64,000 nt of DNA from Quadrisphaera sp. DSM 44207 (GTDB taxonomy: Bacteria; Actinomycetota; Actinomycetes; Actinomycetales; Quadrisphaeraceae): NCBI RefSeq assembly GCF_900101335.1, contig NZ_FNKA01000002.1:372001-436000 (forward strand). The letters are read 5' to 3'. Under the pieces are notes generated by a model. The model made no database searches, had not been told where the DNA came from, and was given only the letters and a program-made list of their open reading frames with translations. The stretch's first letter is position 1; every line of letters begins with the position of its first letter. The position numbers and the translations under genes were made by a program. Positions 1 to 64,000 of the stretch are shown here, piece after piece.

Positions 1-661
1 CCAGCACCTCCGCGCCCGAGCGGGAGTCCAGGTTCCCGGTCGGCTCGTCGGCGAAGACGACCTCCGGGCGGGTGATCAGGGCGCGGGCGATGGCGACGCG
101 CTGCTGCTGCCCGCCGGAGAGCTCGCCGGGCCGGTGACCCATCCGCGCCTCGATGCCGAGGACGTCCACGAGCGCGGCCAGCCACTCCCGGTCGATGCGG
201 GGACGGCGTCCGGCCAGCTCCAGCGGCAGCAGCACGTTCTGCTCCGCGGTCAGCATCGGCAGGAGGTTGAAGGACTGGAAGACGAAGCCCAGGCGCCGGC
301 GGCGCAGCAGCGTCAGCGCGGTGTCGTCCAGCGCGGTCAGCTCGGTGTCCCCGAGGAAGACCCGCCCGCTGGTCGCCGCGTCCAGGCCGGCAAGGCAGTG
401 CAGCAGGGTGGACTTCCCGGAGCCGGACGGACCCATGATCGCGGTCAAGCGCCCGCGGTCGAAGGCGACGTCCACGCCGCTGAGCGCCGCGACGGCGGCC
501 TCGGCGCGCCCGTAGGTCTTGTGCAGGTCCGCGCACCGCACCGCGGCGCCGCCCCGGGGGACCGGCGGGGGGACCGGTGGGGGGACGCGCGAGGGGGTGG
601 GCGCCGCGACGGCGCTGTCGGGACGGGCGGAGCGGGTCGCGTCGATCGGCATGCCGACCAT
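1..661 (-). CDS. ABC transporter ATP-binding protein (partial, C-terminus outside window)
   Basis: ATPase subunit of a LolD/MacB-type ABC exporter or permease complex, acting at the inner face of the membrane. The translated product shows Walker [10 protein letters not shown], the Q-loop FQSFNLLP, the signature [15 protein letters not shown] and Walker B with the subfamily-typical [12 protein letters not shown]; the reading frame is still open at base 1, so the D-loop/H-loop end is missing. Two in-frame ATGs (661 and 652) are possible starts and neither has a clear Shine-Dalgarno. A Pro/Ala-rich extension of about 40 residues precedes the ATPase fold. The partner FtsX/MacB-like permease would lie to the left, outside the window. 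Substrate cannot be told. Confidence 0.9.
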
Positions 662-774
662 GCTGGGAGCCGGCGCGACGGAGGGCGTCGGAGCACGGGC
701 TGATCCCGCCGTCCACCCCGGGGATGACGCGGCGCCCCCACCCCAGCACCCGGCCCCGCCCCCGGCCGCTGGTC

Positions 775-780
775 CTAGGC
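775..780 (+). promoter_or_regulatory. Candidate -10 box (TAGGCT) for the PAC2 gene
   Basis: TAGGCT lies 43 bases before the GTG start at 824 in the 162-bp divergent gap. It matches the TANNNT form seen before many genes in this window. Here a leader with a Shine-Dalgarno (gaggagggg) follows, so this mRNA would not be leaderless. No good -35 is visible. Confidence 0.35.
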
Positions 781-823
781 TGGAGCGGGAGCGGTCCGCG
801 GGGGCCGCCGAGGAGGGGATGGC

Positions 824-1693
824 GTGACCTCGAGCGATCCGTCGGGGCTGTCGGCACTGGACGGGCCGGTGGTGCTGGCCGCCTTCGAGGGCTGGAACGA
901 CGCGGGCGAGGCGGCCAGCACGGCCGTGCAGCACCTGGAGGAGGTGTGGGGCGCCGAGCAGGTCGGCGAGCTCGACCCCGAGGACTACCACGACTTCCAG
1001 GTCAACCGGCCCCTGGTCAGCCTCGACGAGGACGGGCACCGGCGCATCAGCTGGCCCGTCACGCGCGTCAGCGTGGCCACCGCTCCCCGCTCCGGGCGCC
1101 GGGTGGTGCTCGTGCACGGCATCGAGCCGTCCATGCGCTGGCGCTCCTACACGCGCGAGCTGCTGGGGGTCGCGCGCGAGCACGGAGCGCGCACCGTCGT
1201 CACCCTCGGGGCGCTGCTGGCCGACGTCCCGCACACCCGCCCCATCCCGGTCTCCTCGACCACGGACGACGAGGACCTGCTGCGCCGCCTGTCCCTGGAG
1301 CGCTCCACCTACGAGGGGCCCACGGGCATCGTCGGCGTCCTCGCGGACGCGGCGGTCTCCAGCGGGCTGCCGTCGCTGTCCCTGTGGGCCGCGGTGCCGC
1401 ACTACGTGGGGCAGTCCCCCTCCCCCAAGGCCGTCCTGGCGCTGCTGGGCCGGGTCGAGGAGCTGCTCGGCGAGCCGGTGCCGCTCGGCGACCTCGTCGA
1501 CGACGCCCGGGCCTGGGAGCACGGCGTCGACGAGCTGGCCGGCGAGGACGCCGAGATCGGCGAGTACGTTCGCCAGCTGGAGGAGGCCAAGGACACCGCG
1601 GACCTGCCGGAGGCCTCCGGCGAGGCCATCGCGCGCGAGTTCGAGCGCTACCTGCGTCGCCGCCCCGAGGACGGACCGCCCTCCCGCGGGTGA
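824..1693 (+). CDS. PAC2 family protein
   Basis: 289-aa member of the PAC2 family, related to eukaryotic proteasome-assembly chaperone 2 and to archaeal homologues; in actinobacteria it is a conserved cytosolic protein without an assigned reaction. The opening VVLAAFEGWNDAGEAAS and the later HTRPIPVSSTT and GPTGIVGVLADAA segments are the family hallmarks. The GTG start at 824 is supported by gaggagggg just upstream. It is followed convergently by mshC, a neighbour arrangement common in actinobacteria. Family assignment is secure; a role with the actinobacterial proteasome is only inference. Confidence 0.9.
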   Translation: MTSSDPSGLSALDGPVVLAAFEGWNDAGEAASTAVQHLEEVWGAEQVGELDPEDYHDFQVNRPLVSLDEDGHRRISWPVTRVSVATAPRSGRRVVLVHGIEPSMRWRSYTRELLGVAREHGARTVVTLGALLADVPHTRPIPVSSTTDDEDLLRRLSLERSTYEGPTGIVGVLADAAVSSGLPSLSLWAAVPHYVGQSPSPKAVLALLGRVEELLGEPVPLGDLVDDARAWEHGVDELAGEDAEIGEYVRQLEEAKDTADLPEASGEAIAREFERYLRRRPEDGPPSRG

Positions 1694-1814
1694 GCCGGCC
1701 GCTCCCTGCCCGCTGCACCTGCCCGCCCGCACGCGGGCGCTGTTCGCCGGCTCCGGCCTCAGCGCGGGCGCGGGCGCCGGTCGCGCCGCCGCGGCGCGTG
1801 CCGCCGCTGACCGC

Positions 1815-3095
1815 TCACAGGCGCACGCCGAGCAGGGCGTCCACCGCGCGCTCGACCAGCCCGGGCGCTCCCGCGGGCGGCGCGGCGGGCGGCGCGTCAC
1901 CCCGCCCGCCGGCCAGGCGCGCGTGCGCCCACGCGTCCACCACGGCCAGGGCCCCGGGCGCGTCCAGGTCCTCGGCCAGGCGCTCGCGCACCCCCGCCAG
2001 GACGGCGGGCTCGTCGTCCTGCTCCGGCCCGCCGCCGGAGCGGGAGAGCGCCGCGCGCCAGCGCCCCAGGCGCTCCTCGGCCTCGCGCAGGCCCTGCGCC
2101 GTCCACGCCCAGTCGCTGCGGTAGTGGTGGGCCAGCACGGCCAGGCGCACCGCCGCCGGGTCCGTGCCCTGGGCGCGCAGGCGCGAGACGAGCACGAGGT
2201 TGCCGCGCGACTTGCTCATCTTCTCGCCGTCCAGGCCCACCATGCCGGCGTGCACGTAGCGGCGCGCGAACGGCGGCCCGTCGAGGACGTGCCCGTGGGA
2301 GGCGCCCATCTCGTGGTGGGGGAAGACGAGGTCCGAGCCGCCGCCCTGCACGTCGATCGGGTGCCCCAGGTGCTCGCGCGCGATCACCGTGCACTCGACG
2401 TGCCAGCCGGGCCGCCCCCGCCCGAGGTCCCCGCCGTCCCACGCCGGCTCCCCGGGGCGCTGCAGGCGCCACAGCAGCGGGTCGAGGGGGTCGCGCTTGC
2501 CGGGCCGGTCCGGGTCGCCGCCGCGCTCGGCCGACAGAACCGCCATCGCGGCCCGGTCCAGGTGCGAGACGCCGCCGAACAGGGGGTCGGCGGCGGTGGC
2601 GAAGTACACGTCGCCGTCGGGCTCGCCGTCCGCGCCCGGCACCCGGTAGGCCGCCCCGTCCTCGAGGAGGCGCCGCACGGCCGTCGCGATGAGCGGGATC
2701 GACTCCACCGCACCCACCCAGGCGTCGGGCGCCAGCACGGCCAGGGCGGTCATGTCCTGCGCGAACAGCGCGCTCTCGCGGGCGGCGAGCTCGCGCCAGT
2801 CCTCCCCGCTCGCGCGGGCCCGCTCCAGCAGCGGGTCGTCGACGTCGGTGACGTTCTGCACGTAGCGCACGCGGTGCCCCGCGTCGCGCCAGGCGCGCTG
2901 CAGCAGGTCGAACGCCAGGTAGGTCGCGGCGTGCCCGAGGTGCGTGGCGTCGTAGGGGGTGATGCCGCACACGTACAGGGTGGCGTCGACGTCCTGCGCG
3001 GCGGGCACGAGCGCGCCCGTGGCGGTGTCGTGCACCAGCACCGGCCCCCCGCGGCCCGGCAGGTCGGGAACGGGCGGGGAGGGCCAGGAGCGCAC
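1815..3095 (-). CDS. mshC: L-cysteine:1D-myo-inosityl 2-amino-2-deoxy-alpha-D-glucopyranoside ligase
   Basis: Cytosolic ATP-dependent ligase of mycothiol synthesis; it joins cysteine to GlcN-inositol, the penultimate step. The 426-aa protein is a cysteinyl-tRNA synthetase homologue without the tRNA-binding tail: zinc-site YVCGITPYD (Cys43), HIGH-type THLGHAATY (residues 51-59), the [13 protein letters not shown] metal/substrate segment and KMSKSRGN near residue 300. MshC rather than CysS is chosen because of the short length and the [12 protein letters not shown] form. GTG start at 3095 lies six bases after a TAGGGT box, so the transcript is probably leaderless. It marks the host as a mycothiol-producing actinobacterium. 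Confidence 0.96.
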
Positions 3096-3101
3096 CGGCC
3101 G

Positions 3102-3107
3102 ACCCTA
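3102..3107 (-). promoter_or_regulatory. -10 box TAGGGT of mshC, leaderless start
   Basis: On the minus strand TAGGGT is followed by six bases and then the mshC GTG. No Shine-Dalgarno fits between them, so transcription should begin at or within a base or two of the start codon. Confidence 0.5.
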
Positions 3108-3142
3108 CCGGCGGCCCGGCCCCGCACCCGCCTGCCCCGCTC

Positions 3143-3182
3143 CGCTGGGCCGCTGGGCCGCTGGGCCGCTGCGCCGCTGCGG
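3143..3182. repeat. Five copies of an 8-bp tandem repeat (CGCTGGGC)
   Basis: Three exact and two near copies of CGCTGGGC in the gap between the mshC start and the fetB stop. Simple expansion of a GC-rich octamer; no hairpin or gene seen in it. Confidence 0.85.
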
Positions 3183-3193
3183 TGAGCGGGGGC

Positions 3194-3949
3194 TCAGGTC
3201 GGCAGGCGGGCGGCGAGGTCGGGCGCGAGCAGGACGCGGCGCGCCACGAGCTCGACGACGACCAGCACCGCGAGCGCCTGCGCCGCGAGCAGGCCGACGA
3301 GCACGAGCAGCTGCACCGCGGCGGCCGAGACGACCGACCCGCCGCCGAGCAGGACGCCGACGAACGCGCCGGGCAGGGTGACCAGGCCCACGGTGCGCGT
3401 CTGGTCCAGGGCGGGCACGAGGGCCAGCCCCGCGGCCGGGCGCGCCACCTCCAGGGCGGCCTCGCGCGCCGGGAGGCCGAGGGAGAGGGCCGCCTCGTAC
3501 TCCCCGGTGCGGACGCCGAGCTCGTCGGCCGTGCGGCGGCCCGCCAGGGTCGTGGCGGTCATCGCGCCGCCCACGAGGATCCCCGCGACGGGCAGCACGC
3601 TCTGCGGCTGCGCGGGCACGGCGCCGGAGGCGAGCACCAGCACGAGCACCGGGGCGGCGCCGGCGGCCACCGGCACGGCGGCCCACGGCGTGCGCAGCGG
3701 CAGGCCGAGGCGGCGCGAGGACGTCGCGGCGGCCACGGCGAGCATCGCGGCGACCCACAGGGCCGTCCACGCCAGGGACGTCAGCACCGCGGCGAGCACC
3801 AGCGCCACGCCCGCCAGCTGCGCGGTGGCGCGCAGGGCCGCTGCCACCACGGCGCGGCGCAGCGGCAGGCGGGCCAGGGCGAGCGCCAGGACCGCCACGC
3901 CCACCAGGGCCACCAGCACGCCGGCCAGCGCCGGCGACGGCGTCACCAC
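3194..3949 (-). CDS. FetB-like ABC transporter permease (UPF0014 family)
   Basis: 251-aa integral membrane protein of the UPF0014/FetB family, the permease of the FetAB iron-export type transporter. It has about seven hydrophobic segments and the conserved core: ATAQLAGVALVL, VLPVAGILVGGAMTATTLAGRR and a PALDQTRTVGLVTLPGAFVGVLLGG segment (about residues 183-207) typical of the family. No ATPase partner adjoins it here; the ABC ATPase at the window edge is too far to be linked with confidence. The GTG start at 3949 has little Shine-Dalgarno and follows a 12-bp tandem repeat. Substrate (iron) is inferred from E. coli FetB. Confidence 0.88.
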   Translation of the reverse strand: MVTPSPALAGVLVALVGVAVLALALARLPLRRAVVAAALRATAQLAGVALVLAAVLTSLAWTALWVAAMLAVAAATSSRRLGLPLRTPWAAVPVAAGAAPVLVLVLASGAVPAQPQSVLPVAGILVGGAMTATTLAGRRTADELGVRTGEYEAALSLGLPAREAALEVARPAAGLALVPALDQTRTVGLVTLPGAFVGVLLGGGSVVSAAAVQLLVLVGLLAAQALAVLVVVELVARRVLLAPDLAARLPT

Positions 3950-3952
3950 GGG

Positions 3953-4000
3953 CGTGCGGCCAGACGTGCGGCCCGACGTGCGGCCCGACGTGCGGTCAGA
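3953..4000. repeat. Four copies of a 12-bp tandem repeat (CGTGCGGCCCGA type)
   Basis: Copies at 3953, 3965, 3977 and 3989; outer copies end CAGA, inner ones CCGA. The last copy contains the stop codon of the SCO1664-like gene (3996-3998), so expansion happened across a gene end. Confidence 0.9.
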
Positions 4001-4931
4001 ACGGCGGCCAGGGCAGGGTCGGCCAGCCCGGCCGCGGCCGCGGGTAGCGGCCGCGGGAGGCCAGGCGCTGCACCCGCTCCCCGAGCGCGTCGACCTCCTC
4101 GGCGGTGAGCAGGTCGCTCAGCTCGTCCGCCAGCGGCCCGGCCAGGGCCGCGGCGGTCGCGGCCAGCCGGGCGGCCCCGTCGTCGTCCACGCGCTGGCCC
4201 GCCCACCCCCACAGCACGGTGCGCAGCTTGTGCTCGCAGTGGAAGGTCAGTCCGTGGTCGACGCCCCAGACCGGCTCCTCCCCGCCCGCGCCCGCCGCCG
4301 CGGCGTCGGCGCCGGGGCCCCGCAGCGCGCCGCGCAGGACGTGGCCGCCCTTGCGGTCGGCGTTGTTGACGACCGCGTCGAACAGCGCCATGCGGCGCAG
4401 CGCGGGGTGCTCGGCGTGCACGAGCAGCACCGAGCGCCCGTCGGTGCCCGAGCCCTCCACGACCGCGTGCCAGCCCTGGGGCACCCGGCTCGGGGGCACG
4501 ACGTCGACCAGCCCGGCGCCGGGCACCGGGGTGCTCGGGAGCAGGGGGCCGACCCACAGCTGCACCGACCCCGCCCCGCGCGGGCCGTCGCGCAGCACGG
4601 TGGGCGGCACGACGTCCCAGCCGCCCGCGGAGGAGACGAGCCACGCGGCGAGCTCCCGCTCGGCGAGCGTGCCGTCGGGGAAGTCCCACAGCGGCGCCTC
4701 GCCCGCGACGGGCTTGTACACGCAGCGGGCGCGCGCGCCGTCCAGCTCGACCTCGGCGACGAGGGTGGTGTTGGAGGCGCCGGCGACGCGGCCGAGCACC
4801 TGCAGCTCCCCGCGGGAGAGCAGGTCCAGCGGGTCGGGCGCGCCGGGGGCGGGGGTGGTCAGCGCCGGTACCCGTTCGCGCGGGGGCAGACGTGGCCGGA
4901 GGGCTCGAGGGGGTCGCCGCAGAACGGGCAC
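3996..4931 (-). CDS. SCO1664 family protein (kinase-like fold)
   Basis: Actinobacterial SCO1664 family; function unknown, with distant likeness to phosphatidylinositol 3/4-kinase or HipA-type kinases. Landmarks are LLSRGELQVLGRVAGASN, the CVYKPVAGEAPLWDFPDG nucleotide-loop-like segment with a conserved lysine, the catalytic-loop-like FDAVVNNADRKGGH and GVDHGLTFH (DxG-like). The start is unclear: no ATG/GTG/TTG lies between the DUF3090 stop and the conserved LLSRGEL. The options are a GTG at 4931 that overlaps DUF3090 by about 70 bases, or a CTG at 4862 that overlaps its TGA. It forms the usual cluster with DUF3090 and a histidine phosphatase. Confidence 0.82.
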   Translation of the reverse strand: MPVLRRPPRALRPRLPPRERVPALTTPAPGAPDPLDLLSRGELQVLGRVAGASNTTLVAEVELDGARARCVYKPVAGEAPLWDFPDGTLAERELAAWLVSSAGGWDVVPPTVLRDGPRGAGSVQLWVGPLLPSTPVPGAGLVDVVPPSRVPQGWHAVVEGSGTDGRSVLLVHAEHPALRRMALFDAVVNNADRKGGHVLRGALRGPGADAAAAGAGGEEPVWGVDHGLTFHCEHKLRTVLWGWAGQRVDDDGAARLAATAAALAGPLADELSDLLTAEEVDALGERVQRLASRGRYPRPRPGWPTLPWPPF

Positions 4932-5428
4932 GGGGGGCGGCCCGCCGCGACCACGGCCAGGGCCCGGCTGGCGAAGGAGCGGGCCGTGGCGCCCGACAGG
5001 TGCACGCGCAGCACCGAGCGGGGGTCGTCGTCCCCGCCGGTGGCGGCCCCGGCGCCCTCGGCCTCCTCGGTGCCCTCGTCGACCTCGAAGCACTCGATCA
5101 CCACGAGCTGGCGGTCGCCGTCCCAGGCCAGCGTCATGGTGCCGACCCGGAACTCCTCCTCGATCGGCGTGTCCAGCGGGGCGGTGTCGCCGGCGTCGGA
5201 CGGGGCGACGGCGGGCACGGGCGCGGAGCCGCCGCTGCGCCGCACCACCTCGTCGAGCAGCTCCTCGACCCGCTCGGCCAGCGCAGAGACCTGCGTCTTC
5301 TCCAGCGCCACGCTGGTCAGGGAGGCACCGGAGCGGGCCTGGAGGAAGAAGGTGCGCGACCCGGGCGGGCCGACGGTGCCGGCGACGAACCGGTCCGGGG
5401 GGTCGTAGTCGAAGACCTGCCGGGGCAT
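4859..5428 (-). CDS. DUF3090 family protein
   Basis: 189-aa conserved actinobacterial protein of unknown function. It starts MPRQVFDYDPPDRFVAGTVG, the invariant family opening, and ends in a zinc-ribbon-like CPFCGDPLEPSGHVCPRANG with three cysteines and a histidine. The middle carries an acidic low-complexity stretch. ATG at 5428 is chosen because it gives the family N-terminus and lies seven bases after a TAGGGT box. Its 3' end overlaps the start region of the SCO1664-like gene, so the two are likely co-translated. It occurs beside SCO1664-type and phosphomutase-like genes in many actinobacteria. Confidence 0.92.
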   Translation of the reverse strand: MPRQVFDYDPPDRFVAGTVGPPGSRTFFLQARSGASLTSVALEKTQVSALAERVEELLDEVVRRSGGSAPVPAVAPSDAGDTAPLDTPIEEEFRVGTMTLAWDGDRQLVVIECFEVDEGTEEAEGAGAATGGDDDPRSVLRVHLSGATARSFASRALAVVAAGRPPCPFCGDPLEPSGHVCPRANGYRR

Positions 5429-5435
5429 GGGCGCG

Positions 5436-5441
5436 ACCCTA
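5436..5441 (-). promoter_or_regulatory. -10 box TAGGGT of the DUF3090 gene, leaderless start
   Basis: TAGGGT on the minus strand is seven bases before the ATG at 5428, leaving no room for a ribosome binding site. Same geometry as mshC. Confidence 0.5.
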
Positions 5442-6251
5442 CCCGCGGGCCCCGGCGGGCCCGGTGGCACCGGCGTCCGCGCCGCCGGGGCCCGTGGTGC
5501 CGGGGCCCGTGGTGCCGGAGCCCGCGGTGCCGGGACCCGCGCCGCCGCCGACGGCGGCGTCCGAGCCCGAGCCCGAGCCGGAGCCCGCGCCGTCCTCGGC
5601 GGGCGGCAGCAGGCCCGAGACGTCGCCGCCGGTGTCGTTGACGCGCACGGCGAAGGGCCGCAGCGGCGTGTAGCGGACGACGGAGACCGAGGCGGGGTCG
5701 ACGACGATGCGCTGGAAGGCGTCCAGGTGCATGCCGAGCGCGTCGGCGAGCACGGCCTTGATGACGTCGCCGTGGGAGACGGCCACCCACACCGCGTGCG
5801 CCCCGTGCTCGGCCGCCACGCGCGCGTCCACGCGCCGGACGACGTCGAGGGCGCGCGACTGCATGGTGCGCATCGACTCCCCGTCGGGGAAGGTCACCGC
5901 GCTGGGGTGGGCCTGCACCACCGGCCACAGCGGGTCCTCGGTCAGCTCCTTCAGCGGGCGGCCGGTCCAGGAGCCGTAGTCGCACTCGGACAGGTCGTCC
6001 TCGACGTCCACGCCCGGGCGCGGCGCCTCCTCGGTGCCGCCCGCCCCGGTGATCGCGGCGGCCGTGGCGCGGCAGCGCTGCAGGGGGCTGGAGACCACGG
6101 CCGCCAGCGGCAGCGGCGCCAGGCGCTGCGCGAGCGCGGCCACCTGGGCGCGCCCGGCGTCGTCGAGGTCCACCCCCGGGGTGCGCCCGGCCAGCACCCC
6201 GCCGGCGTTGGCGGCCGTGCGGCCGTGGCGGACGAGCAGCAGCGTGGGCAC
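5439..6251 (-). CDS. Histidine phosphatase family protein (MSMEG_4193-type phosphomutase-like)
   Basis: Cytosolic phosphatase/phosphomutase superfamily enzyme. The catalytic RHG is in PTLLLVRHGRTAANAGG at the N-terminus, and the second histidine is in VAVSHGDVIKAVLADALG. The domain of about 220 residues is complete and matches the MSMEG_4193 subfamily that accompanies SCO1664/DUF3090 genes. A long Gly/Ser/Thr/Pro-rich tail built of GSGS and TTGPG repeats follows, probably disordered. GTG at 6251 is preferred; a second GTG sits two codons upstream at 6257. The gene ends inside the promoter region of the DUF3090 gene. The phosphate-bearing substrate is unknown. Confidence 0.9.
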   Translation of the reverse strand: MPTLLLVRHGRTAANAGGVLAGRTPGVDLDDAGRAQVAALAQRLAPLPLAAVVSSPLQRCRATAAAITGAGGTEEAPRPGVDVEDDLSECDYGSWTGRPLKELTEDPLWPVVQAHPSAVTFPDGESMRTMQSRALDVVRRVDARVAAEHGAHAVWVAVSHGDVIKAVLADALGMHLDAFQRIVVDPASVSVVRYTPLRPFAVRVNDTGGDVSGLLPPAEDGAGSGSGSGSDAAVGGGAGPGTAGSGTTGPGTTGPGGADAGATGPAGARG

Positions 6252-6332
6252 CGGCACACCGTACGCACCGCCCGCTCCCCCGCCCGGCGGGCCTCCTGGG
6301 CACGAGCGGCACCGCCCGACGAGGATGGCCCC

Positions 6333-7304
6333 GTGATCGTGGACACCGCGGCCTACGTGGACGCCCAGCGGCAGGCGGCGCAGGACTGGTCGCAGGCGCT
6401 GCAGGCCCGCCGCGCGGCCGGCGAGGGCTTCGTGTGGATCGGTCTGCACGACCCGACGCTGGAGGAGCTCACCCACCTGGCGAACGAGCTGCAGCTGCAC
6501 CCGCTCGCCGTCGAGGACGCCGTGCGCGGGCGCCAGCGCCCCAAGCTGGAGGTCTACGACAGCTCCCTCTTCCTCGTCCTGCGCCCGCTGGAGTACGTGG
6601 AGGAGACCTCCCAGATCGAGACCGGCGAGCTGATGGTCTTCGTCGGGGACCGGTTCGTCGTCACCGTCCGACGCGGGCGCACCCGCCCGCTGCGCGACGT
6701 GCGCGCCCGCGTCGAGGCCCAGCCGCAGCTGCTGCGCGGCGGCCCGGCGCAGGTGCTGCACGCCGTCATGGACGCCGTCGTCGACCGCTACACGGAGATC
6801 GACGAGGAGGTGGCGCGGGACCTCGCCGCGTTCGAGGACGAGGTGTTCTCGGGCGCCTCCCGCCGCGACACGACGGCGATCTACGCCCTGAAGCGGGAGG
6901 TGCAGGAGATGCGCCGGGCGCTGGAGCCGCTGGTGCGCCCGGCCACGCAGCTGGCGCGGGCGCAGCTGCCGTTCGTGCCGAAGAAGGCGCGGGCCTTCTT
7001 CGGCGACGTCCTGGACCACCTGGTGCGCACCCTCGACCACGTCGAGGGCTACGACAAGCTCCTCACCGACCTGCTCAACGTGCACCTGACGCAGGTGTCG
7101 GTGCGCCAGAACGAGGACGTGCGCAAGATCTCCTCGTGGGCGGCCATCGCCGCGGCCCCCACGCTGGTCGCCAGCGTGTACGGGATGAACTTCGAGCACA
7201 TGCCGGAGCTGGGCTGGCACTACGGCTACGCGTGGGCCCTGGCGCTGATCCTCGGGGTCTCCGGCGGCCTGTACGCGGCGTTCAAGCGCTCCGGCTGGCT
7301 GTGA
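6333..7304 (+). CDS. corA: Magnesium/cobalt transport protein CorA
   Basis: Homopentameric divalent-cation channel of the inner membrane. The 323-aa product has the long soluble N-terminal domain (WIGLHDPTLEEL, LAVEDAVRGRQRPKLE), a coiled middle, and two C-terminal membrane helices with the pore signature YGMNFEHMPELGW; the GMN tripeptide is intact. The GTG at 6333 is preceded by gaggatgg. It lies divergent from the phosphatase gene with about 80 bp between them. No M-box-like leader can be fitted in that gap, so Mg2+-responsive RNA control is not supported. Confidence 0.95.
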   Translation: MIVDTAAYVDAQRQAAQDWSQALQARRAAGEGFVWIGLHDPTLEELTHLANELQLHPLAVEDAVRGRQRPKLEVYDSSLFLVLRPLEYVEETSQIETGELMVFVGDRFVVTVRRGRTRPLRDVRARVEAQPQLLRGGPAQVLHAVMDAVVDRYTEIDEEVARDLAAFEDEVFSGASRRDTTAIYALKREVQEMRRALEPLVRPATQLARAQLPFVPKKARAFFGDVLDHLVRTLDHVEGYDKLLTDLLNVHLTQVSVRQNEDVRKISSWAAIAAAPTLVASVYGMNFEHMPELGWHYGYAWALALILGVSGGLYAAFKRSGWL

Positions 7305-7336
7305 CGCCCGGTCGTGACGCCCGGTCGTGACGCCCG
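7301..7336. repeat. 13-bp tandem repeat (GTGACGCCCGGTC), 2.8 copies, across the corA stop
   Basis: Units begin at 7301, 7314 and 7327; the first contains the corA TGA (7302-7304). It repeats the pattern of short expansions at gene ends seen at 3953 and 22037. Confidence 0.85.
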
Positions 7337-7358
7337 TCGGGGACGGCGGCCGCGCCGC

Positions 7359-8204
7359 TCAGGCGCCGCTCGCGGTGAGCACGCCCGTGCCGAGCAGGGC
7401 GTAGACCACGGCCGCCAGCGCGACCCGGTAGAGGACGAACGGGCGGAAGTCGTGGCTGCTGATGTAGCGCAGCAGCCACGCGATGACGGCGTAGCCGACG
7501 CCGCCCGCGATGGCGGTCGCCAGCAGCGTCGGCCCCCAGGCGACGGTGGCGAGGTCCTCCAGGCCCTTGGCCACCTGCAGACCGCCCGAGGCGAGGACGG
7601 CCGGGATCGCCAGGAGGAAGGAGTAGCGGGCGGCCGCCTCGCGCGTATACCCCATGAGCAGGCCCGCGGCGATGGTGCCGCCCGAGCGGGAGACGCCGGG
7701 CACGAGGGCCGCGGACTGCGCCAGCCCGAAGAGCAGGCCGTCGCGCCAGCCGAGCTCGTCGAGGGTGCGCCGGGCGAGGGCGCGGCGGTCGGCGACGTGC
7801 AGGACGACCGCGAAGACCCACAGCATCGTGGCGGTCAGCCACAGGTTGCGCACCGCGGGGCCCTCGATGGCGTCCTGGAAGGCGTAGCCGAGGAACCCGA
7901 TCGGCAGCGAGCCGATGATCACCAGCCAGCCCATGCGGGCGTCGGGGTGGTTCTGCGGCAGGCGCCGCGCCTGGGCCAGCACCCAGGCGCGCGCGATGCG
8001 CCAGATGTCGCGCCGGAAGTACACGAGCACGGCGGCCTCGGTGCCCAGCTGGGCGATGGCGGTGAACGCCGCGCCCGGGTCCTCGCTGCCGATCAGCTGC
8101 CCGACGACGCTCAGGTGCGCGCTGGAGGAGATCGGCAGGAACTCCGTCAGCCCCTGCACCAGCCCCAGGATGGCGGCGTCGACCCAGCCCGGCCCGGCGC
8201 TCAC
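7359..8204 (-). CDS. uppP: Undecaprenyl-diphosphate phosphatase
   Basis: Membrane pyrophosphatase (BacA family) that recycles undecaprenyl diphosphate to the monophosphate lipid carrier for peptidoglycan and other cell-wall polymers; it can give bacitracin resistance. The 281-aa protein shows the two family motifs EFLPISSSAHL and PGVSRSGGTIAAGLLMG with the catalytic Glu, Ser and Arg residues, and about eight membrane segments. GTG at 8204 overlaps the stop of the LLM oxidoreductase gene in a GTGA, indicating translational coupling. The two genes are side by side in many actinobacteria. Confidence 0.95.
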   Translation of the reverse strand: MSAGPGWVDAAILGLVQGLTEFLPISSSAHLSVVGQLIGSEDPGAAFTAIAQLGTEAAVLVYFRRDIWRIARAWVLAQARRLPQNHPDARMGWLVIIGSLPIGFLGYAFQDAIEGPAVRNLWLTATMLWVFAVVLHVADRRALARRTLDELGWRDGLLFGLAQSAALVPGVSRSGGTIAAGLLMGYTREAAARYSFLLAIPAVLASGGLQVAKGLEDLATVAWGPTLLATAIAGGVGYAVIAWLLRYISSHDFRPFVLYRVALAAVVYALLGTGVLTASGA

Positions 8205-9319
8205 GCGCCCGTCCCGGCGGCGTCGAGGGCGTCCGCGAGGACGCCGAGGTCCGCCAGCCGCTGCTCCAGCGCCGGCGCCATCGGCGCGGCGCAGACGGTG
8301 GTGACGCCGACCCCCGCGAGGGCCTGCAGCCGGTCGCGCAGCGCGGGCGCCGGGCCGATCAGGCACGTGGCCTGCAGGAAGGCGCGGGGCACGGCGGCCG
8401 CCGCCTCCCGGTGCCGGCCCGCGAGGAAGTGCTCCTGCACCCGCGCCGCCTCCGCTCCGTAGCCCATCCGCTCCGCCAGGCGGCGGTAGAAGTTCTGCTC
8501 GCGGCTGCCCATGCCGCCCAGGTACAGCGCCGCGTGGGCGCGCACGGGGCCGCTGGCCGCCTCCGCGGCGTCCGCGCGCGCCGGCGCCGGCCCGTCGGCG
8601 GTGACGACCAGCGGCACGGTCGGCGCGACGTCGAAGCCGTCGCTGCCCGCCGCGGGGTCGCGCCGCCCGCGCCCGCGCGCGAGCGCCGCCAGCGCCTCCT
8701 GAGCGTGCTCGGGGCTGAAGAAGACCGGCAGCCACCCGTCGGCGACCTGCCCGGCGAGCTCGACGTTGCGGGGCCCGACCGCGGCCAGGTACACGGGGAT
8801 CCGCTCGCGCGGCGGGCACAGCGCCAGCCGCAGCGGCACCCCGGGCCCGTCGGGCAGCGGCAGGCGCAGGTGCTCGCCGTCGTAGGCCACGGGACGGCGC
8901 GACAGGGCCAGGCGGACGACGTCCACGTACTCGCGGGTGCGCGCCAGCGGCGCGTCGAAGCGCACCCCGTGCCAGCCCTCGGACACCTGCGGGCCGGAGA
9001 CGCCCAGGCCGAGGCGGAACCGCCCGCCGGAGAGGGTGTCGAGGGTCGCGGCCGTCATCGCCGTGGCGGCGGCGCTGCGCGCGGGCACCTGCATCACCGC
9101 GCTGCCCAGGCCGATGCGCGTGGTCTGCGCGGCCAGCCACGCGAGCACGCTCGGCGCGTCGGAGCCGTACGCCTCGGCGACCCAGGCGGTGGAGCAGCCG
9201 ACCTCCTCGGCCCGGCGCGCCAGGGCGAGGGACTGCGCGGGGCCCGAGGCCACCTCGGCACCGGGGCGGGCGGTCGAGGGGCTCCCGCTCCAGTAGCCGA
9301 GGGTGACGGCGAGTTCCAC
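8201..9319 (-). CDS. LLM class F420-dependent oxidoreductase
   Basis: 372-aa luciferase-like TIM-barrel oxidoreductase that would use reduced F420 (or FMN). Typical features are LGYWSGSPSTA at the first strand, AEEVGCSTAWVAEAYGSDA, TTRIGLGSAVMQVPARSAA and LSGGRFRLGLGVSGPQVSEGWHG, the cofactor-binding loop. The GTG start at 9319 sits eight bases after TAGGCT. It is first of a two-gene unit with uppP (4-bp overlap), and is divergent from an aldo/keto reductase with only 90 bp between them. Substrate unknown; cofactor preference is from family membership. Confidence 0.9.
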   Translation of the reverse strand: MELAVTLGYWSGSPSTARPGAEVASGPAQSLALARRAEEVGCSTAWVAEAYGSDAPSVLAWLAAQTTRIGLGSAVMQVPARSAAATAMTAATLDTLSGGRFRLGLGVSGPQVSEGWHGVRFDAPLARTREYVDVVRLALSRRPVAYDGEHLRLPLPDGPGVPLRLALCPPRERIPVYLAAVGPRNVELAGQVADGWLPVFFSPEHAQEALAALARGRGRRDPAAGSDGFDVAPTVPLVVTADGPAPARADAAEAASGPVRAHAALYLGGMGSREQNFYRRLAERMGYGAEAARVQEHFLAGRHREAAAAVPRAFLQATCLIGPAPALRDRLQALAGVGVTTVCAAPMAPALEQRLADLGVLADALDAAGTGA

Positions 9320-9327
9320 GTCGCACG

Positions 9328-9333
9328 AGCCTA
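9328..9333 (-). promoter_or_regulatory. -10 box TAGGCT of the LLM/uppP operon
   Basis: Minus-strand TAGGCT with eight bases to the GTG at 9319; predicts a leaderless operon mRNA. It faces the plus-strand box at 9397. Confidence 0.45.
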
Positions 9334-9396
9334 CGGCGCTGCGCGAGCGCGAGGTCGCGGCCGGGGCGATCCGCCACGCGCTGCGGTCGCCGCCGC

Positions 9397-9402
9397 TAGC
9401 CT
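9397..9402 (+). promoter_or_regulatory. -10 box TAGCCT of the aldo/keto reductase gene
   Basis: TAGCCT ends seven bases before the GTG at 9410; predicts a leaderless start. Confidence 0.45.
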
Positions 9403-9409
9403 GCCGGGC

Positions 9410-10378
9410 GTGGAGGAGCGGTACGTCGGGCGGTCGGGCCTGCGGGTGTCACCCCTGGGGCTGGGCACCCTGACGTGGGGCCGCGACACCGACGAGCACG
9501 AGGCGCGCGACCAGCTGCGGGCCTTCGTCGAGGCCGGCGGCACCCTCGTCGACACCGCCGACAGCTACGGCGGCGGGGCCGCCGAGGCGGTCCTGGGGGC
9601 CCTGCTCGCGGAGGACGTGGACCGCTCCGAGGTCGTCCTGTGCACCAAGGCCGGCATCGGCCACGGCCCCGACGCGGGACGGCGCGGGCGCTGGGGGCGC
9701 GCAGACGGCTCGGCCCGCTCGATGCTCGCGGCCCTGGACCGCTCGCTCGCGCGCCTGGGCACCGACCACGTGGACCTGTGGCTGGCGCACTCGTGGGACC
9801 CGTGGGTGCCGGTGGAGGAGACGCTGCGCGCCCTGCAGGCGGCCGAGAGCACGGGGCGGGCGCGCTACGTCGGCGTGGCCGACCACTCCGGGTGGCAGCT
9901 GGCGACGGCGGCGGCCGCGTCCGGCGCCCGCGGCCTCCCGCTCGTGGCCGCCTCCGTGGAGCTCTCCCTGCTGCAGCGCGCGGCCGAGCGCGAGGTCGTG
10001 CCCGCGGCCGCCCACCACGGCCTCGGGCTGCTGGCGTGGGCCCCGCTGGCGCACGGGGTGCTGACCGGCAAGTACCGCGGCGGCGCCCCGGCGGACTCGC
10101 GCGCGACCTCCGCCGAGCTGGCGCCGTGGGTGCGCCCCTACCTCGGCGACGAGCACCGGCGCGTGGTGCACGCGGTGAGCACGGCCGCGCAGGGGCTCGG
10201 GGTCGCGCCGCTGGAGGTGGCGCTGGCGTGGGTGCGCGACTCCCCCGGCGTCGTCTCCGCCGTGGTCGGGGCGCGCACGGCGGGGCAGCTGCTCGGGGCG
10301 CTGGAGGTCGAGGACCTCGTCCTGCCCCCGGAGATCCGGGCGGCGCTGGACGACGTCTCGCGCCCCTCCTCGGCATGA
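9410..10378 (+). CDS. Aldo/keto reductase
   Basis: 322-aa cytosolic NADPH-dependent carbonyl reductase of the AKR superfamily (YhdN/Tas-like). The catalytic tetrad is visible: Asp and Tyr in DTADSYGGG, Lys in LCTKAGIG and His in LWLAHSWDP. The C-terminal cofactor site is in VVSAVVGARTAGQL. The opening YVGRSGLRVSPLGLGTLTWG is typical. GTG at 9410 gives this N-terminus. This divergent uppP-LLM / AKR arrangement recurs in actinobacteria. Natural substrate unknown. Confidence 0.92.
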   Translation: MEERYVGRSGLRVSPLGLGTLTWGRDTDEHEARDQLRAFVEAGGTLVDTADSYGGGAAEAVLGALLAEDVDRSEVVLCTKAGIGHGPDAGRRGRWGRADGSARSMLAALDRSLARLGTDHVDLWLAHSWDPWVPVEETLRALQAAESTGRARYVGVADHSGWQLATAAAASGARGLPLVAASVELSLLQRAAEREVVPAAAHHGLGLLAWAPLAHGVLTGKYRGGAPADSRATSAELAPWVRPYLGDEHRRVVHAVSTAAQGLGVAPLEVALAWVRDSPGVVSAVVGARTAGQLLGALEVEDLVLPPEIRAALDDVSRPSSA

Positions 10379-10547
10379 GGCACGCCCTCGTCACGCTCGG
10401 CCCGGCGTCGAGGGCGCCCGCCCGCTCCCCCGTCGATCCCGGGGCCGGCGCCCGTTCCCCGCGCCGGTCTCGGGGTCGGTGCCGATGACACGCCGGGTCC
10501 GCGGGCCACGACCCCGGGATCGCGGCGCCGACAGGTGGGCGCGCGGG

Positions 10548-10943
10548 TCACAGGCGCGTGGCCGGCCCGTCCCCGCGGGCGTCGTCCCCGGCCTCGTCGT
10601 CGATCTCGGTGTCGTCCTCGGTGTCGTCCTCGGTGTCGTCCTCGGCGTCGTCGAGGTCCTCCTCCTCGAGGTCCTCGTCGGCGTCCTCGTCCTCCGCGTC
10701 CTCGTCGTCGTCCGCGTCCTCGTCGTCGTCCGCGTCCTCGACGTCGTCGTAGAGGACGAACGGGGTGACCTCGTCGTGCGCGGAGTACAGCGCCTCGTCG
10801 TAGGCCTCGAAGGCGTCGGCCAGGGCGCGGTAGGCGGCCTCCACCGCCGGGTCCTGCTCCCCGCGCCGGCGCTGGGCGGCCTGCAGGTGCGCCTCCAGCG
10901 CGGCCACGAATCGGTCGAGCGCAGCGCGGGGGTCGGTCGCCAT
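10548..10943 (-). CDS. Very acidic hypothetical protein with DDTE/DDDEDA repeats
   Basis: 131-aa protein. The first 75 residues are a predicted helical domain (ATDPRAALDRFVAALEAHLQ...) with an EAYDEALYSAHDEVTPFVLYDD segment; the last 50 are almost pure Asp/Glu with DDDEDA and DDTE repeats. The N-terminal domain is conserved in actinobacteria, sometimes under misleading names such as primosomal protein; no function is established. ATG at 10943 follows a TACGGT box by seven bases. It is divergent from the DUF5703 gene with a 39-bp gap holding both -10 boxes. The repeats make the tail length likely to vary between strains. Confidence 0.8.
   Translation of the reverse strand: MATDPRAALDRFVAALEAHLQAAQRRRGEQDPAVEAAYRALADAFEAYDEALYSAHDEVTPFVLYDDVEDADDDEDADDDEDAEDEDADEDLEEEDLDDAEDDTEDDTEDDTEIDDEAGDDARGDGPATRL
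10600..10745. repeat. Imperfect GTCGTCCTCG-type repeats encoding the acidic tail
   Basis: Runs of gtgtcgtcctcg and gtcgtccgcgtcctc repeat in-frame inside the acidic gene, giving DDTE and DDDEDA units. All changes are multiples of three, so the frame is kept. Confidence 0.75.
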
Positions 10944-10950
10944 GCAGCAG

Positions 10951-10956
10951 ACCGTA
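10951..10956 (-). promoter_or_regulatory. -10 box TACGGT of the acidic-protein gene
   Basis: Minus-strand TACGGT, seven bases from the ATG at 10943. Only 12 bases separate it from the opposing CATGAT box at 10969. Confidence 0.45.
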
Positions 10957-10968
10957 GCGGGCCGGGGG

Positions 10969-10974
10969 CATGAT
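10969..10974 (+). promoter_or_regulatory. -10 box CATGAT of the DUF5703 gene
   Basis: CATGAT ends eight bases before the ATG at 10983. A -35 for it would fall on the opposing gene's -10 box. Confidence 0.4.
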
Positions 10975-10982
10975 GGGCACCG

Positions 10983-11204
10983 ATGAGGGACGCGAGCCTG
11001 CCGCAGCCGAGCCGACCGGCGCCCGAGTACGAGTACCGCACCATCACCCTGCCCCGCGGCACCAGCCGCGCGCAGGCGCGCCAGCTGCTCACCGAGCACG
11101 CCGAGTACGGCCGCTGGGAGCTGGCGCGCGTGCGCCTGTACGTCGGCGGCGCGCGCACCGTGCAGCTGCGCCGCCGGATCCTGCGGGTCCAGCGCTCCCT
11201 CTGA
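10983..11204 (+). CDS. DUF5703 family protein
   Basis: 73-aa conserved actinobacterial protein of unknown function. It carries the whole family core EYEYRTITLPRGTSRAQARQ, then LLTEHAEYGRWELARVRLY, ending in a very basic RRRILRV helix. The basic C-terminus contrasts with the acidic protein divergently encoded 39 bp away; a physical link between the two is only a thought. ATG at 10983 fits a leaderless start after CATGAT. Short but clearly real by conservation. Confidence 0.88.
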   Translation: MRDASLPQPSRPAPEYEYRTITLPRGTSRAQARQLLTEHAEYGRWELARVRLYVGGARTVQLRRRILRVQRSL

Positions 11205-11250
11205 GCGCCGGACGGCGGGCGGCGGCCGCCCGAGCGCCGCGGCCCGCCGC

Positions 11251-12585
11251 TCAGCAGGTGCGCAGGAAGCGGTCGAGCACGCGGGTGCCGAAGCGCAGCG
11301 CGTCCAGCGGCACGCGCTCGTCCACGCCGTGGAAGAGGCCGGCGAAGTCGAGGTCGGCCGGCAGCCGCAGCGGCGCGAACCCGTAGCCGGGGATGCCGAG
11401 CTGGCTGAAGGACTTGTTGTCCGTGCCGCCGGAGAGGCAGTACGGCAGCACGCGGGCGCCCGGGTCCTCCGCCAGCAGCGCGTCGACCATGCGGTCGACC
11501 ACCGGCGCGTCGTAGGGGGCCTCCAGGGCGACGTCGCGGTGCACGACCTCCACGGCCACGCCCTCGCCGGCCAGCTCGCGCACGGTGCTCACGAGCTGCT
11601 CCTCGTGCCCGGGCAGGAAGCGCCCGTCCACGAGCGCGGTCGCGGTGCCGGGGATGACGTTGTGCTTGTACCCGGCCTCCAGCACCGTGGGGTTGACGCT
11701 GTCGCGCAGGGTGGCGCCCACCCAGCGGGCCGTCGTCCCGAGCTGGGCCAGCAGGTGCTGCGGGTCGCTCGGGTCGAGCTCGACGCCGGTGATCTCGCTG
11801 ACGCCGTCGAGGAAGGCGCGCACGGTCGGGGTCAGCTCGATCGGCCACTCGTGGGCGCCGATGCGGGCGACCGCCCGGCACAGGCGGGTGACGGCGTTGT
11901 CGTCGTTGACCTGCGAGCCGTGCCCGGCGCGCCCGGAGGCGACCAGGCGCAGCCACGCCAGGCCCTTCTCCGCGGTCTGCAGCAGGTAGCAGCGCTGCCC
12001 CGCGACGTCGATGGAGAAGCCGCCGACCTCGCTGACCGCCGCGGTGGCGCCCTCGAACAGCTCGGGGCGGTGGTCCACGAGCCAGTGGGCGCCCTTGAGG
12101 CCGCCGGCCTCCTCGTCGGCGAGGAACGCGACGACCAGGTCGCGGGGAGGACGCCGCCCGCTGCGCACCGCCTCGCGCAGGACGGCGAGCATCATCGCGT
12201 CCATCCCCTTCATGTCCACGGCGCCGCGCCCCCACAGGCAGCCGTCGCGCTCCTCCCCGGCGAAGGGGTCGACCTGCCAGTCGGCGGCGCGGGCGGGGAC
12301 GACGTCCAGGTGGCCGTGGACGAGCAGCGCGCCGCGCTCGGCGGTGCCGGCGGGATCGCCCTCGACGCGGACGACGACGCTGGCGCGGCCGGGCTCGCTC
12401 TCGATCAGCTCCGGGTCCAGGCCGACCTCGGTGAGCAGGCCCATCACGTGCTCGGCGGCGGCCCGCTCCCCCGGGCCGGAGCCGTCGCCGTAGTTGGAGG
12501 TGTCGATGCGCAGCAGGTCGCGGCACAGGTCGACGACCTCGACCTCCGCGGCGGTGGGCGCGTTCTCGGCGACGTCGACGCTCAT
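11251..12585 (-). CDS. M20/M25/M40 family metallo-hydrolase
   Basis: 444-aa dinuclear zinc peptidase/deacylase of the M20 family (dipeptidase, ArgE/DapE-like). Zinc ligands and catalytic residues lie in LLVHGHLDVVPARAADW, WGRGAVDMKGMDAM and FLADEEAGGLKGAHWL, with the last His in a C-terminal GLFHGVDERVPLD segment; the dimerisation lid is in between. Complete for the family. ATG at 12585 follows TACCGT by six bases, so probably leaderless. Substrate is not defined by sequence; this actinobacterial form is a conserved neighbour of DUF5703. Confidence 0.92.
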   Translation of the reverse strand: MSVDVAENAPTAAEVEVVDLCRDLLRIDTSNYGDGSGPGERAAAEHVMGLLTEVGLDPELIESEPGRASVVVRVEGDPAGTAERGALLVHGHLDVVPARAADWQVDPFAGEERDGCLWGRGAVDMKGMDAMMLAVLREAVRSGRRPPRDLVVAFLADEEAGGLKGAHWLVDHRPELFEGATAAVSEVGGFSIDVAGQRCYLLQTAEKGLAWLRLVASGRAGHGSQVNDDNAVTRLCRAVARIGAHEWPIELTPTVRAFLDGVSEITGVELDPSDPQHLLAQLGTTARWVGATLRDSVNPTVLEAGYKHNVIPGTATALVDGRFLPGHEEQLVSTVRELAGEGVAVEVVHRDVALEAPYDAPVVDRMVDALLAEDPGARVLPYCLSGGTDNKSFSQLGIPGYGFAPLRLPADLDFAGLFHGVDERVPLDALRFGTRVLDRFLRTC

Positions 12586-12591
12586 GCCCGC

Positions 12592-12597
12592 ACGGTA
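12592..12597 (-). promoter_or_regulatory. -10 box TACCGT of the M20 peptidase gene
   Basis: Six bases separate TACCGT from the ATG at 12585; leaderless geometry. Confidence 0.45.
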
Positions 12598-12711
12598 GCC
12601 ACTGCACGTGTCGGGCCGGGGTCCGCTGCATGACGCAGTGGGGTGCGACGAGGCAGCGGTGCTAGTCTGCTGCCGCTGCGGAACCGCTCTCGGGAGGCTC
12701 CGGAGCCACCG

Positions 12712-12796
12712 GTCCGGGTGGCGGAATAGGCAGACGCGCTAGCTTGAGGTGCTAGTCCTCGTACAGAGGGTGGGGGTTCAAGTCCCCCCTCGGACA
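12712..12796 (+). tRNA. tRNA-Leu (anticodon GAG)
   Basis: 85-nt class II tRNA. The acceptor stem GTCCGGG pairs with CTCGGAC (one G-T) with discriminator A; the anticodon stem is CTAGC/GCTAG with loop TTGAGGT, anticodon GAG at 12746-12748 (reads CUC/CUU). The long variable arm (cctcgtacagagg) is typical of leucine, and the T-arm GGGGGTTCAAGTCCCCC is perfect. No CCA is encoded; CTC follows. It lies between the M20 gene and a decayed AraC gene; leucine tRNAs can serve as integration sites, but no integrase or duplicated 3' end is seen here. Confidence 0.97.
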
Positions 12797-13020
12797 CTCC
12801 TCGACCACGTCGTGGCCAGCGGCGATGCTGCCCCGAAGGTCCGAGCCCACCCCTGAGCGGGCGTCCACCCCGCCGACCCGGACCGGTGAGAACACCGCCC
12901 GCGGGCTGCGCGAGGTCGCCGACGGCCTCACGCGCTCCGGGCAGCTCCCCGCGCCCACCGGCGGTCCGGGCGGCTGGCTGCTCGACCGCCCGGACCTCGC
13001 GACCTGGGCGAGCCAGCGCG

Positions 13021-13750
13021 GTGATCGCGCGCACGTACGCGGACAACCGCTTCGACCTCGGCCGCCCGGACGCCGACTTCGAGCTGCGCCTGGACAGCGT
13101 CAGCGCCGGGGCGCTGACCAGCGCCCGGCTGCACTACGGCGTGCAGGGACGAGTGCGCACCGCGCCAGCGGACACCTTCATCACCGCCCTCGTGCTGAGC
13201 GGCTCGGCGTCCTTCGCCCGCCCCGGCAGCGACCGCCGTTCCTCACCGCCGGTGGGCTCTGGCGCTACGACACCGAAGAGGACCTGCACGCCACCTTCGA
13301 CCCCGACTCGACGTTCGGGTCCCTCGCGCTGCCCTCGTCCGCGATCGCCGAGGCCGCCAGCACCCACGACCTCGCGCAGGCCGGCGGCGCACGAGCCACC
13401 GCGGTGCGCTTCTGGGACGACGTCGCCGTCGACGAGGGCGCCGAGCGGTACCGGGCCGGGCTGATGCGCCTGGTCCACGACCAGGCCACCGCACCGCGAT
13501 CCCCCCTCGCCAGCCCCCTGGTGCGCGCCCACCTGACCCGCACCCCGGCCGCCGCGGCCCTGGTGTGCTTGCCCAACACCACGATGAGCACCGACTGCGC
13601 ACCCGGCGCCGGGAACGTCGGGCCGCCACCCTGCGCCGCGCCGTCGCACACCTGCACGCCCACGCCGAGGAACCCCTCACCGTCACCGACCTCGGCGCCG
13701 CCCACCGCTCCCGGTACGGCGTCCTGCCTCGCGACACCCTGCACACCTGA
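13021..13750 (+). pseudogene. AraC family transcriptional regulator, decayed
   Basis: Recognisable AraC-binding-like (PF14525-type) regulator broken across three frames. Frame one from a GTG at 13021 gives IARTYADNRFDLGRPDADFE to a point near 13230. A second frame continues LTAGGLWRYDTEEDLHATFD and LVHDQATAPRSPLASPLVRA. A third frame, from 13565, gives LRRAVAHLHAHAEEPLTVTD and then jumps to SRYGVLPRDTLHT and a stop, so most of the double helix-turn-helix is deleted. Upstream (about 12880-13010) is a possible further fragment in one frame. There is no plausible functional product. Lies directly after tRNA-Leu. Confidence 0.85.
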
Positions 13751-14011
13751 GGCGACCCGGCGGCGGACGCGACCGCTGCAGCACCCCGATCTGCGGGCAC
13801 CCGGTCACCGCGCCTGCCGCGGGGCCCGCACGCCACCGCGTGCGGCGCCCGCGCCGGCCCCCGTGGGGACGAGCCGGCCCGGCACGGACTCAGTGGTGCC
13901 ACGTGAGCACCAGGGCGGTCGCGCCGTCGGTCGACTCCCAGAGCCCGGCCGTGACCACCGACCCGCGGCCTCGCGGCTGGGGTGCGTGTCCCGGGGTGTG
14001 GGTGTACCGAG

Positions 14012-15457
14012 CTACCGGGCCCGGGCGAAGTCCGCGGGCCGGAAGCGGCCCTGCGCCAGCTGCCCCTCGATCTGCTCCAGGCTGCGGCCGGTGAGCTCCG
14101 GCATCCGCCGGTACAGGAAGACGAACCCGGCGATGTTGAACAGCGCGTACAGCCAGAAGGTCTGACCGGTGCCGATCGTCTCGATGGTGCTCAGCAGCGT
14201 CAGAGTGATGAGCAGGTTCGTGCTCCACAGGGACGCCGACTGCGCCGCGGCACCGGCGGCGCGGGTGGCGAGGGGGTAGATCTCCGAGCCGGTGAGCCAG
14301 CCCATCAGCTGGATGCCGCCGGCGGTGAAGGCCATGAAGGCGATCAGCGTGGCGACGATGTACGGCACCTGCTCCTGGCCGTCGTTGCCGGTGACGAAGA
14401 AGGTGCCCAGCACGATCAGCGACAGGGCGGCTCCGGGCAGGGTGAGCAGGGTCAGCCGCCGCCGGCCTACGCGGTCGATGACGGCCAGCCCGATCAGCTG
14501 GGTGATCAGGTACGTCAGGCCGAGGGCGACGGAGACGCGCAGGGCCGCGCTGTCGGAGAACCCGTTGTCGGTGAGGATCGTCGGCGAGTAGTAGACGATC
14601 ATCTCGATGCCGGACAGCTGGGTGAAGACCGCCAGGCCGCACCCGACCACCAGGGCCGGGCGCACCCACGCCTCCCGCAGGCCCCGCCAGCCGCGGGTGC
14701 TGGCCTCGCTCTCGGCCCGCACCAGGGTGCCGATGTCGTCGAGCTCGCCGGAGACGTCGGTGCCCGAGGGGCGTACGCGCGCGAGCGACTCGCGCGCCCG
14801 CTCGACCTGGCCGGCCCCGACGAGCCAGCGCGGGCTCTCGGGCAGGCGCAGCATCAGCGCGAGCATCAGCGCCGCGGGCACCGAGGCCGCGCCGACCGCC
14901 ACCCGCCAGTCGATGCTCCGGCTGGCGCCGATCAGGGTGGCGATGACGATGCCGACGCCGATGGCGATCTGGAAGCACAGCACCAGGCGGCCGCGGTACC
15001 TCGTCGGCGCCAGCTCGGCGACGTAGACGGGGGCGGTCTGCGTGGCGCCGCCGACGGCGAAGCCGAGCACGAGGCGGCTCAGCGACAGCGTGACGGGGTC
15101 GGGCGCCAGCGAGGCGGCGAGCGCGCCCACGACGAAGACCACCGCGACGACCAGCAGCGTCCCGCGCCGGCCGCGCCGCTCGCCGAGGCGGCTGCACACC
15201 AGCGCCCCCACCACGGCGCCGGCCAGGATGGAAGCGGCGATCACCTGCTCCCAGCCGGTGCCGATGCCGAACTCGTCGGTGATCTGCAGCAGCGCCCCGG
15301 AGATGATGCCCGTGTCGTAGCCGTACAGCAGTCCCGAGATCGCCGAGACGAGCGCCACGACCACCACGGCGCCGGTCAGGCCGCCACCGTCGTCGCGCCG
15401 CGTGTCGGTGCCGACCCCGCCGGGCGGGGTGGAGGGGTGCTGCTGGTGCGCGGCCAT
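14012..15457 (-). CDS. Sugar porter family MFS transporter
   Basis: 481-aa, 12-helix sugar:proton symporter of the MFS sugar-porter subfamily (XylE/GalP/AraE-like) in the cytoplasmic membrane. Family marks: GLLYGYDTGIISGAL in helix 1, SRLGERRGRRG between helices 2 and 3, RYRGRLVLCFQIAIGVG, PESPRWLVGAGQ after helix 6, QLSGIEMIVYYSP in helix 7 and the final PELTGRSLEQIE. ATG at 15457 is preferred over an upstream in-frame start because AGGGGA lies just before it. The sugar cannot be told from sequence. The gene stands alone; the neighbours give no catabolic pathway. Confidence 0.93.
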   Translation of the reverse strand: MAAHQQHPSTPPGGVGTDTRRDDGGGLTGAVVVVALVSAISGLLYGYDTGIISGALLQITDEFGIGTGWEQVIAASILAGAVVGALVCSRLGERRGRRGTLLVVAVVFVVGALAASLAPDPVTLSLSRLVLGFAVGGATQTAPVYVAELAPTRYRGRLVLCFQIAIGVGIVIATLIGASRSIDWRVAVGAASVPAALMLALMLRLPESPRWLVGAGQVERARESLARVRPSGTDVSGELDDIGTLVRAESEASTRGWRGLREAWVRPALVVGCGLAVFTQLSGIEMIVYYSPTILTDNGFSDSAALRVSVALGLTYLITQLIGLAVIDRVGRRRLTLLTLPGAALSLIVLGTFFVTGNDGQEQVPYIVATLIAFMAFTAGGIQLMGWLTGSEIYPLATRAAGAAAQSASLWSTNLLITLTLLSTIETIGTGQTFWLYALFNIAGFVFLYRRMPELTGRSLEQIEGQLAQGRFRPADFARAR

Positions 15458-15565
15458 CAGTCCCCTGCGTCGGCGTGGGGCGGAGCCCCTGCCAGGACGA
15501 TAGGGCCGACCTGCGGAGGTCACCTCTCAGGAGCAGCGGCGTCCCGGTGCGTCGAGGGGACCGGG

Positions 15566-16738
15566 TCAGGCTCCGCGGTGCAGGGCCGTGCGGTGCCGGG
15601 CGAGCACGTCGAGGCCGAAGTCGGCGCCGGGGTCGCGCCACACCGAGTGGGCGTGGTTGGCGCCCCGCTGCGTGTTGTCCCACTCCACCAGCAGGCGGGG
15701 TCCCTGCAGGCGGTAGTAGTGCGGGTCGCCGGGCGCCGTGGACCCCGCCCAGGCGACGTGCACGGCGTCGAGGGCGGCCTCGTCGTCGTAGCGCCGCGCC
15801 GGGGAGACCTCGGGGGGGACGCGGTCGAGGTAGGTGCCGAGCAGGACCCGCAGCAGCTCGCGCTGCTCGGCGTCCAGCTCCGCTGCCGCCACCCCCTTCG
15901 GCGCGGTGGTGTACTCCACGGCCGCGTGGTCGGTGTCGCCGTACCCGGCGGCCTCGTCGATCCGGTCGCTCAGGCCCTGCAGCTTCTCCTGCTCCACCGG
16001 GTCCGGGAAGCGCTCGTCCCGCCAGATCCCGGCGAGCGGGATCACCCGCTGCCCCTCGGCGAGCGTCGTGCGGTTGGCGGTGACCAGGTCCGACGGCGCG
16101 CGGGGCAGCAGCACGGCCCGCGACGCCAGCTCGGGACGCAGCGACCGGACCAGGTCCCGGGCGGCGTCCTCGACCCGGGCCAGCGGCCGGTTCACCCCTC
16201 CGCCCAGCAGGGGCGACGTGGCCGGGTCCGCGCCGAGGAAGCACGGGGTCGTGGCCACGACCGCGCCGTCCACGACCAGGTTGCTGAGGGAGACGTGGTG
16301 CCCGCCGAACCGCCAGGCCCAGGGGTCGCTGCCCCCGGGCTCGCCGAAGACGCGCAGGTAGTACAGGCCCGGGTCCCGCCCGCGCTCGCGGTCGAAGCGG
16401 GTGACGAAGCCCTCGACCTGGTCGAGGACGTTCTCCAGTCCGATGATCGTCGCCACCGTGACGTACGCGGGCGTGGACAGCCCCGAGGCGACCAGCCGCA
16501 TCGCGGCCCGCTGCTGGGCGGGTCGCTGCTCGTGGAACGTCAGGCCGCCGTGGTCGGTGGGCGTGTAGAACCAGCGCCGGCGCTCGGCGTCGGAGCCGTC
16601 GTCCGCAGGCACGGCGCCGGCAGCGACCCGGCGCTGCGCCGGGTCGAGGCCGTCCAGCCACGCGCTCGCGGCCTCCGCCATCCGCCGCGCCACCTCGCGC
16701 GCGGCGCCGTCGCCTCCCGGGGTGCCTGCGCCCGTCAT
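15566..16738 (-). CDS. DUF3500 domain-containing protein
   Basis: 390-aa DUF3500 family protein; function unknown, found scattered in bacteria and fungi. Conserved pieces seen are RRRWFYTPTDHGGLTFHEQ, YYLRVFGEPG, WAWRFGGHHVSLSN, FLGADPA and, near the end, HYYRLQGPRLLVEWDNTQ and NHAHSVWRDP. Several conserved His/Trp residues suggest a hydrolase-like site, but this is a guess. No signal peptide. ATG at 16738 is six bases after TAGGTT, so leaderless. Same orientation as the MFS gene, with about 110 bp between, so co-transcription is possible but not required. Confidence 0.88.
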   Translation of the reverse strand: MTGAGTPGGDGAAREVARRMAEAASAWLDGLDPAQRRVAAGAVPADDGSDAERRRWFYTPTDHGGLTFHEQRPAQQRAAMRLVASGLSTPAYVTVATIIGLENVLDQVEGFVTRFDRERGRDPGLYYLRVFGEPGGSDPWAWRFGGHHVSLSNLVVDGAVVATTPCFLGADPATSPLLGGGVNRPLARVEDAARDLVRSLRPELASRAVLLPRAPSDLVTANRTTLAEGQRVIPLAGIWRDERFPDPVEQEKLQGLSDRIDEAAGYGDTDHAAVEYTTAPKGVAAAELDAEQRELLRVLLGTYLDRVPPEVSPARRYDDEAALDAVHVAWAGSTAPGDPHYYRLQGPRLLVEWDNTQRGANHAHSVWRDPGADFGLDVLARHRTALHRGA

Positions 16739-16744
16739 GGCCGC

Positions 16745-16750
16745 AACCTA
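16745..16750 (-). promoter_or_regulatory. -10 box TAGGTT of the DUF3500 gene
   Basis: Minus-strand TAGGTT, six bases to the ATG at 16738. Confidence 0.45.
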
Positions 16751-16810
16751 GCGCCGGAGCGCCGGAGCGGCACGGTGCGGCGCAGCGCGGCGCGGCGACC
16801 CGGCGCCGAG

Positions 16811-17173
16811 TCAGCGGCCCCCGGGGTGGAGGCGGACGCCGAGGACGGCCGTGTCGTCCTCGGCCGTGGCGCCCACCATCAGGCCCACCGCCTCGTGCAG
16901 CGGCTCGGGCAGGGAGGGCCCCGCCAGGGACCGGACCGTGCGCGCCAGCCTGTCGACGCCGGTGCTGAGGTGCTCCCCGCGGCGCTCGACGAGCCCGTCG
17001 CTGTGCAGGACCAGCGTCGAGCCCGCCGGGAGCGAGACGGTGTGGTCGCCGCGGGCGGTGCCGGCCTGCATCCCCAGCAGCAGGTCCGGCTGCCCGCCAG
17101 GCCGCGCTCGGAGGGGAACGTCACCTCGCGACCGCAGACCAGGCGGGACGGGTGGCCCAGCGAGCCCGCGCAC
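16811..17173 (-). pseudogene. SpoIIE/PP2C phosphatase C-terminal remnant
   Basis: Only the last third of a SpoIIE-type PP2C phosphatase survives: PDLLLGMQAG, VSLPAGSTLVLHSDGLVERR and the metal-binding ATAEDDTAVLGVRLH end. The preceding conserved GHPSRLVCGREVTFP piece lies in another frame around 17110-17160, so there is a frameshift near 17100 and the sensor plus the first metal-site half are gone. Whole enzymes of this kind act as anti-anti-sigma phosphatases in stress control. Another, nearly intact homologue lies at 32041. Not expected to be functional. Confidence 0.8.
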
Positions 17174-17249
17174 GGCGGAGCCCGACGCGCGGCGGGCACC
17201 CGCCGGCCCGGGCGTCCGCTGAGCGCGGCGGCATCCCGCCCGTCGCCGG

Positions 17250-18674
17250 CTACCGCGTCCTGTCCTTGCGGTAGCCGAAGAAGTGCCGGCGCTTGATGAC
17301 CTCGGCGACCTCGGGCGGCACCATCGCCTCCCACTCGGCGTCGTCGGTCGCGATCCGCGAGAGCACGTCCCGGGACAGGATCGACAGGTACTCGCGCCGG
17401 TACTCGTCCAGGTGCACGAAGCTGCCGCGCCCGGCGAGGTAGTCGAACAGCGGCTGCAGGCCGGGCTCGACCTGCATGTCCTCGACGGTGACGACGTCGC
17501 CGGTCTCGAGGTCCAGCATCGGGTACACGTACAGCTTGAGGTCGTTCTTGAACAGCCGGCCGAAGCTCTCCAGGATGCCCCCGGGCAGCTGCGCGTGCTC
17601 GCCCTCGTCGAAGAGGGTGATCAGGCTCGGCACCCCCATGACCACGCCGACGCGCTCGCTGGTGCGCGCCGACAGGTACGCCGCCAGCAGGTGGTAGGCG
17701 TAGTAGTTGGAGATCAGCACGGTCGTGCCGCAGGCGGCGAGCAGGTCGGCGCGGGCCAGGAAGTCGCGCCGGTCCACCTGCTCGCCGCCTGCCAGCAGGT
17801 TGCGCATGGTCAGCTCGGTGAGCAGCAGCACCGGCTTGCCGGCGACGGCCGGGTCCTGCTCGAACTCCTTGCGGGCGCAGTCGAGCATGTCGATGTTGAC
17901 GACCGTCGGCGGGCGGAAGCTGCCGCGCTCGACGAGGACGGCGTGCTTGCGCAGCACCTCGCTCGGCTGGAGCACCTCCCGGTCCGGTCCGAACATCGCC
18001 ACGCCGCTCAGGCCCAGCTGCACCAGGCGCAGCGCCATCAGCCGGTTGTCGACGCCGCGGAACTCGATGCCGCTGAACTGGAGCACGTCGATCTCGATGC
18101 GGCCGGTGGAGAGCCGGTCCAGCAGGCTGGCGACGATCTGGTCCGGCTCGTGGCGCTGGAAGAAGGCGGCGTGCAGCAGGTTCACCCCGACGACGCCGAG
18201 GGCCTCCTGCTGCAGCGCGGCGTCGTCGTCGAGCATCCGCACGTGCATGACGATCTGGTTGGGCTCGTCGTGGGGCTGGGCCTGGAAGCGGACGCCGATC
18301 CAGCCGTGGCACTCGTTGCCGCCCCGGTAGCTGCGGGCGACGACCGTGTCGGCGAAGGCGAAGAAGCAGGAGTCGTCGCCGCGCACGTCGGTCAGGCGGT
18401 CCACGTTGAGCGCGTACTCGTGGTCGAGCATGGCCTGCAGCCGCCCGCGCGAGACGTACCGCTCGGACCTGCCGTAGATGGCGTCGGACACGGACATGTC
18501 GTACGCGGACATCGTCTTGGCCACGGTGCCGGCGGCACCGCCGGCGCGGAAGAACCAGCGGGCGACCTCCTGGCCGGCGCCGATCTCGGCGATGGTGCCG
18601 TACCAGCGCGGGTCCAGGTTGATCCGCAGCGCCTTCTGCAGGGTGTCCGCTGCCAGCTCCGCCTCAGGTCCCAT
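17250..18674 (-). CDS. Conserved protein of unknown function (474 aa, cyanobacterial/proteobacterial-type family)
   Basis: Belongs to a well conserved family, often mislabelled TonB-dependent receptor or nicotinate-nucleotide adenylyltransferase, and best known from cyanobacteria and proteobacteria. I recognise AEIGAGQEVARWFFRAGGAA, AKTMSAYDMSVSDAIYG, RYVSRGRLQAMLDHE, VDNRLMALRLVQLGL, GGILESFGRLFKNDLKLYVY and the C-terminal EVIKRRHFFGYRK. It has no signal peptide, no membrane segment and no beta-barrel, so the TonB name is wrong; it should be cytosolic. ATG at 18674 follows a purine-rich gagggggcgagg region. Same strand as a 190-aa protein and a zinc alcohol dehydrogenase. Reaction unknown. 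Confidence 0.85.
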   Translation of the reverse strand: MGPEAELAADTLQKALRINLDPRWYGTIAEIGAGQEVARWFFRAGGAAGTVAKTMSAYDMSVSDAIYGRSERYVSRGRLQAMLDHEYALNVDRLTDVRGDDSCFFAFADTVVARSYRGGNECHGWIGVRFQAQPHDEPNQIVMHVRMLDDDAALQQEALGVVGVNLLHAAFFQRHEPDQIVASLLDRLSTGRIEIDVLQFSGIEFRGVDNRLMALRLVQLGLSGVAMFGPDREVLQPSEVLRKHAVLVERGSFRPPTVVNIDMLDCARKEFEQDPAVAGKPVLLLTELTMRNLLAGGEQVDRRDFLARADLLAACGTTVLISNYYAYHLLAAYLSARTSERVGVVMGVPSLITLFDEGEHAQLPGGILESFGRLFKNDLKLYVYPMLDLETGDVVTVEDMQVEPGLQPLFDYLAGRGSFVHLDEYRREYLSILSRDVLSRIATDDAEWEAMVPPEVAEVIKRRHFFGYRKDRTR

Positions 18675-18764
18675 CCCCGGTCCTCGCCCCCTCCGGCCTC
18701 CGCCGTCCCCAGCCCCTGTGCTGATCCTGCCCCGCCACGGCGGCCGGCGGGAGGGTTCCGGCGG

Positions 18765-19337
18765 TCACGGGCGCCGCGACCCGACCAGCGCCCTCACGGC
18801 GGCGTAGCCGAGCCCGCCGGCCAGCAGCCACGGGCCCGCGACGAGCACCGGGTCCAGCGCCTGGTGGCGCACGTCGGCGCGCCCGCGCCCGACGCGGGAG
18901 GCGACGCCGTGGCGGCGGAGCTCGCTGAGCACGCCGGTCTGCGTGACCGGGTCGTCCGGCCGCAGCGTGGCGAGCGAGCGCAGGTGGTGCTCCACCGCGT
19001 CCACGCGGTCGGCGGCCAGCAGCACCAGCCAGTGCGCGGCCCGGGCCTCGCTGTACCGGTACGCCGCCCTGCGCATCACCCCCGAGAGGCCCCGGGGCGG
19101 GCAGGAGGTGCCGAAGACGGGCGGGAGGAAGGCGTGCTCGACCGAGCGCTCGCGCGGCCACCGCTCCACCTGGCGCTCGGGGAAGTCCCAGTGGGCACCG
19201 CTGGCGGCGGGGTCGAAGCGCTCCCTCGGCACCGCGGGGCGGTCCTTCGGGTCCAGGTCGACCCCCCACCCGGGGATGCGGGCCCTCAGCTGCTCGGGCG
19301 TCTCCGGCAGCGGCGGCTTGTCCGCGGTGTAGGCCAT
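18765..19337 (-). CDS. Hypothetical protein (190 aa)
   Basis: No recognised family. The N-terminal half is Pro-rich with ARIPGWGVDLDPKDRPAVPRE and GAHWDFPERQVERWPRERSV, resembling small proteins found beside zinc alcohol dehydrogenases in soil bacteria. The middle is a Leu/Ala-rich helical bundle, and one membrane-type segment, VLVAGPWLLAGGLGYAAVRAL, is at the extreme C-terminus, so the protein may be tail-anchored. ATG at 19337 has gaggagc upstream. Its start is 48 bp after the alcohol dehydrogenase stop, so the two are probably one operon. Confidence 0.75.
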   Translation of the reverse strand: MAYTADKPPLPETPEQLRARIPGWGVDLDPKDRPAVPRERFDPAASGAHWDFPERQVERWPRERSVEHAFLPPVFGTSCPPRGLSGVMRRAAYRYSEARAAHWLVLLAADRVDAVEHHLRSLATLRPDDPVTQTGVLSELRRHGVASRVGRGRADVRHQALDPVLVAGPWLLAGGLGYAAVRALVGSRRP

Positions 19338-19385
19338 GGTCTCGGCTCCTCGGGCGGCGGCGGTCGGGCGGCGGTGAGGTGGCGG

Positions 19386-22036
<2,651 letters not shown>

Positions 22037-22083
22037 GCCGCCCAGCCGCCCAGCCGCCCAGCCGCCAGCCGCCCAGCCGCCCG
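22037..22083. repeat. 8-bp tandem repeat (GCCGCCCA), six copies after the gdhA stop
   Basis: Begins at the base after the gdhA TGA; copies at 22037, 22045, 22053, 22061 (7 bp), 22068 and 22076. Fills the gap to the convergent LLM gene; no hairpin. Confidence 0.9.
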
Positions 22084-22087
22084 TCGC

Positions 22088-23116
22088 TCAGCCGCCCGTC
22101 GCCGGCCGCCAGCCGAGCAGCGGTCCCAGCTGCTCGGCGACGTCGGTGAGGATCTGCACGCAGTCCTCGGGCTCGAAGCTGAAGGGCAGCGCGAAGACGA
22201 CCTCGGTGACCTCCTCGAACCCCGCGTGGGCGTACAGGGCCTGTGCGACCTCCTCGCAGGTGCCGAGCAGGTCGCGGGCGAAGAGCGTGCGGGCCGGCCC
22301 CTGCGGGCTCGCCGTCCGGGGCGTGCGGGTCGCGACGCAGGCCTCGTACTTCGCGCGCTGGGCCGGCGTCGCGCCGTCCGTGGGGATGACGACCAGGCCC
22401 TGGGAGGCGCGGGCGGCGTCCCCGGCGGGGTGGGCGGCCCGGAAGGCGCGGACGTGGGAGCGCTGGACCTCGGCGAAGTCCTCGGACTCCTCGGCCCGCA
22501 CCACGCTGCTCGTGAGCAGGTTCAGCCCGTGCTCACCGGCCCACCGCGCGGAGCGCAGGCTGCCGCCGCCGTACCACAGGCGGCCCGCCAGCCCGGGCGA
22601 GTGCGGCTGCACCCGCTCCGTCCACTCCTCCACCACGCCCTCGCGGCCGCTGAAGGTGCTGGCCCGCTCTCCGCGCACGAGGCGCAGCAGCCGCAGCGCG
22701 CGCTCGTAGCTGAAGTCCTCGGCGTCGGCGGTGTCGGGGTAGGGGGCGGTCTTGACGTCGTCCCAGTGCATCGGCGGGCCGACGCTGACGCCGGGGTCGA
22801 GGCGCCCGCCGGACAGGACGTCGACCGTGGCGAGGTCCTCGGCCAGCCGCAGCGGGTTCTCCCAGCCCAGGGGCGTGACGGCGGTGCCCAGCTGGATGCG
22901 CCGGGTGCGCTGGGTGGCGGCGGCCAGCACGGCCACCGGGGAGGAGATGCCGGGCTGCAGGTGGCGGTGGCGCACCCAGGCGCTGTCGAGGCCGAGCCGC
23001 TCCCCCAGCTCGACCAGCTGCAGCGTCGCCTCGTGACCGGGGCCGGGGTCGGCGGGGTCGAAGGTGCCGATCGTCAGGAAGCCGAGCTGCTCCAGCGGTG
23101 TCCCCGGTGCCGGCAC
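22088..23116 (-). CDS. LLM class flavin-dependent oxidoreductase
   Basis: 342-aa luciferase-like monooxygenase, probably FMN-using. The TIM-barrel starts with LGFLTIGTFDP, then GERLGLDSAWVRHRHLQPG, TRRIQLGTAVTPLGWENPLRLAEDLATVDVLSGGR and VGPPMHWDD; the middle SYERALRLLRLVRGE and LWYGGGSLRSARWAGEHGLN are typical of this subgroup. GTG start at 23116. It lies just downstream of the Mrp operon on the same strand, about 80 bp after mnhG ends upstream of it in the opposite sense of reading (mnhG stop 23193). Substrate unknown. Confidence 0.88.
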   Translation of the reverse strand: MPAPGTPLEQLGFLTIGTFDPADPGPGHEATLQLVELGERLGLDSAWVRHRHLQPGISSPVAVLAAATQRTRRIQLGTAVTPLGWENPLRLAEDLATVDVLSGGRLDPGVSVGPPMHWDDVKTAPYPDTADAEDFSYERALRLLRLVRGERASTFSGREGVVEEWTERVQPHSPGLAGRLWYGGGSLRSARWAGEHGLNLLTSSVVRAEESEDFAEVQRSHVRAFRAAHPAGDAARASQGLVVIPTDGATPAQRAKYEACVATRTPRTASPQGPARTLFARDLLGTCEEVAQALYAHAGFEEVTEVVFALPFSFEPEDCVQILTDVAEQLGPLLGWRPATGG

Positions 23117-23192
23117 CGGCTGCCTCCTCGCCGTCGTCCGGGCCGCGCAGCGCCCGGGCCCAGGGGATCCTCGCCGATGCCCGCCGGCGCCG

Positions 23193-23534
23193 CTACCGGC
23201 CGGGGCCGCCCGTGCGGTCCGGGGGCGGACGGCGCGGGAGCTGCCCGGAGGCGCCGCGGCGGTGGGCGGCGCGGGCGATGGCGTGACCGGAGACCGGGGA
23301 GGTGAGCACCATGAACGCGATGGCGAGCGCGCAGAAGGTGATGGTCCGGGCGTCCTCGGTGGCGACCGAGGACGCCAGGACGGCGATGACGCCCGGCCCG
23401 GTGGCCAGCCCCTGCGCGTGCAGCTGGCTGTAGGTGTCCGGCAGGCGCAGCAGGCCGACGAGGCTGACCGTCAGCAGCAGCAGGCCGAGCAGCAGCAGCG
23501 CCGCGCCGACGACGTCGAGCACGAGGGAGGTCAT
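23193..23534 (-). CDS. mnhG: Monovalent cation/H+ antiporter subunit G
   Basis: Small membrane subunit of the Mrp antiporter. 113 aa with three hydrophobic segments; family pattern VVGAALLLLGLLLLTVSLVGLLRLPDTYSQLHAQG, where RLPD and the H-A-G of LHAQGL are diagnostic for MnhG/PhaG. The C-terminus is a Pro/Arg-rich tail. ATG at 23534, seven bases after the mnhF stop, so it is the last gene of the mnhABCDEFG operon. Confidence 0.93.
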   Translation of the reverse strand: MTSLVLDVVGAALLLLGLLLLTVSLVGLLRLPDTYSQLHAQGLATGPGVIAVLASSVATEDARTITFCALAIAFMVLTSPVSGHAIARAAHRRGASGQLPRRPPPDRTGGPGR

Positions 23535-23541
23535 CGGGGCA

Positions 23542-23811
23542 TCACTCGAACGGCCCTCCGGAGCCCAGGTAGCGGGCGGCGGCGACGGTGGCGACGAAGG
23601 ACAGCAGGGCCAGGGCGACCGCGGCGTCGAGGTAGTACGGCACCCCCCGCGCGTAGGACAGCAGCGCCAGGAGCCCCACGGCGATCGTCGCGAGCATGTC
23701 GAGCACGATGATCCGCTGCAGGACGTCCTGCGAGCGCAGCAGCAGCAGCCCGGCGCCGATGAGCAGCAGCGTGGTCCACACCAGGGCCGGGACGACGACG
23801 AGGGCGGGCAT
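23542..23811 (-). CDS. mnhF: Monovalent cation/H+ antiporter subunit F
   Basis: 89-aa membrane subunit with three helices; DVLQRIIVLDMLATIAVGLLA matches the MnhF/PhaF core (arginine and aspartate conserved), and YYLDAAVALALLSFVATVAAARYL follows. ATG at 23811 shares one base with the mnhE stop (TGATG), showing translational coupling. Complete for the family. Confidence 0.92.
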   Translation of the reverse strand: MPALVVVPALVWTTLLLIGAGLLLLRSQDVLQRIIVLDMLATIAVGLLALLSYARGVPYYLDAAVALALLSFVATVAAARYLGSGGPFE

Positions 23812-24308
23812 CAGGGGAACACCCGCTGCTGGCGTCGCCGGTAGGAGTCCAGCTGCGCGGCCCGCACGGCGTCCGGGTCGCTGGCGTCGCGCACGTGCAG
23901 CAGCAGCTCCCCGCGCTCCCCGTCGACGTCCACGACGATGCTGTCGGGGGCGATCCCGACCCGCACGGCCCACGCCGCGGCGGACGACGGGGAGCCGAGG
24001 TCGACGGGGACGGTGACCACCCCCGCGTGCGGCCACCGCTGCGGCGCCAGGCAGTAGCGCACGACCTCCACCGTGCCCGCCGCCACGTCGACCACCGTGC
24101 CGAGCACGAGGGCGGGGACACCGGCCAGCCGGCTCGCGACCGAGGGCCGCACGGGCTGGGCGGAGGGGTCGCGGCCCTCCAGGCGGCGCACGGCCAGGGC
24201 GACGGCGGTGGACAGCACCAGCCCGACGAGGACGTCCCCGGGGGCCAGGCTCGTGAGCACGAGCAGGTACACCGCCGTCAGCCCGAGGACGCGCAGGACG
24301 AGCCCCAT
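23811..24308 (-). CDS. mnhE: Na+/H+ antiporter subunit E
   Basis: 165-aa MnhE: N-terminal hydrophobic hairpin (LRVLGLTAVYLLVLTSLAPG) then a soluble domain with APQRWPHAGVVTVPVDLGSP and RVGIAPDSIVVDVDGERGELLLHV, the conserved TPGT-like stretch being replaced by IAPDSIVVD as in actinobacterial forms. The ATG at 24308 overlaps the mnhD stop by one base (TGATG). An ORF extending further upstream in this frame is a shadow of mnhD. Confidence 0.9.
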   Translation of the reverse strand: MGLVLRVLGLTAVYLLVLTSLAPGDVLVGLVLSTAVALAVRRLEGRDPSAQPVRPSVASRLAGVPALVLGTVVDVAAGTVEVVRYCLAPQRWPHAGVVTVPVDLGSPSSAAAWAVRVGIAPDSIVVDVDGERGELLLHVRDASDPDAVRAAQLDSYRRRQQRVFP

Positions 24309-25681
24309 CACCCCCACCCCCCGGTGAGGGCGGCGCTGGCGGCGTCCCCGGCCGCCAGCAGCGGCTGCGGCCACAGCCCCAGCACCAGCACCACGAGCGC
24401 GGCCCCCGCGGTCAGCGCGCGCAGGGGCAGCGGGCTGGGCGACCCCGAGCGGTCCCCGCGCCAGAAGTCGCGCTGGTAGACCTGGAACAGGTACACCAGC
24501 GACAGGGCGCTGCCCAGCACGAACAGCAGCACCAGGGCCCAGCTGCCGGCGGCGACCCCGGTGCGGAACAGGGCGAGCTTGCCGATGAACCCGGCCGCCG
24601 GCGGCACCCCCGCCACGCTGAGCGCCCCGACCGCGAAGGACGCCGCGACGAGCGCGCCCCGCAGCCCCACCCCGAGGAAGAGCACGGTCTTGTTCAGCGC
24701 GTTGACGATGCTGTACAGCACGGCGGCCGCCAGGCCGACCGGCCCGCCCACCCCGAGGGCGACGAGGACGTAGCCGACCTGGCCGATGGCGGAGTAGGCG
24801 AGCATCTCCGCGGCGTCGCCGCGGGAGATCGCCAGGACCGCCCCGTAGACGATCGAGGCGGCGCCGAGGACGATCAGCACCGGGGCGCCCAGGGCCAGCT
24901 GCTCGGGGAAGATGCCCGCGCCGAAGCGCAGGAGGCCGTAGCTGCCGATGTTCGCCACGGCCCCGGACAGGATGGCGGCCACCGCGGGACGGGCGCCGGC
25001 GTAGACCGTCGGCAGCCAGAAGTGGAACGGGAAGATGCCGACCTTGACCGCGAAGGCGACGAAGAACCCGGTGGCGGTGAGCAGGGCCGCGTTGGGCTCG
25101 ACGTCGGCGGCGCGGGCGGCGACGTCGGCCATCGCGAGGGACCCGGTGGTGCGGTACGTGCCGGCGATGGAGAGCAGGAAGATGAAGGAGCCGAGCAGGT
25201 TCACCGCGGCGAAGACGAGGGCGGCCCGCATCTGGCGGCGGGTGCCCCCGGAGGCGGTGAGCACGTACGAGGCCGTCATCGCCAGCTCGAAGAAGACGTA
25301 GAAGTTGAACACGTCCCCGGTGAGGAAGATCCCGTCCAGCCCGGCGGCCAGGAGCACCACGAGGCCCGGGAAGGTCCGCTCCCGGGGCCTCGCGCACGCC
25401 GCGGCGGCCGAGGCCAGCAGCACGAGCACGGACAGGATCGCGAAGGTGACCCCGAGGGCGTCGGCGCGCAGCACGATGCCGACGCCGGCGGGCCACCCGC
25501 CGGTCGCCACGGTGACCTGCCCGTCGGGCAGCACGCGCGCGGCGAGGACGGCGAGGGCGACCAGGTCCGCGGCCAGGACCGCCACCCCCGCCCAGGCGAC
25601 CGCGGCCCGGCGCCCGTCGAGCGCCACGAGCAGGCCGCCGGCCACCCACGGGACCAGCAGGGCGAGGACCAGAGCGGTCAC
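24308..25681 (-). CDS. mnhD: Na+/H+ antiporter subunit D
   Basis: 457-aa proton-translocating subunit homologous to NuoN/NuoM of complex I, with about 14 helices. Conserved polar residues are in FLTGDVFNFYVFFELAMTAS (the key Glu), VGIFPFHFWLPTVYAGA (Lys/His half-channel) and EMLAYSAIGQVGYVL. GTG at 25681 is seven bases after the mnhC stop region. It works with MnhA as the second antiporter-like subunit of the Mrp complex. Confidence 0.94.
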   Translation of the reverse strand: MTALVLALLVPWVAGGLLVALDGRRAAVAWAGVAVLAADLVALAVLAARVLPDGQVTVATGGWPAGVGIVLRADALGVTFAILSVLVLLASAAAACARPRERTFPGLVVLLAAGLDGIFLTGDVFNFYVFFELAMTASYVLTASGGTRRQMRAALVFAAVNLLGSFIFLLSIAGTYRTTGSLAMADVAARAADVEPNAALLTATGFFVAFAVKVGIFPFHFWLPTVYAGARPAVAAILSGAVANIGSYGLLRFGAGIFPEQLALGAPVLIVLGAASIVYGAVLAISRGDAAEMLAYSAIGQVGYVLVALGVGGPVGLAAAVLYSIVNALNKTVLFLGVGLRGALVAASFAVGALSVAGVPPAAGFIGKLALFRTGVAAGSWALVLLFVLGSALSLVYLFQVYQRDFWRGDRSGSPSPLPLRALTAGAALVVLVLGLWPQPLLAAGDAASAALTGGWG

Positions 25682-25688
25682 AGGGGGC

Positions 25689-26075
25689 TCACCCGACCTC
25701 GCTCTCGTCCCGGGCGCGCTGCCCGGCCAGCCCGGCCTCGTGCCGCTCCTCGGTGGCGGCGAGCTCCGACTGCGCCGCGCTGCGGGTCACGGCGGCCACC
25801 TTGTGCAGGAGGGCGAGCAGCAGCGACACCGTCGCCAGGCCGATGACCAGCGCGGTCAGCGCCAGCGCCTGCGGCAGCGGGTCCGCGACCGGCTGGCCCG
25901 CGACCGGGTCGATCGGCGCCTGCCCGCGCACGAGGCTGGAGCCGATGAGGGTCACCGTCGCCGACTGGGAGACCAGCGTGACGCCGGCGACGACCCGCAG
26001 CAGGTCGCGCTGCAGCAGCAGGTACGCGCCGCCGCCGAAGAGGACGGCGGCCACGAGGGCGAAGGCGAGGTTCAC
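25689..26075 (-). CDS. mnhC: Na+/H+ antiporter subunit C
   Basis: 128-aa NuoK-like subunit with three helices: FALVAAVLFGGGAYLLLQRDLLRVVAGVTLVSQSATVTLIG, then DPLPQALALTALVIGLATVSLLLALLHK, the latter containing the ALxLTAIVI-type motif of MnhC. A charged cytoplasmic tail follows. ATG at 26075 overlaps the mnhB end by four bases (26072-26075). Confidence 0.93.
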   Translation of the reverse strand: MNLAFALVAAVLFGGGAYLLLQRDLLRVVAGVTLVSQSATVTLIGSSLVRGQAPIDPVAGQPVADPLPQALALTALVIGLATVSLLLALLHKVAAVTRSAAQSELAATEERHEAGLAGQRARDESEVG

Positions 26076-26680
26076 CGGCGCCTCCCCGGCTCCGCGCTCC
26101 CCGGCCGCGCGGCGGCCGCGCCGGCGTCGCCGTCGTGCGCGCCGTCGTCCGCGCCGTCGTCCGCGCCGATGTCATCCGCGTGGCCGAGCTGGTGCACGAC
26201 GACGACCAGGGTCCCCACCACGAGCAGGCAGACGCCGACGTCGAAGAGCAGCGGCGTGAAGACCTCCAGGGCCCCGACCGTGGGGACGTGCTCTCCCGGC
26301 GGGGGCCAGTGGCTGAACGGCGGGCCGCCGCTGAGCACGGGGAAGAACCCGCTGCCCAGCGCCAGCAGCAGGCCCCCGACGAGGAGGGCCGGGGCGCGGC
26401 GCAGCACCGGCAGCACCGCCTCGGCGCCGTCCGTGCCGAAGGCGACGTAGTGCAGCGCGAGGACCAGGGCCACGACCACGCCGGCGGCGAAGCCGTCCCC
26501 CACGTCCTGGTAGCCCTTGACGATCAGGGTCGCGGCGACCACCAGGCTCGGGCCGAGCAGCTCGCGGGCCACGGCCCCGAAGACGGGGCTCCTCGGCGTC
26601 CGCACCGCGCCGCCTCCCGCGCTGCCCCTCGCGCTGCCCCTCGCGCCGCCCCTCGCGCTCCGCCCACCGGTCGTCGTCAC
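26072..26680 (-). CDS. mnhB: Na+/H+ antiporter subunit B
   Basis: 202-aa MnhB domain protein. ARELLGPSLVVAATLIVKGY is the family opening with the conserved histidine position occupied by the GYQDVGDGFAAGVVVALVL loop; the later segment ...LEVFTPLLFDVGVCLLVVGT is diagnostic (DxGV motif). A short Gly/Arg-rich repeat (GGARGSARGSAGGG) precedes the fold and an Asp-rich DDGADDGAHDGD tail follows. GTG at 26680 is seven bases after the mnhA stop. Confidence 0.92.
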   Translation of the reverse strand: MTTTGGRSARGGARGSARGSAGGGAVRTPRSPVFGAVARELLGPSLVVAATLIVKGYQDVGDGFAAGVVVALVLALHYVAFGTDGAEAVLPVLRRAPALLVGGLLLALGSGFFPVLSGGPPFSHWPPPGEHVPTVGALEVFTPLLFDVGVCLLVVGTLVVVVHQLGHADDIGADDGADDGAHDGDAGAAAARPGSAEPGRRR

Positions 26681-26687
26681 GGGCGCC

Positions 26688-29027
26688 TCACCACAGCTTC
26701 CCGCGGCGCAGCAGGGTCGCGACGCCGACGCCGGCGACGAGGAGCACCGTGATCTCGACCATCGTGTCCAGGCCGCGGAAGTCGCTGACGATGACGGTGA
26801 CGACGTCCGCGGCGTGCGCCGCCGGGGCCAGGCGCACGTGCTCGGCGGAGACCCCGGGGCCCTCGGCGGGCTGGGAGAGGAATCCCCACACGGTGCCGAA
26901 CACCGCCAGGCCCGCGATCGTGCCGGCGAGGGCGGCCGGCCACCGCCGCTCCGCGGGCGCCAGGGCGTCGACCCGCCGGCGCCACGGCCGGGCACCGGTG
27001 GGGGCCGGGCGCCCGGGGCGCACGGCGCGGGCCGCCGGCAGGCGGGCCATGGCCCCGAGGAAGACCAGGGTCAGCATCGTCTCCACGACGACGGCGACGA
27101 GCGCGACGTCCGGGGCCGCGACGAGGGCGTAGACGACGGCGAGGGCGAAGCCGACCACCGACAGCGCGAGCACGAGCACCAGGCGCTGGGCCGCGCGGAC
27201 GGCGGCGACCGTCGCGGCGGCCACCAGCGCCAGCAGCGGGACGATCAGCCAGTCGCTGCCCGCGAAGTCCCCGACGGCGTAGGCGCCCGCGGTCGGGGTC
27301 GCGAAGAAGGCCAGGGCGGTGAGCAGGCCCCCCGGCACCAGGACGGCCGCGACGGAGGTGCGCACCGAGCGCACCTCCCGCGAGTGCAGCGCCGCGGACG
27401 CCGCGGACAGCCCGCGCAGCGCGGCGCTGCTCGTGCGGCGGGGGCCGAGGCGGTCCCCGGCGACCACGAGCCCGCGCGAGGCCCACCGCGTCAGGCCCGG
27501 CGCGGCGATGAGCAGGCCGCCGAGCACCCACGCCGCGAGCGCCATGAGGTTCTCCGGGCGGGCGTCGAGGTGGTAGGCCGGCGCCAGGGCCACCGGAGCG
27601 GCGGCGGTGACGGTGCCGGCGTCCTCGGCCAGGCGCGTGAAGGGCGCGGTCACCAGGCCCCCGAGGACGCCCACCGCCCCCAGGAGCACGACCGGGACGA
27701 CGAGCAGGCGCGGCAGCACCGCGGGTTCGGTGCGCACCGGCCCGAGGAAGAGCCTGGTCCAGAAGCGCCCCGTGTAGGCGAACGTCAGGGTCGCCGCGAG
27801 CACCGCGACGCCGGTGGCCAGCGGGCCGGCCTGGAGCGCCGCGGCGAAGAACAGCTCGTCCTTGAAGAAGCCGACGGTCAGGGGCAGGGCGGCCAGCGTC
27901 GCGGCCGCCGCGCCGGCGCCGACGGCCAGCAGGGGCGCGCGGCGCCCCAGCCCGCCCAGGCGGGAGAGGCGGTCCTCGTCGGTGGCGGTCGTCACCGCGC
28001 CGGCCGTCATGAACAGCGCGCTCTTGGCCACCCCGTGGGCGAGGACGTAGAAGGCCGCGGCCCCGCTGGCCGCCGCGCCGCCGAGGCCGTAAAGCAGCAC
28101 GACGTAGCCGTACTGGGAGATCGTCGAGTAGGCGAGCACCTGCTTGAGCTGGTCCTGCACGAGCGACATCAGCCCGCCGACGACGATCGACGCCGTGCCG
28201 ACCACCGCCAGGGCGGTCAGGACGGCGTCGCTGCGGGCGAGCAGCGGGTGCACCCGCCCGAGGACGAGGACGCCGGCCGCGACCATCGCCGCGGAGTGCA
28301 AGTACGCCGAGACCGGCGTGGGCGCGGCCATCGCCCGCGGCAGCCAGAAGTGCAGCGGCACCTGAGCGCTCTTGGCCAGGGCGGAGACGGCGAGCAGGGC
28401 GGCGGCGACGGTCGTCGTCGTCCCGGTGCCGGCCTCGGCCAGGATCACCGGGATGGCGAAGGTGCCGTGCTCGGCGTGCAGCAGCACCGCGGCCACCAGC
28501 ATCGCGACCGCGCTGACGACGGTGACGAGCAGCGCCGTCATCGCCGCGGTGCGGGCGCCGTGCTGGTGGCGGTCGAAGCCGATGAGGAAGTAGGAGCACA
28601 CCGCGGTGAGGTCGAAGAAGACGAAGACGAGGACGAGGTCCTGCGCCGTCGCCAGCCCCACCATCCCGGCGGCGAACAGCGCCATCCAGGGCCAGAAGCG
28701 CCACCGCTCGGCCGCCGGGCGGTGCTGGTGCTCCAGGTGCAGGGACAGGTAGCTGGTGCCGTAGGCGAAGACCACGACACCGACGCCGGTGGCCAGCAGC
28801 GCGTACAGCGCGCCGAGACCGTCCAGGGAGAAGCTCAGCCGCAGCCCCAGCGCCGGCGCCCACGGCAGGGAGAGGCCCCCGCCCCCCGCCAGCCAGCCGA
28901 CGAGGCAGGCGACGAAGCCGGCGGCCGCGGCCGCGCACGAGGCCCAGCCCTGCCAGTCCCGCGAGAGCGGCCGGTGCTCGGGCGCGGGCGCCGGAGCTGC
29001 CACCGCGGAGCCAGCAGCACTCGCCAC
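26688..29027 (-). CDS. mnhA: Na+/H+ antiporter subunit A (MnhA/MrpA with MbhE-like tail)
   Basis: 779-aa main subunit, NuoL-like. Antiporter core: VFFDLTAVCSYFLIGFDRHQ with the essential Glu/Asp region, KSAQVPLHFWLPRAMAAPTP, HSAAMVAAGVLVLGR, AYSTISQYGYVVLLYGLGG and KSALFMTAGAV. The C-terminal third carries the extra domains (ALSVVGFALAVVYALVAAPDVALVAVVVETML; FRGLDTMVEITVLLVAGVGVATLL). GTG at 29027 is chosen because GGAGGG lies eight bases before it; the longer upstream reading is low-complexity. First gene of the seven-gene Mrp operon, which gives Na+/K+-proton exchange for pH and salt tolerance. Confidence 0.94.
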   Translation of the reverse strand: MASAAGSAVAAPAPAPEHRPLSRDWQGWASCAAAAAGFVACLVGWLAGGGGLSLPWAPALGLRLSFSLDGLGALYALLATGVGVVVFAYGTSYLSLHLEHQHRPAAERWRFWPWMALFAAGMVGLATAQDLVLVFVFFDLTAVCSYFLIGFDRHQHGARTAAMTALLVTVVSAVAMLVAAVLLHAEHGTFAIPVILAEAGTGTTTTVAAALLAVSALAKSAQVPLHFWLPRAMAAPTPVSAYLHSAAMVAAGVLVLGRVHPLLARSDAVLTALAVVGTASIVVGGLMSLVQDQLKQVLAYSTISQYGYVVLLYGLGGAAASGAAAFYVLAHGVAKSALFMTAGAVTTATDEDRLSRLGGLGRRAPLLAVGAGAAAATLAALPLTVGFFKDELFFAAALQAGPLATGVAVLAATLTFAYTGRFWTRLFLGPVRTEPAVLPRLLVVPVVLLGAVGVLGGLVTAPFTRLAEDAGTVTAAAPVALAPAYHLDARPENLMALAAWVLGGLLIAAPGLTRWASRGLVVAGDRLGPRRTSSAALRGLSAASAALHSREVRSVRTSVAAVLVPGGLLTALAFFATPTAGAYAVGDFAGSDWLIVPLLALVAAATVAAVRAAQRLVLVLALSVVGFALAVVYALVAAPDVALVAVVVETMLTLVFLGAMARLPAARAVRPGRPAPTGARPWRRRVDALAPAERRWPAALAGTIAGLAVFGTVWGFLSQPAEGPGVSAEHVRLAPAAHAADVVTVIVSDFRGLDTMVEITVLLVAGVGVATLLRRGKLW

Positions 29028-29283
29028 CCGCGCTCCCTCCTCCGACGGACCGACGTGCTCGCACTCTCGCGGGCACCGCGGAGCGGGTCCGCGGCCCGCC
29101 GGCGACGGCCGGGCACGCTGTCCGCGTCGGCGACCCCCGCCCACCTTGGAGCGGACGGCGGCCGGCCACAACCGGACGGGCGCTCGCGCCCTGGGCCCGG
29201 GGACGGCGCCGGGGGTCTGGAGCGCGGGCGCGGGGGTGTGGCAGGGCCGGACCCGAATGCGAGCAGCAGCACGAGGAGTGACC

Positions 29284-29787
29284 ATGTCCTTCCCCACCTC
29301 CGGCCGAGCCCCGACCACGGGCGCCTCCGCACCGACCCCGCCGGCCTCCACGGCCGGTCCGCGGGTCCTGGCGGAGTTCTCCGACTACGCCGCCGCGCAG
29401 CAGCTGGTGGACCGCCTGTCCGACGCCGGCTTCCCCGTCGAGCACGTGCGCATCGTCGGCACCGGCATCCACAGCGTCGAGCAGGTGACCGGGCGGCTGA
29501 CCGTGGGTCGCGCCGCCCTCGCCGGCGCGGCCAGCGGCGCCTGGTTCGGGCTGCTCATCGGCCTGCTGTTCGCCATCTTCACCATCGGGCTGGGATGGCT
29601 GTTCGTCGTGCTGTGGAGCGTGCTGCTCGGTGCGGTCTTCGGGGCCGTCTTCGGGGCCATCGCCCACGCGGCCAGCGGCGGTCGGCGCGACTTCGCCAGC
29701 GTCAAGGCGCTGCAGGCCGAGACCTACTCCGTGCAGGTCGACGCCGCCCACGCCGACGAGGCCGCGCGCATCCTCAGCCGCGCCTGA
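29284..29787 (+). CDS. General stress protein (YflT-like, glycine-zipper membrane domain)
   Basis: 167-aa protein. Residues 30-75 form the YflT/GSP17M-like alpha-beta domain (VLAEFSDYAAAQQLVDRLSD, FPVEHVRIVGTGIHSVEQVTGR). The next 60 residues hold two hydrophobic segments with glycine spacing (GAASGAWFGLLIGLLFAIF; LLGAVFGAVFGAIAHAASGG), and the domain ends TYSVQVDAAHADEAARIL. Such proteins are induced by general stress in actinobacteria. ATG at 29284 has gaggag before it; upstream extension is non-conserved. Divergent from the Mrp operon over 256 bp, which suggests, but does not prove, shared salt/pH control. Confidence 0.85.
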   Translation: MSFPTSGRAPTTGASAPTPPASTAGPRVLAEFSDYAAAQQLVDRLSDAGFPVEHVRIVGTGIHSVEQVTGRLTVGRAALAGAASGAWFGLLIGLLFAIFTIGLGWLFVVLWSVLLGAVFGAVFGAIAHAASGGRRDFASVKALQAETYSVQVDAAHADEAARILSRA

Positions 29788-29895
29788 GCCCTCCTCGCGC
29801 GCCCGGGCGGGCCTCGCCCCGAGAGCCGTGACCACCTCGGCGGCTGCAGCGGGTACGGGGGTCCTGGGCCGCGGCGCGGCGCCCGGCGGGCCGGG

Positions 29896-30537
29896 TCAGC
29901 CGTCCTGCGGCCCGGGGGCGCCCTTCGGGAAGGGCGCGTCCACGTCGTAGCGGACGCCGACCATGCGGATGACGAAGCACAGGGCCGCGGCACCGACCGT
30001 CACGACCGGGCCGCGGGCCCCCGCCGCGTCCGCGACGGCGACGACGGTGGCGGCGACGAGCGCCGGGATGGCGTAGAGCCCGCTGGTGAGCACGGACGGG
30101 ACGCGGCGGATGAGCACGTCGCGCAGCGTGCCGCCGCCGACCGCGGTGATCGCGCCGACGATGACCGCCTGCGCGGGGCCGAAGCCGAGGTCGAGCGCCT
30201 TGAGGGCGCCGGTGACGGCGAACAGGCCCAGCCCGACGGCGTCCAGGACGTTGATCGCCCCGTTGACGCGCTCCAGGTGGGGACCGGAGGAGAAGGCGAT
30301 CAGCCCTCCGGCGGCGGCCACGGCCAGGTAGCGCCAGTCGACGAAGGTGGCCGGGGGCAGGCTGTCCAGGAGCACGTCGCGGATCGTCCCGCCCCCCAGC
30401 GCGGTGATCATGCCGAGGGTGACGATCCCGACGACGTCCAGCCGGGTGGCGCGCAGCGCGGTCAGCGCCCCGTTGAGGGCGAAGGCGAACGTCCCGACGA
30501 GGTCGAGGACCAGCAGCGCCGTGGTGGCCGTGGGAAT
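29896..30537 (-). CDS. Trimeric intracellular cation (TRIC) channel family protein, ATT start
   Basis: 213-aa TRIC/UPF0126 family channel with seven helices in two repeats: FAFALNGALTALRATRLDVVGIVTLGMITALGGGTIRDVLL and VTGALKALDLGFGPAQAVIVGAITAVGGGTLRDVLI; the duplicated GGGTxRDVL and the KALDLG turn are diagnostic. No ATG, GTG or TTG lies between the upstream gene and the first helix. An ATT at 30537 sits six bases after a perfect GGAGGAG, so ATT is the likely start. A reading from 30705 would run backwards into the AI-2E gene and is not conserved. Probable K+ or small-cation conductance. Confidence 0.88.
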   Translation of the reverse strand: MPTATTALLVLDLVGTFAFALNGALTALRATRLDVVGIVTLGMITALGGGTIRDVLLDSLPPATFVDWRYLAVAAAGGLIAFSSGPHLERVNGAINVLDAVGLGLFAVTGALKALDLGFGPAQAVIVGAITAVGGGTLRDVLIRRVPSVLTSGLYAIPALVAATVVAVADAAGARGPVVTVGAAALCFVIRMVGVRYDVDAPFPKGAPGPQDG

Positions 30538-30543
30538 GGTCCG

Positions 30544-30550
30544 CTCCTCC
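30544..30550 (-). promoter_or_regulatory. Shine-Dalgarno GGAGGAG deciding the ATT start of the TRIC gene
   Basis: GGAGGAG on the minus strand with six bases (CGGACC) to ATT at 30537. It is the best ribosome binding site in this part of the window and there is no standard start codon in range. Confidence 0.7.
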
Positions 30551-30601
30551 CTGCAGGACGCGAGGGGCGATCCTAGGACCGCGGCGCGCTGCGCCCGGCG
30601 G

Positions 30602-31860
30602 TCAGCCGCCGGTGACCCCCAAGCGCCGCTCGGCCGCCGTCGGGTCCACCGGCTGCTCGGGCACGTCGTCCGGTGGGTCCGCCTCCGCTGGCGCCCCGAC
30701 CCCACCGACCAGCACCTCCCGCAGGTAGCGCAGCACCACCACGGTCATCGAGACCACGGGGACGGCGAGGAAGGCGCCCACGATGCCGAACAGGGTGCCG
30801 CCGACCGTGACCGCGCTGAGCACCACCGCCGGGTGCAGCTCGAGCACCCGGCCGACGAGCACCGGCTGCAGCAGGTTGCTCTCCAGCTGCTGCACGAGCA
30901 GCACGACGGCCAGGACGGCGATCGCGGTCCCGAGCCCCTGGCTGACCAGGGCCACGAGCACGGCCAGCGCCCCGGCCGTGATGGCCCCGACGATGGGGAC
31001 GAACCCGGCGGCGAAGGTGAGGATCGCCAGCACGAGCGCGAAGGGGACGTCCAGCAGCACCCAGGCCCAGGCCGATGAAGACGGCGTCCACCGCCGAGAC
31101 CGCCGCCTGCGACCAGATGAAGCCCGCGAGCGTGGTCCACAGCCGCCCGCCCAGGGCGTCGACGTGCCCCGAGGCCCTCGCCCCCAGCCACCGGTGCGTC
31201 CAGGGCAGGAACCTCTGGCCGTCCTTGATGAGGAAGAAGGCCAGGACCAGCGCCAGCGCTGCGGTGACGACGAGCGACCCGAGGCTGACGACGCCGCTGA
31301 TCACCCCGTTGACGACGGTCGTCGTGATCTGGCCGGCGTTCTGCTGCACACGCTCGATCGCCCGGTCGACGACCGTCTCGACCAGCGACGACTGCAGGAG
31401 CGACCCCAGCAGGTCGGACTCCTGCAGCTGCTCCAGCGAGGTGTAGGCCCGCTGCACCAGCCCGGTCACCTGCTCGCGCACCGACGGTGCGAGCAGGCGC
31501 ACCAGCAGCACCACGGCGCCGAGCGCGCCCACGACCGTGAGCAGGGCCGCGAGGGCGTTCGGCATCACCCGGGAGAGCAGGCGGGCGGGCGGGCGCAGCA
31601 CCGTGGCCAGCAGCAGCCCCAGCAGCAGCGGCAGGACGATGGACCACGCCTGGGCCAGCACCCAGACCAGCAGCGCCACCCCCGCCACGACGACGACCAG
31701 GCGCAGGACCCATCGGGCGAGGGCTCAGGGCGTGCTCGAGCTGCGGCACGGGCACGGGAGCGCGGGCGCGCTCGGCCTCCAGGGCGGCCACCGGGCGGGA
31801 GGCGACGGGAGCGTCGTCCTCCTCGCCCCGGGGACCCTCGCCCGCCGCCTCGGACGCCAT
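30602..31860 (-). pseudogene. AI-2E family transporter, two frameshifts
   Basis: Eight-helix permease of the AI-2E/YdiK family split over three frames. The start ATG at 31860 (GGAGGA before it) reads MASEAAGEGPRGEEDDAPVA to about 31730, where it would go out of frame. The second frame carries AWSIVLPLLLGLLLATVLRP through AFFLIKDGQRFLPW and QAAVSAVDAVFIGLGLG. The third, from about 31060, carries VPFALVLAILTFAAGFVPIVGAITAG, the diagnostic LESNLLQPVLVGR and the C-terminus. The first break is bounded by GCCCT repeats and a 7-base removal would mend it. Either real decay or assembly error; divergent from a frameshifted phosphatase. Confidence 0.85.
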
Positions 31861-32028
31861 CCCGTCCTCCGCTCGTCGGCGACGCGCGCTCGTCCCGGCG
31901 CCACGACCGAGGCTAGGTGGGCCCGCTGCACCGCGCGAGCGCGCGACGACGGCACGAAGGCACCGGCGAGGACGCCGCAGCGACGGTCCCGACACCTCGC
32001 GGCCCGTCCCGTCGCGCTCCGGCGGGAC

Positions 32029-32034
32029 TAGGGT
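32029..32034 (+). promoter_or_regulatory. -10 box TAGGGT of the SpoIIE phosphatase gene
   Basis: TAGGGT ends six bases before the GTG at 32041, leaderless geometry identical to mshC. Confidence 0.5.
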
Positions 32035-32040
32035 CCCAGC

Positions 32041-33221
32041 GTGTCCCCCGCCCGTCCCCCGTCCCCGGCGAGCGCGCTCCCCGGGGCGCGCGCGGGCCGG
32101 GGTCGCGCGCCTGAGCGGGAGGCGAGCGCGCTGGCACCCGGCCAGCCGCCCCCCGTGCTCGACGTGCGCCCGCCGCCGCGGCTGCGCGCAGCGGTGGCGG
32201 TCACCGCGCTCGTCGGCTCCTTCCTCGTCGCGGCGATGCCGGCCGTCGGGTTCGGCGACGAGCAGGCGATGGGGTGGCTCGGCGTGTTCCCGCTCGTCGC
32301 CTCCCTCGTCCTCGGGTGGCGGCTCACGGCCCTCGCGGGCGCCTGCGCCGTGCTGGCTGCCGGCGTCCTCATGGTCACCGACCCCGGGGCCACGCCCACC
32401 GGCAGCGTCCTGCGGTGGGCGGTGGTGGTGGCCCTGGCGGCGTTCGCCGTCCTGAACTGCCTCGTGCGCGAGCGCCGCGAGGCCCGGCTGCGCCAGGTCG
32501 CCGAGGTCGCGAGGGTCGCCCAGAGCGCGATCCTGCAGCCCGTGCCGTCCCGGGCGGGCTCCTGGTCGTTCGCCGCGCGGTACCGGTCGGCCCACCGGGC
32601 CGCGGCGGTCGGTGGTGACCTCCTCGAGGTCGTCGAGGTCGGCGACGGGAGGGTGCGCGCCGTCCTGGGGGACGTGCGCGGGAAGGGCCTGCCCGCGGTG
32701 CGGCTCGCTGCCACCGCCCTGGCCGCGTTCCGCGAGGCGAGCCTGCGCCGCGACCTGCCCCTGCCGGAGGTCGTCCGGCTCGTCGACCGCAGCGTGAGCG
32801 CCGCCGCGGGCGACGAGGACTTCGTCACCGCCGCCTTCCTCGAGCTCGACCCCGGCGGGTGGGTGCAGGTGGTCAACTGCGGTCATCCACCGCCCCTGCG
32901 GTCCTCCGCCCGCGGCGGGCAGGTCAGCGCGCTCACACCCACGAGCTGCAGCACGCCGCTGGGCCTGAACCCGGTCTGCCGGCCCGACACCTTCACGCTG
33001 GAGCAGGGGACTGCCTGCTGCTCCTCACCGACGGCCTGCTGGAGGCGCGGGACGCCGGCGGCACGATGCTGCCCCCGGGGGTCCTGACGGAGGCCCTGCG
33101 GGCCGACGGCGTCGACGCCGTGGTCGACGCGGTGGTCCGTGCGGCGCTGGAGCACGCCGGCGGACGCCTCGACGACGACGTCGCCGTCCTCGCCTGCCAG
33201 ATGCAGCACGTGCAGGGGTGA
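32041..33221 (+). pseudogene. Membrane-anchored SpoIIE/PP2C phosphatase, single frameshift
   Basis: About 390 aa when mended. Four N-terminal helices (AAVAVTALVGSFLVAAM to VVVALAAFAVLNCLV), a short linker, then the PP2C core: AILQPVPSRAGSWSFAARYR, GGDLLEVVEVGDGRVRAVLGDVRGKGLPAVRLAA with metal-binding Asp, VNCGHPPPLR, and in another frame CLLLLTDGLLEARD and AGGRLDDDVAVLACQ. The two frames meet at a run of four Gs at 33006-33009; one more G restores GAG CAG GGG GAC TGC. The motifs are otherwise intact, so this may be an error or a recent mutation. Such enzymes regulate sigma-factor antagonist switches. Confidence 0.85.
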
Positions 33222-33297
33222 GCGCAGCCGGGACGAGCACGTGCGGGTCGCTCCTGCCGGGGTGGGATGCTCCTCCCGGGATGGGTAAGCGGAGCCG

Positions 33298-34008
33298 GTG
33301 ACCCGGTCCGGCTTCCACGCCTCCCACGAGCAGATCGCCCCCGGGCCCCTCCTGCGCGACGTCCGGGCCGCGCAGGACGCGGGCTTCACCGCGGCCGTGT
33401 GCTCGGACCACCTCGCGCCGTGGAGCGCGGCGCAGGGGCAGTCGGGCTTCGCCTGGTCCTGGCTCGGGGCCGTCCTGGCCACCACCGACCTCCCCTCCGG
33501 GGTGGTCACCGCGCCCGGTCAGCGCTACCACCCCGCGGTGCACGCCCAGGCGATCGCCACGCTGGCCGCCGTGTTCCCCGGCCGGTTCTGGGCGGCGCTG
33601 GGCAGCGGGCAGGCGCTCGACGAGCACGTCACCGGCGACCCCTGGCCGCGCAAGGGCGAGCGCGAGGCCCGCCTGCTCGAGTGCGTCGAGGTCGTCCGGG
33701 CGCTGCTCGCCGACGAGGAGGCGCTGCACCTGGCCCACGAGCAGTGGGCGCCGGCGATCCTCGGCAGCCCCGTGGCGTGGGACCTGGCGCTGCCCCGCGA
33801 CTTCGAGCACGTCGCCGCCTACGTGCGGCCCGAGGACGTGCACCCGAGCGTGCTGGCCAGCGCCGACCCGGGCCGGCACGCGGCCTGGCTCGCGGAGCTG
33901 GCCGACCTCGGCTTCGAGCACGTCTACGTCCACCACGTCGGCCAGCACCAGCAGGAGTTCCTCGACGTCTACGGCAGCCGGGTGCTGCCCGCCCTGGAGC
34001 AGTCATGA
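33298..34008 (+). CDS. LLM class oxidoreductase (TIGR03885-like), internally deleted
   Basis: 236-aa protein. The N-terminal 140 residues (GFHASHEQIAPGPLLRDVRA, VCSDHLAPWSAAQGQSGFAW, PGQRYHPAVHAQAIATLA, FWAALGSGQALDEHVTGD, EREARLLECVEVVRALLA) and the C-terminal 90 (EEALHLAHEQWAPAILGSPV, VRPEDVHPSVLASADPGRHA, VYVHHVGQHQQEFLD) are well-kept halves of a non-F420 flavin oxidoreductase family that is normally over 300 aa. The segment between, which completes the barrel after the substrate-entry loop, is missing in-frame. GTG at 33298. Overlaps the GH15 start by ATGA, as whole homologues often do. Activity doubtful. Confidence 0.82.
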   Translation: MTRSGFHASHEQIAPGPLLRDVRAAQDAGFTAAVCSDHLAPWSAAQGQSGFAWSWLGAVLATTDLPSGVVTAPGQRYHPAVHAQAIATLAAVFPGRFWAALGSGQALDEHVTGDPWPRKGEREARLLECVEVVRALLADEEALHLAHEQWAPAILGSPVAWDLALPRDFEHVAAYVRPEDVHPSVLASADPGRHAAWLAELADLGFEHVYVHHVGQHQQEFLDVYGSRVLPALEQS

Positions 34009-35849
34009 CCTTCCCGCCCATCGACGCGCACGGGTTCCTCTCCGACACTCACACCACCGCGCTCGTCGGCCCCGACGGCGGCGTGGACTGGCTGTGCGTG
34101 CCCGCCGCGGACGGCCCGAGCCTCTTCGCCCGGATCCTCGACCGCGAGCGCGGCGGCACCTGGCGGGTCGCCGTGGACGGCGGCCGCGTCACCGGCGCCG
34201 AGCAGGTCGAGGACTCCTTCGTGCTGCGCACCCGCTGGGAGGGCCCGGACGGCGCCGCGGAGGTGCTCGACCTCCTCGCCGTCCACTCCGGGCAGGACCC
34301 CGAGGACCCGGACCCCGACCACCTGCTGGTGCGCGTCGTCCGCGCCACGCGCGGCACCGTGCGCGTCGTCGTGGACGTCGACGCCCGACCCGACCACGCC
34401 CGCGCCCGCCCGCGGTGGCGCCGCGACGGCGAGGCGTGGGCGGAGGAGGTCTCCGGCGTCCGCCTGGCCTCCTCCGTGCCGCTGCACGCGGACGGCGACC
34501 GCCTGGGAGCGGCCGCCGACCTCGCCGAGGGCGGGAGCGCCGTCCTCGCCCTCGGGTACGCCGAGGACGCCCCCTCCTGCGCCACCGCGGCCCGCGCGGA
34601 GGAGCTCGTCGACGCCACGCGCACCGCCTGGCAGCGCTGGGCGGAGGACATCCGGTACGAGGGCCCGGCCGCTGCGGCGGTGCGGCGCAGCGCCCTGCTG
34701 CTGCGGGCGCTGTCCTTCGACGAGACCGGTGCGCTGCTGGCCGCGCCCACGACGTCGCTGCCCGAGGACCCCGGTGGGGAGCGGAACTGGGACTACCGCT
34801 TCACCTGGCACCGCGACGCGAGCCTGCACGTGCAGGCCCTGTACCAGCTGGGGCACGGCGCGCTCGGCCGGCGCTACGGCGAGTTCCTCATCGACCGGTG
34901 CGTGCGCGGCGTCGACCGCTTCCGGCCCATGGCCGGCCTGCGCGGGGAGCAGTCCGGGGAGGAGGCCGAGCTCGGGTCGCTGTCCGGCTACGCCGGCTCC
35001 CGCCCGGTCCGGGTCGGCAACGAGGCGTTCGAGCAGGTCCAGCACGAGACCTACGGGCTGGTCCTCGACGCCGCGTTCACCTACCGGCGGCTGACCGGGG
35101 AGCTGCCCGCCGAGCACTGGGAGGCCCTGCGGGAGGTGGTCGAGACGGCCGCCCGCTGCTGGCGCGAGCCCGACAACGGCATCTGGGAGCTGCGCGGTCC
35201 CCCGCGCCACTTCACGAACAGCAAGGTGATGAGCTGGGTCTGCCTGGACCGCGGCGTCCGGCTCGCCGAGGAGACGGGCGACGGCGACGCGCCGCTGGAG
35301 CGCTGGCGCTCCGAGCGCGACGCCGTGCGCGAGGACGTGCTCGCGCACGGGTTCGACGCCGAGCAGGGTGCGTTCACCATGGTCTACGGCGAGCCGGCCC
35401 TCGACGCCTCCCTGCTGCGCACGTCCCTCGTCGGCTTCCTGCCCGGGGACGACCCCCGCGTGGTCGGGACGATCGAGGCCATCGCGACGGGGCTGGGCGT
35501 CGGCCCGGCGCTGGTGCACCGCTACGACACCGACGTCGTCGACGACGGGCTGGCCGGGAGCGAGGGCGCCTTCCTGCTCTGCTCCTTCGAGATGGTCTCC
35601 GCGCTGGTGCTCGCCGGCCGCGCGGAGGAGGCGCAGCGGCGCTTCGACTGGCTGCTCGCGCACGCCGGGCCGCACGGCCTGTACGCCGAGCAGATGGACT
35701 CCGACGGCACGGCGCTGGGCAACTACCCGCAGGCCTTCTCGCACCTGGGCCTGGTCGAGGCGGCCGTCCTCCTCGCGCGCGCCGGGGACGCGCAGGCCCT
35801 GGGCGCCTGGGTGCGGCGCGACCCGGGGTCGCTGGGCGCGCCGGCGTGA
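34005..35849 (+). CDS. Glycoside hydrolase family 15 protein (glucoamylase/trehalase-like)
   Basis: 614-aa cytosolic alpha-glucosidase. The N-terminal beta-sandwich begins FPPIDAHGFLSDTHTTALVGPDGGVDWLCVP, and the (alpha/alpha)6 barrel shows WDYRFTWHRDASLHVQALYQ with catalytic-pocket Trp/Arg/Asp, FEQVQHETYGLVLDAAF, PDNGIWELRGPPRHFTNSKV (general acid region) and EGAFLLCSFEMVSALVLAGR with a later QMDSDGTALGNYPQAFSHLG (general base region). ATG at 34005 overlaps the previous stop (ATGA). No signal peptide, so an internal glucan or trehalose is the likely substrate, as for mycobacterial GH15 trehalases. Confidence 0.93.
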   Translation: MTFPPIDAHGFLSDTHTTALVGPDGGVDWLCVPAADGPSLFARILDRERGGTWRVAVDGGRVTGAEQVEDSFVLRTRWEGPDGAAEVLDLLAVHSGQDPEDPDPDHLLVRVVRATRGTVRVVVDVDARPDHARARPRWRRDGEAWAEEVSGVRLASSVPLHADGDRLGAAADLAEGGSAVLALGYAEDAPSCATAARAEELVDATRTAWQRWAEDIRYEGPAAAAVRRSALLLRALSFDETGALLAAPTTSLPEDPGGERNWDYRFTWHRDASLHVQALYQLGHGALGRRYGEFLIDRCVRGVDRFRPMAGLRGEQSGEEAELGSLSGYAGSRPVRVGNEAFEQVQHETYGLVLDAAFTYRRLTGELPAEHWEALREVVETAARCWREPDNGIWELRGPPRHFTNSKVMSWVCLDRGVRLAEETGDGDAPLERWRSERDAVREDVLAHGFDAEQGAFTMVYGEPALDASLLRTSLVGFLPGDDPRVVGTIEAIATGLGVGPALVHRYDTDVVDDGLAGSEGAFLLCSFEMVSALVLAGRAEEAQRRFDWLLAHAGPHGLYAEQMDSDGTALGNYPQAFSHLGLVEAAVLLARAGDAQALGAWVRRDPGSLGAPA

Positions 35850-35887
35850 GCGCGCGGTCGGGCGCGGACAAGGGGCGGTAGGCGGAC

Positions 35888-37351
35888 GTGGACTGGTCGC
35901 TGGTGGGGTTCCGCGCGTCGGGCGCCTTCCTCGCGCTGGAGGTGGTGCTGCTGGCCGTCGCGCTGGTGGTGGTGCCGCGCGACCGGCGCCCGTCCTCGGC
36001 GCTGGCGTGGATCCTGCTGTTCGTGCTGCTGCCGGTGATCGGCGCGCTGCTCTTCGCCGTCATCGGCAACCCCAAGCTGCCCGCGGCGCGGCGGGCCAAG
36101 CAGCGCACCATGGACGAGCGCATCGCCGAGCGCGCCCGCGAGGCGGGCCCGGTCAGCGACGACCACGAGACCCCGCCGTGGCTGCCCTCGGTGGCGCGGC
36201 TGAACGAGAACCTCGCGGCGATGCCGCTGCTGGAGGACAACGACGCCCACCTGCTGCCGCACTTCGCGGAGCAGCTGGCCGCGCTCGTCGACGCGGTGCA
36301 CGGCGCCCGGCGGTACGTGCACGTGGAGTTCTACATCCTCTCCCTGGACGCCACCACGGCCCCGTTCTTCGCCGCCCTGGAGGACGCGGTCGCGCGCGGG
36401 GTGCAGGTGCGGGTCCTCCTGGACCACCTCGGCTCACGCAGCTACCCGGAGTACCGGGCCACCACACGGGAGCTGACCCGGATCGGCGCGCAGTGGCACC
36501 TGATGCTGCCCGTGCTGCCGCTGCGGGGCCGCTACCAGCGCCCGGACCTGCGCAACCACCGCAAGCTGCTGGTCGCCGACGGCGAGGTCGGCTTCGTGGG
36601 GTCGCTGAACCTCATCGACCCCAGCTACCTGAAGCGGGCCAACCGCCGTCGCGGCCTGGTCTGGCGCGACCTGATGGTGCGGGTGCACGGCCCGGCGGTG
36701 CACGAGGTGGACGCCCTGTTCGTCACCGACTGGTTCTCCGAGACCGACGAGCTGCTGGCGACCTCCCGCGAGCAGGCCAGCGCCGACCAGCGCGGCGGGG
36801 ACCTGCTGTGCCAGGTCGCGCCCAGCGGGCCGGGCTTCGAGGTGGAGAACAACCTGGCGCTGTTCAACACCCTCATCCACTACGCCCAGCGGCGCCTGAG
36901 CATCACCAGCCCGTACTTCGTGCCCGACGAGTCCCTGCTGGTCGCGCTCACCACCGCCGCCCGCCGCGGGGTGGCCGTGGAGCTGTTCGTGAGCGAGATC
37001 GGCGACCAGTTCTTCGTCTACCACTCCCAGCACTCGTACTACCAGGCGCTGCTCGACGCCGGCGTGCGGATCTGGCTCTACCCGGCGCCCTCGATCCTGC
37101 ACGCCAAGCACCTGTCCGTCGACGAGCTGGTCACCGTGGTGGGCTCGTCCAACATGGACATGCGCTCGCTGAACCTCAACCTCGAGCTCATGCTCATGAC
37201 CTGCGGCAAGGCCTTCGCCGACGAGATGCGAGCGGTCGAGGACGAGTACCGCGCCCTGTCCCGGGAGCTGACCCCGGAGGAGTGGTCGCGCCGCTCCTTC
37301 GGCCACCGGCTCGTCGACGACCTCACCCGGCTGACCTCCGCCGTCCAGTGA
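35888..37351 (+). CDS. cls: Cardiolipin synthase (PLD family)
   Basis: 487-aa membrane enzyme that condenses phosphatidylglycerols to cardiolipin. Two N-terminal helices (ALEVVLLAVALVVVP; ALAWILLFVLLPVIGALLFAVIG), then two phospholipase D domains with complete HKD motifs: HRKLLVADGEVGFVGSLN (H-x-K-x4-D) and HAKHLSVDELVTVVGSSNMDMRS. The length is normal. GTG at 35888 is used; the ribosome site is weak (aggcgg). It follows the GH15 gene by 38 bases and may be in the same transcript. Confidence 0.94.
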   Translation: MDWSLVGFRASGAFLALEVVLLAVALVVVPRDRRPSSALAWILLFVLLPVIGALLFAVIGNPKLPAARRAKQRTMDERIAERAREAGPVSDDHETPPWLPSVARLNENLAAMPLLEDNDAHLLPHFAEQLAALVDAVHGARRYVHVEFYILSLDATTAPFFAALEDAVARGVQVRVLLDHLGSRSYPEYRATTRELTRIGAQWHLMLPVLPLRGRYQRPDLRNHRKLLVADGEVGFVGSLNLIDPSYLKRANRRRGLVWRDLMVRVHGPAVHEVDALFVTDWFSETDELLATSREQASADQRGGDLLCQVAPSGPGFEVENNLALFNTLIHYAQRRLSITSPYFVPDESLLVALTTAARRGVAVELFVSEIGDQFFVYHSQHSYYQALLDAGVRIWLYPAPSILHAKHLSVDELVTVVGSSNMDMRSLNLNLELMLMTCGKAFADEMRAVEDEYRALSRELTPEEWSRRSFGHRLVDDLTRLTSAVQ

Positions 37352-37402
37352 CCCCGCCCCCGCTGACCCGCCGCACCGCCGACGCGTGGAGGAGACCGCA
37401 GC

Positions 37403-39148
37403 ATGAGCCAGAGCACGACGGGCGGCGCCCAGCGACGCCCCGATCGCCGGCCCAACATCCTGGTGCTGTGCATGGACCAGTGGGACGTGCACATGGACCT
37501 GCCCCCCGGGGTGGAGCTGCCGGCCATCCAGCGGCTCGTCGGAGCGGGGGTGAGCCTGACCGACCAGTACTGCACGGTGCCGCAGTGCACCCCGTCGCGG
37601 GCCACGATGTGGACGGGCCAGCACGCCGAGAACGTCGGCCTGTGGGACAACACCAACTTCGCGTGGACGGACGTGCTGGACGCGGACATCCCCACGATCG
37701 GCACGATGATGCGGGAGCAGGGGTACTACACCGCGTTCAAGGGCAAGTGGCACCTGTCCCACCCGCGGCACGCCTCCGACGCGCTCGAGGACTACGGCTT
37801 CTCGGACTACCAGTCCTGGGGCGACAACTGGGGCGCGCCGCTGCACGGCGAGACGCTCGACGGCACCGTCGCCTTCGAGACCGTGGACTGGCTGCGCTCC
37901 AAGCGGCCGCAGGACCAGCCCTGGCTGCTCGTCTCCTCGATGGTCAACCCCCACGACGTCATGTTCCTGCGCGCTGGCGAGGACGAGCGGGCACACACCA
38001 ACGGCGCGATGGCGGCACTGACCCACCCCCCGCAGAACCTCGGGTTCCTGCGCGAGTACGACGTCGAGCTCCCCGCGAACTTCGCCGACGACCTCGACGC
38101 GCAGCCGTTCGGGGTGCGCTCCTACAAGCGCAACACCGACTGGAACTACGGCTGCATCCCCGAGGGCCGCGAGGACCTGTGGCGGGCCCGCCGGAACTAC
38201 CTGGTCAACTGCCTGCGCATGGTCGACCAGGAGTTCGGCAAGATCCTCGACGAGCTCGACCGGCAGGACCTGTGGCGCGACACCGTCGTGGTGCTCACCT
38301 CCGACCACGGGGAGATGAACGGCGCGCACCGGATGACCCAGAAGGGAGCGATCCCCTTCCAGGAGGCCTCGGTCGTCAACATGACGGTGGTCTCCCCGCG
38401 CGGGCCCAGCGGTGTCCGCTCCGACGCCGTCGGGTCGCACCTGGACCTCGCCACGACGTTCTTGTCCTGGGCGGGGCTCGACGACGCCGGCGTGCGCGAG
38501 CGGTACCCGGCGCTGAAGGGGCGGAACCTGCGGCACCTGTTCGAGGCCCCGGAGCGGACCGTCCCACCGCGCGGCTCCGCCTCGGACCCCGGCGACGGCG
38601 CGCTGGTCACCTGGGACGGCCTGAACACGCTCGACCCGGAGTGGGCCATCCAGGGCGCTCTGAGGGAGCTGGCGCAGCTGGGGGACGGCCCGGAGAAGAC
38701 GCTGGAGGACTGCCGGAGGGCCGGGGAGACCTACGGCGCGCCGGACATGGACAAGCGCACGTTCTTCCGGGCCGTCTGCGACGGGCGCCACAAGCTCGTG
38801 CGCTGGTTCTCCCCCACCCAGTACGAGGTGCCCCGGACGGTGGAGGAGCTGCACGCCACCTCCGACGTGGCCCTCTACGACCTGGTCGAGGACCCCGGGG
38901 AGATGCGCAACCTCGGCGACCCCTCCCGCCCGGGCTACGACGAGCAGGTCGTCGCGTCGATGCTGGCCAAGCTCGTGGGGCTCGTCGACGCCGAGCTGGG
39001 CGAGGACGCACCTCCCTTCGACCTCGACCTGTTCGGCACCCGGGAGGTCCGCTACCGGCTCGACGAGGTCCAGGCGGGAGCACCGCCCGGGGCGCAGCCG
39101 GTCGAGCCCGGCCCCGCGACCGCGGCGCAGCGAGCGTGCGCGTCCTGA
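37403..39148 (+). CDS. Type I sulfatase (sulfatase-like hydrolase)
   Basis: 581-aa alkaline-phosphatase-fold hydrolase. The sulfatase signature is CTPSRATMWTG, with Cys62 as the residue converted to formylglycine; PNILVLCMDQWD at residues 17-28 gives the metal Asp, AFKGKWHLS and VLTSDHGEMNGAHRM complete the calcium site. No signal peptide, so a cytosolic choline-sulfatase or phosphonate-hydrolase-like enzyme is possible; the MDQW form is found in such groups. ATG at 37403 has gaggaga upstream. It converges on a formylglycine-generating enzyme gene, which should activate Cys62. Confidence 0.93.
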   Translation: MSQSTTGGAQRRPDRRPNILVLCMDQWDVHMDLPPGVELPAIQRLVGAGVSLTDQYCTVPQCTPSRATMWTGQHAENVGLWDNTNFAWTDVLDADIPTIGTMMREQGYYTAFKGKWHLSHPRHASDALEDYGFSDYQSWGDNWGAPLHGETLDGTVAFETVDWLRSKRPQDQPWLLVSSMVNPHDVMFLRAGEDERAHTNGAMAALTHPPQNLGFLREYDVELPANFADDLDAQPFGVRSYKRNTDWNYGCIPEGREDLWRARRNYLVNCLRMVDQEFGKILDELDRQDLWRDTVVVLTSDHGEMNGAHRMTQKGAIPFQEASVVNMTVVSPRGPSGVRSDAVGSHLDLATTFLSWAGLDDAGVRERYPALKGRNLRHLFEAPERTVPPRGSASDPGDGALVTWDGLNTLDPEWAIQGALRELAQLGDGPEKTLEDCRRAGETYGAPDMDKRTFFRAVCDGRHKLVRWFSPTQYEVPRTVEELHATSDVALYDLVEDPGEMRNLGDPSRPGYDEQVVASMLAKLVGLVDAELGEDAPPFDLDLFGTREVRYRLDEVQAGAPPGAQPVEPGPATAAQRACAS

Positions 39149-39186
39149 CCCGCGCCGGTGGCGTCGCCCGGAGCGCCGCGGGAACC

Positions 39187-40155
39187 TCAGCCGGGCGGCG
39201 CTCCCGCCGTGTCCGCGGGAGCGCGCTCACCCGCGCGCACGACGCAGCGGAAGCCGAGGTGGCCGGTGGAGGTGTCGACCGCCTCGCCCTGCCGGGCGGC
39301 CGGGCGGTAGCGCAGGCAGTAGTCGGGGGCGCACAGGTGCGAGCCGCCCTTGACCACCCGGCGGGGGACGGCGGCGTCCGGCAGGCCCGGGACCCAGGGC
39401 TGGTCGGCGGCGTCGACGCGCGGGTTGCGCGGCACGCAGCACGCGGAGGCGACCTCCTCCGGGTGGCGCGGCCGGTACAGGTCGCTGGTCCACTCCCACA
39501 CGTCGCCGGCCGCGTCGTGCAGCCCGTAGCCGTTGGCGGGGAAGGCCCCGACGGGCGAGGTGCGGCTGTACCCGTCGCTGCCCAGGTCCTGCCACGGGAA
39601 CCGCCCCTGCCAGGTGTTCGCCATCGTCCGCCCGCCGGGCGCGAACTCGTCGCCCCAGGGGTAGACGGCGCCCTCCAGCCCTCCGCGGGCGGCGAGCCCC
39701 CACTCCGCCTCGGTGGGCAGATCCTCGCCCGCCCACCGCGCGTACGCCTCGGCGTCCTCGCAGGCCACGTGCACCACGGGGTGGTCCTCGCGCCCGTCCA
39801 CGGTGCTGCCCGGGCCCTCGGGGTGCCTCCAGGACGCACCGGGCACGTAGCTCCACCACGCCCGGGGGTCGTGCAGGCCCACCGGGTGCGGCGGGGGCGT
39901 GAACACCAGCGACCCCGGGACCAGCAGCGCCGGGTCCACGCCGGGGTAGTCCGCCGGGTCCGGGCGGCGCTCGGCCACGGTGACGTGCCCGGTCTGCGCC
40001 ACGAAGCGGGCGAAGTCGGCGGTGGTGACCAGGTGCCGGTCCATCCAGAAGCCGTCGACGGCCACCCGGTGCACCGGGCGCTCCTCGGGGTAGACGTCGT
40101 CCGAGCCCATCGCGAACGTCCCGCCGGGGATCCACACCAGGTCGTCGGCGGTCAT
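39187..40155 (-). CDS. Formylglycine-generating enzyme family protein (sulfatase maturase)
   Basis: 322-aa SUMF1/FGE-type oxidase that turns the CxPSR cysteine of sulfatases to formylglycine with O2 and copper. The fold runs from VWIPGGTFAMGSDDVYPEE to GFRCVVRAGE, with PVVHVACEDAEAYARWAG, LPTEAEWGLAARGG and YGLHDAAGDVWEWTSDLY. The copper-binding active cysteines are present as Cys275 and Cys280 in GGSHLCAPDYCLRYRPAAR, so it should be a true FGE rather than an inactive homologue. ATG at 40155, 10 bases after the DUF1028 stop: co-transcribed with it. Converges with its likely client sulfatase. Confidence 0.94.
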   Translation of the reverse strand: MTADDLVWIPGGTFAMGSDDVYPEERPVHRVAVDGFWMDRHLVTTADFARFVAQTGHVTVAERRPDPADYPGVDPALLVPGSLVFTPPPHPVGLHDPRAWWSYVPGASWRHPEGPGSTVDGREDHPVVHVACEDAEAYARWAGEDLPTEAEWGLAARGGLEGAVYPWGDEFAPGGRTMANTWQGRFPWQDLGSDGYSRTSPVGAFPANGYGLHDAAGDVWEWTSDLYRPRHPEEVASACCVPRNPRVDAADQPWVPGLPDAAVPRRVVKGGSHLCAPDYCLRYRPAARQGEAVDTSTGHLGFRCVVRAGERAPADTAGAPPG

Positions 40156-40165
40156 CGGCCGGTGC

Positions 40166-41074
40166 TCATCGCTCGTGCCCTGCCGGGGGCAGGATGCGCT
40201 CCACCACCTCGGCGGGCACCAGCCCGGCGGAGGAGAAGCGGCGGGCGACCTCGAGGAACTGCGGTGCCACGCCGCCCAGGTCCTCCAGCAGCCCCCGGGC
40301 GACCTCCTCGCGCCCGGCCAGGGCGGCGACGACGGCGCGCCAGAGCACCTGGTCCGGCTCGGTGAGCGGGTCCTGGTCGCGCAGCTGGTCCAGCGCGCGG
40401 TCGGCGGCACCGGCCTCGTCGTCCAGGGCCTGGGAGAACGCGCGGACGACCTGCTGGTAGCGCACCCTCCTGGCGACCAGCCGGTCGAGCTCGGTCACCG
40501 GGTCCGGGGAGTCGTCGACGCGCAGGTCGACCACGGTGTCGTGCCAGGGCCGCCCGGTGGTGCGCGCCCGCACCACCGCCACCGCCGCGGACCGGCGCCC
40601 GCGGATGTCACCGCCGGCGTCCTCGGCGGCGTGCAGCGCGCCGAGCAGGCGCTGGGACAGCAGCCCGGTGGAGGCGGTGAAGGACGCCACCATCGCCTCC
40701 CACACCGCGGGCGAGGCCACCGTGTTGGCCAGGGCCGCGCAGTCCTCGCCGACCTGGTGACCCGCCGCGGCGACGCACCCGGACCCGGTGTAGACGACCA
40801 CCTCCCCCGTCACCCCGGCCACCGCGACCTGGCGGCGCTCGGGGTGGGGGTCGACGGTGCGCAGCGCGGTCAGCGCCTCCCGCGCGGTCAGCCCGCCGCG
40901 CAGCATGTCCAGCCCGAGCTCGCCGTACATCGGCTCGCCCATCGACTGGGTGGCCACCACGCCGAGCCCCGGCACGGCGAAGGGCACGCTGCTGCCCACC
41001 GCGAACGCCTGCGACTGGGTCACCACGCCCATCATCCCGGCCTCGGGGTCCCGGGCCACGATCGAGGAGGTCAC
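40166..41074 (-). CDS. DUF1028 domain-containing protein (Ntn-hydrolase-like)
   Basis: 302-aa protein. The N-terminal DUF1028 domain starts TSSIVARDPEAGMMGVVTQS and has VGSSVPFAVPGLGVVATQSMG, YGELGLDMLRGGLTAREALT and the QVAVAGVTGEVVVYTGSGCVAAAGHQVGEDCAALANT core; the fold is that of Ntn hydrolases. The C-terminal 90 residues are a helical extension often seen as a peptidoglycan-binding-like or unknown tail. GTG at 41074 gives the normal family N-terminus. Being upstream in one unit with the FGE, it may process or use the product of the sulfatase pathway; this is inference. Confidence 0.88.
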   Translation of the reverse strand: MTSSIVARDPEAGMMGVVTQSQAFAVGSSVPFAVPGLGVVATQSMGEPMYGELGLDMLRGGLTAREALTALRTVDPHPERRQVAVAGVTGEVVVYTGSGCVAAAGHQVGEDCAALANTVASPAVWEAMVASFTASTGLLSQRLLGALHAAEDAGGDIRGRRSAAVAVVRARTTGRPWHDTVVDLRVDDSPDPVTELDRLVARRVRYQQVVRAFSQALDDEAGAADRALDQLRDQDPLTEPDQVLWRAVVAALAGREEVARGLLEDLGGVAPQFLEVARRFSSAGLVPAEVVERILPPAGHER

Positions 41075-41102
41075 CGCGCCGCCCTACCCGCCGTCCGGGG
41101 CG

Positions 41103-41438
41103 CTACGCCCCGGTGACCCGGGCGGCGGCACCCCGGTGCGGCAGGTCGACCGGAGCGGCCGCCCGGGTCAGGGCGCGGAGGAGGGCCGGGACGAGCAGCA
41201 TCGCCGCCAGCGCCGTGCCGACGAACCGCCCTCCGACGCGCACCGCGTCGGAGCCGGTCTCGACGTCGGGCCCCTGAGGGCTAGCGACGTCGACGTACAC
41301 CCGGAACCCGACCAGGAGGACCACGAGCCCGGCGGTGGCGAGGAGCGCACCGGGCAGCGCGTCGCGCCAGCGCGTGTCCGCGCTCTGACCGACCTGGTAG
41401 AGCCAGGCCAGGAAGGCGGCGCACACGACCGGGACCAC
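41103..41438 (-). pseudogene. Membrane protein C-terminal remnant (possibly YihY/BrkB-like)
   Basis: 111 aa with three hydrophobic segments and WRDALPGALLATAGLVVLLVGFRVYV, which resembles the late helices of actinobacterial YihY/BrkB proteins, followed by VGGRFVGTALAAMLLVPALL. The first two thirds of such a protein are absent and the upstream bases are not coding-like. It borders a stretch of other broken genes, so a remnant is more likely than a small intact gene. The family call is weak. Confidence 0.45.
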
Positions 41439-41604
41439 CGGCCAGCGCCCCAGCGCTCACGCCGTCACCACGCCTGCGGTCGCCGTCGTCGGCCCGTCAT
41501 CCGGCACGTCCTCCGGGTCGCTCGCCGACCTGCGCCGCCTTGTGATGTCCCTGCCGCGCGAGGAGAGTGCGGGCCCTCGATGCACCCGACGGGGGGAGTG
41601 CGCG

Positions 41605-41907
41605 GTGCTGCTGACGCTGCACGAGCGGGAACGGCTGATGATCTGCACCGCGGCCAAGCTCGCGGAGGAGCGCCGGGCCCGCGGGGTGAAGCTCAACCTC
41701 CCGGAGGCCACCGCGCTCATCACCTCCTTCCTCCTCGAGGGCGCCCAGGACGGCCGGGAGGTCGCGGACCTGACGGACGCCGGCCGCGACGTGCTGGGCC
41801 GCGACGAGGTGATGGAGGGGGTGCCGGAGATGCTGGGGCAGCTGCAGGGAGAGGCGACGTTCCCGTACGGCACCAAGCTGATCACCGTCACGGCGCCGAT
41901 CTCGTGA
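41605..41907 (+). CDS. ureA: Urease subunit gamma (orphan)
   Basis: 100-aa UreA, apparently complete: [94 protein letters not shown] at 41605 follows ggggggag. In a working operon ureB, ureC, ureF, ureG and ureD would follow, but here the stop codon overlaps a fragment of ureG. Without the catalytic UreC it cannot make urease unless the rest is elsewhere. Sequence is still well conserved, so the loss is probably recent. Confidence 0.9.
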
Positions 41908-42257
41908 GCCGCCTGGACGTCGCCGGCGGCGGGGACGTCGCCCGCAAGGGCGGCCCGGGCATCGCCCGCGCCGCCCTGCTGGTCGTCAACAAGGTCGACC
42001 TGGCACCCCACGTCGGGGTCGACGTGCCCCGGATGGTCTCCGACGCCACGGCCGCCCGCAACGGCGCGCCCGTGCTGGCGCTGTCGCGCCACCAGCCGGA
42101 GAGCGTGGAGCAGCTGCGCGCATGGGTCCGGTGGATGCGCGAGGAGCACGTCGCGGGACGGCACACGCCGAGCGACCCCGGGGCCGCGGCACCGCACGTC
42201 CACGCCCCGGGAGAGGCGGACGGCCTCCTCCACTCCCACGACACCGCGCCCCCCTGA
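41904..42257 (+). pseudogene. ureG: Urease accessory protein UreG, 3' fragment
   Basis: C-terminal half of the UreG GTPase: VARKGGPGIARAALLVVNKVDLAPHVGVDV with the guanine-specificity NKVD, then SVEQLRAWVRWMREEHVAG and a His-rich tail. The P-loop and metal-binding CPC-type region are gone. Its frame opens at a GTG overlapping the ureA stop (GTGA), by chance of the deletion. The join replaces ureB, ureC, ureF and the first half of ureG. Not functional as a nickel-insertion GTPase. Confidence 0.85.
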
Positions 42258-42271
42258 CGGCGAGCGCGACC

Positions 42272-42792
42272 GTGGACGAGCGCACCCCGGCCCGACGCGC
42301 GAGCCGGCTGGCCCTGGCCGCGGCCGTGCTGCTGCTCGCCGCCGCCGCGTCCGGGTGCACCGTCACCGACCCGCAGCTGACCACGGTGTCGTACTGCCCC
42401 GGGGACGCCAGCTGCGCGGACCTGGGCCGCGGCGTGCAGGCCGACTCCCTGGTCGTGGTCGCCGAGGCCCCCGGTGCACCCGGCGCCCTGGTCGCCCGGC
42501 TGGTCAACACCTCCCTGCAGGAACGGCACATCAGGGTCACCGCCGAGGGGCTCGAGGAGGTCTTCGAGGTGGGACCGCGCCAGACCCTGGCCCTCGGCGG
42601 CGTCTCCCCGGCTCCGTCCCGGTGGTCATCCCCGCCGTGCCCGTCGAACCGGGTGAGCTGATGACGCTGACCATCGGCGTCGAGGGAGCCCAGCCCCAGG
42701 ACGTGCCCGTGCAGGTCTTCGCCGACGCCTTCGACCGGTACGCGCCCTACCTGGAGGTCCCCGCCTCCACCGCGCCCGCCGACGTCGACTGA
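42272..42792 (+). pseudogene. Putative lipoprotein, frameshifted
   Basis: A secreted lipoprotein reading starts with GTG at 42272: a basic N-terminus, a hydrophobic stretch LALAAAVLLLAAAA and lipobox ASGC, then VSYCPGDASCADLGRGVQAD and LVARLVNTSLQERHIRVTAE. After about 42600 the sense continues in another frame (GSVPVVIPAVPVEPGELMTL to PYLEVPASTAPADVD). In the first frame a stop comes at 42661. No known family; in other genomes I would expect a single frame of about 170 aa. Confidence 0.6.
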
Positions 42793-42810
42793 GGCGGGGA
42801 CAGGACGACC

Positions 42811-43260
42811 GTGCCCGCCCGACGCCGGCTGGCAGCGGAGCGCGGGGACCAGCCCAGGACGCCGGGCCGCGGCCTGCGGCGCCGCGCGGCGGACCTGCTG
42901 GTGGCGCTGCGCTGGGTCGTCGTCCTGGGCTGGCTGGCCGTCGCCGTCGCTGCCGCCGCCGCGGCCGGCGAGCCCTGGGCCTGCGGCCGCACTGGCTGAT
43001 CCGGGCCCTGACCCGCCGGCGCGTGGCCGCCGCCACCGCGGCGGACCAGCGCCGCGTCGCCCTGGCCGCCTCCGCCGTCTCCCTGGTCGTCCTGGTGCTG
43101 CTCCTGCGCTCGCTCGTCGCCCCGGTCCACCTCCTGCTCGGCAACGTCCTGTCCGTCGCGTCGGCCCTGGGGCTGACGACGTGGGTCTTCCAGGACCTCC
43201 TGGACCGCCCGGGCATCGCGTTCTACGTGCCGTTCGCCCGCCCCACCCCTCCGACCGCCC
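42811..43260 (+). pseudogene. MMPL family transporter, internally deleted remnant
   Basis: The N-terminal piece (RRRAADLLVALRWVVVLGWLAVAVAAAAAAG) is the first helix of an MMPL/RND transporter. After a deletion and frame change the sequence resumes at helix 9-10: RRVALAASAVSLVVLVLLLRSLVAPVHLLLGNVLSV, ALGLTTWVFQDLL, GIAFYVPFA, where it ends. Several hundred residues are missing in the middle and the end is cut off. A separate, intact MMPL gene lies less than 1 kb downstream. Confidence 0.82.
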
Positions 43261-43286
43261 GGCGCGCCACGCGCGGACCGCACGCT

Positions 43287-43315
43287 TTGACGATGTGACC
43301 GTTCTGGTCCACGAT
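43287..43315 (+). promoter_or_regulatory. Promoter of the TetR gene (TTGACG-17-CACGAT)
   Basis: A good -35 TTGACG (43287) is 17 bp before CACGAT (43310-43315). Transcription would begin near 43322, which is itself a GTG start. Both operator half-repeats overlap this promoter, so the regulator should shut off its own gene. Confidence 0.5.
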
Positions 43316-43330
43316 GTGACCGTGACGGTC
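43297..43330. promoter_or_regulatory. Two-site TetR operator
   Basis: Two 13-bp palindromes, GACCGTTCTGGTC (43297-43309) and GACCGTGACGGTC (43318-43330, perfect around a central G), lie 21 bp centre to centre, two helical turns. Both are embedded in a direct repeat GATGTGACCGT. Classical arrangement for two TetR dimers on one face of DNA. Confidence 0.6.
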
Positions 43331-43915
43331 CAGCCCGCGCGTCGCGTGCGCCCCTCCAGCGAGGAGATCGACCGCGGCATCCTCGACGCGGCGGCGGAGA
43401 TCTTCGCCCGCCACGGGTTCGCGGGCACCGCGGTCCAGCAGGTCGCCGACGCCGTCGGCTACTCCAAGGCGGGCCTGCTGCGCCGCTTCGCCAGCAAGCA
43501 GACCCTCTACGACGCCGTGCTCGCCGCCGCCGTCCGCGAGGGCGAGGCGGTCGTGGAGGCGGCGGAGCAGGTACCCCCCGGTCCCGGCCGCCGCCAGGCG
43601 CTGCTCGACCTGGTCACCGAGGCGGCGCTCGCCAGCCCCGGGCTCGCCTCGCTGCTCCTGGAGTCGATCCGGCCGGCGTCCGACCTGCCGGGTCGCGCGC
43701 GCGTCGAGGAGCTGGTCACCGCGCTCCTGGAGTCCCTGGCCGCCGACGCCCCGAGCGCCCGCGAGCAGGTGCGGGCGCTGCTGGCCCTGCAGCTCGTCGT
43801 CAACGCCGCCTCGCTGCTGACCGCGCAGCCGCACGGCCCCCGCCTGGCTCCCGAGGAGCTGCGCGCCCTCGTCGTCGAGCTCTCCGGCGCCGTCCTCAGC
43901 CCCGCCCCCCGCTGA
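43322..43915 (+). CDS. TetR family transcriptional regulator
   Basis: 197-aa repressor. The helix-turn-helix is LDAAAEIFARHGFAGTAVQQVADAVGYSKAGLLRRFASKQTLYDAV; the C-terminal ligand domain is Ala/Leu-rich. Three in-frame GTGs (43295, 43316, 43322) could start it; 43322 is preferred because the promoter TTGACG/CACGAT would place the first base of the mRNA there. It precedes an MMPL transporter gene by 27 bases and is probably cotranscribed with it and with YhgE/Pip. Likely an autorepressor responding to an exported small hydrophobic molecule. Confidence 0.88.
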   Translation: MTVQPARRVRPSSEEIDRGILDAAAEIFARHGFAGTAVQQVADAVGYSKAGLLRRFASKQTLYDAVLAAAVREGEAVVEAAEQVPPGPGRRQALLDLVTEAALASPGLASLLLESIRPASDLPGRARVEELVTALLESLAADAPSAREQVRALLALQLVVNAASLLTAQPHGPRLAPEELRALVVELSGAVLSPAPR

Positions 43916-43942
43916 CCCACCCCCTCGCTGCTGCGGAGCCCC

Positions 43943-46690
43943 GTGTCCTCCCTGCTCTACGCCCTCGGCCGCGCCGCGCACCGCCGGTGGGGCGTCGTCC
44001 TCGTCTGCGCCGTCCTCGTGATCGGCCTGGCCGCCGGGGCCGCAGCCGTGCTCTCGCGCGGCACGGACGACGCCTTCGCCGTGCCCGGCACCGAGTCCCA
44101 GGAGGCCCTGGACCGGCTCGAGCAGACCTTCCCCGCCGCCAGCGGCACCTCGGCCCAGGTGGTCGTGGTCGCGCAGGACGGCGACGTCTCCGCCCCGCAG
44201 GTCACCGGCGCCGTCGCGGAGGTGGTGGCGCAGCTGGAGGGCATCGACCAGGTCGCCGCCGTCGCCTCCCCGCTCGCCGAGGACGGGTCCCTCTCCCCCG
44301 ACGCCGAGGTCTCCGACGACGGCGACGCGACGATCGTCTCCGTCCAGCTGAACGCCCCGGACGCCAGCGCGGCGACGCAGGAGCGGCTGCTGGAGATCGC
44401 CGAGGACGCCACGGGCGAGGACGTCCGCGTCACCGCCGGCGGCGCCGCCTTCCCCGCCGCTGCGCCGGGGCTGACCCCGACGGAGGGGCTCGGGCTGCTC
44501 GTGGCCCTCGTCGTGCTCGGGCTCGCGTTCGGCTCGCTGCTCGCCGCCGGCATGCCCCTGCTCACGGCGGTGGTGGGCGTCGCGCTGACGACGTGCGCGA
44601 TCTTCGCGGCCACCGCCGTCGTCGACGTCTCCGCCACCGCGCCCCTGCTGGCGGTGATGATCGGCCTGGCGGTCGGCATCGACTACGCGCTGTTCATCCT
44701 CGCCCGCCACCGCGCCCAGCTGGCCGCCGGCCTGGACCCCGAGGAGTCCACCGGCCGCGCCGTCGCCACCGCCGGATCGGCCGTGGTCTTCGCCGGGCTC
44801 ACCGTGATGATCGCCCTGGCGGGGCTGGGCGTGGCGGGCATCCCGTTCCTCACGGTGATGGGCCTGGCCGCGGCGGTCGCCGTCCTCGTCGCCGTGCTCG
44901 TGGACCTGACGCTGCTCCCGGCCCTCTTCGGCCTCCTCGGGCGCCGGCTCGTCCCGCGCCCGCGCGCTCCTCGCCGCCGGCGCCGTCCGGGCACCGCCGG
45001 GCGTCGCGGGGCCGCCGACCGCTGGGTCTCCGGGGTGCTGCGCGCGCCGCTGGCGGTCACGGCGGTCGTCGTGGCCGGCCTCGCCCTGGCCGCCGTCCCG
45101 GCCCTCGACCTGCGCCTGGCGCTGCCCGGCGCCGACGCCGGGCAGCGCGGCACCCCCGCCCGCGACACCTACGACCTGGTCAGCGAGGAGTTCGGCCCCG
45201 GCTACAACGGGCGCCTGCTGGTCACCGGGGACGTCGTCGCCAGCACCGACCCGCTCGGGCTCGTCGAGGCCGTCGCCGAGGAGCTGCGCGCCCTGGACGG
45301 CGTCGCCTCGGTGCCCCTGGCCACCCCGAACGAGGACGCCGACACGATGGTCGTCCAGGTCGTGCCCGAGGGCGGGCCCACCTCGGTGCAGACCCAGCGC
45401 CTGGTGGAGGAGATCCGGGCGCTGGCGCCGGCGATCGAGCGCGAGCACGGCGTGGCGGTCAGCGTGACCGGTCAGACCGCCGTCGGGATCGACATCTCCG
45501 CCCGGCTGATGGGCGCGCTGGCGCCCTTCGGCGTCCTCGTCGTCGGCCTGTCGCTGGTGCTGCTGGCGATGGTGTTCCGCTCCGTGTGGGTGCCGGTCAC
45601 CGCCGCCGTCGGGTTCGTGCTGTCCATCGGCGCGGCGCTCGGGTCCGTCGTCGCCGTCTACCAGTGGGGCTGGCTGGAGGGCCCGCTGCACACCGTGGCC
45701 ACCGGCCCGGTGATCAGCTTCATGCCGATCATCCTCATGGCGGTGCTGTTCGGGCTGGCCATGGACTACGAGGTCTTCCTCGTCTCCGGCATGCGCGAGC
45801 AGTGGGTGCGCACCCGCGACGCCCGCGCCGCCGTGCGCAGGGGCTTCACCTCCGCGGCGAAGGTCGTCACCGCCGCCGCGCTGATCATGTTCGCGGTCTT
45901 CGCCGCGTTCGTGCCCGAGGGCGACGCGACCCTGCAGCCGATCGCCCTCGGCCTGGCCGTCGGGGTCTTCGTCGACGCCTTCGTGGTGCGGATGACGCTC
46001 GTGCCCGCCGTGATGGCGCTGCTCGGGCAGCGGGCGTGGTGGCTGCCGCGCTGGCTGGAGCGGGCCCTGCCCTCCTTCGACGTCGAGGGCGAGGGCCTGG
46101 GCTCCCAGATCGCCCTGCGCGACTGGCCGCACCCTGGCGCCGCGCCCGGCGTGCACGCGCAGGACCTGGCCCTCGACCTCGGCGGCGAGCCGCTGCTGGC
46201 CGGCCTGGACCTGACCGTCGAACCCGGCCGGGTGCTCCTGGCCACCAGCGGCACCCGCACCTCCCGCACCGCGCTGGCGATGGTCCTGGCCGCGCGCACC
46301 GCCCCGACGTCCGGGCGCCTGAAGGTCGCCGGCGCCGTCCTGCCGCAGCAGGCCTGGTCCGCCCGCCGGTCGGTCGCGCTCGTGCGCTGCGTCGAGGAGG
46401 GCGGCGAGGAGGACGACGTCGCCGCCGCGGTGCGCCGCGCCGTCCGCCCGGGCACCCGGGTGCTCGTCCTCGACGGGCTGGACTCCGTGCCCACCGCCGC
46501 CGCGCGGCAGGCCGCGCTGGACGCCGTGGGCGCCGCCTGCGCCGGGCGCGGCGTCGCGGCGGTGGTCACCGCCACCGAGGAGGCGGTGACCGGGCTGCGC
46601 CTCGACGCCCTCGACGCCGCGCTCCTCGACCTCTCGTCCCGCGCTCCCCGCACCGCCCCGCTGGAGGAGGCCCGCTCGTGGCACGCCTGA
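43943..46690 (+). CDS. MMPL family transporter with C-terminal degenerate ABC-ATPase-like domain
   Basis: 915 aa. Residues 1-710 are a complete MMPL/RND exporter: two sets of helices with the proton-relay GIDYALFILARHR and AMDYEVFLVSGMREQW, and two periplasmic loops. About residues 735-915 read like an ABC ATPase: VHAQDLALDLGGEPLLAGLDL, VEPGRVLLATSG, LAARTAPTSGRLKVAG, and a Walker-B-like TRVLVLDGLDS. The P-loop is TSGTRTSRTAL instead of G-x-x-G-x-GKT, and no LSGGQ is seen, so ATP hydrolysis is unlikely. GTG at 43943. It overlaps the YhgE/Pip gene by 13 bases. Confidence 0.9.
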   Translation: MSSLLYALGRAAHRRWGVVLVCAVLVIGLAAGAAAVLSRGTDDAFAVPGTESQEALDRLEQTFPAASGTSAQVVVVAQDGDVSAPQVTGAVAEVVAQLEGIDQVAAVASPLAEDGSLSPDAEVSDDGDATIVSVQLNAPDASAATQERLLEIAEDATGEDVRVTAGGAAFPAAAPGLTPTEGLGLLVALVVLGLAFGSLLAAGMPLLTAVVGVALTTCAIFAATAVVDVSATAPLLAVMIGLAVGIDYALFILARHRAQLAAGLDPEESTGRAVATAGSAVVFAGLTVMIALAGLGVAGIPFLTVMGLAAAVAVLVAVLVDLTLLPALFGLLGRRLVPRPRAPRRRRRPGTAGRRGAADRWVSGVLRAPLAVTAVVVAGLALAAVPALDLRLALPGADAGQRGTPARDTYDLVSEEFGPGYNGRLLVTGDVVASTDPLGLVEAVAEELRALDGVASVPLATPNEDADTMVVQVVPEGGPTSVQTQRLVEEIRALAPAIEREHGVAVSVTGQTAVGIDISARLMGALAPFGVLVVGLSLVLLAMVFRSVWVPVTAAVGFVLSIGAALGSVVAVYQWGWLEGPLHTVATGPVISFMPIILMAVLFGLAMDYEVFLVSGMREQWVRTRDARAAVRRGFTSAAKVVTAAALIMFAVFAAFVPEGDATLQPIALGLAVGVFVDAFVVRMTLVPAVMALLGQRAWWLPRWLERALPSFDVEGEGLGSQIALRDWPHPGAAPGVHAQDLALDLGGEPLLAGLDLTVEPGRVLLATSGTRTSRTALAMVLAARTAPTSGRLKVAGAVLPQQAWSARRSVALVRCVEEGGEEDDVAAAVRRAVRPGTRVLVLDGLDSVPTAAARQAALDAVGAACAGRGVAAVVTATEEAVTGLRLDALDAALLDLSSRAPRTAPLEEARSWHA

Positions 46691-49047
46691 CCGTCGAGCG
46701 CAGCAGCAGCGCACCCGCCGTCGCACCCGCCGTCGCACCCGCCGTCGCACCGTGCTCCGCTCCCGGCACCGCCGGGAGCGGGCGCGGCGCCCGGGCCGGG
46801 TGGCTGACCGTGCTCGGGCTCGTGCTCGTCCCCGTCGTCCTCGCCGCGTCCTTCGTGTGGGCGCTGTGGCGGCCGGCCGACGACCTCGAGCGCGTGCGGG
46901 CGGCGGTGGTCAACCTCGACGTCCCCGCGACCGTGGACGGGCAGACCGCGCCCCTCGGCCGCCAGCTCGTCGCCGCCCTGACCGCCGGCACCGGCACCGG
47001 CACCGGCACCGGCGGCACCGGCACCGGCACCGGCACCGGCGGCACCGGCACCGGGACGGACGGCGGCGAGGACCGGTCGGACCTCGACTGGACCCTCACC
47101 GACGCCGAGACGGCCGCCGCGGGGCTGCAGGACGGCACCTACGCCGCCGCGGTCACCATCCCGGAGGGCTTCTCCACCGCCGCGACCTCCCTGGCGGGCG
47201 AGGACCCGGCCGCGGTCACCGCCGCGACCCTGGAGGTCATCACCTCCCCCGCGTCCGCCGTCGCCGACGCCGTGGTCGCTCGCGCCGTCAGCGACGCGGC
47301 CGCCGCGGCGCTGGCCGACCAGGTGACGACCACCTACGTCGAGAACGTCCACATCGGCTTGTCCACCCTCTCCGACGGCCTGCAGCAGTCCGCGGACGGC
47401 GCGACGGCCCTGGAGGAGGGCACCTCCCAGCTCGCCGCCGGCCTGGCCGGCGCGAGCGCCGGCAGCGACCGCCTCGTCGTGGGCCTGGGCGACCTCGCCG
47501 ACGGCACGGCGGAGCTCGCCGGGGGCAGCAGCGCGCTGGCATCGGGCGCCGCCCGCTCCGCCGAGGGCGCCGCGGCGCTGGCCGACGGCCTCGAGCAGCT
47601 GCGCGCCGGCACCGGCGAGCTGCCGGGGCACACCGAGCAGCTCGCCGTGGGAGCCGCCGGCGTGGCCTCCGGCGCGGCGGATCTGCACGAGAGCCTGGGC
47701 GGCCTCGGCGACGGGCTGCAGGAGGCGGCCGGCGGCCTGGCCGCCCTGCCCGGTGCGGCCGCGGACCTGTCCGCGGGCAGCGCCCAGGTGCAGGACGGCG
47801 CCACGGCCGTGGCGGGCGGCGCGTCGTCCCTCGCCGACGGGCTGGCGCAGGCCGTGAGCGCCTGCCAGGCGCAGCCGGGCGCCGACTGCAGCCAGCTCTC
47901 CTCCCTCGCCACCTCCGCCGCCGGTCTCGACGACGCCGCCGCGGAGGTGGCGGCCGGGGCGGGGGCGGTGGCCGGCGGCGCGGACGCCCTGGCCGCCGGA
48001 GCGCGTCCCGCGGTCGACGGCGTCTCTGCGGCCGCCGAGGGCGCGCGGCAGGCGAGCGCCGGCGCCGGCGCCCTGGCCCAGGGCGCCCAGCAGGTCGCCG
48101 ACGGCACGTCGGCCCTCGCCGCCAGCGCGCCGGCCCTGGCCCAGGGCGTCGCCGCCTCGGCGGACGGCGCCCGCCCGCTCACCGAGGGCACGGCCGAGCT
48201 GGCCCGGGGCGCGCAGGCCCTCGCCTCCGGGGCGGCGGACCTGCAGCAGGGCACCGAGCACGCCGCCGGAGGCGCCCGCGAGCTCGCCGAGGGCACCGAG
48301 CAGCTGCAGGCCGGTGCCACCGGCGTGGACGACGGCGCCGCCCGCTTGGCGCAGGGGTTGTACCAGAGCGCGGACGCCGTCCCGTCCCTGGACGAGGACG
48401 AGCGCGCGACCGTGGCCGCGGTCGCCGCAGAGCCCGTGAGGACCACCACGGGCGCGGACGCCTCCGCGGGCATCGGCGCCGCCTACCTGACGGCGCTGGC
48501 TCTCGGCGTCAGCGCCCTGGTGGTGTTCCTGCTGCTCGCGGCCGTGCCGGCCCGCGCGGTCAGCAGCAGCGCCGGGTCCGTGCGCCTGGCGCTGCGCTCC
48601 TTCGCCCCCGCGGCGGGCGTCGCCGCGGCGCAGGCCGTGCTGCTCACCGGCGTCCTGCAGGTCGTGCTCGACCTCGACGGCGGAGCGGTCCTGCGGCTGG
48701 CCGGGCTGCTGCTGCTCGCCGGGCTCGCGCTCAGCGCCGTCAACCAGGCGCTCGTCGCGGCCGCGGGCGGGATCGGGCGGTTCGCCTCCCTCGTGGTGCT
48801 GGCGGTCAGCGCCCCCGCGGCGCTGGTGTCCACCACGCCGCCGGCCCTCGCGACCCTGTTCGCGGCCACGCCGCTGGCGCCCGTGCTCGACGGCGTGCGC
48901 GCCGTCGTCACGGGCAGCGGGGGCGCCGGCGGCGACGCGGCGGCCCTGCTCGCGTGGACGGCCGGCGCGCTGCTCGTCACCGTCCTCGCGATCGCCCGCA
49001 CCCGCTCGGTGCGGCCGAGCCACCTGCGGCGGCTCGCGGCCGCCTGA
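46678..49047 (+). CDS. YhgE/Pip domain-containing protein
   Basis: 789-aa membrane protein of the YhgE/phage-infection-protein family related to ABC-2 permeases. Helix 1 (LTVLGLVLVPVVLAASFVWALW) is followed by the family VVNLDVPATVDGQ; then a large extracytoplasmic region of repeated LxxGxxxLxxG helices (such as LADGTAELAGGSSALASGAA) forms a long coiled stalk, and five C-terminal helices end VLDGVRAVVTGSGG...LAIARTR. A Thr-Gly repeat tract lies at residues 104-125. GTG at 46678 overlaps the MMPL stop. Probably works with the MMPL partner in export of lipid or wall material; exact role unknown. Confidence 0.9.
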   Translation: MARLTVERSSSAPAVAPAVAPAVAPCSAPGTAGSGRGARAGWLTVLGLVLVPVVLAASFVWALWRPADDLERVRAAVVNLDVPATVDGQTAPLGRQLVAALTAGTGTGTGTGGTGTGTGTGGTGTGTDGGEDRSDLDWTLTDAETAAAGLQDGTYAAAVTIPEGFSTAATSLAGEDPAAVTAATLEVITSPASAVADAVVARAVSDAAAAALADQVTTTYVENVHIGLSTLSDGLQQSADGATALEEGTSQLAAGLAGASAGSDRLVVGLGDLADGTAELAGGSSALASGAARSAEGAAALADGLEQLRAGTGELPGHTEQLAVGAAGVASGAADLHESLGGLGDGLQEAAGGLAALPGAAADLSAGSAQVQDGATAVAGGASSLADGLAQAVSACQAQPGADCSQLSSLATSAAGLDDAAAEVAAGAGAVAGGADALAAGARPAVDGVSAAAEGARQASAGAGALAQGAQQVADGTSALAASAPALAQGVAASADGARPLTEGTAELARGAQALASGAADLQQGTEHAAGGARELAEGTEQLQAGATGVDDGAARLAQGLYQSADAVPSLDEDERATVAAVAAEPVRTTTGADASAGIGAAYLTALALGVSALVVFLLLAAVPARAVSSSAGSVRLALRSFAPAAGVAAAQAVLLTGVLQVVLDLDGGAVLRLAGLLLLAGLALSAVNQALVAAAGGIGRFASLVVLAVSAPAALVSTTPPALATLFAATPLAPVLDGVRAVVTGSGGAGGDAAALLAWTAGALLVTVLAIARTRSVRPSHLRRLAAA
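46720..46754. repeat. 12-bp tandem repeat coding APAV units
   Basis: Three in-frame copies of a GTCGCACCCGCC-type unit near the YhgE/Pip start, giving Ala-Pro-Ala-Val repeats in the cytoplasmic N-terminus. Confidence 0.75.
46987..47052. repeat. GGCACC hexamer repeat inside YhgE/Pip
   Basis: Two 27-bp blocks, each four GGCACC units plus GGC, then two further units. It codes Gly-Thr repeats just outside helix 1. Because the unit is six bases, copy changes keep the frame and alter linker length. Confidence 0.92.
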
Positions 49048-49177
49048 CCCCGCCCGTCGCCGCGGCTGGCGGGTCAGGCGTCGAGCAGGAGCGCGACGTC
49101 GGGGTGCAGCGCCGCCGGAGCGCGGTCCAGGACGGCACGGAGGAGGCGCGTGACCGTCTCGCTCGACGAGGTGCTCC

Positions 49178-50377
49178 TCAGGCCGCTGCCACCGGGGCGT
49201 CCCAGTCGAGGTGGTGGTCGCGCATCCACAGCTGCGGGTCGCGGCCGCGCGCGGCCGCGACCCGCAGGCCCACGGGCATCACGAGGTCGCGCACCGTGCG
49301 GGCCACGGGGTTGAGCGACTTGGCGCTGCTGGTGCGCCAGCCGTGGGCGACGACGCGCTCGGCCCGTGGCCGCCGGGCGGCCTCGAAGGCCGCGAGCGCC
49401 TCGGGCACGGGCAGGTCGCGCAAGCAGCGGGCGAGCACGACGGCGTCCTCCACGGCGAGGGAGGACCCCTGCCCGGCGGCCGGGGAGGTCGCGTGCGCGG
49501 CGTCCCCGACGAGCACCGTGCGCCCGCGGTGCCACCGGCCCACGGTGGGCACGTCGTGGGTGGTCCACCCGCGCAGCGGCCCCGGGGTGGCGTCGACGAG
49601 GGCGAGAGCGGGGCAGCGGTCGCCCGCGTGCAGCTCGTGCAGCAGGGACCGCCACTGCGCGTCCGAGGTCGCGGCCACCTGCTCGGCCGTCGGCTCGGAC
49701 GGCGCCGGCGGGTTGGCGAACCACCAGGTCTGCCCGGTCGGGGCGGCGAGGTAGCCGAAGAAGGAGCGGCGGCCGAAGACCATCGTCAGGCGGCCCACCT
49801 GCGCGCCGGCGGGGGTGTGCTCGGAGTACCCGGCGGTGTTGAGCACCGGGACGTGGCGGGGCGGCGGGCAGTCCGGGTCCACCAGGGAGCGCACCCGCGA
49901 GCGCACGCCGTCGGCGCCGACGAGCACGTCCGCGGTCTCGCTCGTGCCGTCGGCGAAGACCGCCGTCACCCCGTCCGGGGTCTCGTGCGCGTCCACGAGC
50001 CGGGAGCCGTGCCGGACCCGCACGCCGCGGCGCAGGGCCTCCGCGTGCAGCGCCTGGTACAGCTCGGAGCGCTTCATCGACAGCCCGGGCGGGCTGTCGG
50101 GCCGGGGCCCGCTCGTCGGCAGGGCGCCCAGCACCCTGCCCGTCCAGCTGCGCAGCTCGATCACGGGCGTGGGGAAGCCGACGCCCGCGACGGCGTCCTC
50201 GGCGTCGAGGGCGCGCAGCGCGTCGAGGCCGTTGGTCTGCAGGCCCAGCCACGCGCCGACGTCGGACGCGGGCGCGGTGCGCGCCTCGTGCACGGTCGCG
50301 TCGATGCCCGCCTTCTGCAGCGCCACGGCCGTGACCGGCCCCGCGACGCCCCCTCCGATGACCAGCGCCCTCGTCAC
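49178..50377 (-). CDS. FAD-dependent monooxygenase (aromatic-ring hydroxylase type)
   Basis: 399-aa class A flavoprotein hydroxylase. FAD motifs: VIGGGVAGPVTAVALQKAG near residue 5, the NADPH/FAD DG motif VLVGADGVRSRVRSL, and VLVGDAAHATSPAAGQGSSLAVEDAVVLAR. RSELYQALHAEALRRGV is typical. GTG at 50377 has GGGAGG eight bases before it; longer upstream frames cover the promoter of the divergent esterase and are not conserved. Substrate unknown, probably a small aromatic or antibiotic. Convergent with the YhgE/Pip gene. Confidence 0.92.
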   Translation of the reverse strand: MTRALVIGGGVAGPVTAVALQKAGIDATVHEARTAPASDVGAWLGLQTNGLDALRALDAEDAVAGVGFPTPVIELRSWTGRVLGALPTSGPRPDSPPGLSMKRSELYQALHAEALRRGVRVRHGSRLVDAHETPDGVTAVFADGTSETADVLVGADGVRSRVRSLVDPDCPPPRHVPVLNTAGYSEHTPAGAQVGRLTMVFGRRSFFGYLAAPTGQTWWFANPPAPSEPTAEQVAATSDAQWRSLLHELHAGDRCPALALVDATPGPLRGWTTHDVPTVGRWHRGRTVLVGDAAHATSPAAGQGSSLAVEDAVVLARCLRDLPVPEALAAFEAARRPRAERVVAHGWRTSSAKSLNPVARTVRDLVMPVGLRVAAARGRDPQLWMRDHHLDWDAPVAAA

Positions 50378-50569
50378 GCCGCGACCTCCCCGCCCTCTCG
50401 ACCGTCCCGCCCGCGCCCCGCGCTGCGCGGCGGCGGGAGCCATCTCCTCACACGCGGCGCGGGCGGTGGCAGCGCCGCGGCGCGGGACGACACGAACCTG
50501 ACGATCTCCACGCCGTCCGGCGCGGTCCCGCTCGCGCCGGCGCCGTCCCGGGCGTGGTGGGATCGGCCC

Positions 50570-51403
50570 GTGACGAGCAGGAGCGGGCTCGCGGCCCGCA
50601 CGCTGGGCGAGGACGGGCCGCGGGTGGTGTTCCTGCACGGCCTGTTCGGCCAGGGCCGCAACTGGACGAGCACCGGCAGGGCGCTGGCCGCCGAGGGCCG
50701 CCGGGTCACCCTGCTGGACCTGCCGAACCACGGGTCCTCCCCGTGGACCGACCGGGTCGACCAGGTCGAGATGGCGCACGCCGTGGCCGGGGAGGTCGCG
50801 GCGCTGGGCGAGCCGGTCTCGCTCGTGGGCCACTCCATGGGCGGCAAGGTCGCCATGCAGGTGGCGCTGCGCCGTCCGGAGCTGCTGCGGGCGCTGGTCG
50901 TGGTCGACATCGCGCCGGTGGAGTACCCGGAGACCGGCCGCCGCAGCGACGACCCGCAGGAGGAGGCCTCACCCTTCGCGCGCTTCACCGCCGCGATGCG
51001 GGCACTGGACCTGCGGGCGCTGCGCGGCCGGGAGGACGCCGACGCCGCCCTGCGCGAGGCGGTGCCCAGCGACGCGGTGCGCGCGTTCCTGCTGCAGAGC
51101 CTCGTCCGCGAGGACGGCGGGTGGCGCTGGCGGCTGAACCTGGAGGTGCTCGAGCGCGACCTCGGCGTCGTGCGCGGCTTCCCCGACCCGCCGCCCGGCG
51201 CCCGCTACGACGGGCCCGCGCTGTGGATCGCGGGCGCGACCTCGCACTACGTCCTGCCCCGCGACCGCGCGCGGATCGACGCGCTCTTCCCGGCGGCGCG
51301 GCTGGTGCGGATCAAGGACGCCGGCCACTGGGTGCACTCGGAGCGCCCGGAGGTCTTCACCGAGACCCTGCGCCGCTTCCTGCGCACCGTCGAGCGGGGC
51401 TGA
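50570..51403 (+). CDS. Alpha/beta fold hydrolase (YbfF-like esterase)
   Basis: 277-aa serine hydrolase. FLHGLFGQGRNW gives the oxyanion-hole loop, LVGHSMGGKVAMQVALRRPE the nucleophile elbow (Ser in GHSMG), VVVDIAPVEYP the cap start, and KDAGHWVHSERPEVF the catalytic His. The DIAPVxYP piece is diagnostic of the YbfF/ABHD11 esterase group. GTG at 50570 is chosen for the compact family N-terminus. Divergent from the FAD monooxygenase by about 190 bp. Confidence 0.9.
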   Translation: MTSRSGLAARTLGEDGPRVVFLHGLFGQGRNWTSTGRALAAEGRRVTLLDLPNHGSSPWTDRVDQVEMAHAVAGEVAALGEPVSLVGHSMGGKVAMQVALRRPELLRALVVVDIAPVEYPETGRRSDDPQEEASPFARFTAAMRALDLRALRGREDADAALREAVPSDAVRAFLLQSLVREDGGWRWRLNLEVLERDLGVVRGFPDPPPGARYDGPALWIAGATSHYVLPRDRARIDALFPAARLVRIKDAGHWVHSERPEVFTETLRRFLRTVERG

Positions 51404-51440
51404 GGCCCGGCCCCGCTCGACGGCCCGGTGATCGGCGCGG

Positions 51441-52004
51441 TCAGCCGGCGGCGGGCACCGGGCCGTAGGTCAGGTGCACCACCCCGTTGCTCAGGCCCTC
51501 GGCGCCGAGGAAGGACAGCGGCGTGCGCGGCCCGCCGTCGGGGAAGAGCCGGATGCCCGTCCCGACGGCGAGCGGGTACACGTACAGGTGCAGCTCGTCG
51601 ACCAGGCCGTCGGCGAGCAGGGCCCGCACGAGCGTGGCGCTGCCGCTGACGTACAGGTCGCCGTCCGCCTCCTCCTTCAGCGCCCGGAGGCGGACGGCGT
51701 CGTAGCCGCCGACCACGGTGGAGTTCGACCACACGGCCTCGGCGTCGGTCAGGGTGGAGGAGACCACGTGCTTGCGGGTGTCGTTGAAGAACGGGGCGCC
51801 CGGGTCGTCCTCGACGGTGCGGGTGGACCACGCCGGCGCGAACATCTCGAAGGTCGTGCGCCCGAGCAGGATGCCGGTGGCCGAGGCCGTGAGCGCGCCG
51901 ATGGACGCGGCCAGGTCGTCGGGGAAGCCGTAGTCCATCGTCCACAGAGGTGCGTCCACCACCCCGTCGACGGTGGTGAACTCGTGCACCGTGATCGCGC
52001 CCAT
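51441..52004 (-). CDS. Dihydrofolate reductase family protein (RibD C-terminal-like)
   Basis: 187-aa RibD_C/DHFR-fold reductase: ITVHEFTTVDGVVDAPLWTM, ILLGRTTFEMFAPAW, NDTRKHVVSSTL, DLYVSGSATLVRALLADGLVDELHLYVYPLAVGTGIRLFP. It probably uses NADPH, but the true folate-reductase residues are not kept and the substrate is unknown. ATG at 52004 has gaggga before it. Common stand-alone gene in actinobacteria. Confidence 0.92.
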   Translation of the reverse strand: MGAITVHEFTTVDGVVDAPLWTMDYGFPDDLAASIGALTASATGILLGRTTFEMFAPAWSTRTVEDDPGAPFFNDTRKHVVSSTLTDAEAVWSNSTVVGGYDAVRLRALKEEADGDLYVSGSATLVRALLADGLVDELHLYVYPLAVGTGIRLFPDGGPRTPLSFLGAEGLSNGVVHLTYGPVPAAG

Positions 52005-52334
52005 CGCCTGCTCCCTCAGCTGCTCGTCCGGACCGGTCGCGGGCTCCCGCGCCGCCGGTGGTGTTCGTCGCAGGGAAGACGATGGCCGACGCCGATCCTC
52101 ATCGGTGCGGGAACGACGTCATCGGCGCGAGCACCGTCGGGGCCGCTGGTGCGGCTCGAGCGCGGCTCGAGCGCCGCTCGCCAGTGCCGTGCTCCGCTCA
52201 CGCCGATGGCGGAGTGTCGCGGACGGTGCGAGCGCCGGGTCGAGCGACGCCTGGCTGCGGCAGACGACGGCTCCGGACCACCCCGGTGGCGCCGTCCCGG
52301 GGCGCGGGCCCCGTGCGACGGGCCGCGTGGCTCG
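52005..52334. other. Intergenic stretch without a gene
   Basis: 330 bp between two minus-strand genes. Contains repeated CTCGAGCG-type words around 52150-52190 but no conserved reading, RNA or clear promoter; the long ORFs over it on both strands are compositional. Confidence 0.6.
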
Positions 52335-52961
52335 TCACCGCCCCGCGTCGAGCGTCCAGTACGCCCGCTCGCGCAGGTCCGCACCCGCCACGAGGAGGTG
52401 GGCGTCCGCCACGGCGCCCTCCGGCACCCACACGCAGTGCAGGAGGGTCACCTGCTGGTGGGGCTCGACCTCCACGGGGCCGAACGGACCGGAGGAGCAC
52501 GGCTCCGTCCAGTACTCGCGGCCGTTCCCGCCGACGACGCTGACGCCCAGGTGCGCCCACGGGTCGCGGGCGTCGTCGTCCAGGTTCGTCAACGCGAGGC
52601 TGACGGTGCCTCGCTGCTGCGGCTCGGCGAAGGGGCTCCAACCCTGGCGGGAGTCGTCGGCCTCGAACTCGGCCGCGGTCACGGCGACCGCGAACCGCCC
52701 GACGTCGGCGCTCTGCCCGGGCGCGAGGGTCTCCTCGGGCACGGGTCGGGCCTCGACCGAGGCGTGGTCGCCCGTCCACGGCAGGGCGAGGAGGAACCCG
52801 CTGGAGGACAGCAGGACCACCGCGACCACGAGCGCGAGGCCGGTGGCCGCGGCCCCCAGAGCCGACAGGGCGACGCCGACCAGGGGCACGAGGCGCTCGC
52901 TGCGGTCGGCGCGCCGCAGCGCCAGGACGCTGAGCAGGAGCCCGACCGGCCACAGCAGCAC
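52335..52961 (-). CDS. Hypothetical membrane-anchored protein (DUF4352-like C-terminal domain)
   Basis: 208 aa from the GTG at 52961. Two helices at the N-terminus (LLWPVGLLLSVLALRR; VALSALGAAATGLALVVAVVLL) look like a DUF4190-type anchor, then an extracytoplasmic beta-domain (RFAVAVTAAEFEADD, VSLALTNLDDDARDPWAHLGVSVVG) resembling DUF4352 immunoglobulin-like domains. The anchor sense continues upstream of 52961 (PLALAGLVAA) but no normal start codon exists before a TAG, so the true N-terminus is unsure. Divergent from the MarR gene. Confidence 0.7.
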   Translation of the reverse strand: MLLWPVGLLLSVLALRRADRSERLVPLVGVALSALGAAATGLALVVAVVLLSSSGFLLALPWTGDHASVEARPVPEETLAPGQSADVGRFAVAVTAAEFEADDSRQGWSPFAEPQQRGTVSLALTNLDDDARDPWAHLGVSVVGGNGREYWTEPCSSGPFGPVEVEPHQQVTLLHCVWVPEGAVADAHLLVAGADLRERAYWTLDAGR

Positions 52962-53052
52962 CGCTGCGACGAGGCCCGCCAGGGCCAGCGGCTCCGGCCC
53001 CCTGCGCCGGCCGGTGTCCGTCGGGGCGGCTGGCGGCGAGGAGCGAGGACCC

Positions 53053-53058
53053 TAGGGT
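53053..53058 (+). promoter_or_regulatory. -10 box TAGGGT of the MarR gene
   Basis: TAGGGT ends six bases before the ATG at 53065; leaderless geometry. Confidence 0.5.
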
Positions 53059-53064
53059 CCGACC

Positions 53065-53514
53065 ATGCAGACGCCACCCCGTGACTGGAGCGGCGGTGAT
53101 CCCGACGACCTCACGGCGTGGACCGTCATCCGCGCCCAGCACGCCGTCACGCGGATCTTCTCCTCGGTCCTGCGCGAGCACGAGCTGACCCCCCAGCAGT
53201 TCGGCGTGCTGATCGAGCTGGTGCGGCATCCCGGTCTCAGCCAGGCGGCGCTGGCGCGCCGGGTGCTCGCGACGGCGCAGTCCGTCGGTGACCTCGTGCG
53301 CGGCATGGCCGAGCGCGGTCTGCTCGCCCGCGCCAGCCCTCCGGGTCCGGGGCGGGCGATCCGCCTGCGGATCACGGACGACGGTCGCCGGGCGCTGGAC
53401 CGGGCGACCCCGGCGGTCCTGCACGCGGTGCGACCGCAGGCGCTCGGCCTGAGCCAGGGCGAGGACGCCCAGCTCAACGCCCTGCTGCACACCGTGATCC
53501 GCACGGTGGACTGA
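53065..53514 (+). CDS. MarR family transcriptional regulator
   Basis: 149-aa winged-helix dimer. RAQHAVTRIFSSVLREHELT forms the dimer helices; TPQQFGVLIELVRHPGLSQAALARRVLATAQSVGDLVRGMAERGLL is the helix-turn-helix, and GRAIRLRITDDGRRALDRA the wing. Starts at ATG 53065, directly after a -10 box. It sits upstream of an FAD monooxygenase gene with a perfect inverted repeat between them, so it most likely represses that gene and is relieved by a phenolic ligand. Confidence 0.92.
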   Translation: MQTPPRDWSGGDPDDLTAWTVIRAQHAVTRIFSSVLREHELTPQQFGVLIELVRHPGLSQAALARRVLATAQSVGDLVRGMAERGLLARASPPGPGRAIRLRITDDGRRALDRATPAVLHAVRPQALGLSQGEDAQLNALLHTVIRTVD

Positions 53515-53570
53515 GGCGGGCCGGCCAGCCCTTGCCGGGCGCGCACGAGCGGCGTACCGTCGTCCCGCCA

Positions 53571-53588
53571 CCATAAGGAACCTTATGG
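53571..53588. promoter_or_regulatory. Perfect palindrome, likely MarR operator
   Basis: CCATAAGG-AA-CCTTATGG, extendable by an A/T pair on each side. It is AT-rich in a very GC-rich gap and lies 75 bases before the monooxygenase ATG. Size and symmetry fit a MarR dimer. Confidence 0.7.
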
Positions 53589-53662
53589 TCTCGGTCGCCC
53601 ACCGAGGCGACCAGCCCGGGTGCACCCGCTCCCGCGCGCACCGACGCCGAGCAGGAGCCCCC

Positions 53663-55525
53663 ATGACCACCACCCGCGCAGCAGCCCCCAGCGACCTCCC
53701 GACACACGGCGCCGCGACCCCGGGCAGGCCCGACGACGCCGAGGTGGACGTCGTCGTCGTGGGCGCCGGGCCGGTCGGCCTGACCCTCGCCTGCGCCCTC
53801 CTGCACCACGGGGTCCGCGTCAGGATCTTCGAGCGCGGGCCGGGGCGCTCGGGCGCCTCGAAGGGCCACAACCTGCTCCCGCGCTCCCAGGAGCTGCTCG
53901 AGACCATCGGCGTCCGGACGGCGATCGCAGCGCGGGCGCACTCCGCACCCCACACCCAGGTCCTCCTGGACCGCAGGCCGCTCGCCCGGCTGGACGTGCG
54001 CGGGTGCGGGAGCCCCTACGACTCCGTGCTCTTCTCGGGCCAGGACACCATCGAGGCGGTGCTGTCCGAGGCGGTCGCCGAGCGCGGCGGTCGCGTGGAG
54101 CGAGCTCGGCCGGTGCGGGCGGTCGCCCCCGACGAGGACGGCGTCACCGTGGCGGTGGGCCGCACCGACGTCCGCGGGGAGGAGCAGGACGCCGAGGACG
54201 AGCGCGTGCGCTGCCGCTACCTCGTCGGCGCGGACGGCGTGCGCGGGAGCGTCCGCGAGGCCGTCGGCCTCGGCTTCTCGCCCACCGCCCTGCAGGAGCG
54301 CGCCACGCGGCAGATCGACGCGAAGCTGTCCTGGAGGCGCCCCACGGAGCCCGACCGGAGCTGGTTCTTCCTGCACCCGAACGGCTTCGCCGGGATCCTG
54401 CCGGTGTGGGAGGGGCTGCACCGGCTGTTCTTCGTCGAGGACGAGGCCGAGGTGCCCGAGCGCGAGCCGACCCTGGCCGAGATGGTCCAGCGGGCCCGGG
54501 AGGTGACCGGCGACGAGACGTTCGAGATGTCCGACCCGGCGTGGTCCAGCTGGGGACGCTTCCGCCACGGCGTGGCACCGGCCTACGCGCGCGGGCGCGT
54601 CTTCCTCGCCGGGGACGCCGGTCACCGCACCCTGCCGATCGGCGGGCAGGGCATGAACGCGGGCCTGCACGACGCGATCGGCCTGGCGTGGCGACTGGCC
54701 AAGACCCTGGCGGGCCAGGGCGGTCCGCTCGTGCTCGACAGCTACGGCCCGGAGCGGCACGGGGCGCACGAGCGGCTCGAGGCGCAGCAGGTCAGGGGCT
54801 ACCGGCAGCTGGTGCACCGACCCCGCGGCGTCGACGTCGTGGTCGGCGCCGTCGCCGACCTGATCCCGAACCTCGCCTCCCGGGTCTTCGGCGGCGAGGA
54901 CCTCACCCAGCTGTCGGTGGCCTACCCCGACAGCGACCTGAGCGCGGACCGCTTCCCGGCGCTCTCGGCGCTCGGCCCGGCGCGCAGGGGCGCACCCAGG
55001 GCCGGGGCCCGCGCGCCCGACGCCCCGGTGACCACGCCCGCCGGCGCGACCACGTCGCTGCTGGACCGGATCCACCACCCCGACGGGGTGACGTGGGGCT
55101 GGTGCCTGCTGGCCTTCGACGGGCGCGAGCAGGGCTCGCGCGAGGCCCTGGTGCGGGCGGTCGAGGCGGTGTCCGCCTGGCCCTGGGTGCGCCCCCACCT
55201 GGTCCTGGCCGACCCGCTCGCGTCGGACGACGGGGCCGGTGCCACGCCGTGCCTGTTCGACCTGGACGGGCTCTCCCACGCCGCCTACGGGCTGGAGGGC
55301 GTCCCCGCGCTGGTGCTCGTGCGCCCCGACGGGCACATCGCCTTCCGGGGCCCCGCCGGCCACCCGGAGCGCCTGCACGCCCACCTGCGCAGCGTCTCAG
55401 GACAGGACGCCACCGGTGCTGGAGGCGGTGGTGGGGCGCGCGGCCGCGCCGTCGGCCGGGAGCGGCGGAGGGATCGGCACCCCTTCCGCCGGGCCCGCGC
55501 CGCGGCCTACGGTCGGCGCTCATGA
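53663..55525 (+). CDS. FAD-dependent monooxygenase (PheA/TfdB-like phenol hydroxylase family)
   Basis: 620-aa flavin hydroxylase. VDVVVVGAGPVGLTLACALL binds the ADP of FAD; YLVGADGVRGSVREAVG is the DG motif, RVFLAGDAGHRTLPIGGQGMNAGLHDAIGLAWRLA the GD motif; a C-terminal thioredoxin-like domain (PALVLVRPDGHIAFRGPAG) is complete. The end is a Gly/Arg-rich tail. ATG at 53663 has caggag upstream; a reading from 53585 would start inside the palindrome. Attacks phenolic or polyketide rings; possibly self-defence or catabolism under MarR control. Overlaps the next gene by ATGA. Confidence 0.92.
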   Translation: MTTTRAAAPSDLPTHGAATPGRPDDAEVDVVVVGAGPVGLTLACALLHHGVRVRIFERGPGRSGASKGHNLLPRSQELLETIGVRTAIAARAHSAPHTQVLLDRRPLARLDVRGCGSPYDSVLFSGQDTIEAVLSEAVAERGGRVERARPVRAVAPDEDGVTVAVGRTDVRGEEQDAEDERVRCRYLVGADGVRGSVREAVGLGFSPTALQERATRQIDAKLSWRRPTEPDRSWFFLHPNGFAGILPVWEGLHRLFFVEDEAEVPEREPTLAEMVQRAREVTGDETFEMSDPAWSSWGRFRHGVAPAYARGRVFLAGDAGHRTLPIGGQGMNAGLHDAIGLAWRLAKTLAGQGGPLVLDSYGPERHGAHERLEAQQVRGYRQLVHRPRGVDVVVGAVADLIPNLASRVFGGEDLTQLSVAYPDSDLSADRFPALSALGPARRGAPRAGARAPDAPVTTPAGATTSLLDRIHHPDGVTWGWCLLAFDGREQGSREALVRAVEAVSAWPWVRPHLVLADPLASDDGAGATPCLFDLDGLSHAAYGLEGVPALVLVRPDGHIAFRGPAGHPERLHAHLRSVSGQDATGAGGGGGARGRAVGRERRRDRHPFRRARAAAYGRRS

Positions 55526-56040
55526 AGGACCCCGAGGGCCTGTCCGGTCGCTACGCGCAGGAGGCGCTGCGCAAGGTCCACACCCGGGACGACGTGCCTC
55601 CCGACGCCCCGCTGGAGGCGCACCCGGACCCCGACGTCCCCGGCGCGAACTACGTCGACGGCCTCGGCGACGCCCGCTACTGGGTCGGCCTGCAGGGCGA
55701 GGTCGTGCGCACGGGCAGCGACGGGACGCCCCCCACGCGCAGCGAGCAGTTCGACCAGGCGCACCACCGCTACACCGCCGCCGTGGAGAAGGTGCGCCTG
55801 CGCTACGCCACCCCGGTGGTGGAGCGGCTCTTCGCCACCCCGGACACGCACGTGCCCGACGCCTTCTTCGTCCACGACACCCACGAGCCCCAGACGGTGC
55901 GCTGGGTCGCCCCCGACGGCGAGGTCCACGACGGCTACCGCCTCGTCGACGACGAGGCCCGGTGGGACGAGGAGACGGCGGCCGCGCGCCGCGCCGTCCT
56001 GCGGCGCCAGCCGAGCACCGCTCCCCTCGTCGACGGCTGA
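55522..56040 (+). CDS. Hypothetical protein (172 aa)
   Basis: No recognised family. Acidic, soluble, with HPDPDVPGANYVDGLGDARYWVGLQGEVV and FDQAHHRYTAAVEKVRLRYATPVVERLF, a predicted mixed alpha/beta small domain rich in Asp/His/Tyr. ATG at 55522 is inside ATGA with the monooxygenase stop, so translation is coupled; a TACGGT box nine bases before the ATG could also give its own mRNA. It may assist the monooxygenase, but nothing in the sequence proves it. Confidence 0.75.
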   Translation: MKDPEGLSGRYAQEALRKVHTRDDVPPDAPLEAHPDPDVPGANYVDGLGDARYWVGLQGEVVRTGSDGTPPTRSEQFDQAHHRYTAAVEKVRLRYATPVVERLFATPDTHVPDAFFVHDTHEPQTVRWVAPDGEVHDGYRLVDDEARWDEETAAARRAVLRRQPSTAPLVDG

Positions 56041-56064
56041 GCGTCGCCGCACTCCTCCGTCCGT

Positions 56065-56086
56065 GTCGATCGTGCGACATGTCGAC
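56065..56086. promoter_or_regulatory. Inverted repeat upstream of the YceI gene
   Basis: CGACATGTCG (56075-56084) is a perfect 10-bp palindrome, and outer GTCGA/TCGAC arms frame it. A TACCCT -10-like box follows at 56087. Possible operator for the YceI gene; the regulator is unknown. Confidence 0.35.
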
Positions 56087-56159
56087 TACCCTGCGTCAGT
56101 CCGCGCGGCGTCCGCCACAATGGGGCGCCGGTCGCACCCGACGACGAGGACGGACCACC

Positions 56160-56759
56160 GTGGCGAAGCACCGGGCACCAGACCCCTCGAGCACTGACTT
56201 CGACGCCGCGACCAGCGCGCTGGCCGACGTCACCGGCGACTACACCGTGGACGTCGTGCACACGCGCATCGGCTTCCGCGCCCGGCACGCGATGGTGACG
56301 ACCGTGCGCGGGTCGTTCACCCGCTTCGAGGGCCGGGCGCACCTGGACGCCACCCACCCCGAGCAGAGCGGCGTCGTCCTGCACATCGACGTCGCCAGCA
56401 TCGACACCGGCCAGGCCGACCGCGACGACCACCTGCGCTCCCCCGACTTCTTCGACGTCGGCACGCACCCGCACATCGTCTTCGCCTCCACGTCCGTGAA
56501 GCAGGTCGACGAGGCCGTCTACCGGGTCACCGGGGACCTGACGATCAAGGACGTGACGCACCCGGCGAGCGTGGACTTCGAGCTGACCGGCTCCGCGCAG
56601 GACCCGTTCGGCGACACGCGGGTGGGCTTCGAGGGCTCGCTGGTGATCAGGCGCAGCGAGTGGGGCCTGACCTGGAACGCCGCGCTGGACACCGGCGGCG
56701 TCCTGGTCAGCGACAAGATCCAGATCGAGTTCGACGTCTCCGCGATCCGGTCGGCCTGA
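56160..56759 (+). CDS. YceI family protein
   Basis: 199-aa lipocalin-like beta-barrel that binds polyisoprenoid lipids: DYTVDVVHTRIGFRARHAMV, VRGSFTRFEGRAHLDATHPE, SIDTGQADRDDHLRSPDFFD, GDLTIKDVTHPASVDFEL and WGLTWNAALDTGGVLVSDKIQIEFDV. No signal peptide, so unlike E. coli YceI it should be cytosolic, as is usual in actinobacteria. GTG at 56160 has gaggacgg before it; an ATG at 56079 is in frame but less likely. Its 3' end overlaps the convergent DoxX gene by 53 bases. Confidence 0.92.
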   Translation: MAKHRAPDPSSTDFDAATSALADVTGDYTVDVVHTRIGFRARHAMVTTVRGSFTRFEGRAHLDATHPEQSGVVLHIDVASIDTGQADRDDHLRSPDFFDVGTHPHIVFASTSVKQVDEAVYRVTGDLTIKDVTHPASVDFELTGSAQDPFGDTRVGFEGSLVIRRSEWGLTWNAALDTGGVLVSDKIQIEFDVSAIRSA

Positions 56760-57255
56760 GCGGCCCCGACGCCGGCGCGACCGGCCGGGTCAGGCACCGT
56801 CGTGCCGGGCGCCGGGCGGGTCGGCGCCAGGCGTGGTGGGGGCGGTGCCCGAGGACGGCGTCCAGGGAGAGCTCCCCGGGACCGGTGAGGGCGAGCGCGG
56901 AGGTGGACAGCCCCAGCACCGCCGGGTACTCCCAGCCGCCCTGGGTGGCGAACAAGCCGCTGGGCGCGTGCACCGAGGCGGCCGCGAGCACGGTGCCGGC
57001 GGCCGCGGCGCCCGCGGCGGGCGTGGCCAGGCCGAGGGCGATCAGCGCTCCGCCGCCGAACTCCGCCGCGCCGGCGAGCAGGGCGCTCGGGCGGGCGGGC
57101 GTGAAGCCCATGGCCTCGAAGACCCCGGCCGTGCCCTGCACCCCTCCTCCGCCGAACCAGCCGAACAGCTTCTGCCCGCCGTGGGCGGCCAGCACCGAGC
57201 CGACCCCGGCCCGCAGGGCCAGCAGTCCGACGTCCTGGAACCGGTCGTGGGTCAC
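56707..57255 (-). CDS. DoxX family protein
   Basis: 182-aa membrane protein with four helices: DVGLLALRAGVGSVLAAHGGQKLFGWFGGGG, MGFTPARPSALLAGAAEFGGGALIALGLATP and GWEYPAVLGLSTSALALTGPGELSLD. DoxX proteins accompany thiol and redox defence systems in actinobacteria. GTG at 57255 has aggagg before it. An Arg/Pro-rich 40-residue C-terminal tail, coded over the YceI 3' end, looks like read-through into a formerly non-coding strand after loss of an earlier stop. Confidence 0.9.
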   Translation of the reverse strand: MTHDRFQDVGLLALRAGVGSVLAAHGGQKLFGWFGGGGVQGTAGVFEAMGFTPARPSALLAGAAEFGGGALIALGLATPAAGAAAAGTVLAAASVHAPSGLFATQGGWEYPAVLGLSTSALALTGPGELSLDAVLGHRPHHAWRRPARRPARRCLTRPVAPASGPLRPTGSRRRRTRSGSCR

Positions 57256-57433
57256 GGTGTCCTCCTGGTCCGCCGCCGTCTGTCGCCGAGGTCCTCGCTC
57301 ACCGGCCCGCGCCAGCACCGGAGGCTGGTGGTCACCCCCGAGGAACCGCAGGTGACGGCGCGGACGGCGGTCCCCCTCCCCGACGGGGCCCAGGAGGGGA
57401 CCGCACCCCCTCCAGCCCCCTGCTGCGCGGGGC

Positions 57434-57439
57434 TACGGT
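57434..57439 (+). promoter_or_regulatory. Candidate -10 box TACGGT of the beta-propeller lipoprotein gene
   Basis: TACGGT is 15 bases before the ATG at 57455, so a very short leader is expected. Confidence 0.35.
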
Positions 57440-57454
57440 CAGCGCCTCCCGCCG

Positions 57455-58690
57455 ATGCCGGACGGAGCGCCCATGGGCCCGCGCGCACACCTGCTGGCGG
57501 TCGCGCTGTGCGCGGGCGCCGTCCTCACCGGCTGCTCACCGGGCACCGCTCCGGCTCCCGGCGCGAGCGCCGGCACGACGTCCAGCACGACGTCCAGCAC
57601 GACGTCGGGCGTGGCCGCGGAGGAGCCGGCCGCCACGGCGGCCCAGCCGTCCCCGGTGCAGCCGCCCTCGCCGCCCCCGCCGCCGGCGGCGCAGGGGTCG
57701 CTGGTGGAGGTGGCGCGCATCGGCGGGGAGATCTCGCCGAAGTCCGTCGTCGCCACCGGCACCGGCCTCGTCGTCGCCCAGAACATGATGTACCGGCACA
57801 CGGTCACGGTGTACGACCGCTCGTTCGCGCTGGTCGCGACGATCCCCGACGAGGTGGTGCTCTCCGACTTCGGGCACCCGGAGCAGGGCGCGTACCGGGG
57901 TGCGCCCGTGGAGGCCGTCGTGACCGCGGACGGCCGCCACGTGTACGTGTCGAACTACTCGATGGAGGGGCCGGGGTTCCGCGAGGGCCGTGACACCTGC
58001 TCGCCGGAGGACGACCTGCCCGACAGCTTCGTGTACCGCATCGACACGGCCACCCTGCGCATCGACCAGGTGGTCCGCGTCGGGGCGGTGCCGAAGTTCC
58101 TCGAGCTCACCCCCGACGGACGGACGCTGCTGGTGAGCAACTGGTGCTCCTACGACGTCAGCGTCGTGGACACCGCCGCCGCGACCGAGGTCGCGCGCGT
58201 GCCGGTGGGCCGCTACCCGCGCGGCATCGCCGTCAGCCCCGACTCCCGCACCGCCCACGTGGCCGTCATGGGCTCGACGCACCTCGCGGTCCTCGACCTC
58301 GCGACCCTGGCCGTGGGCCGCGTCGAGGACGTCGGCGGAGGGCCGCGGCACGTGCTGGCCAGCCCCGACGGCGCGCACCTGTACGTCACCCTCAACCGCG
58401 ACGGGCTCGTCACGAAGGTCGACGCCGCCACCGGCGAGACGGTGGCGCGGGTGAGCACGGGTGCCGCGCCGCGCAGCGCCGCGCTGTCCGCCGACGGCAC
58501 CGCCCTGTACGTCGTCAACTACGAGTCCGGCACCGTGGCGAAGGTCGCGACCGACGGGATGCAGGTCGTCCAGACCGCCCCCGTGCCGCACCACCCCATC
58601 GGCATCACCGTGGACGACGCCGCGCGCCAGGTCTGGGTGGCCAGCTACTCGGGGACGATCACGGTGCTGCAGGACGGCGCGGAGCGGTGA
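57455..58690 (+). CDS. YncE-type beta-propeller lipoprotein
   Basis: 411-aa exported lipoprotein. Signal peptide LLAVALCAGAVLTGC with lipobox LTGC; then a Thr/Ser repeat (TTSSTTSSTT), a Pro-rich linker and a seven-bladed propeller of YVTN/YncE repeats (PKFLELTPDGRTLLVSNWCS, YPRGIAVSPDSRTAHVAVMG, GPRHVLASPDGAHLYVTLNR, APRSAALSADGTALYVVNYE, HPIGITVDDAARQVWVASYS). ATG at 57455 or 57473 could start it. Ligand unknown; such proteins often bind DNA, metal or wall polymers. Confidence 0.88.
   Translation: MPDGAPMGPRAHLLAVALCAGAVLTGCSPGTAPAPGASAGTTSSTTSSTTSGVAAEEPAATAAQPSPVQPPSPPPPPAAQGSLVEVARIGGEISPKSVVATGTGLVVAQNMMYRHTVTVYDRSFALVATIPDEVVLSDFGHPEQGAYRGAPVEAVVTADGRHVYVSNYSMEGPGFREGRDTCSPEDDLPDSFVYRIDTATLRIDQVVRVGAVPKFLELTPDGRTLLVSNWCSYDVSVVDTAAATEVARVPVGRYPRGIAVSPDSRTAHVAVMGSTHLAVLDLATLAVGRVEDVGGGPRHVLASPDGAHLYVTLNRDGLVTKVDAATGETVARVSTGAAPRSAALSADGTALYVVNYESGTVAKVATDGMQVVQTAPVPHHPIGITVDDAARQVWVASYSGTITVLQDGAER
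57576..57612. repeat. 12-bp tandem repeat (ACGACGTCCAGC)
   Basis: Three in-frame copies giving Thr-Thr-Ser-Ser units in the linker after the lipidated cysteine. Confidence 0.75.
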
Positions 58691-58720
58691 GGAGGGGACC
58701 GGGCTCGCCCCCCGGACCCG

Positions 58721-60550
58721 TCACAGGAGCATCCACCCCAGCACCGCGGTGGACTGCAGGTAGACCAGCAGCGCCATGACCACGAGGAAGCCCAGGCTCC
58801 ACCAGACGACCTTGCGGAAGAGGACGCCCTCCTGCCCGGCCAGGCCCACCGCGGCCGCCGCGATGGCGAGGTTCTGCGGCGAGATCATCTTGCCGAGCAC
58901 CCCGCCGGAGGTGTTCGCCGAGGCCAGCAGCAGCGGGTCCAGCCCGGCGTCGGCCGCCGCGGCGATCTGCAGCGAGCCGAACAGGGCGTTGGAGGAGGTG
59001 TCCGAGCCGGTGACCGCCACCCCGAGCCAGCCGAGGACGGGCGAGAGGAGCGCGAACAGGCCGCCGGCGCCCGCCATCCACTGGCCGATGGTGATCGTCT
59101 GGCCCGACAGGTTCATCACGTACGCCAGGCCCAGCACCGCCATGACGGTGACGATGGCCCACTTCAGCTGGTCGTAGGTCTGCCCGTACGCCCGCAGCGC
59201 GCGGCCGGGGGAGAGCTTGAGGACCGGGATGGTCAGCAGGCCGCTGATGAGCACGAGCGTGCCGCCGGCGGGCAGCCAGTTGAGGTTGAAGGTGGTGGTG
59301 GTCACCGGCTCGCCCGCGGGGTTGAGCACGTCCAGCCCCGGCCAGGGGAAGGTCACGACCCCGTTGGCGAGCAGGGCCTTGACCGCCGGGACCTGCGCGA
59401 TGCTGAAGACCAGGATGATCATCGCGTAGGGGGCGTAGGCGCGCAGCACCTCCGCCGGCGGGTCCACGGGCGCGCGGTCGGCCGCCGCGACCGGGGCGGG
59501 GCTGCCCGCGCCGTCGTCCCCGCGCCCGCCGCGGTCGGCGCCGAGCCCGCTGGCCGCGGTGGCGCCGCTGCCCAGCTGCGAGCCGCCGGTCGCGACGCTG
59601 GCGCCCGCGGCCCGGGAGCCCGAGCGGGCGCCCCGGCCCCGCACGCCCTCGACGCGGTGCGCGGCGTCCTCGGCGGAGGAGATGCGGCCCTGCATCTCCC
59701 GCTCGTCCAGGGTCTGCACCGTGAGCACCTCGGCGGGCTGCCAGAAGCGCAGCAGGACCACGATGGCGGCGGCGGCGAGCAGGGAGGCGACGATGTCGGT
59801 GAGCTCGACGACGAAGTAGTTCGCGCACAGGAACTGCCCGATCGCGAAGACCACGCCGCCGACCACGGCCGGCAGCCACGTCTGCCGCAGCCCCCGCCGC
59901 CCGTCGACCATGAACACCAGCACGAGCGGGACGAACAGCGCCAGCACCGGGGTCTGGCGTCCCACGACGGCCCCGATGGCGTCCGCCTCCAGGCCGGTGA
60001 CGCGGCCCATGGTGATGATCGGGGTCGCCAGCGCCCCGTAGGCGACGGGCGCGGTGTTGGCGACCAGGGCGATCGAGGCCGCCTTCAGGGGCGTGAAGCC
60101 CAGCGCCAGCAGCATCACCGAGGAGATCGCGACCGGGGTGCCGAAGCCCGCCAGGGCCTCCAGGAGCCCGCCGAAGCAGAACGCGATGATCACGGCCTGG
60201 ATGCGCTGGTCGGCCGAGATCGACCCGAAGGAGCGCCGCAGGACGTCGAAGTGCCCGGTGGCGACCGTGAGGTTGTAGACCCAGATCGCGTTGATGACGA
60301 TCCACATGATCGGGAAGAAGCCGAACGCGGCGCCCTCGAGGCCGGAGTTCAGCGCGGTGCCCACCGGCATCCGGTAGACGAGGACCGCCACGAGGACCGA
60401 CACGGCGAGCGAGGCCAGGGCGGCCCACTGCGCCTTGACCTTCAGCGCCCCGAGGAGCACGAAGATCGTCACGAGCGGCAGCGCGGCGAAGATCGCGGAG
60501 AGCGCGAGCGAGTCCGCGACGGGGGTGAAGTCCTGCTGGTAGGTGAGCAT
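58721..60550 (-). CDS. lldP: L-lactate permease (LldP/GlcA family)
   Basis: 609-aa symporter for lactate and glycolate with about 13 helices: ALPLVTIFVLLGALKVKAQWAA, GFFPIMWIVINAIWVYNLTV, FCFGGLLEALAGFGTPVAISSVMLLALGF, VANTAPVAYGALATPI, GWLGVAVTGSDTSSNALFG and ANTSGGVLGKMISPQNLAIA. An 85-residue Gly/Ala/Ser-rich hydrophilic insert (about residues 285-370) lies in a middle loop, longer than usual. ATG at 60550, 20 bases after the glcF stop; last gene of the glcDEF operon, so glycolate or lactate uptake feeds the oxidase. Confidence 0.94.
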   Translation of the reverse strand: MLTYQQDFTPVADSLALSAIFAALPLVTIFVLLGALKVKAQWAALASLAVSVLVAVLVYRMPVGTALNSGLEGAAFGFFPIMWIVINAIWVYNLTVATGHFDVLRRSFGSISADQRIQAVIIAFCFGGLLEALAGFGTPVAISSVMLLALGFTPLKAASIALVANTAPVAYGALATPIITMGRVTGLEADAIGAVVGRQTPVLALFVPLVLVFMVDGRRGLRQTWLPAVVGGVVFAIGQFLCANYFVVELTDIVASLLAAAAIVVLLRFWQPAEVLTVQTLDEREMQGRISSAEDAAHRVEGVRGRGARSGSRAAGASVATGGSQLGSGATAASGLGADRGGRGDDGAGSPAPVAAADRAPVDPPAEVLRAYAPYAMIILVFSIAQVPAVKALLANGVVTFPWPGLDVLNPAGEPVTTTTFNLNWLPAGGTLVLISGLLTIPVLKLSPGRALRAYGQTYDQLKWAIVTVMAVLGLAYVMNLSGQTITIGQWMAGAGGLFALLSPVLGWLGVAVTGSDTSSNALFGSLQIAAAADAGLDPLLLASANTSGGVLGKMISPQNLAIAAAAVGLAGQEGVLFRKVVWWSLGFLVVMALLVYLQSTAVLGWMLL

Positions 60551-60570
60551 CGACCGTCCTCGGCGTCGGA

Positions 60571-61953
60571 TCAGGGGGCGCTGGTGAGGGCGGACGCGGG
60601 CAGGCCGCGGATGGACGCGTCCAGCACCTCCACCGTGTGGGCCATGCCGATGTCGGCGCCGGAGCGCTGCAGCGCCGAGCTCACCTGCATCAGGCAGCCG
60701 GGGTTCGCCGTCACCAGCAGCCGGGCGCCGGTGGCGACGATGTTCTCGGCCTTGCGGTCGCCCAGCTCCCGGGCCGGCTCGGGGTTGAGGATGTTGTAGA
60801 TGCCGGCGGAGCCGCAGCACAGGTCCGCCTCGGCGATCTCGCGCAGCTGCAGGCCGGGGACGCCGCGCAGCAGCTCGCGCGGCTGCGCGCGCACGCCCTG
60901 GGCGTGGGCGAGGTGGCAGGCGTCGTGGTAGGCGACGGTGACGTCGAGCGGGTGGCGCGGGGCGACCGGGCCCAGCTCGCTGAGGATCTCGGTGACGTCC
61001 TGCACGCGCGCCGAGAACGCGGCGGCGCGCTCGGCGCAGCGCGGGTCGTCGGCGAGCAGGTCGGCGTACTCCTTCATCGTCGACCCGCAGCCGGCGGCGT
61101 TGACGACGACGCGCTCGACCCCCGCGTCCTCGAAGGCGTCGACGAGGGCTCGCGCGTAGCGCTGGGCCTCGGCCTCGCGCCCGTTGTGCGCCGACAGGGC
61201 GCCGCAGCAGCCCTGGGCGCGCGGGATGACGACCTCGCAGCCCTCGGCGGCGAGCACGCGGGCGGTGGCGGCGTTGACGCCGGGGAAGAACTCCCCCTGA
61301 ACGCACCCGGTGAGCAGGCCCACCACCGCGCGGCGGGTCCCGACCGCGGGCACGCGCTCGGGCAGCTGCTCGCGCGGGCCGATCCGCGGCGCGATGGACT
61401 CCATCGCCGCCAGCTGCGGCGCTGCGCGCAGCAGGCCCGTGCGGCGCACGAGGCGGTCCAGGCCCAGGCGCTGGTAGGCCCACAGGGGTCCGCGCACCAG
61501 GCGCAGGCGCCGGGGGTGGGGGAAGAGGGCGAAGATCCCGGCGCGCAGCAGGCGGTCCTTCGGCGAGCGGGTGTGGTGCCGCTCGACCTGGGCGCGGGTG
61601 GTCTCGATGAGCTTGTCGTACTGCACGCCGGAGGGGCAGGCCGTCACGCAGGCCATGCAGCCCAGGCAGGCGTCCCAGTGCTGCACCATCGCGTCGCTCA
61701 GGGGCTCCCCCTCGAGCCCCTGCTTCATCAGGTGGATGCGCCCGCGCGGGGAGTCCATCTCCTCCCCCCACAGCGCGTACGTGGGGCAGGTGGGCAGGCA
61801 GAAGCCGCAGTGCACGCAGTCGCCGACCAGCGCGGCGTCCGGTGGCCGGTGGTCGTCGAAGGCGCCGTGCTGCCCGGGCCCGCCGCCGGTGGGCACGTGG
61901 CCGTGCTGGTTCGCGCCCTTCCCGCGGGTGCGCGGCATGCCGAGGTCGGTCAT
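60571..61953 (-). CDS. glcF: Glycolate oxidase iron-sulfur subunit
   Basis: 460-aa electron-transfer subunit. Two ferredoxin clusters: CVHCGFCLPTCPTYALWGEE and CLGCMACVTACPSGVQYDK; then two CCG-type cysteine-rich domains (VIPRAQGCCGALSAHNG; AYHDACHLAHAQG...LCCGSAGIYN). ATG at 61953 shares a base with the glcE stop (TGATG). GlcF passes electrons from GlcD to the respiratory chain at the membrane. Whether the enzyme prefers glycolate or D-lactate is not fixed by sequence. Confidence 0.95.
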   Translation of the reverse strand: MTDLGMPRTRGKGANQHGHVPTGGGPGQHGAFDDHRPPDAALVGDCVHCGFCLPTCPTYALWGEEMDSPRGRIHLMKQGLEGEPLSDAMVQHWDACLGCMACVTACPSGVQYDKLIETTRAQVERHHTRSPKDRLLRAGIFALFPHPRRLRLVRGPLWAYQRLGLDRLVRRTGLLRAAPQLAAMESIAPRIGPREQLPERVPAVGTRRAVVGLLTGCVQGEFFPGVNAATARVLAAEGCEVVIPRAQGCCGALSAHNGREAEAQRYARALVDAFEDAGVERVVVNAAGCGSTMKEYADLLADDPRCAERAAAFSARVQDVTEILSELGPVAPRHPLDVTVAYHDACHLAHAQGVRAQPRELLRGVPGLQLREIAEADLCCGSAGIYNILNPEPARELGDRKAENIVATGARLLVTANPGCLMQVSSALQRSGADIGMAHTVEVLDASIRGLPASALTSAP

Positions 61954-63215
61954 CAGATCCCTCCCACGAACCGGCCCGGCGCCAGCCGGCGCTCGGGGTC
62001 GAACTGCTCCTTGACGCGGCGCATGAGGTCCAGGCCGGGCACCGGGCCCCACGCGTCCACGGCGTCCTCGACCTCGGGCGGGGCCTCCAGGACGACGCAC
62101 GCGCCGCCGTGCTCGGCGCAGGCCGCGCGCAGGCGGGCGACCACCTCGGCGGCCGCGGCCGGTGCGGTGCCCGGCGGCAGGCCCGCGTGCAGGACGCCGG
62201 CGCCGGCGGACCCGCGCACCGCCGGGCGCACCCCCGCACCCTCCGCGCACGCCTGCACCGCGGACAGGACCGCCGCCAGCCCGGAGAGGGCGGAGGTGAG
62301 CTTCAGCCCGGTGCCGCCGACCGCCCACGGGTAGCGGCCCCACCCCTGCGGCAGGTCGGCGCCGACGCGCGCCCCGGCCCCGAGGAGGGCCGCGGCGCTC
62401 GCGGTGCGGGCCTCCACCCCGCCCGGGGTGCCCTCCAGCAGCACCGACAGGACGCCGGGGCCGTCGGCGGGCCAGTCCACCTCGAGCGCGGAGGGCACCA
62501 CCTGGGAGTGGACCACCGCCTGCGCGAGGCGGTGCGCCTGCCCCGGGGAGTCGACGCCGGCGCTGAGCACGCGGCGCTCGGCCGGCAGCGGGTGCAGCCG
62601 GAACACGGCCTCGGTGATCACCGCCAGGGTGCCGTAGGAGCCGACGAGCAGCTTGCCCAGGTCGTAGCCGGCGACGTTCTTGACCACGCGGCCGCCGGCC
62701 TTGGCGACGACCCCGTCGGCGCGCACGAGCGTGACGCCGATCAGCAGGTCGCGGGCGGTGCCGGCGGCCACGCGCAGCGGGCCGCTGGCACCGGTGGCCA
62801 GGGTGCCGCCGACGGTGGCGCCGGGCGCGGTCTCGTCCAGCGCCAGGCGCTGGCCGGCCCCGGCGACCGCGGCCTGGACGTCGGCCAGGGCGGCCCCGGC
62901 CTGCACCTGCACGATCAGGTCGCCGGCGGCGTGGTCGACGACGGCGCCCATCGCCGTGGTGTCGAGCACCAGGTCCACCCGCTCCGGCGGGCGGCCCCAG
63001 GTCAGCTTGGTGCCCCGCCCGCGCGGGACGACGACGAGGGAGTGCGCGGCCGCGGCCCGCAGCACCTGCGCGGTCTGCTCCGTGGAGGCGGGCCGGGCCA
63101 CCAGGGCCGGCGCCACCCCGTCGACGGCGTCGGCGGCGGTGGCGTCCCGCACGTCCGCGCACGCGGCGGCCAGCGAGCGGCGCACGGACTCGCGGTCGGC
63201 CGACAGCACCGCCAT
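61953..63215 (-). CDS. glcE: Glycolate oxidase FAD-binding subunit GlcE
   Basis: 420-aa FAD-binding (PCMH/vanillyl-alcohol-oxidase type) subunit: PRGRGTKLTWGRPPERVDLVL, LIVQVQAGAALADVQAAVAG, APGATVGGTLATGASGPLRV, DLLIGVTLVRADGVVAKAGGRVVKNVAGYDLGKLLVGSYGTLAVI and a C-terminal MRRVKEQFDPERRLAPGRFVGG. ATG at 63215 overlaps the glcD stop (TGATG), and its own stop overlaps glcF, so D, E and F are made in fixed ratio. Confidence 0.95.
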   Translation of the reverse strand: MAVLSADRESVRRSLAAACADVRDATAADAVDGVAPALVARPASTEQTAQVLRAAAAHSLVVVPRGRGTKLTWGRPPERVDLVLDTTAMGAVVDHAAGDLIVQVQAGAALADVQAAVAGAGQRLALDETAPGATVGGTLATGASGPLRVAAGTARDLLIGVTLVRADGVVAKAGGRVVKNVAGYDLGKLLVGSYGTLAVITEAVFRLHPLPAERRVLSAGVDSPGQAHRLAQAVVHSQVVPSALEVDWPADGPGVLSVLLEGTPGGVEARTASAAALLGAGARVGADLPQGWGRYPWAVGGTGLKLTSALSGLAAVLSAVQACAEGAGVRPAVRGSAGAGVLHAGLPPGTAPAAAAEVVARLRAACAEHGGACVVLEAPPEVEDAVDAWGPVPGLDLMRRVKEQFDPERRLAPGRFVGGI

Positions 63216-64000
63216 CAGAAGACCTCCGCCAGCCCGGCCTGCTGCAGCGGGTGGGCGCCCCTGTGCCGGCCGGGCACCTCCCCGCACAGGCGCGGGGTCG
63301 GGAACACCTTGCCGGGGTTGGCGATGCCGCCCGGGTCGAAGGCGCAGCGCACCAGCTGCATGGTGTCCAGGTCGTCGTCGGTGAACATCCGCGGCATGTA
63401 GGCGGCCTTGTCGATGCCCACCCCGTGCTCGCCGGTGATCGAGCCGCCGTGGCCGATGCACAGGTCGAGGATCGCGCCGCTGACCCGCTCGGCGGCTTCC
63501 GTGGCTCCCTCGACGCGCTCGTCGAAGAGCACCAGGGGGTGCAGGTTGCCGTCGCCGGCGTGGAAGACGTTCGCCACCCGCACCCCCGAGGAGGCGGACA
63601 GCTCGGCGATGGCCCGCAGCACCTCCGGCAGGGCGGTGCGCGGGATCACGCCGTCCTGGACGATGTAGTCGGGGCTGATGCGGCCCACGGCCGCGAAGGC
63701 GGACTTGCGGCCCTTCCACACCAGGGCCCGCTCCGCCGGGTCGGTGGCCACCCTCATCTCGAAGGCGCCGTGCTGGCGGCACAGGTGGTCCACCTGCGCG
63801 TGCTCGTGCTCGACGTCGCCGGCCGCGCCGTCCAGCTCGACGATGAGGACGGCGCCCGCGCCGGCCGGGTAGCCGGCGTGCACGGCGGCCTCGGCGGCCT
63901 CGATGGCGAGGACGTCCATCATCTCCACCGCCGCGGGCACGATGCCGGCGCCGATGATCGCCGACGTCGCCGCGCCGGCGTCGTCCGTGGAGGGGAAGCC
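63215..64000 (-). CDS. glcD: Glycolate oxidase subunit GlcD (partial, N-terminus outside window)
   Basis: The C-terminal 262 residues of the catalytic FAD-linked oxidase: VEMMDVLAIEAAEAAVHAGYPA, WKGRKSAFAAVGRISPDYIVQDGVIPRTALPEVL, NVFHAGDGNLHPLVLFDERV and GGSITGEHGVGIDKAAYMPRMF, with the flavin-near histidines present. The frame is open at base 64000, so the start lies to the right. First gene of the glcDEF-lldP operon as far as visible. Confidence 0.95.
   Translation of the reverse strand, partial: GFPSTDDAGAATSAIIGAGIVPAAVEMMDVLAIEAAEAAVHAGYPAGAGAVLIVELDGAAGDVEHEHAQVDHLCRQHGAFEMRVATDPAERALVWKGRKSAFAAVGRISPDYIVQDGVIPRTALPEVLRAIAELSASSGVRVANVFHAGDGNLHPLVLFDERVEGATEAAERVSGAILDLCIGHGGSITGEHGVGIDKAAYMPRMFTDDDLDTMQLVRCAFDPGGIANPGKVFPTPRLCGEVPGRHRGAHPLQQAGLAEVF

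Follow-up and report, generated by a model that had tools for sequence, protein, structure and literature searches.

The window analysed here (64,000 nucleotides of Quadrisphaera sp. DSM 44207; contig NZ_FNKA01000002.1, positions 372,001 to 436,000) encodes an MMPL transporter whose C-terminal tail is, by predicted fold, an ABC nucleotide-binding domain (NBD), and a YhgE/Pip gene lies directly downstream. The tail lacks the catalytic motifs of ABC ATPases, and the same pair of genes is linked without exception in the testable loci of other genomes. These are known parts in an undescribed, conserved architecture. The open-access literature that we searched holds no description of an MMPL protein with a degenerate NBD next to YhgE/Pip, which agrees with the suspicion of novelty in an earlier note made from the sequence alone. 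The reading we lean towards, with slightly better than even confidence, is that the two products form a proton-driven export complex within a TetR-linked module, with the degenerate NBD as a docking part.

Layout of the locus and its two membrane proteins

The three genes of interest lie on the + strand and run in one direction in the window. The first encodes a TetR-family regulator (43181 to 43915; PF00440, 51.7 bits), the start codon of which is uncertain, with the TetR_N match beginning only at residue 67 of the ORF. Its end is 27 bases from the start of the MMPL gene. Of 107 loci, 91 have a TetR-like gene 5' of the fused MMPL gene, divergently oriented in 81 and on the same strand in 10. 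Further upstream in the window, a formylglycine-generating-enzyme-like ORF overlaps a DUF1028-like ORF on the - strand (39187 to 41074), as judged by eye from the translations.

The fusion protein (43943 to 46690; 915 aa, GTG start) is encoded by an intact ORF. Residues 1 to 711 (43943 to 46075) form the MMPL (RND) transporter core, which matches Pfam MMPL (PF03176) with 287 bits against a curated cut-off of 20.5. Tyr-Asp pairs constitute the proton relay of MmpL3 (PMC10171966), and both corresponding pairs are essentially invariant across the fused MMPLs: D247-Y248 (44681 to 44686) is present in all 103 sequences with letters at that site and D608-Y609 (45764 to 45769) in all 107. Because of this invariance the fused MMPL looks competent for proton-driven transport, and the residues needed for the earlier idea of proton drive are in place. 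A search with PADLOC matched the window MMPL to no defence system. The core is followed by a linker with a DVEGEG motif (46076 to 46153), and confidence in the full-length model is low at residues 709 to 719. The pattern LPx[FLV]D[VI]EGEG from this linker was used to search for the fused family.

The YhgE/Pip gene (46678 to 49047; 789 aa) overlaps the fusion gene by 13 bases (46678 to 46690), as had been noticed before. Its product has an N-terminal domain, a long LxxG heptad region, and a C-terminal membrane domain. The N-terminal model TIGR03061 scored 108.7 bits, above its cut-off of 96.15. The C-terminal model TIGR03062 scored 64.1 bits, below its cut-off of 102.2, with an E value of 1.3e-17 over nearly the entire model, so on sequence grounds this domain is divergent rather than absent. 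TIGR03057 gave 51.2 bits and PF12698 (ABC2_membrane_3) a match under its cut-off (E 3.9e-6); YhgE/Pip homologues include putative ABC-2 transporters (PMC3924187). The protein resembles the YhgE/Pip family (phage infection protein; TIGR03061/TIGR03062, TC 9.B.74) in its N-terminal model and LxxG heptads, but differs in the sub-cut-off C-terminal model and in having an MMPL fusion as neighbour in place of a stand-alone NBD-like protein. A simple ACCGGC-type repeat (46987 to 47055) codes for a Thr-Gly run inside the N-terminal domain, and the TIGR03061 match is split in two there.

A start codon that permits overlap of the two genes is present in 85 of 106 fused MMPL-YhgE/Pip pairs. We give no independent weight to a 4-base overlap, counted in 72 of the 106, since our script picked the start nearest that position and start codons are frequent there at a TGA stop.

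Fold and motif loss of the MMPL tail

The last ~200 residues of the fusion protein match no Pfam family. Residues ~738 to 900 (46154 to 46642) match ABC ATPase models (NCBIfam) and PDB chains weakly, and a profile built from 11 homologous tails found ABC ATPases in the PDB with an E value of 1.4e-8. AlphaFold2, run with the alignment of the 11 tails, predicted the tail with a pLDDT of 86.7 and a pTM of 0.81. Foldseek matched this model to ABC ATPases (E about 1e-9), and VIA-align superposed it on an ABC ATPase with a Z score of 16.4 and an rmsd of 3.0 over 170 residues. The full-length model has a mean pLDDT of 79.3 and places the NBD after the last MMPL helix, behind the low-confidence linker. 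The structure prediction thus assigns the window tail to the NBD fold, a statement about fold that does not imply function. The earlier note had described the tail as ABC-like up to the P-loop. The likeness is borne out but the endpoint is not, since the NBD fold continues to a Walker-B-like strand and beyond; what is absent is the helical, signature-bearing part.

The motifs of ATP hydrolysis are largely gone. Where Walker A (GxxGxGK[ST]) would be expected, the window tail reads SGTRTSRT (residues 769 to 776; 46247 to 46270) and has no lysine, and the Walker-A lysine is kept in 6 of 106 fused tails, among which the P-loop varies widely in both length and residues. The LSGGQ signature is missing from the window tail together with its helical subdomain, and the signature stretch is missing from 101 of the 106; a similar pattern does recover canonical ABC genes within the same loci. 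Replacement of the P-loop core and absence of LSGGQ had both been read correctly at the outset. The Walker-B-like strand VLVLDGLD (46460 to 46483; D844 and D847) has Gly at the position of the catalytic Glu, which is mostly Gly or Asp in fused tails. Pfam ABC_tran does not match the window tail and is passed by one longer fusion, at locus L188. An hhhhDxxD pattern at Walker B survives in most fused tails (first Asp in 85 of 106, second in 76 of 106) though the P-loop is lost. Motifs degenerate to this degree would not be expected to support an ABC ATP cycle. From its motifs, the fused tail is apparently an ATP-dead pseudo-NBD.

The ratio dN/dS, from simple Nei-Gojobori counts, was 0.04 to 0.40 for the tail in 15 of 16 close-species pairs, and one distant pair gave 0.79. 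Values for the tail were equal to, or up to a few times, those for the MMPL core. By these counts the tail is under purifying selection. At one locus (L093; MMPL ORF 2422 to 5922) the tail is too diverged for the tail profile to detect; an NBD-like tail is visible there by eye, and YhgE/Pip adjoins.

Spread of the fusion and its likely origin

A scan of the whole collection found at least 549 database stretches that encode a relative of the tail, so a fusion unique to the Quadrisphaera genome is ruled out. The best 80 of these come nearly all from Actinomycetota, including Microbacteriaceae, Promicromonosporaceae, Cellulomonadaceae, Brevibacteriaceae, Propionibacteriaceae, and Nocardioidaceae, plus a Pseudokineococcus. 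One of the 80 is labelled Proteobacteria; it is a 3.4-kb metagenome contig that we suspect is misbinned. Among 149 relatives surveyed, 54 genomes matched the tail profile with an E value of 1e-12 or lower. The majority of the matches start at the MMPL linker, lie in a reading frame of at least 880 aa, and are fusion-like; the minority that cover the NBD part alone are probably ordinary or stand-alone NBDs. With many independent genomes carrying the fusion, a sequencing or frame artefact is also ruled out.

YhgE/Pip lies directly downstream in 90 of 90 testable loci found via the MMPL or the tail (11 in one set and 79 of 80 in another, the exception being a contig end; the two sets share a few genomes). 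Beside related MMPLs that lack the tail, YhgE/Pip was found in 0 of 19 cases within the stretches examined. The earlier note had expected the products of the overlapping genes to meet. This strict co-occurrence argues strongly that they would do so.

Elsewhere in the class, many YhgE/Pip genes are preceded by a stand-alone NBD-like gene, and the fused tail appears to derive from such a partner. Aligned with hhalign, the profiles of fused and stand-alone NBDs matched with a probability of 99.8% (E 8.9e-28), and the gap in the fused set falls on the helical/signature region. The stand-alone partner is homologous to the fused tail and, like it, adjoins YhgE/Pip, but it is unfused, retains the helical subdomain, and mostly has Arg or His in place of the P-loop lysine. 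Four of five stand-alone relatives tested passed Pfam ABC_tran (PF00005). The canonical Walker-A lysine was found in 2 of 46 stand-alone loci, and the commonest P-loop was GPSGSGRT; in this count the script pattern matched no P-loop for 8 of the 30 loci in the second set. None of the 46 distinct loci has LSGGQ in the NBD-like partner, and in the sampled class we rejected a canonical ABC partner beside YhgE/Pip on this basis. No MMPL core match was found within the 9 to 15 kb examined around YhgE/Pip genes with a stand-alone partner, so YhgE/Pip can work without a neighbouring MMPL. At two loci (L088 and L104) the stand-alone NBD-like gene and YhgE/Pip are duplicated in tandem, and at two others (L085 and L086) two divergent YhgE/Pip genes lie one after the other, and neither an NBD-like nor an MMPL partner was detected.

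In a tree of MMPL cores, all sampled tailed cores form one clade (support 100/99), so the fusion probably arose once. In a YhgE tree, built by a quick method with midpoint root and SH-aLRT support only, the fused type arises from within the stand-alone types, and long-form fusions branch first. The long-form Aeromicrobium fusion at L188 is full length, has an intact Walker A (GPTGAGKT), and still lacks LSGGQ. It lies near the base of the YhgE tree; the two trees disagree on its placement. The stand-alone loci, the alignment, and the YhgE tree together uphold the earlier proposal that a separate ABC-like protein was captured by the MMPL. The further claim, that catalysis was lost through the capture, is not supported in that form. 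Since the stand-alone proteins and the L188 fusion already lack LSGGQ and the lysine is rare in the former, the NBD was probably largely degenerate before fusion and decayed further afterwards. In the simplest history, the NBD would have been poor in motifs already when it was captured, once, and would have been shortened later; the shortening may have happened more than once.

Proposed mechanism and its significance

In the mechanism that we favour, the MMPL would act as a proton-driven RND transporter that powers the pair from the proton-motive force. The pseudo-NBD, as a descendant of the stand-alone ABC-like partner of YhgE/Pip, would run no ABC ATP cycle and would instead dock the MMPL to YhgE/Pip from the cytosol. 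YhgE/Pip, a membrane protein of ABC-2-like resemblance whose long LxxG region is likely to be outside the membrane, would provide the extracytoplasmic portion, where a lipid-like or amphipathic substrate is received or guided on its way out. Two lines of reasoning underlie this. By Rosetta-stone logic, the MMPL and YhgE/Pip should work together because the NBD-like partner that is separate from YhgE/Pip elsewhere is fused to the MMPL here. And because the motifs of the tail are not expected to sustain an ABC ATP cycle, the proton-motive force is the likely energy source. In canonical transporters the helical subdomain forms part of the groove where the NBD grips the permease. Since most fusions have lost it, they are unlikely to contact the permease as a standard NBD does and would have to dock in some other way.

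Other roles for the tail deserve consideration. Its role could be regulation or sensing, with MMPL activity switched by a nucleotide or other ligand that the tail can still bind, and without docking of YhgE/Pip. The retained beta-core and Walker-B-like Asp, and the few tails with a P-loop lysine, fit such a role, but the window P-loop has no lysine, the loop varies widely among fusions, and the strict linkage to YhgE/Pip is left unexplained; we regard this as unlikely. We give similarly little credence to a general cytosolic localisation or interaction domain with a merely co-regulated YhgE/Pip. The C-terminal domain of MmpL3 does serve localisation and interactions and is non-essential (PMC10171966). 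However, that domain is described as disordered, whereas the window tail is predicted to be a folded NBD homologous to the YhgE/Pip partner, and tail and YhgE/Pip co-occur without exception.

A decaying remnant without present function would fit two observations: the tail changes faster than the MMPL core, and in some lineages, such as that of L093, it can hardly be recognised. We regard such a remnant as quite improbable, given that nearly all close pairs have a dN/dS far below 1, that the fold is confidently predicted, and that after one fusion the tail has persisted in over 100 loci from several families. Least probable by our estimate, indeed very improbable, is an asymmetric ABC dimer in which the tail is the degenerate partner of an intact NBD whose gene lies elsewhere, with ATP still driving YhgE/Pip. 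ABC exporters in which one nucleotide site is degenerate are known (PMC7756269), but the conserved pair includes no canonical ABC gene and the tail lacks the signature helix needed to complete the site of a partner.

Known systems offer partial parallels to the docked, proton-driven pair that we favour. MmpL3 and cluster II MmpL transporters (PF03176) share with the window fusion the RND core, the two Asp-Tyr pairs, and a cytosolic C-terminal extension; they differ in that a disordered extension is described for MmpL3 (PMC10171966), whereas the fusion has an NBD fold and a YhgE/Pip partner gene. In mycobacteria, MmpL7 (an RND protein) and DrrABC (an ABC transporter) are each required for PDIM export (PMC11539658), a precedent for RND and ABC parts serving one lipid in one pathway. 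DrrABC, however, is a separate ABC transporter whose signature residues have been tested by mutation, whereas the NBD in the window is degenerate and fused to the RND protein. In Saccharopolyspora hirsuta, YhgE/Pip and MMPL genes with consecutive locus numbers are increased 3.8- and 3.3-fold by cholesterol (PMC9782250). We take this as a transcriptomic hint, the likeness being one of gene names and consecutive locus numbers. Another paper that mentions YhgE and MMPL (PMC12584985) is unrelated to the window pair.

Taken further, and only tentatively, YhgE/Pip may be an ABC-2-like permease that now draws its energy from a proton-driven RND pump instead of ATP, the link between the two being the former, now dead, ATPase subunit of the permease. 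Such a pair would be a distinct class of envelope export machine; we consider this stronger version rather doubtful. Hundreds of genome records contain the fusion, and because the domain in the window has no Pfam match, the tail will probably escape annotation. RND and ABC transporters count as two distinct classes that differ in their source of energy, and a conserved fusion of an RND protein with a dead ABC motor links both. The poorly understood YhgE/Pip family would thereby gain a concrete, testable partner and power source.
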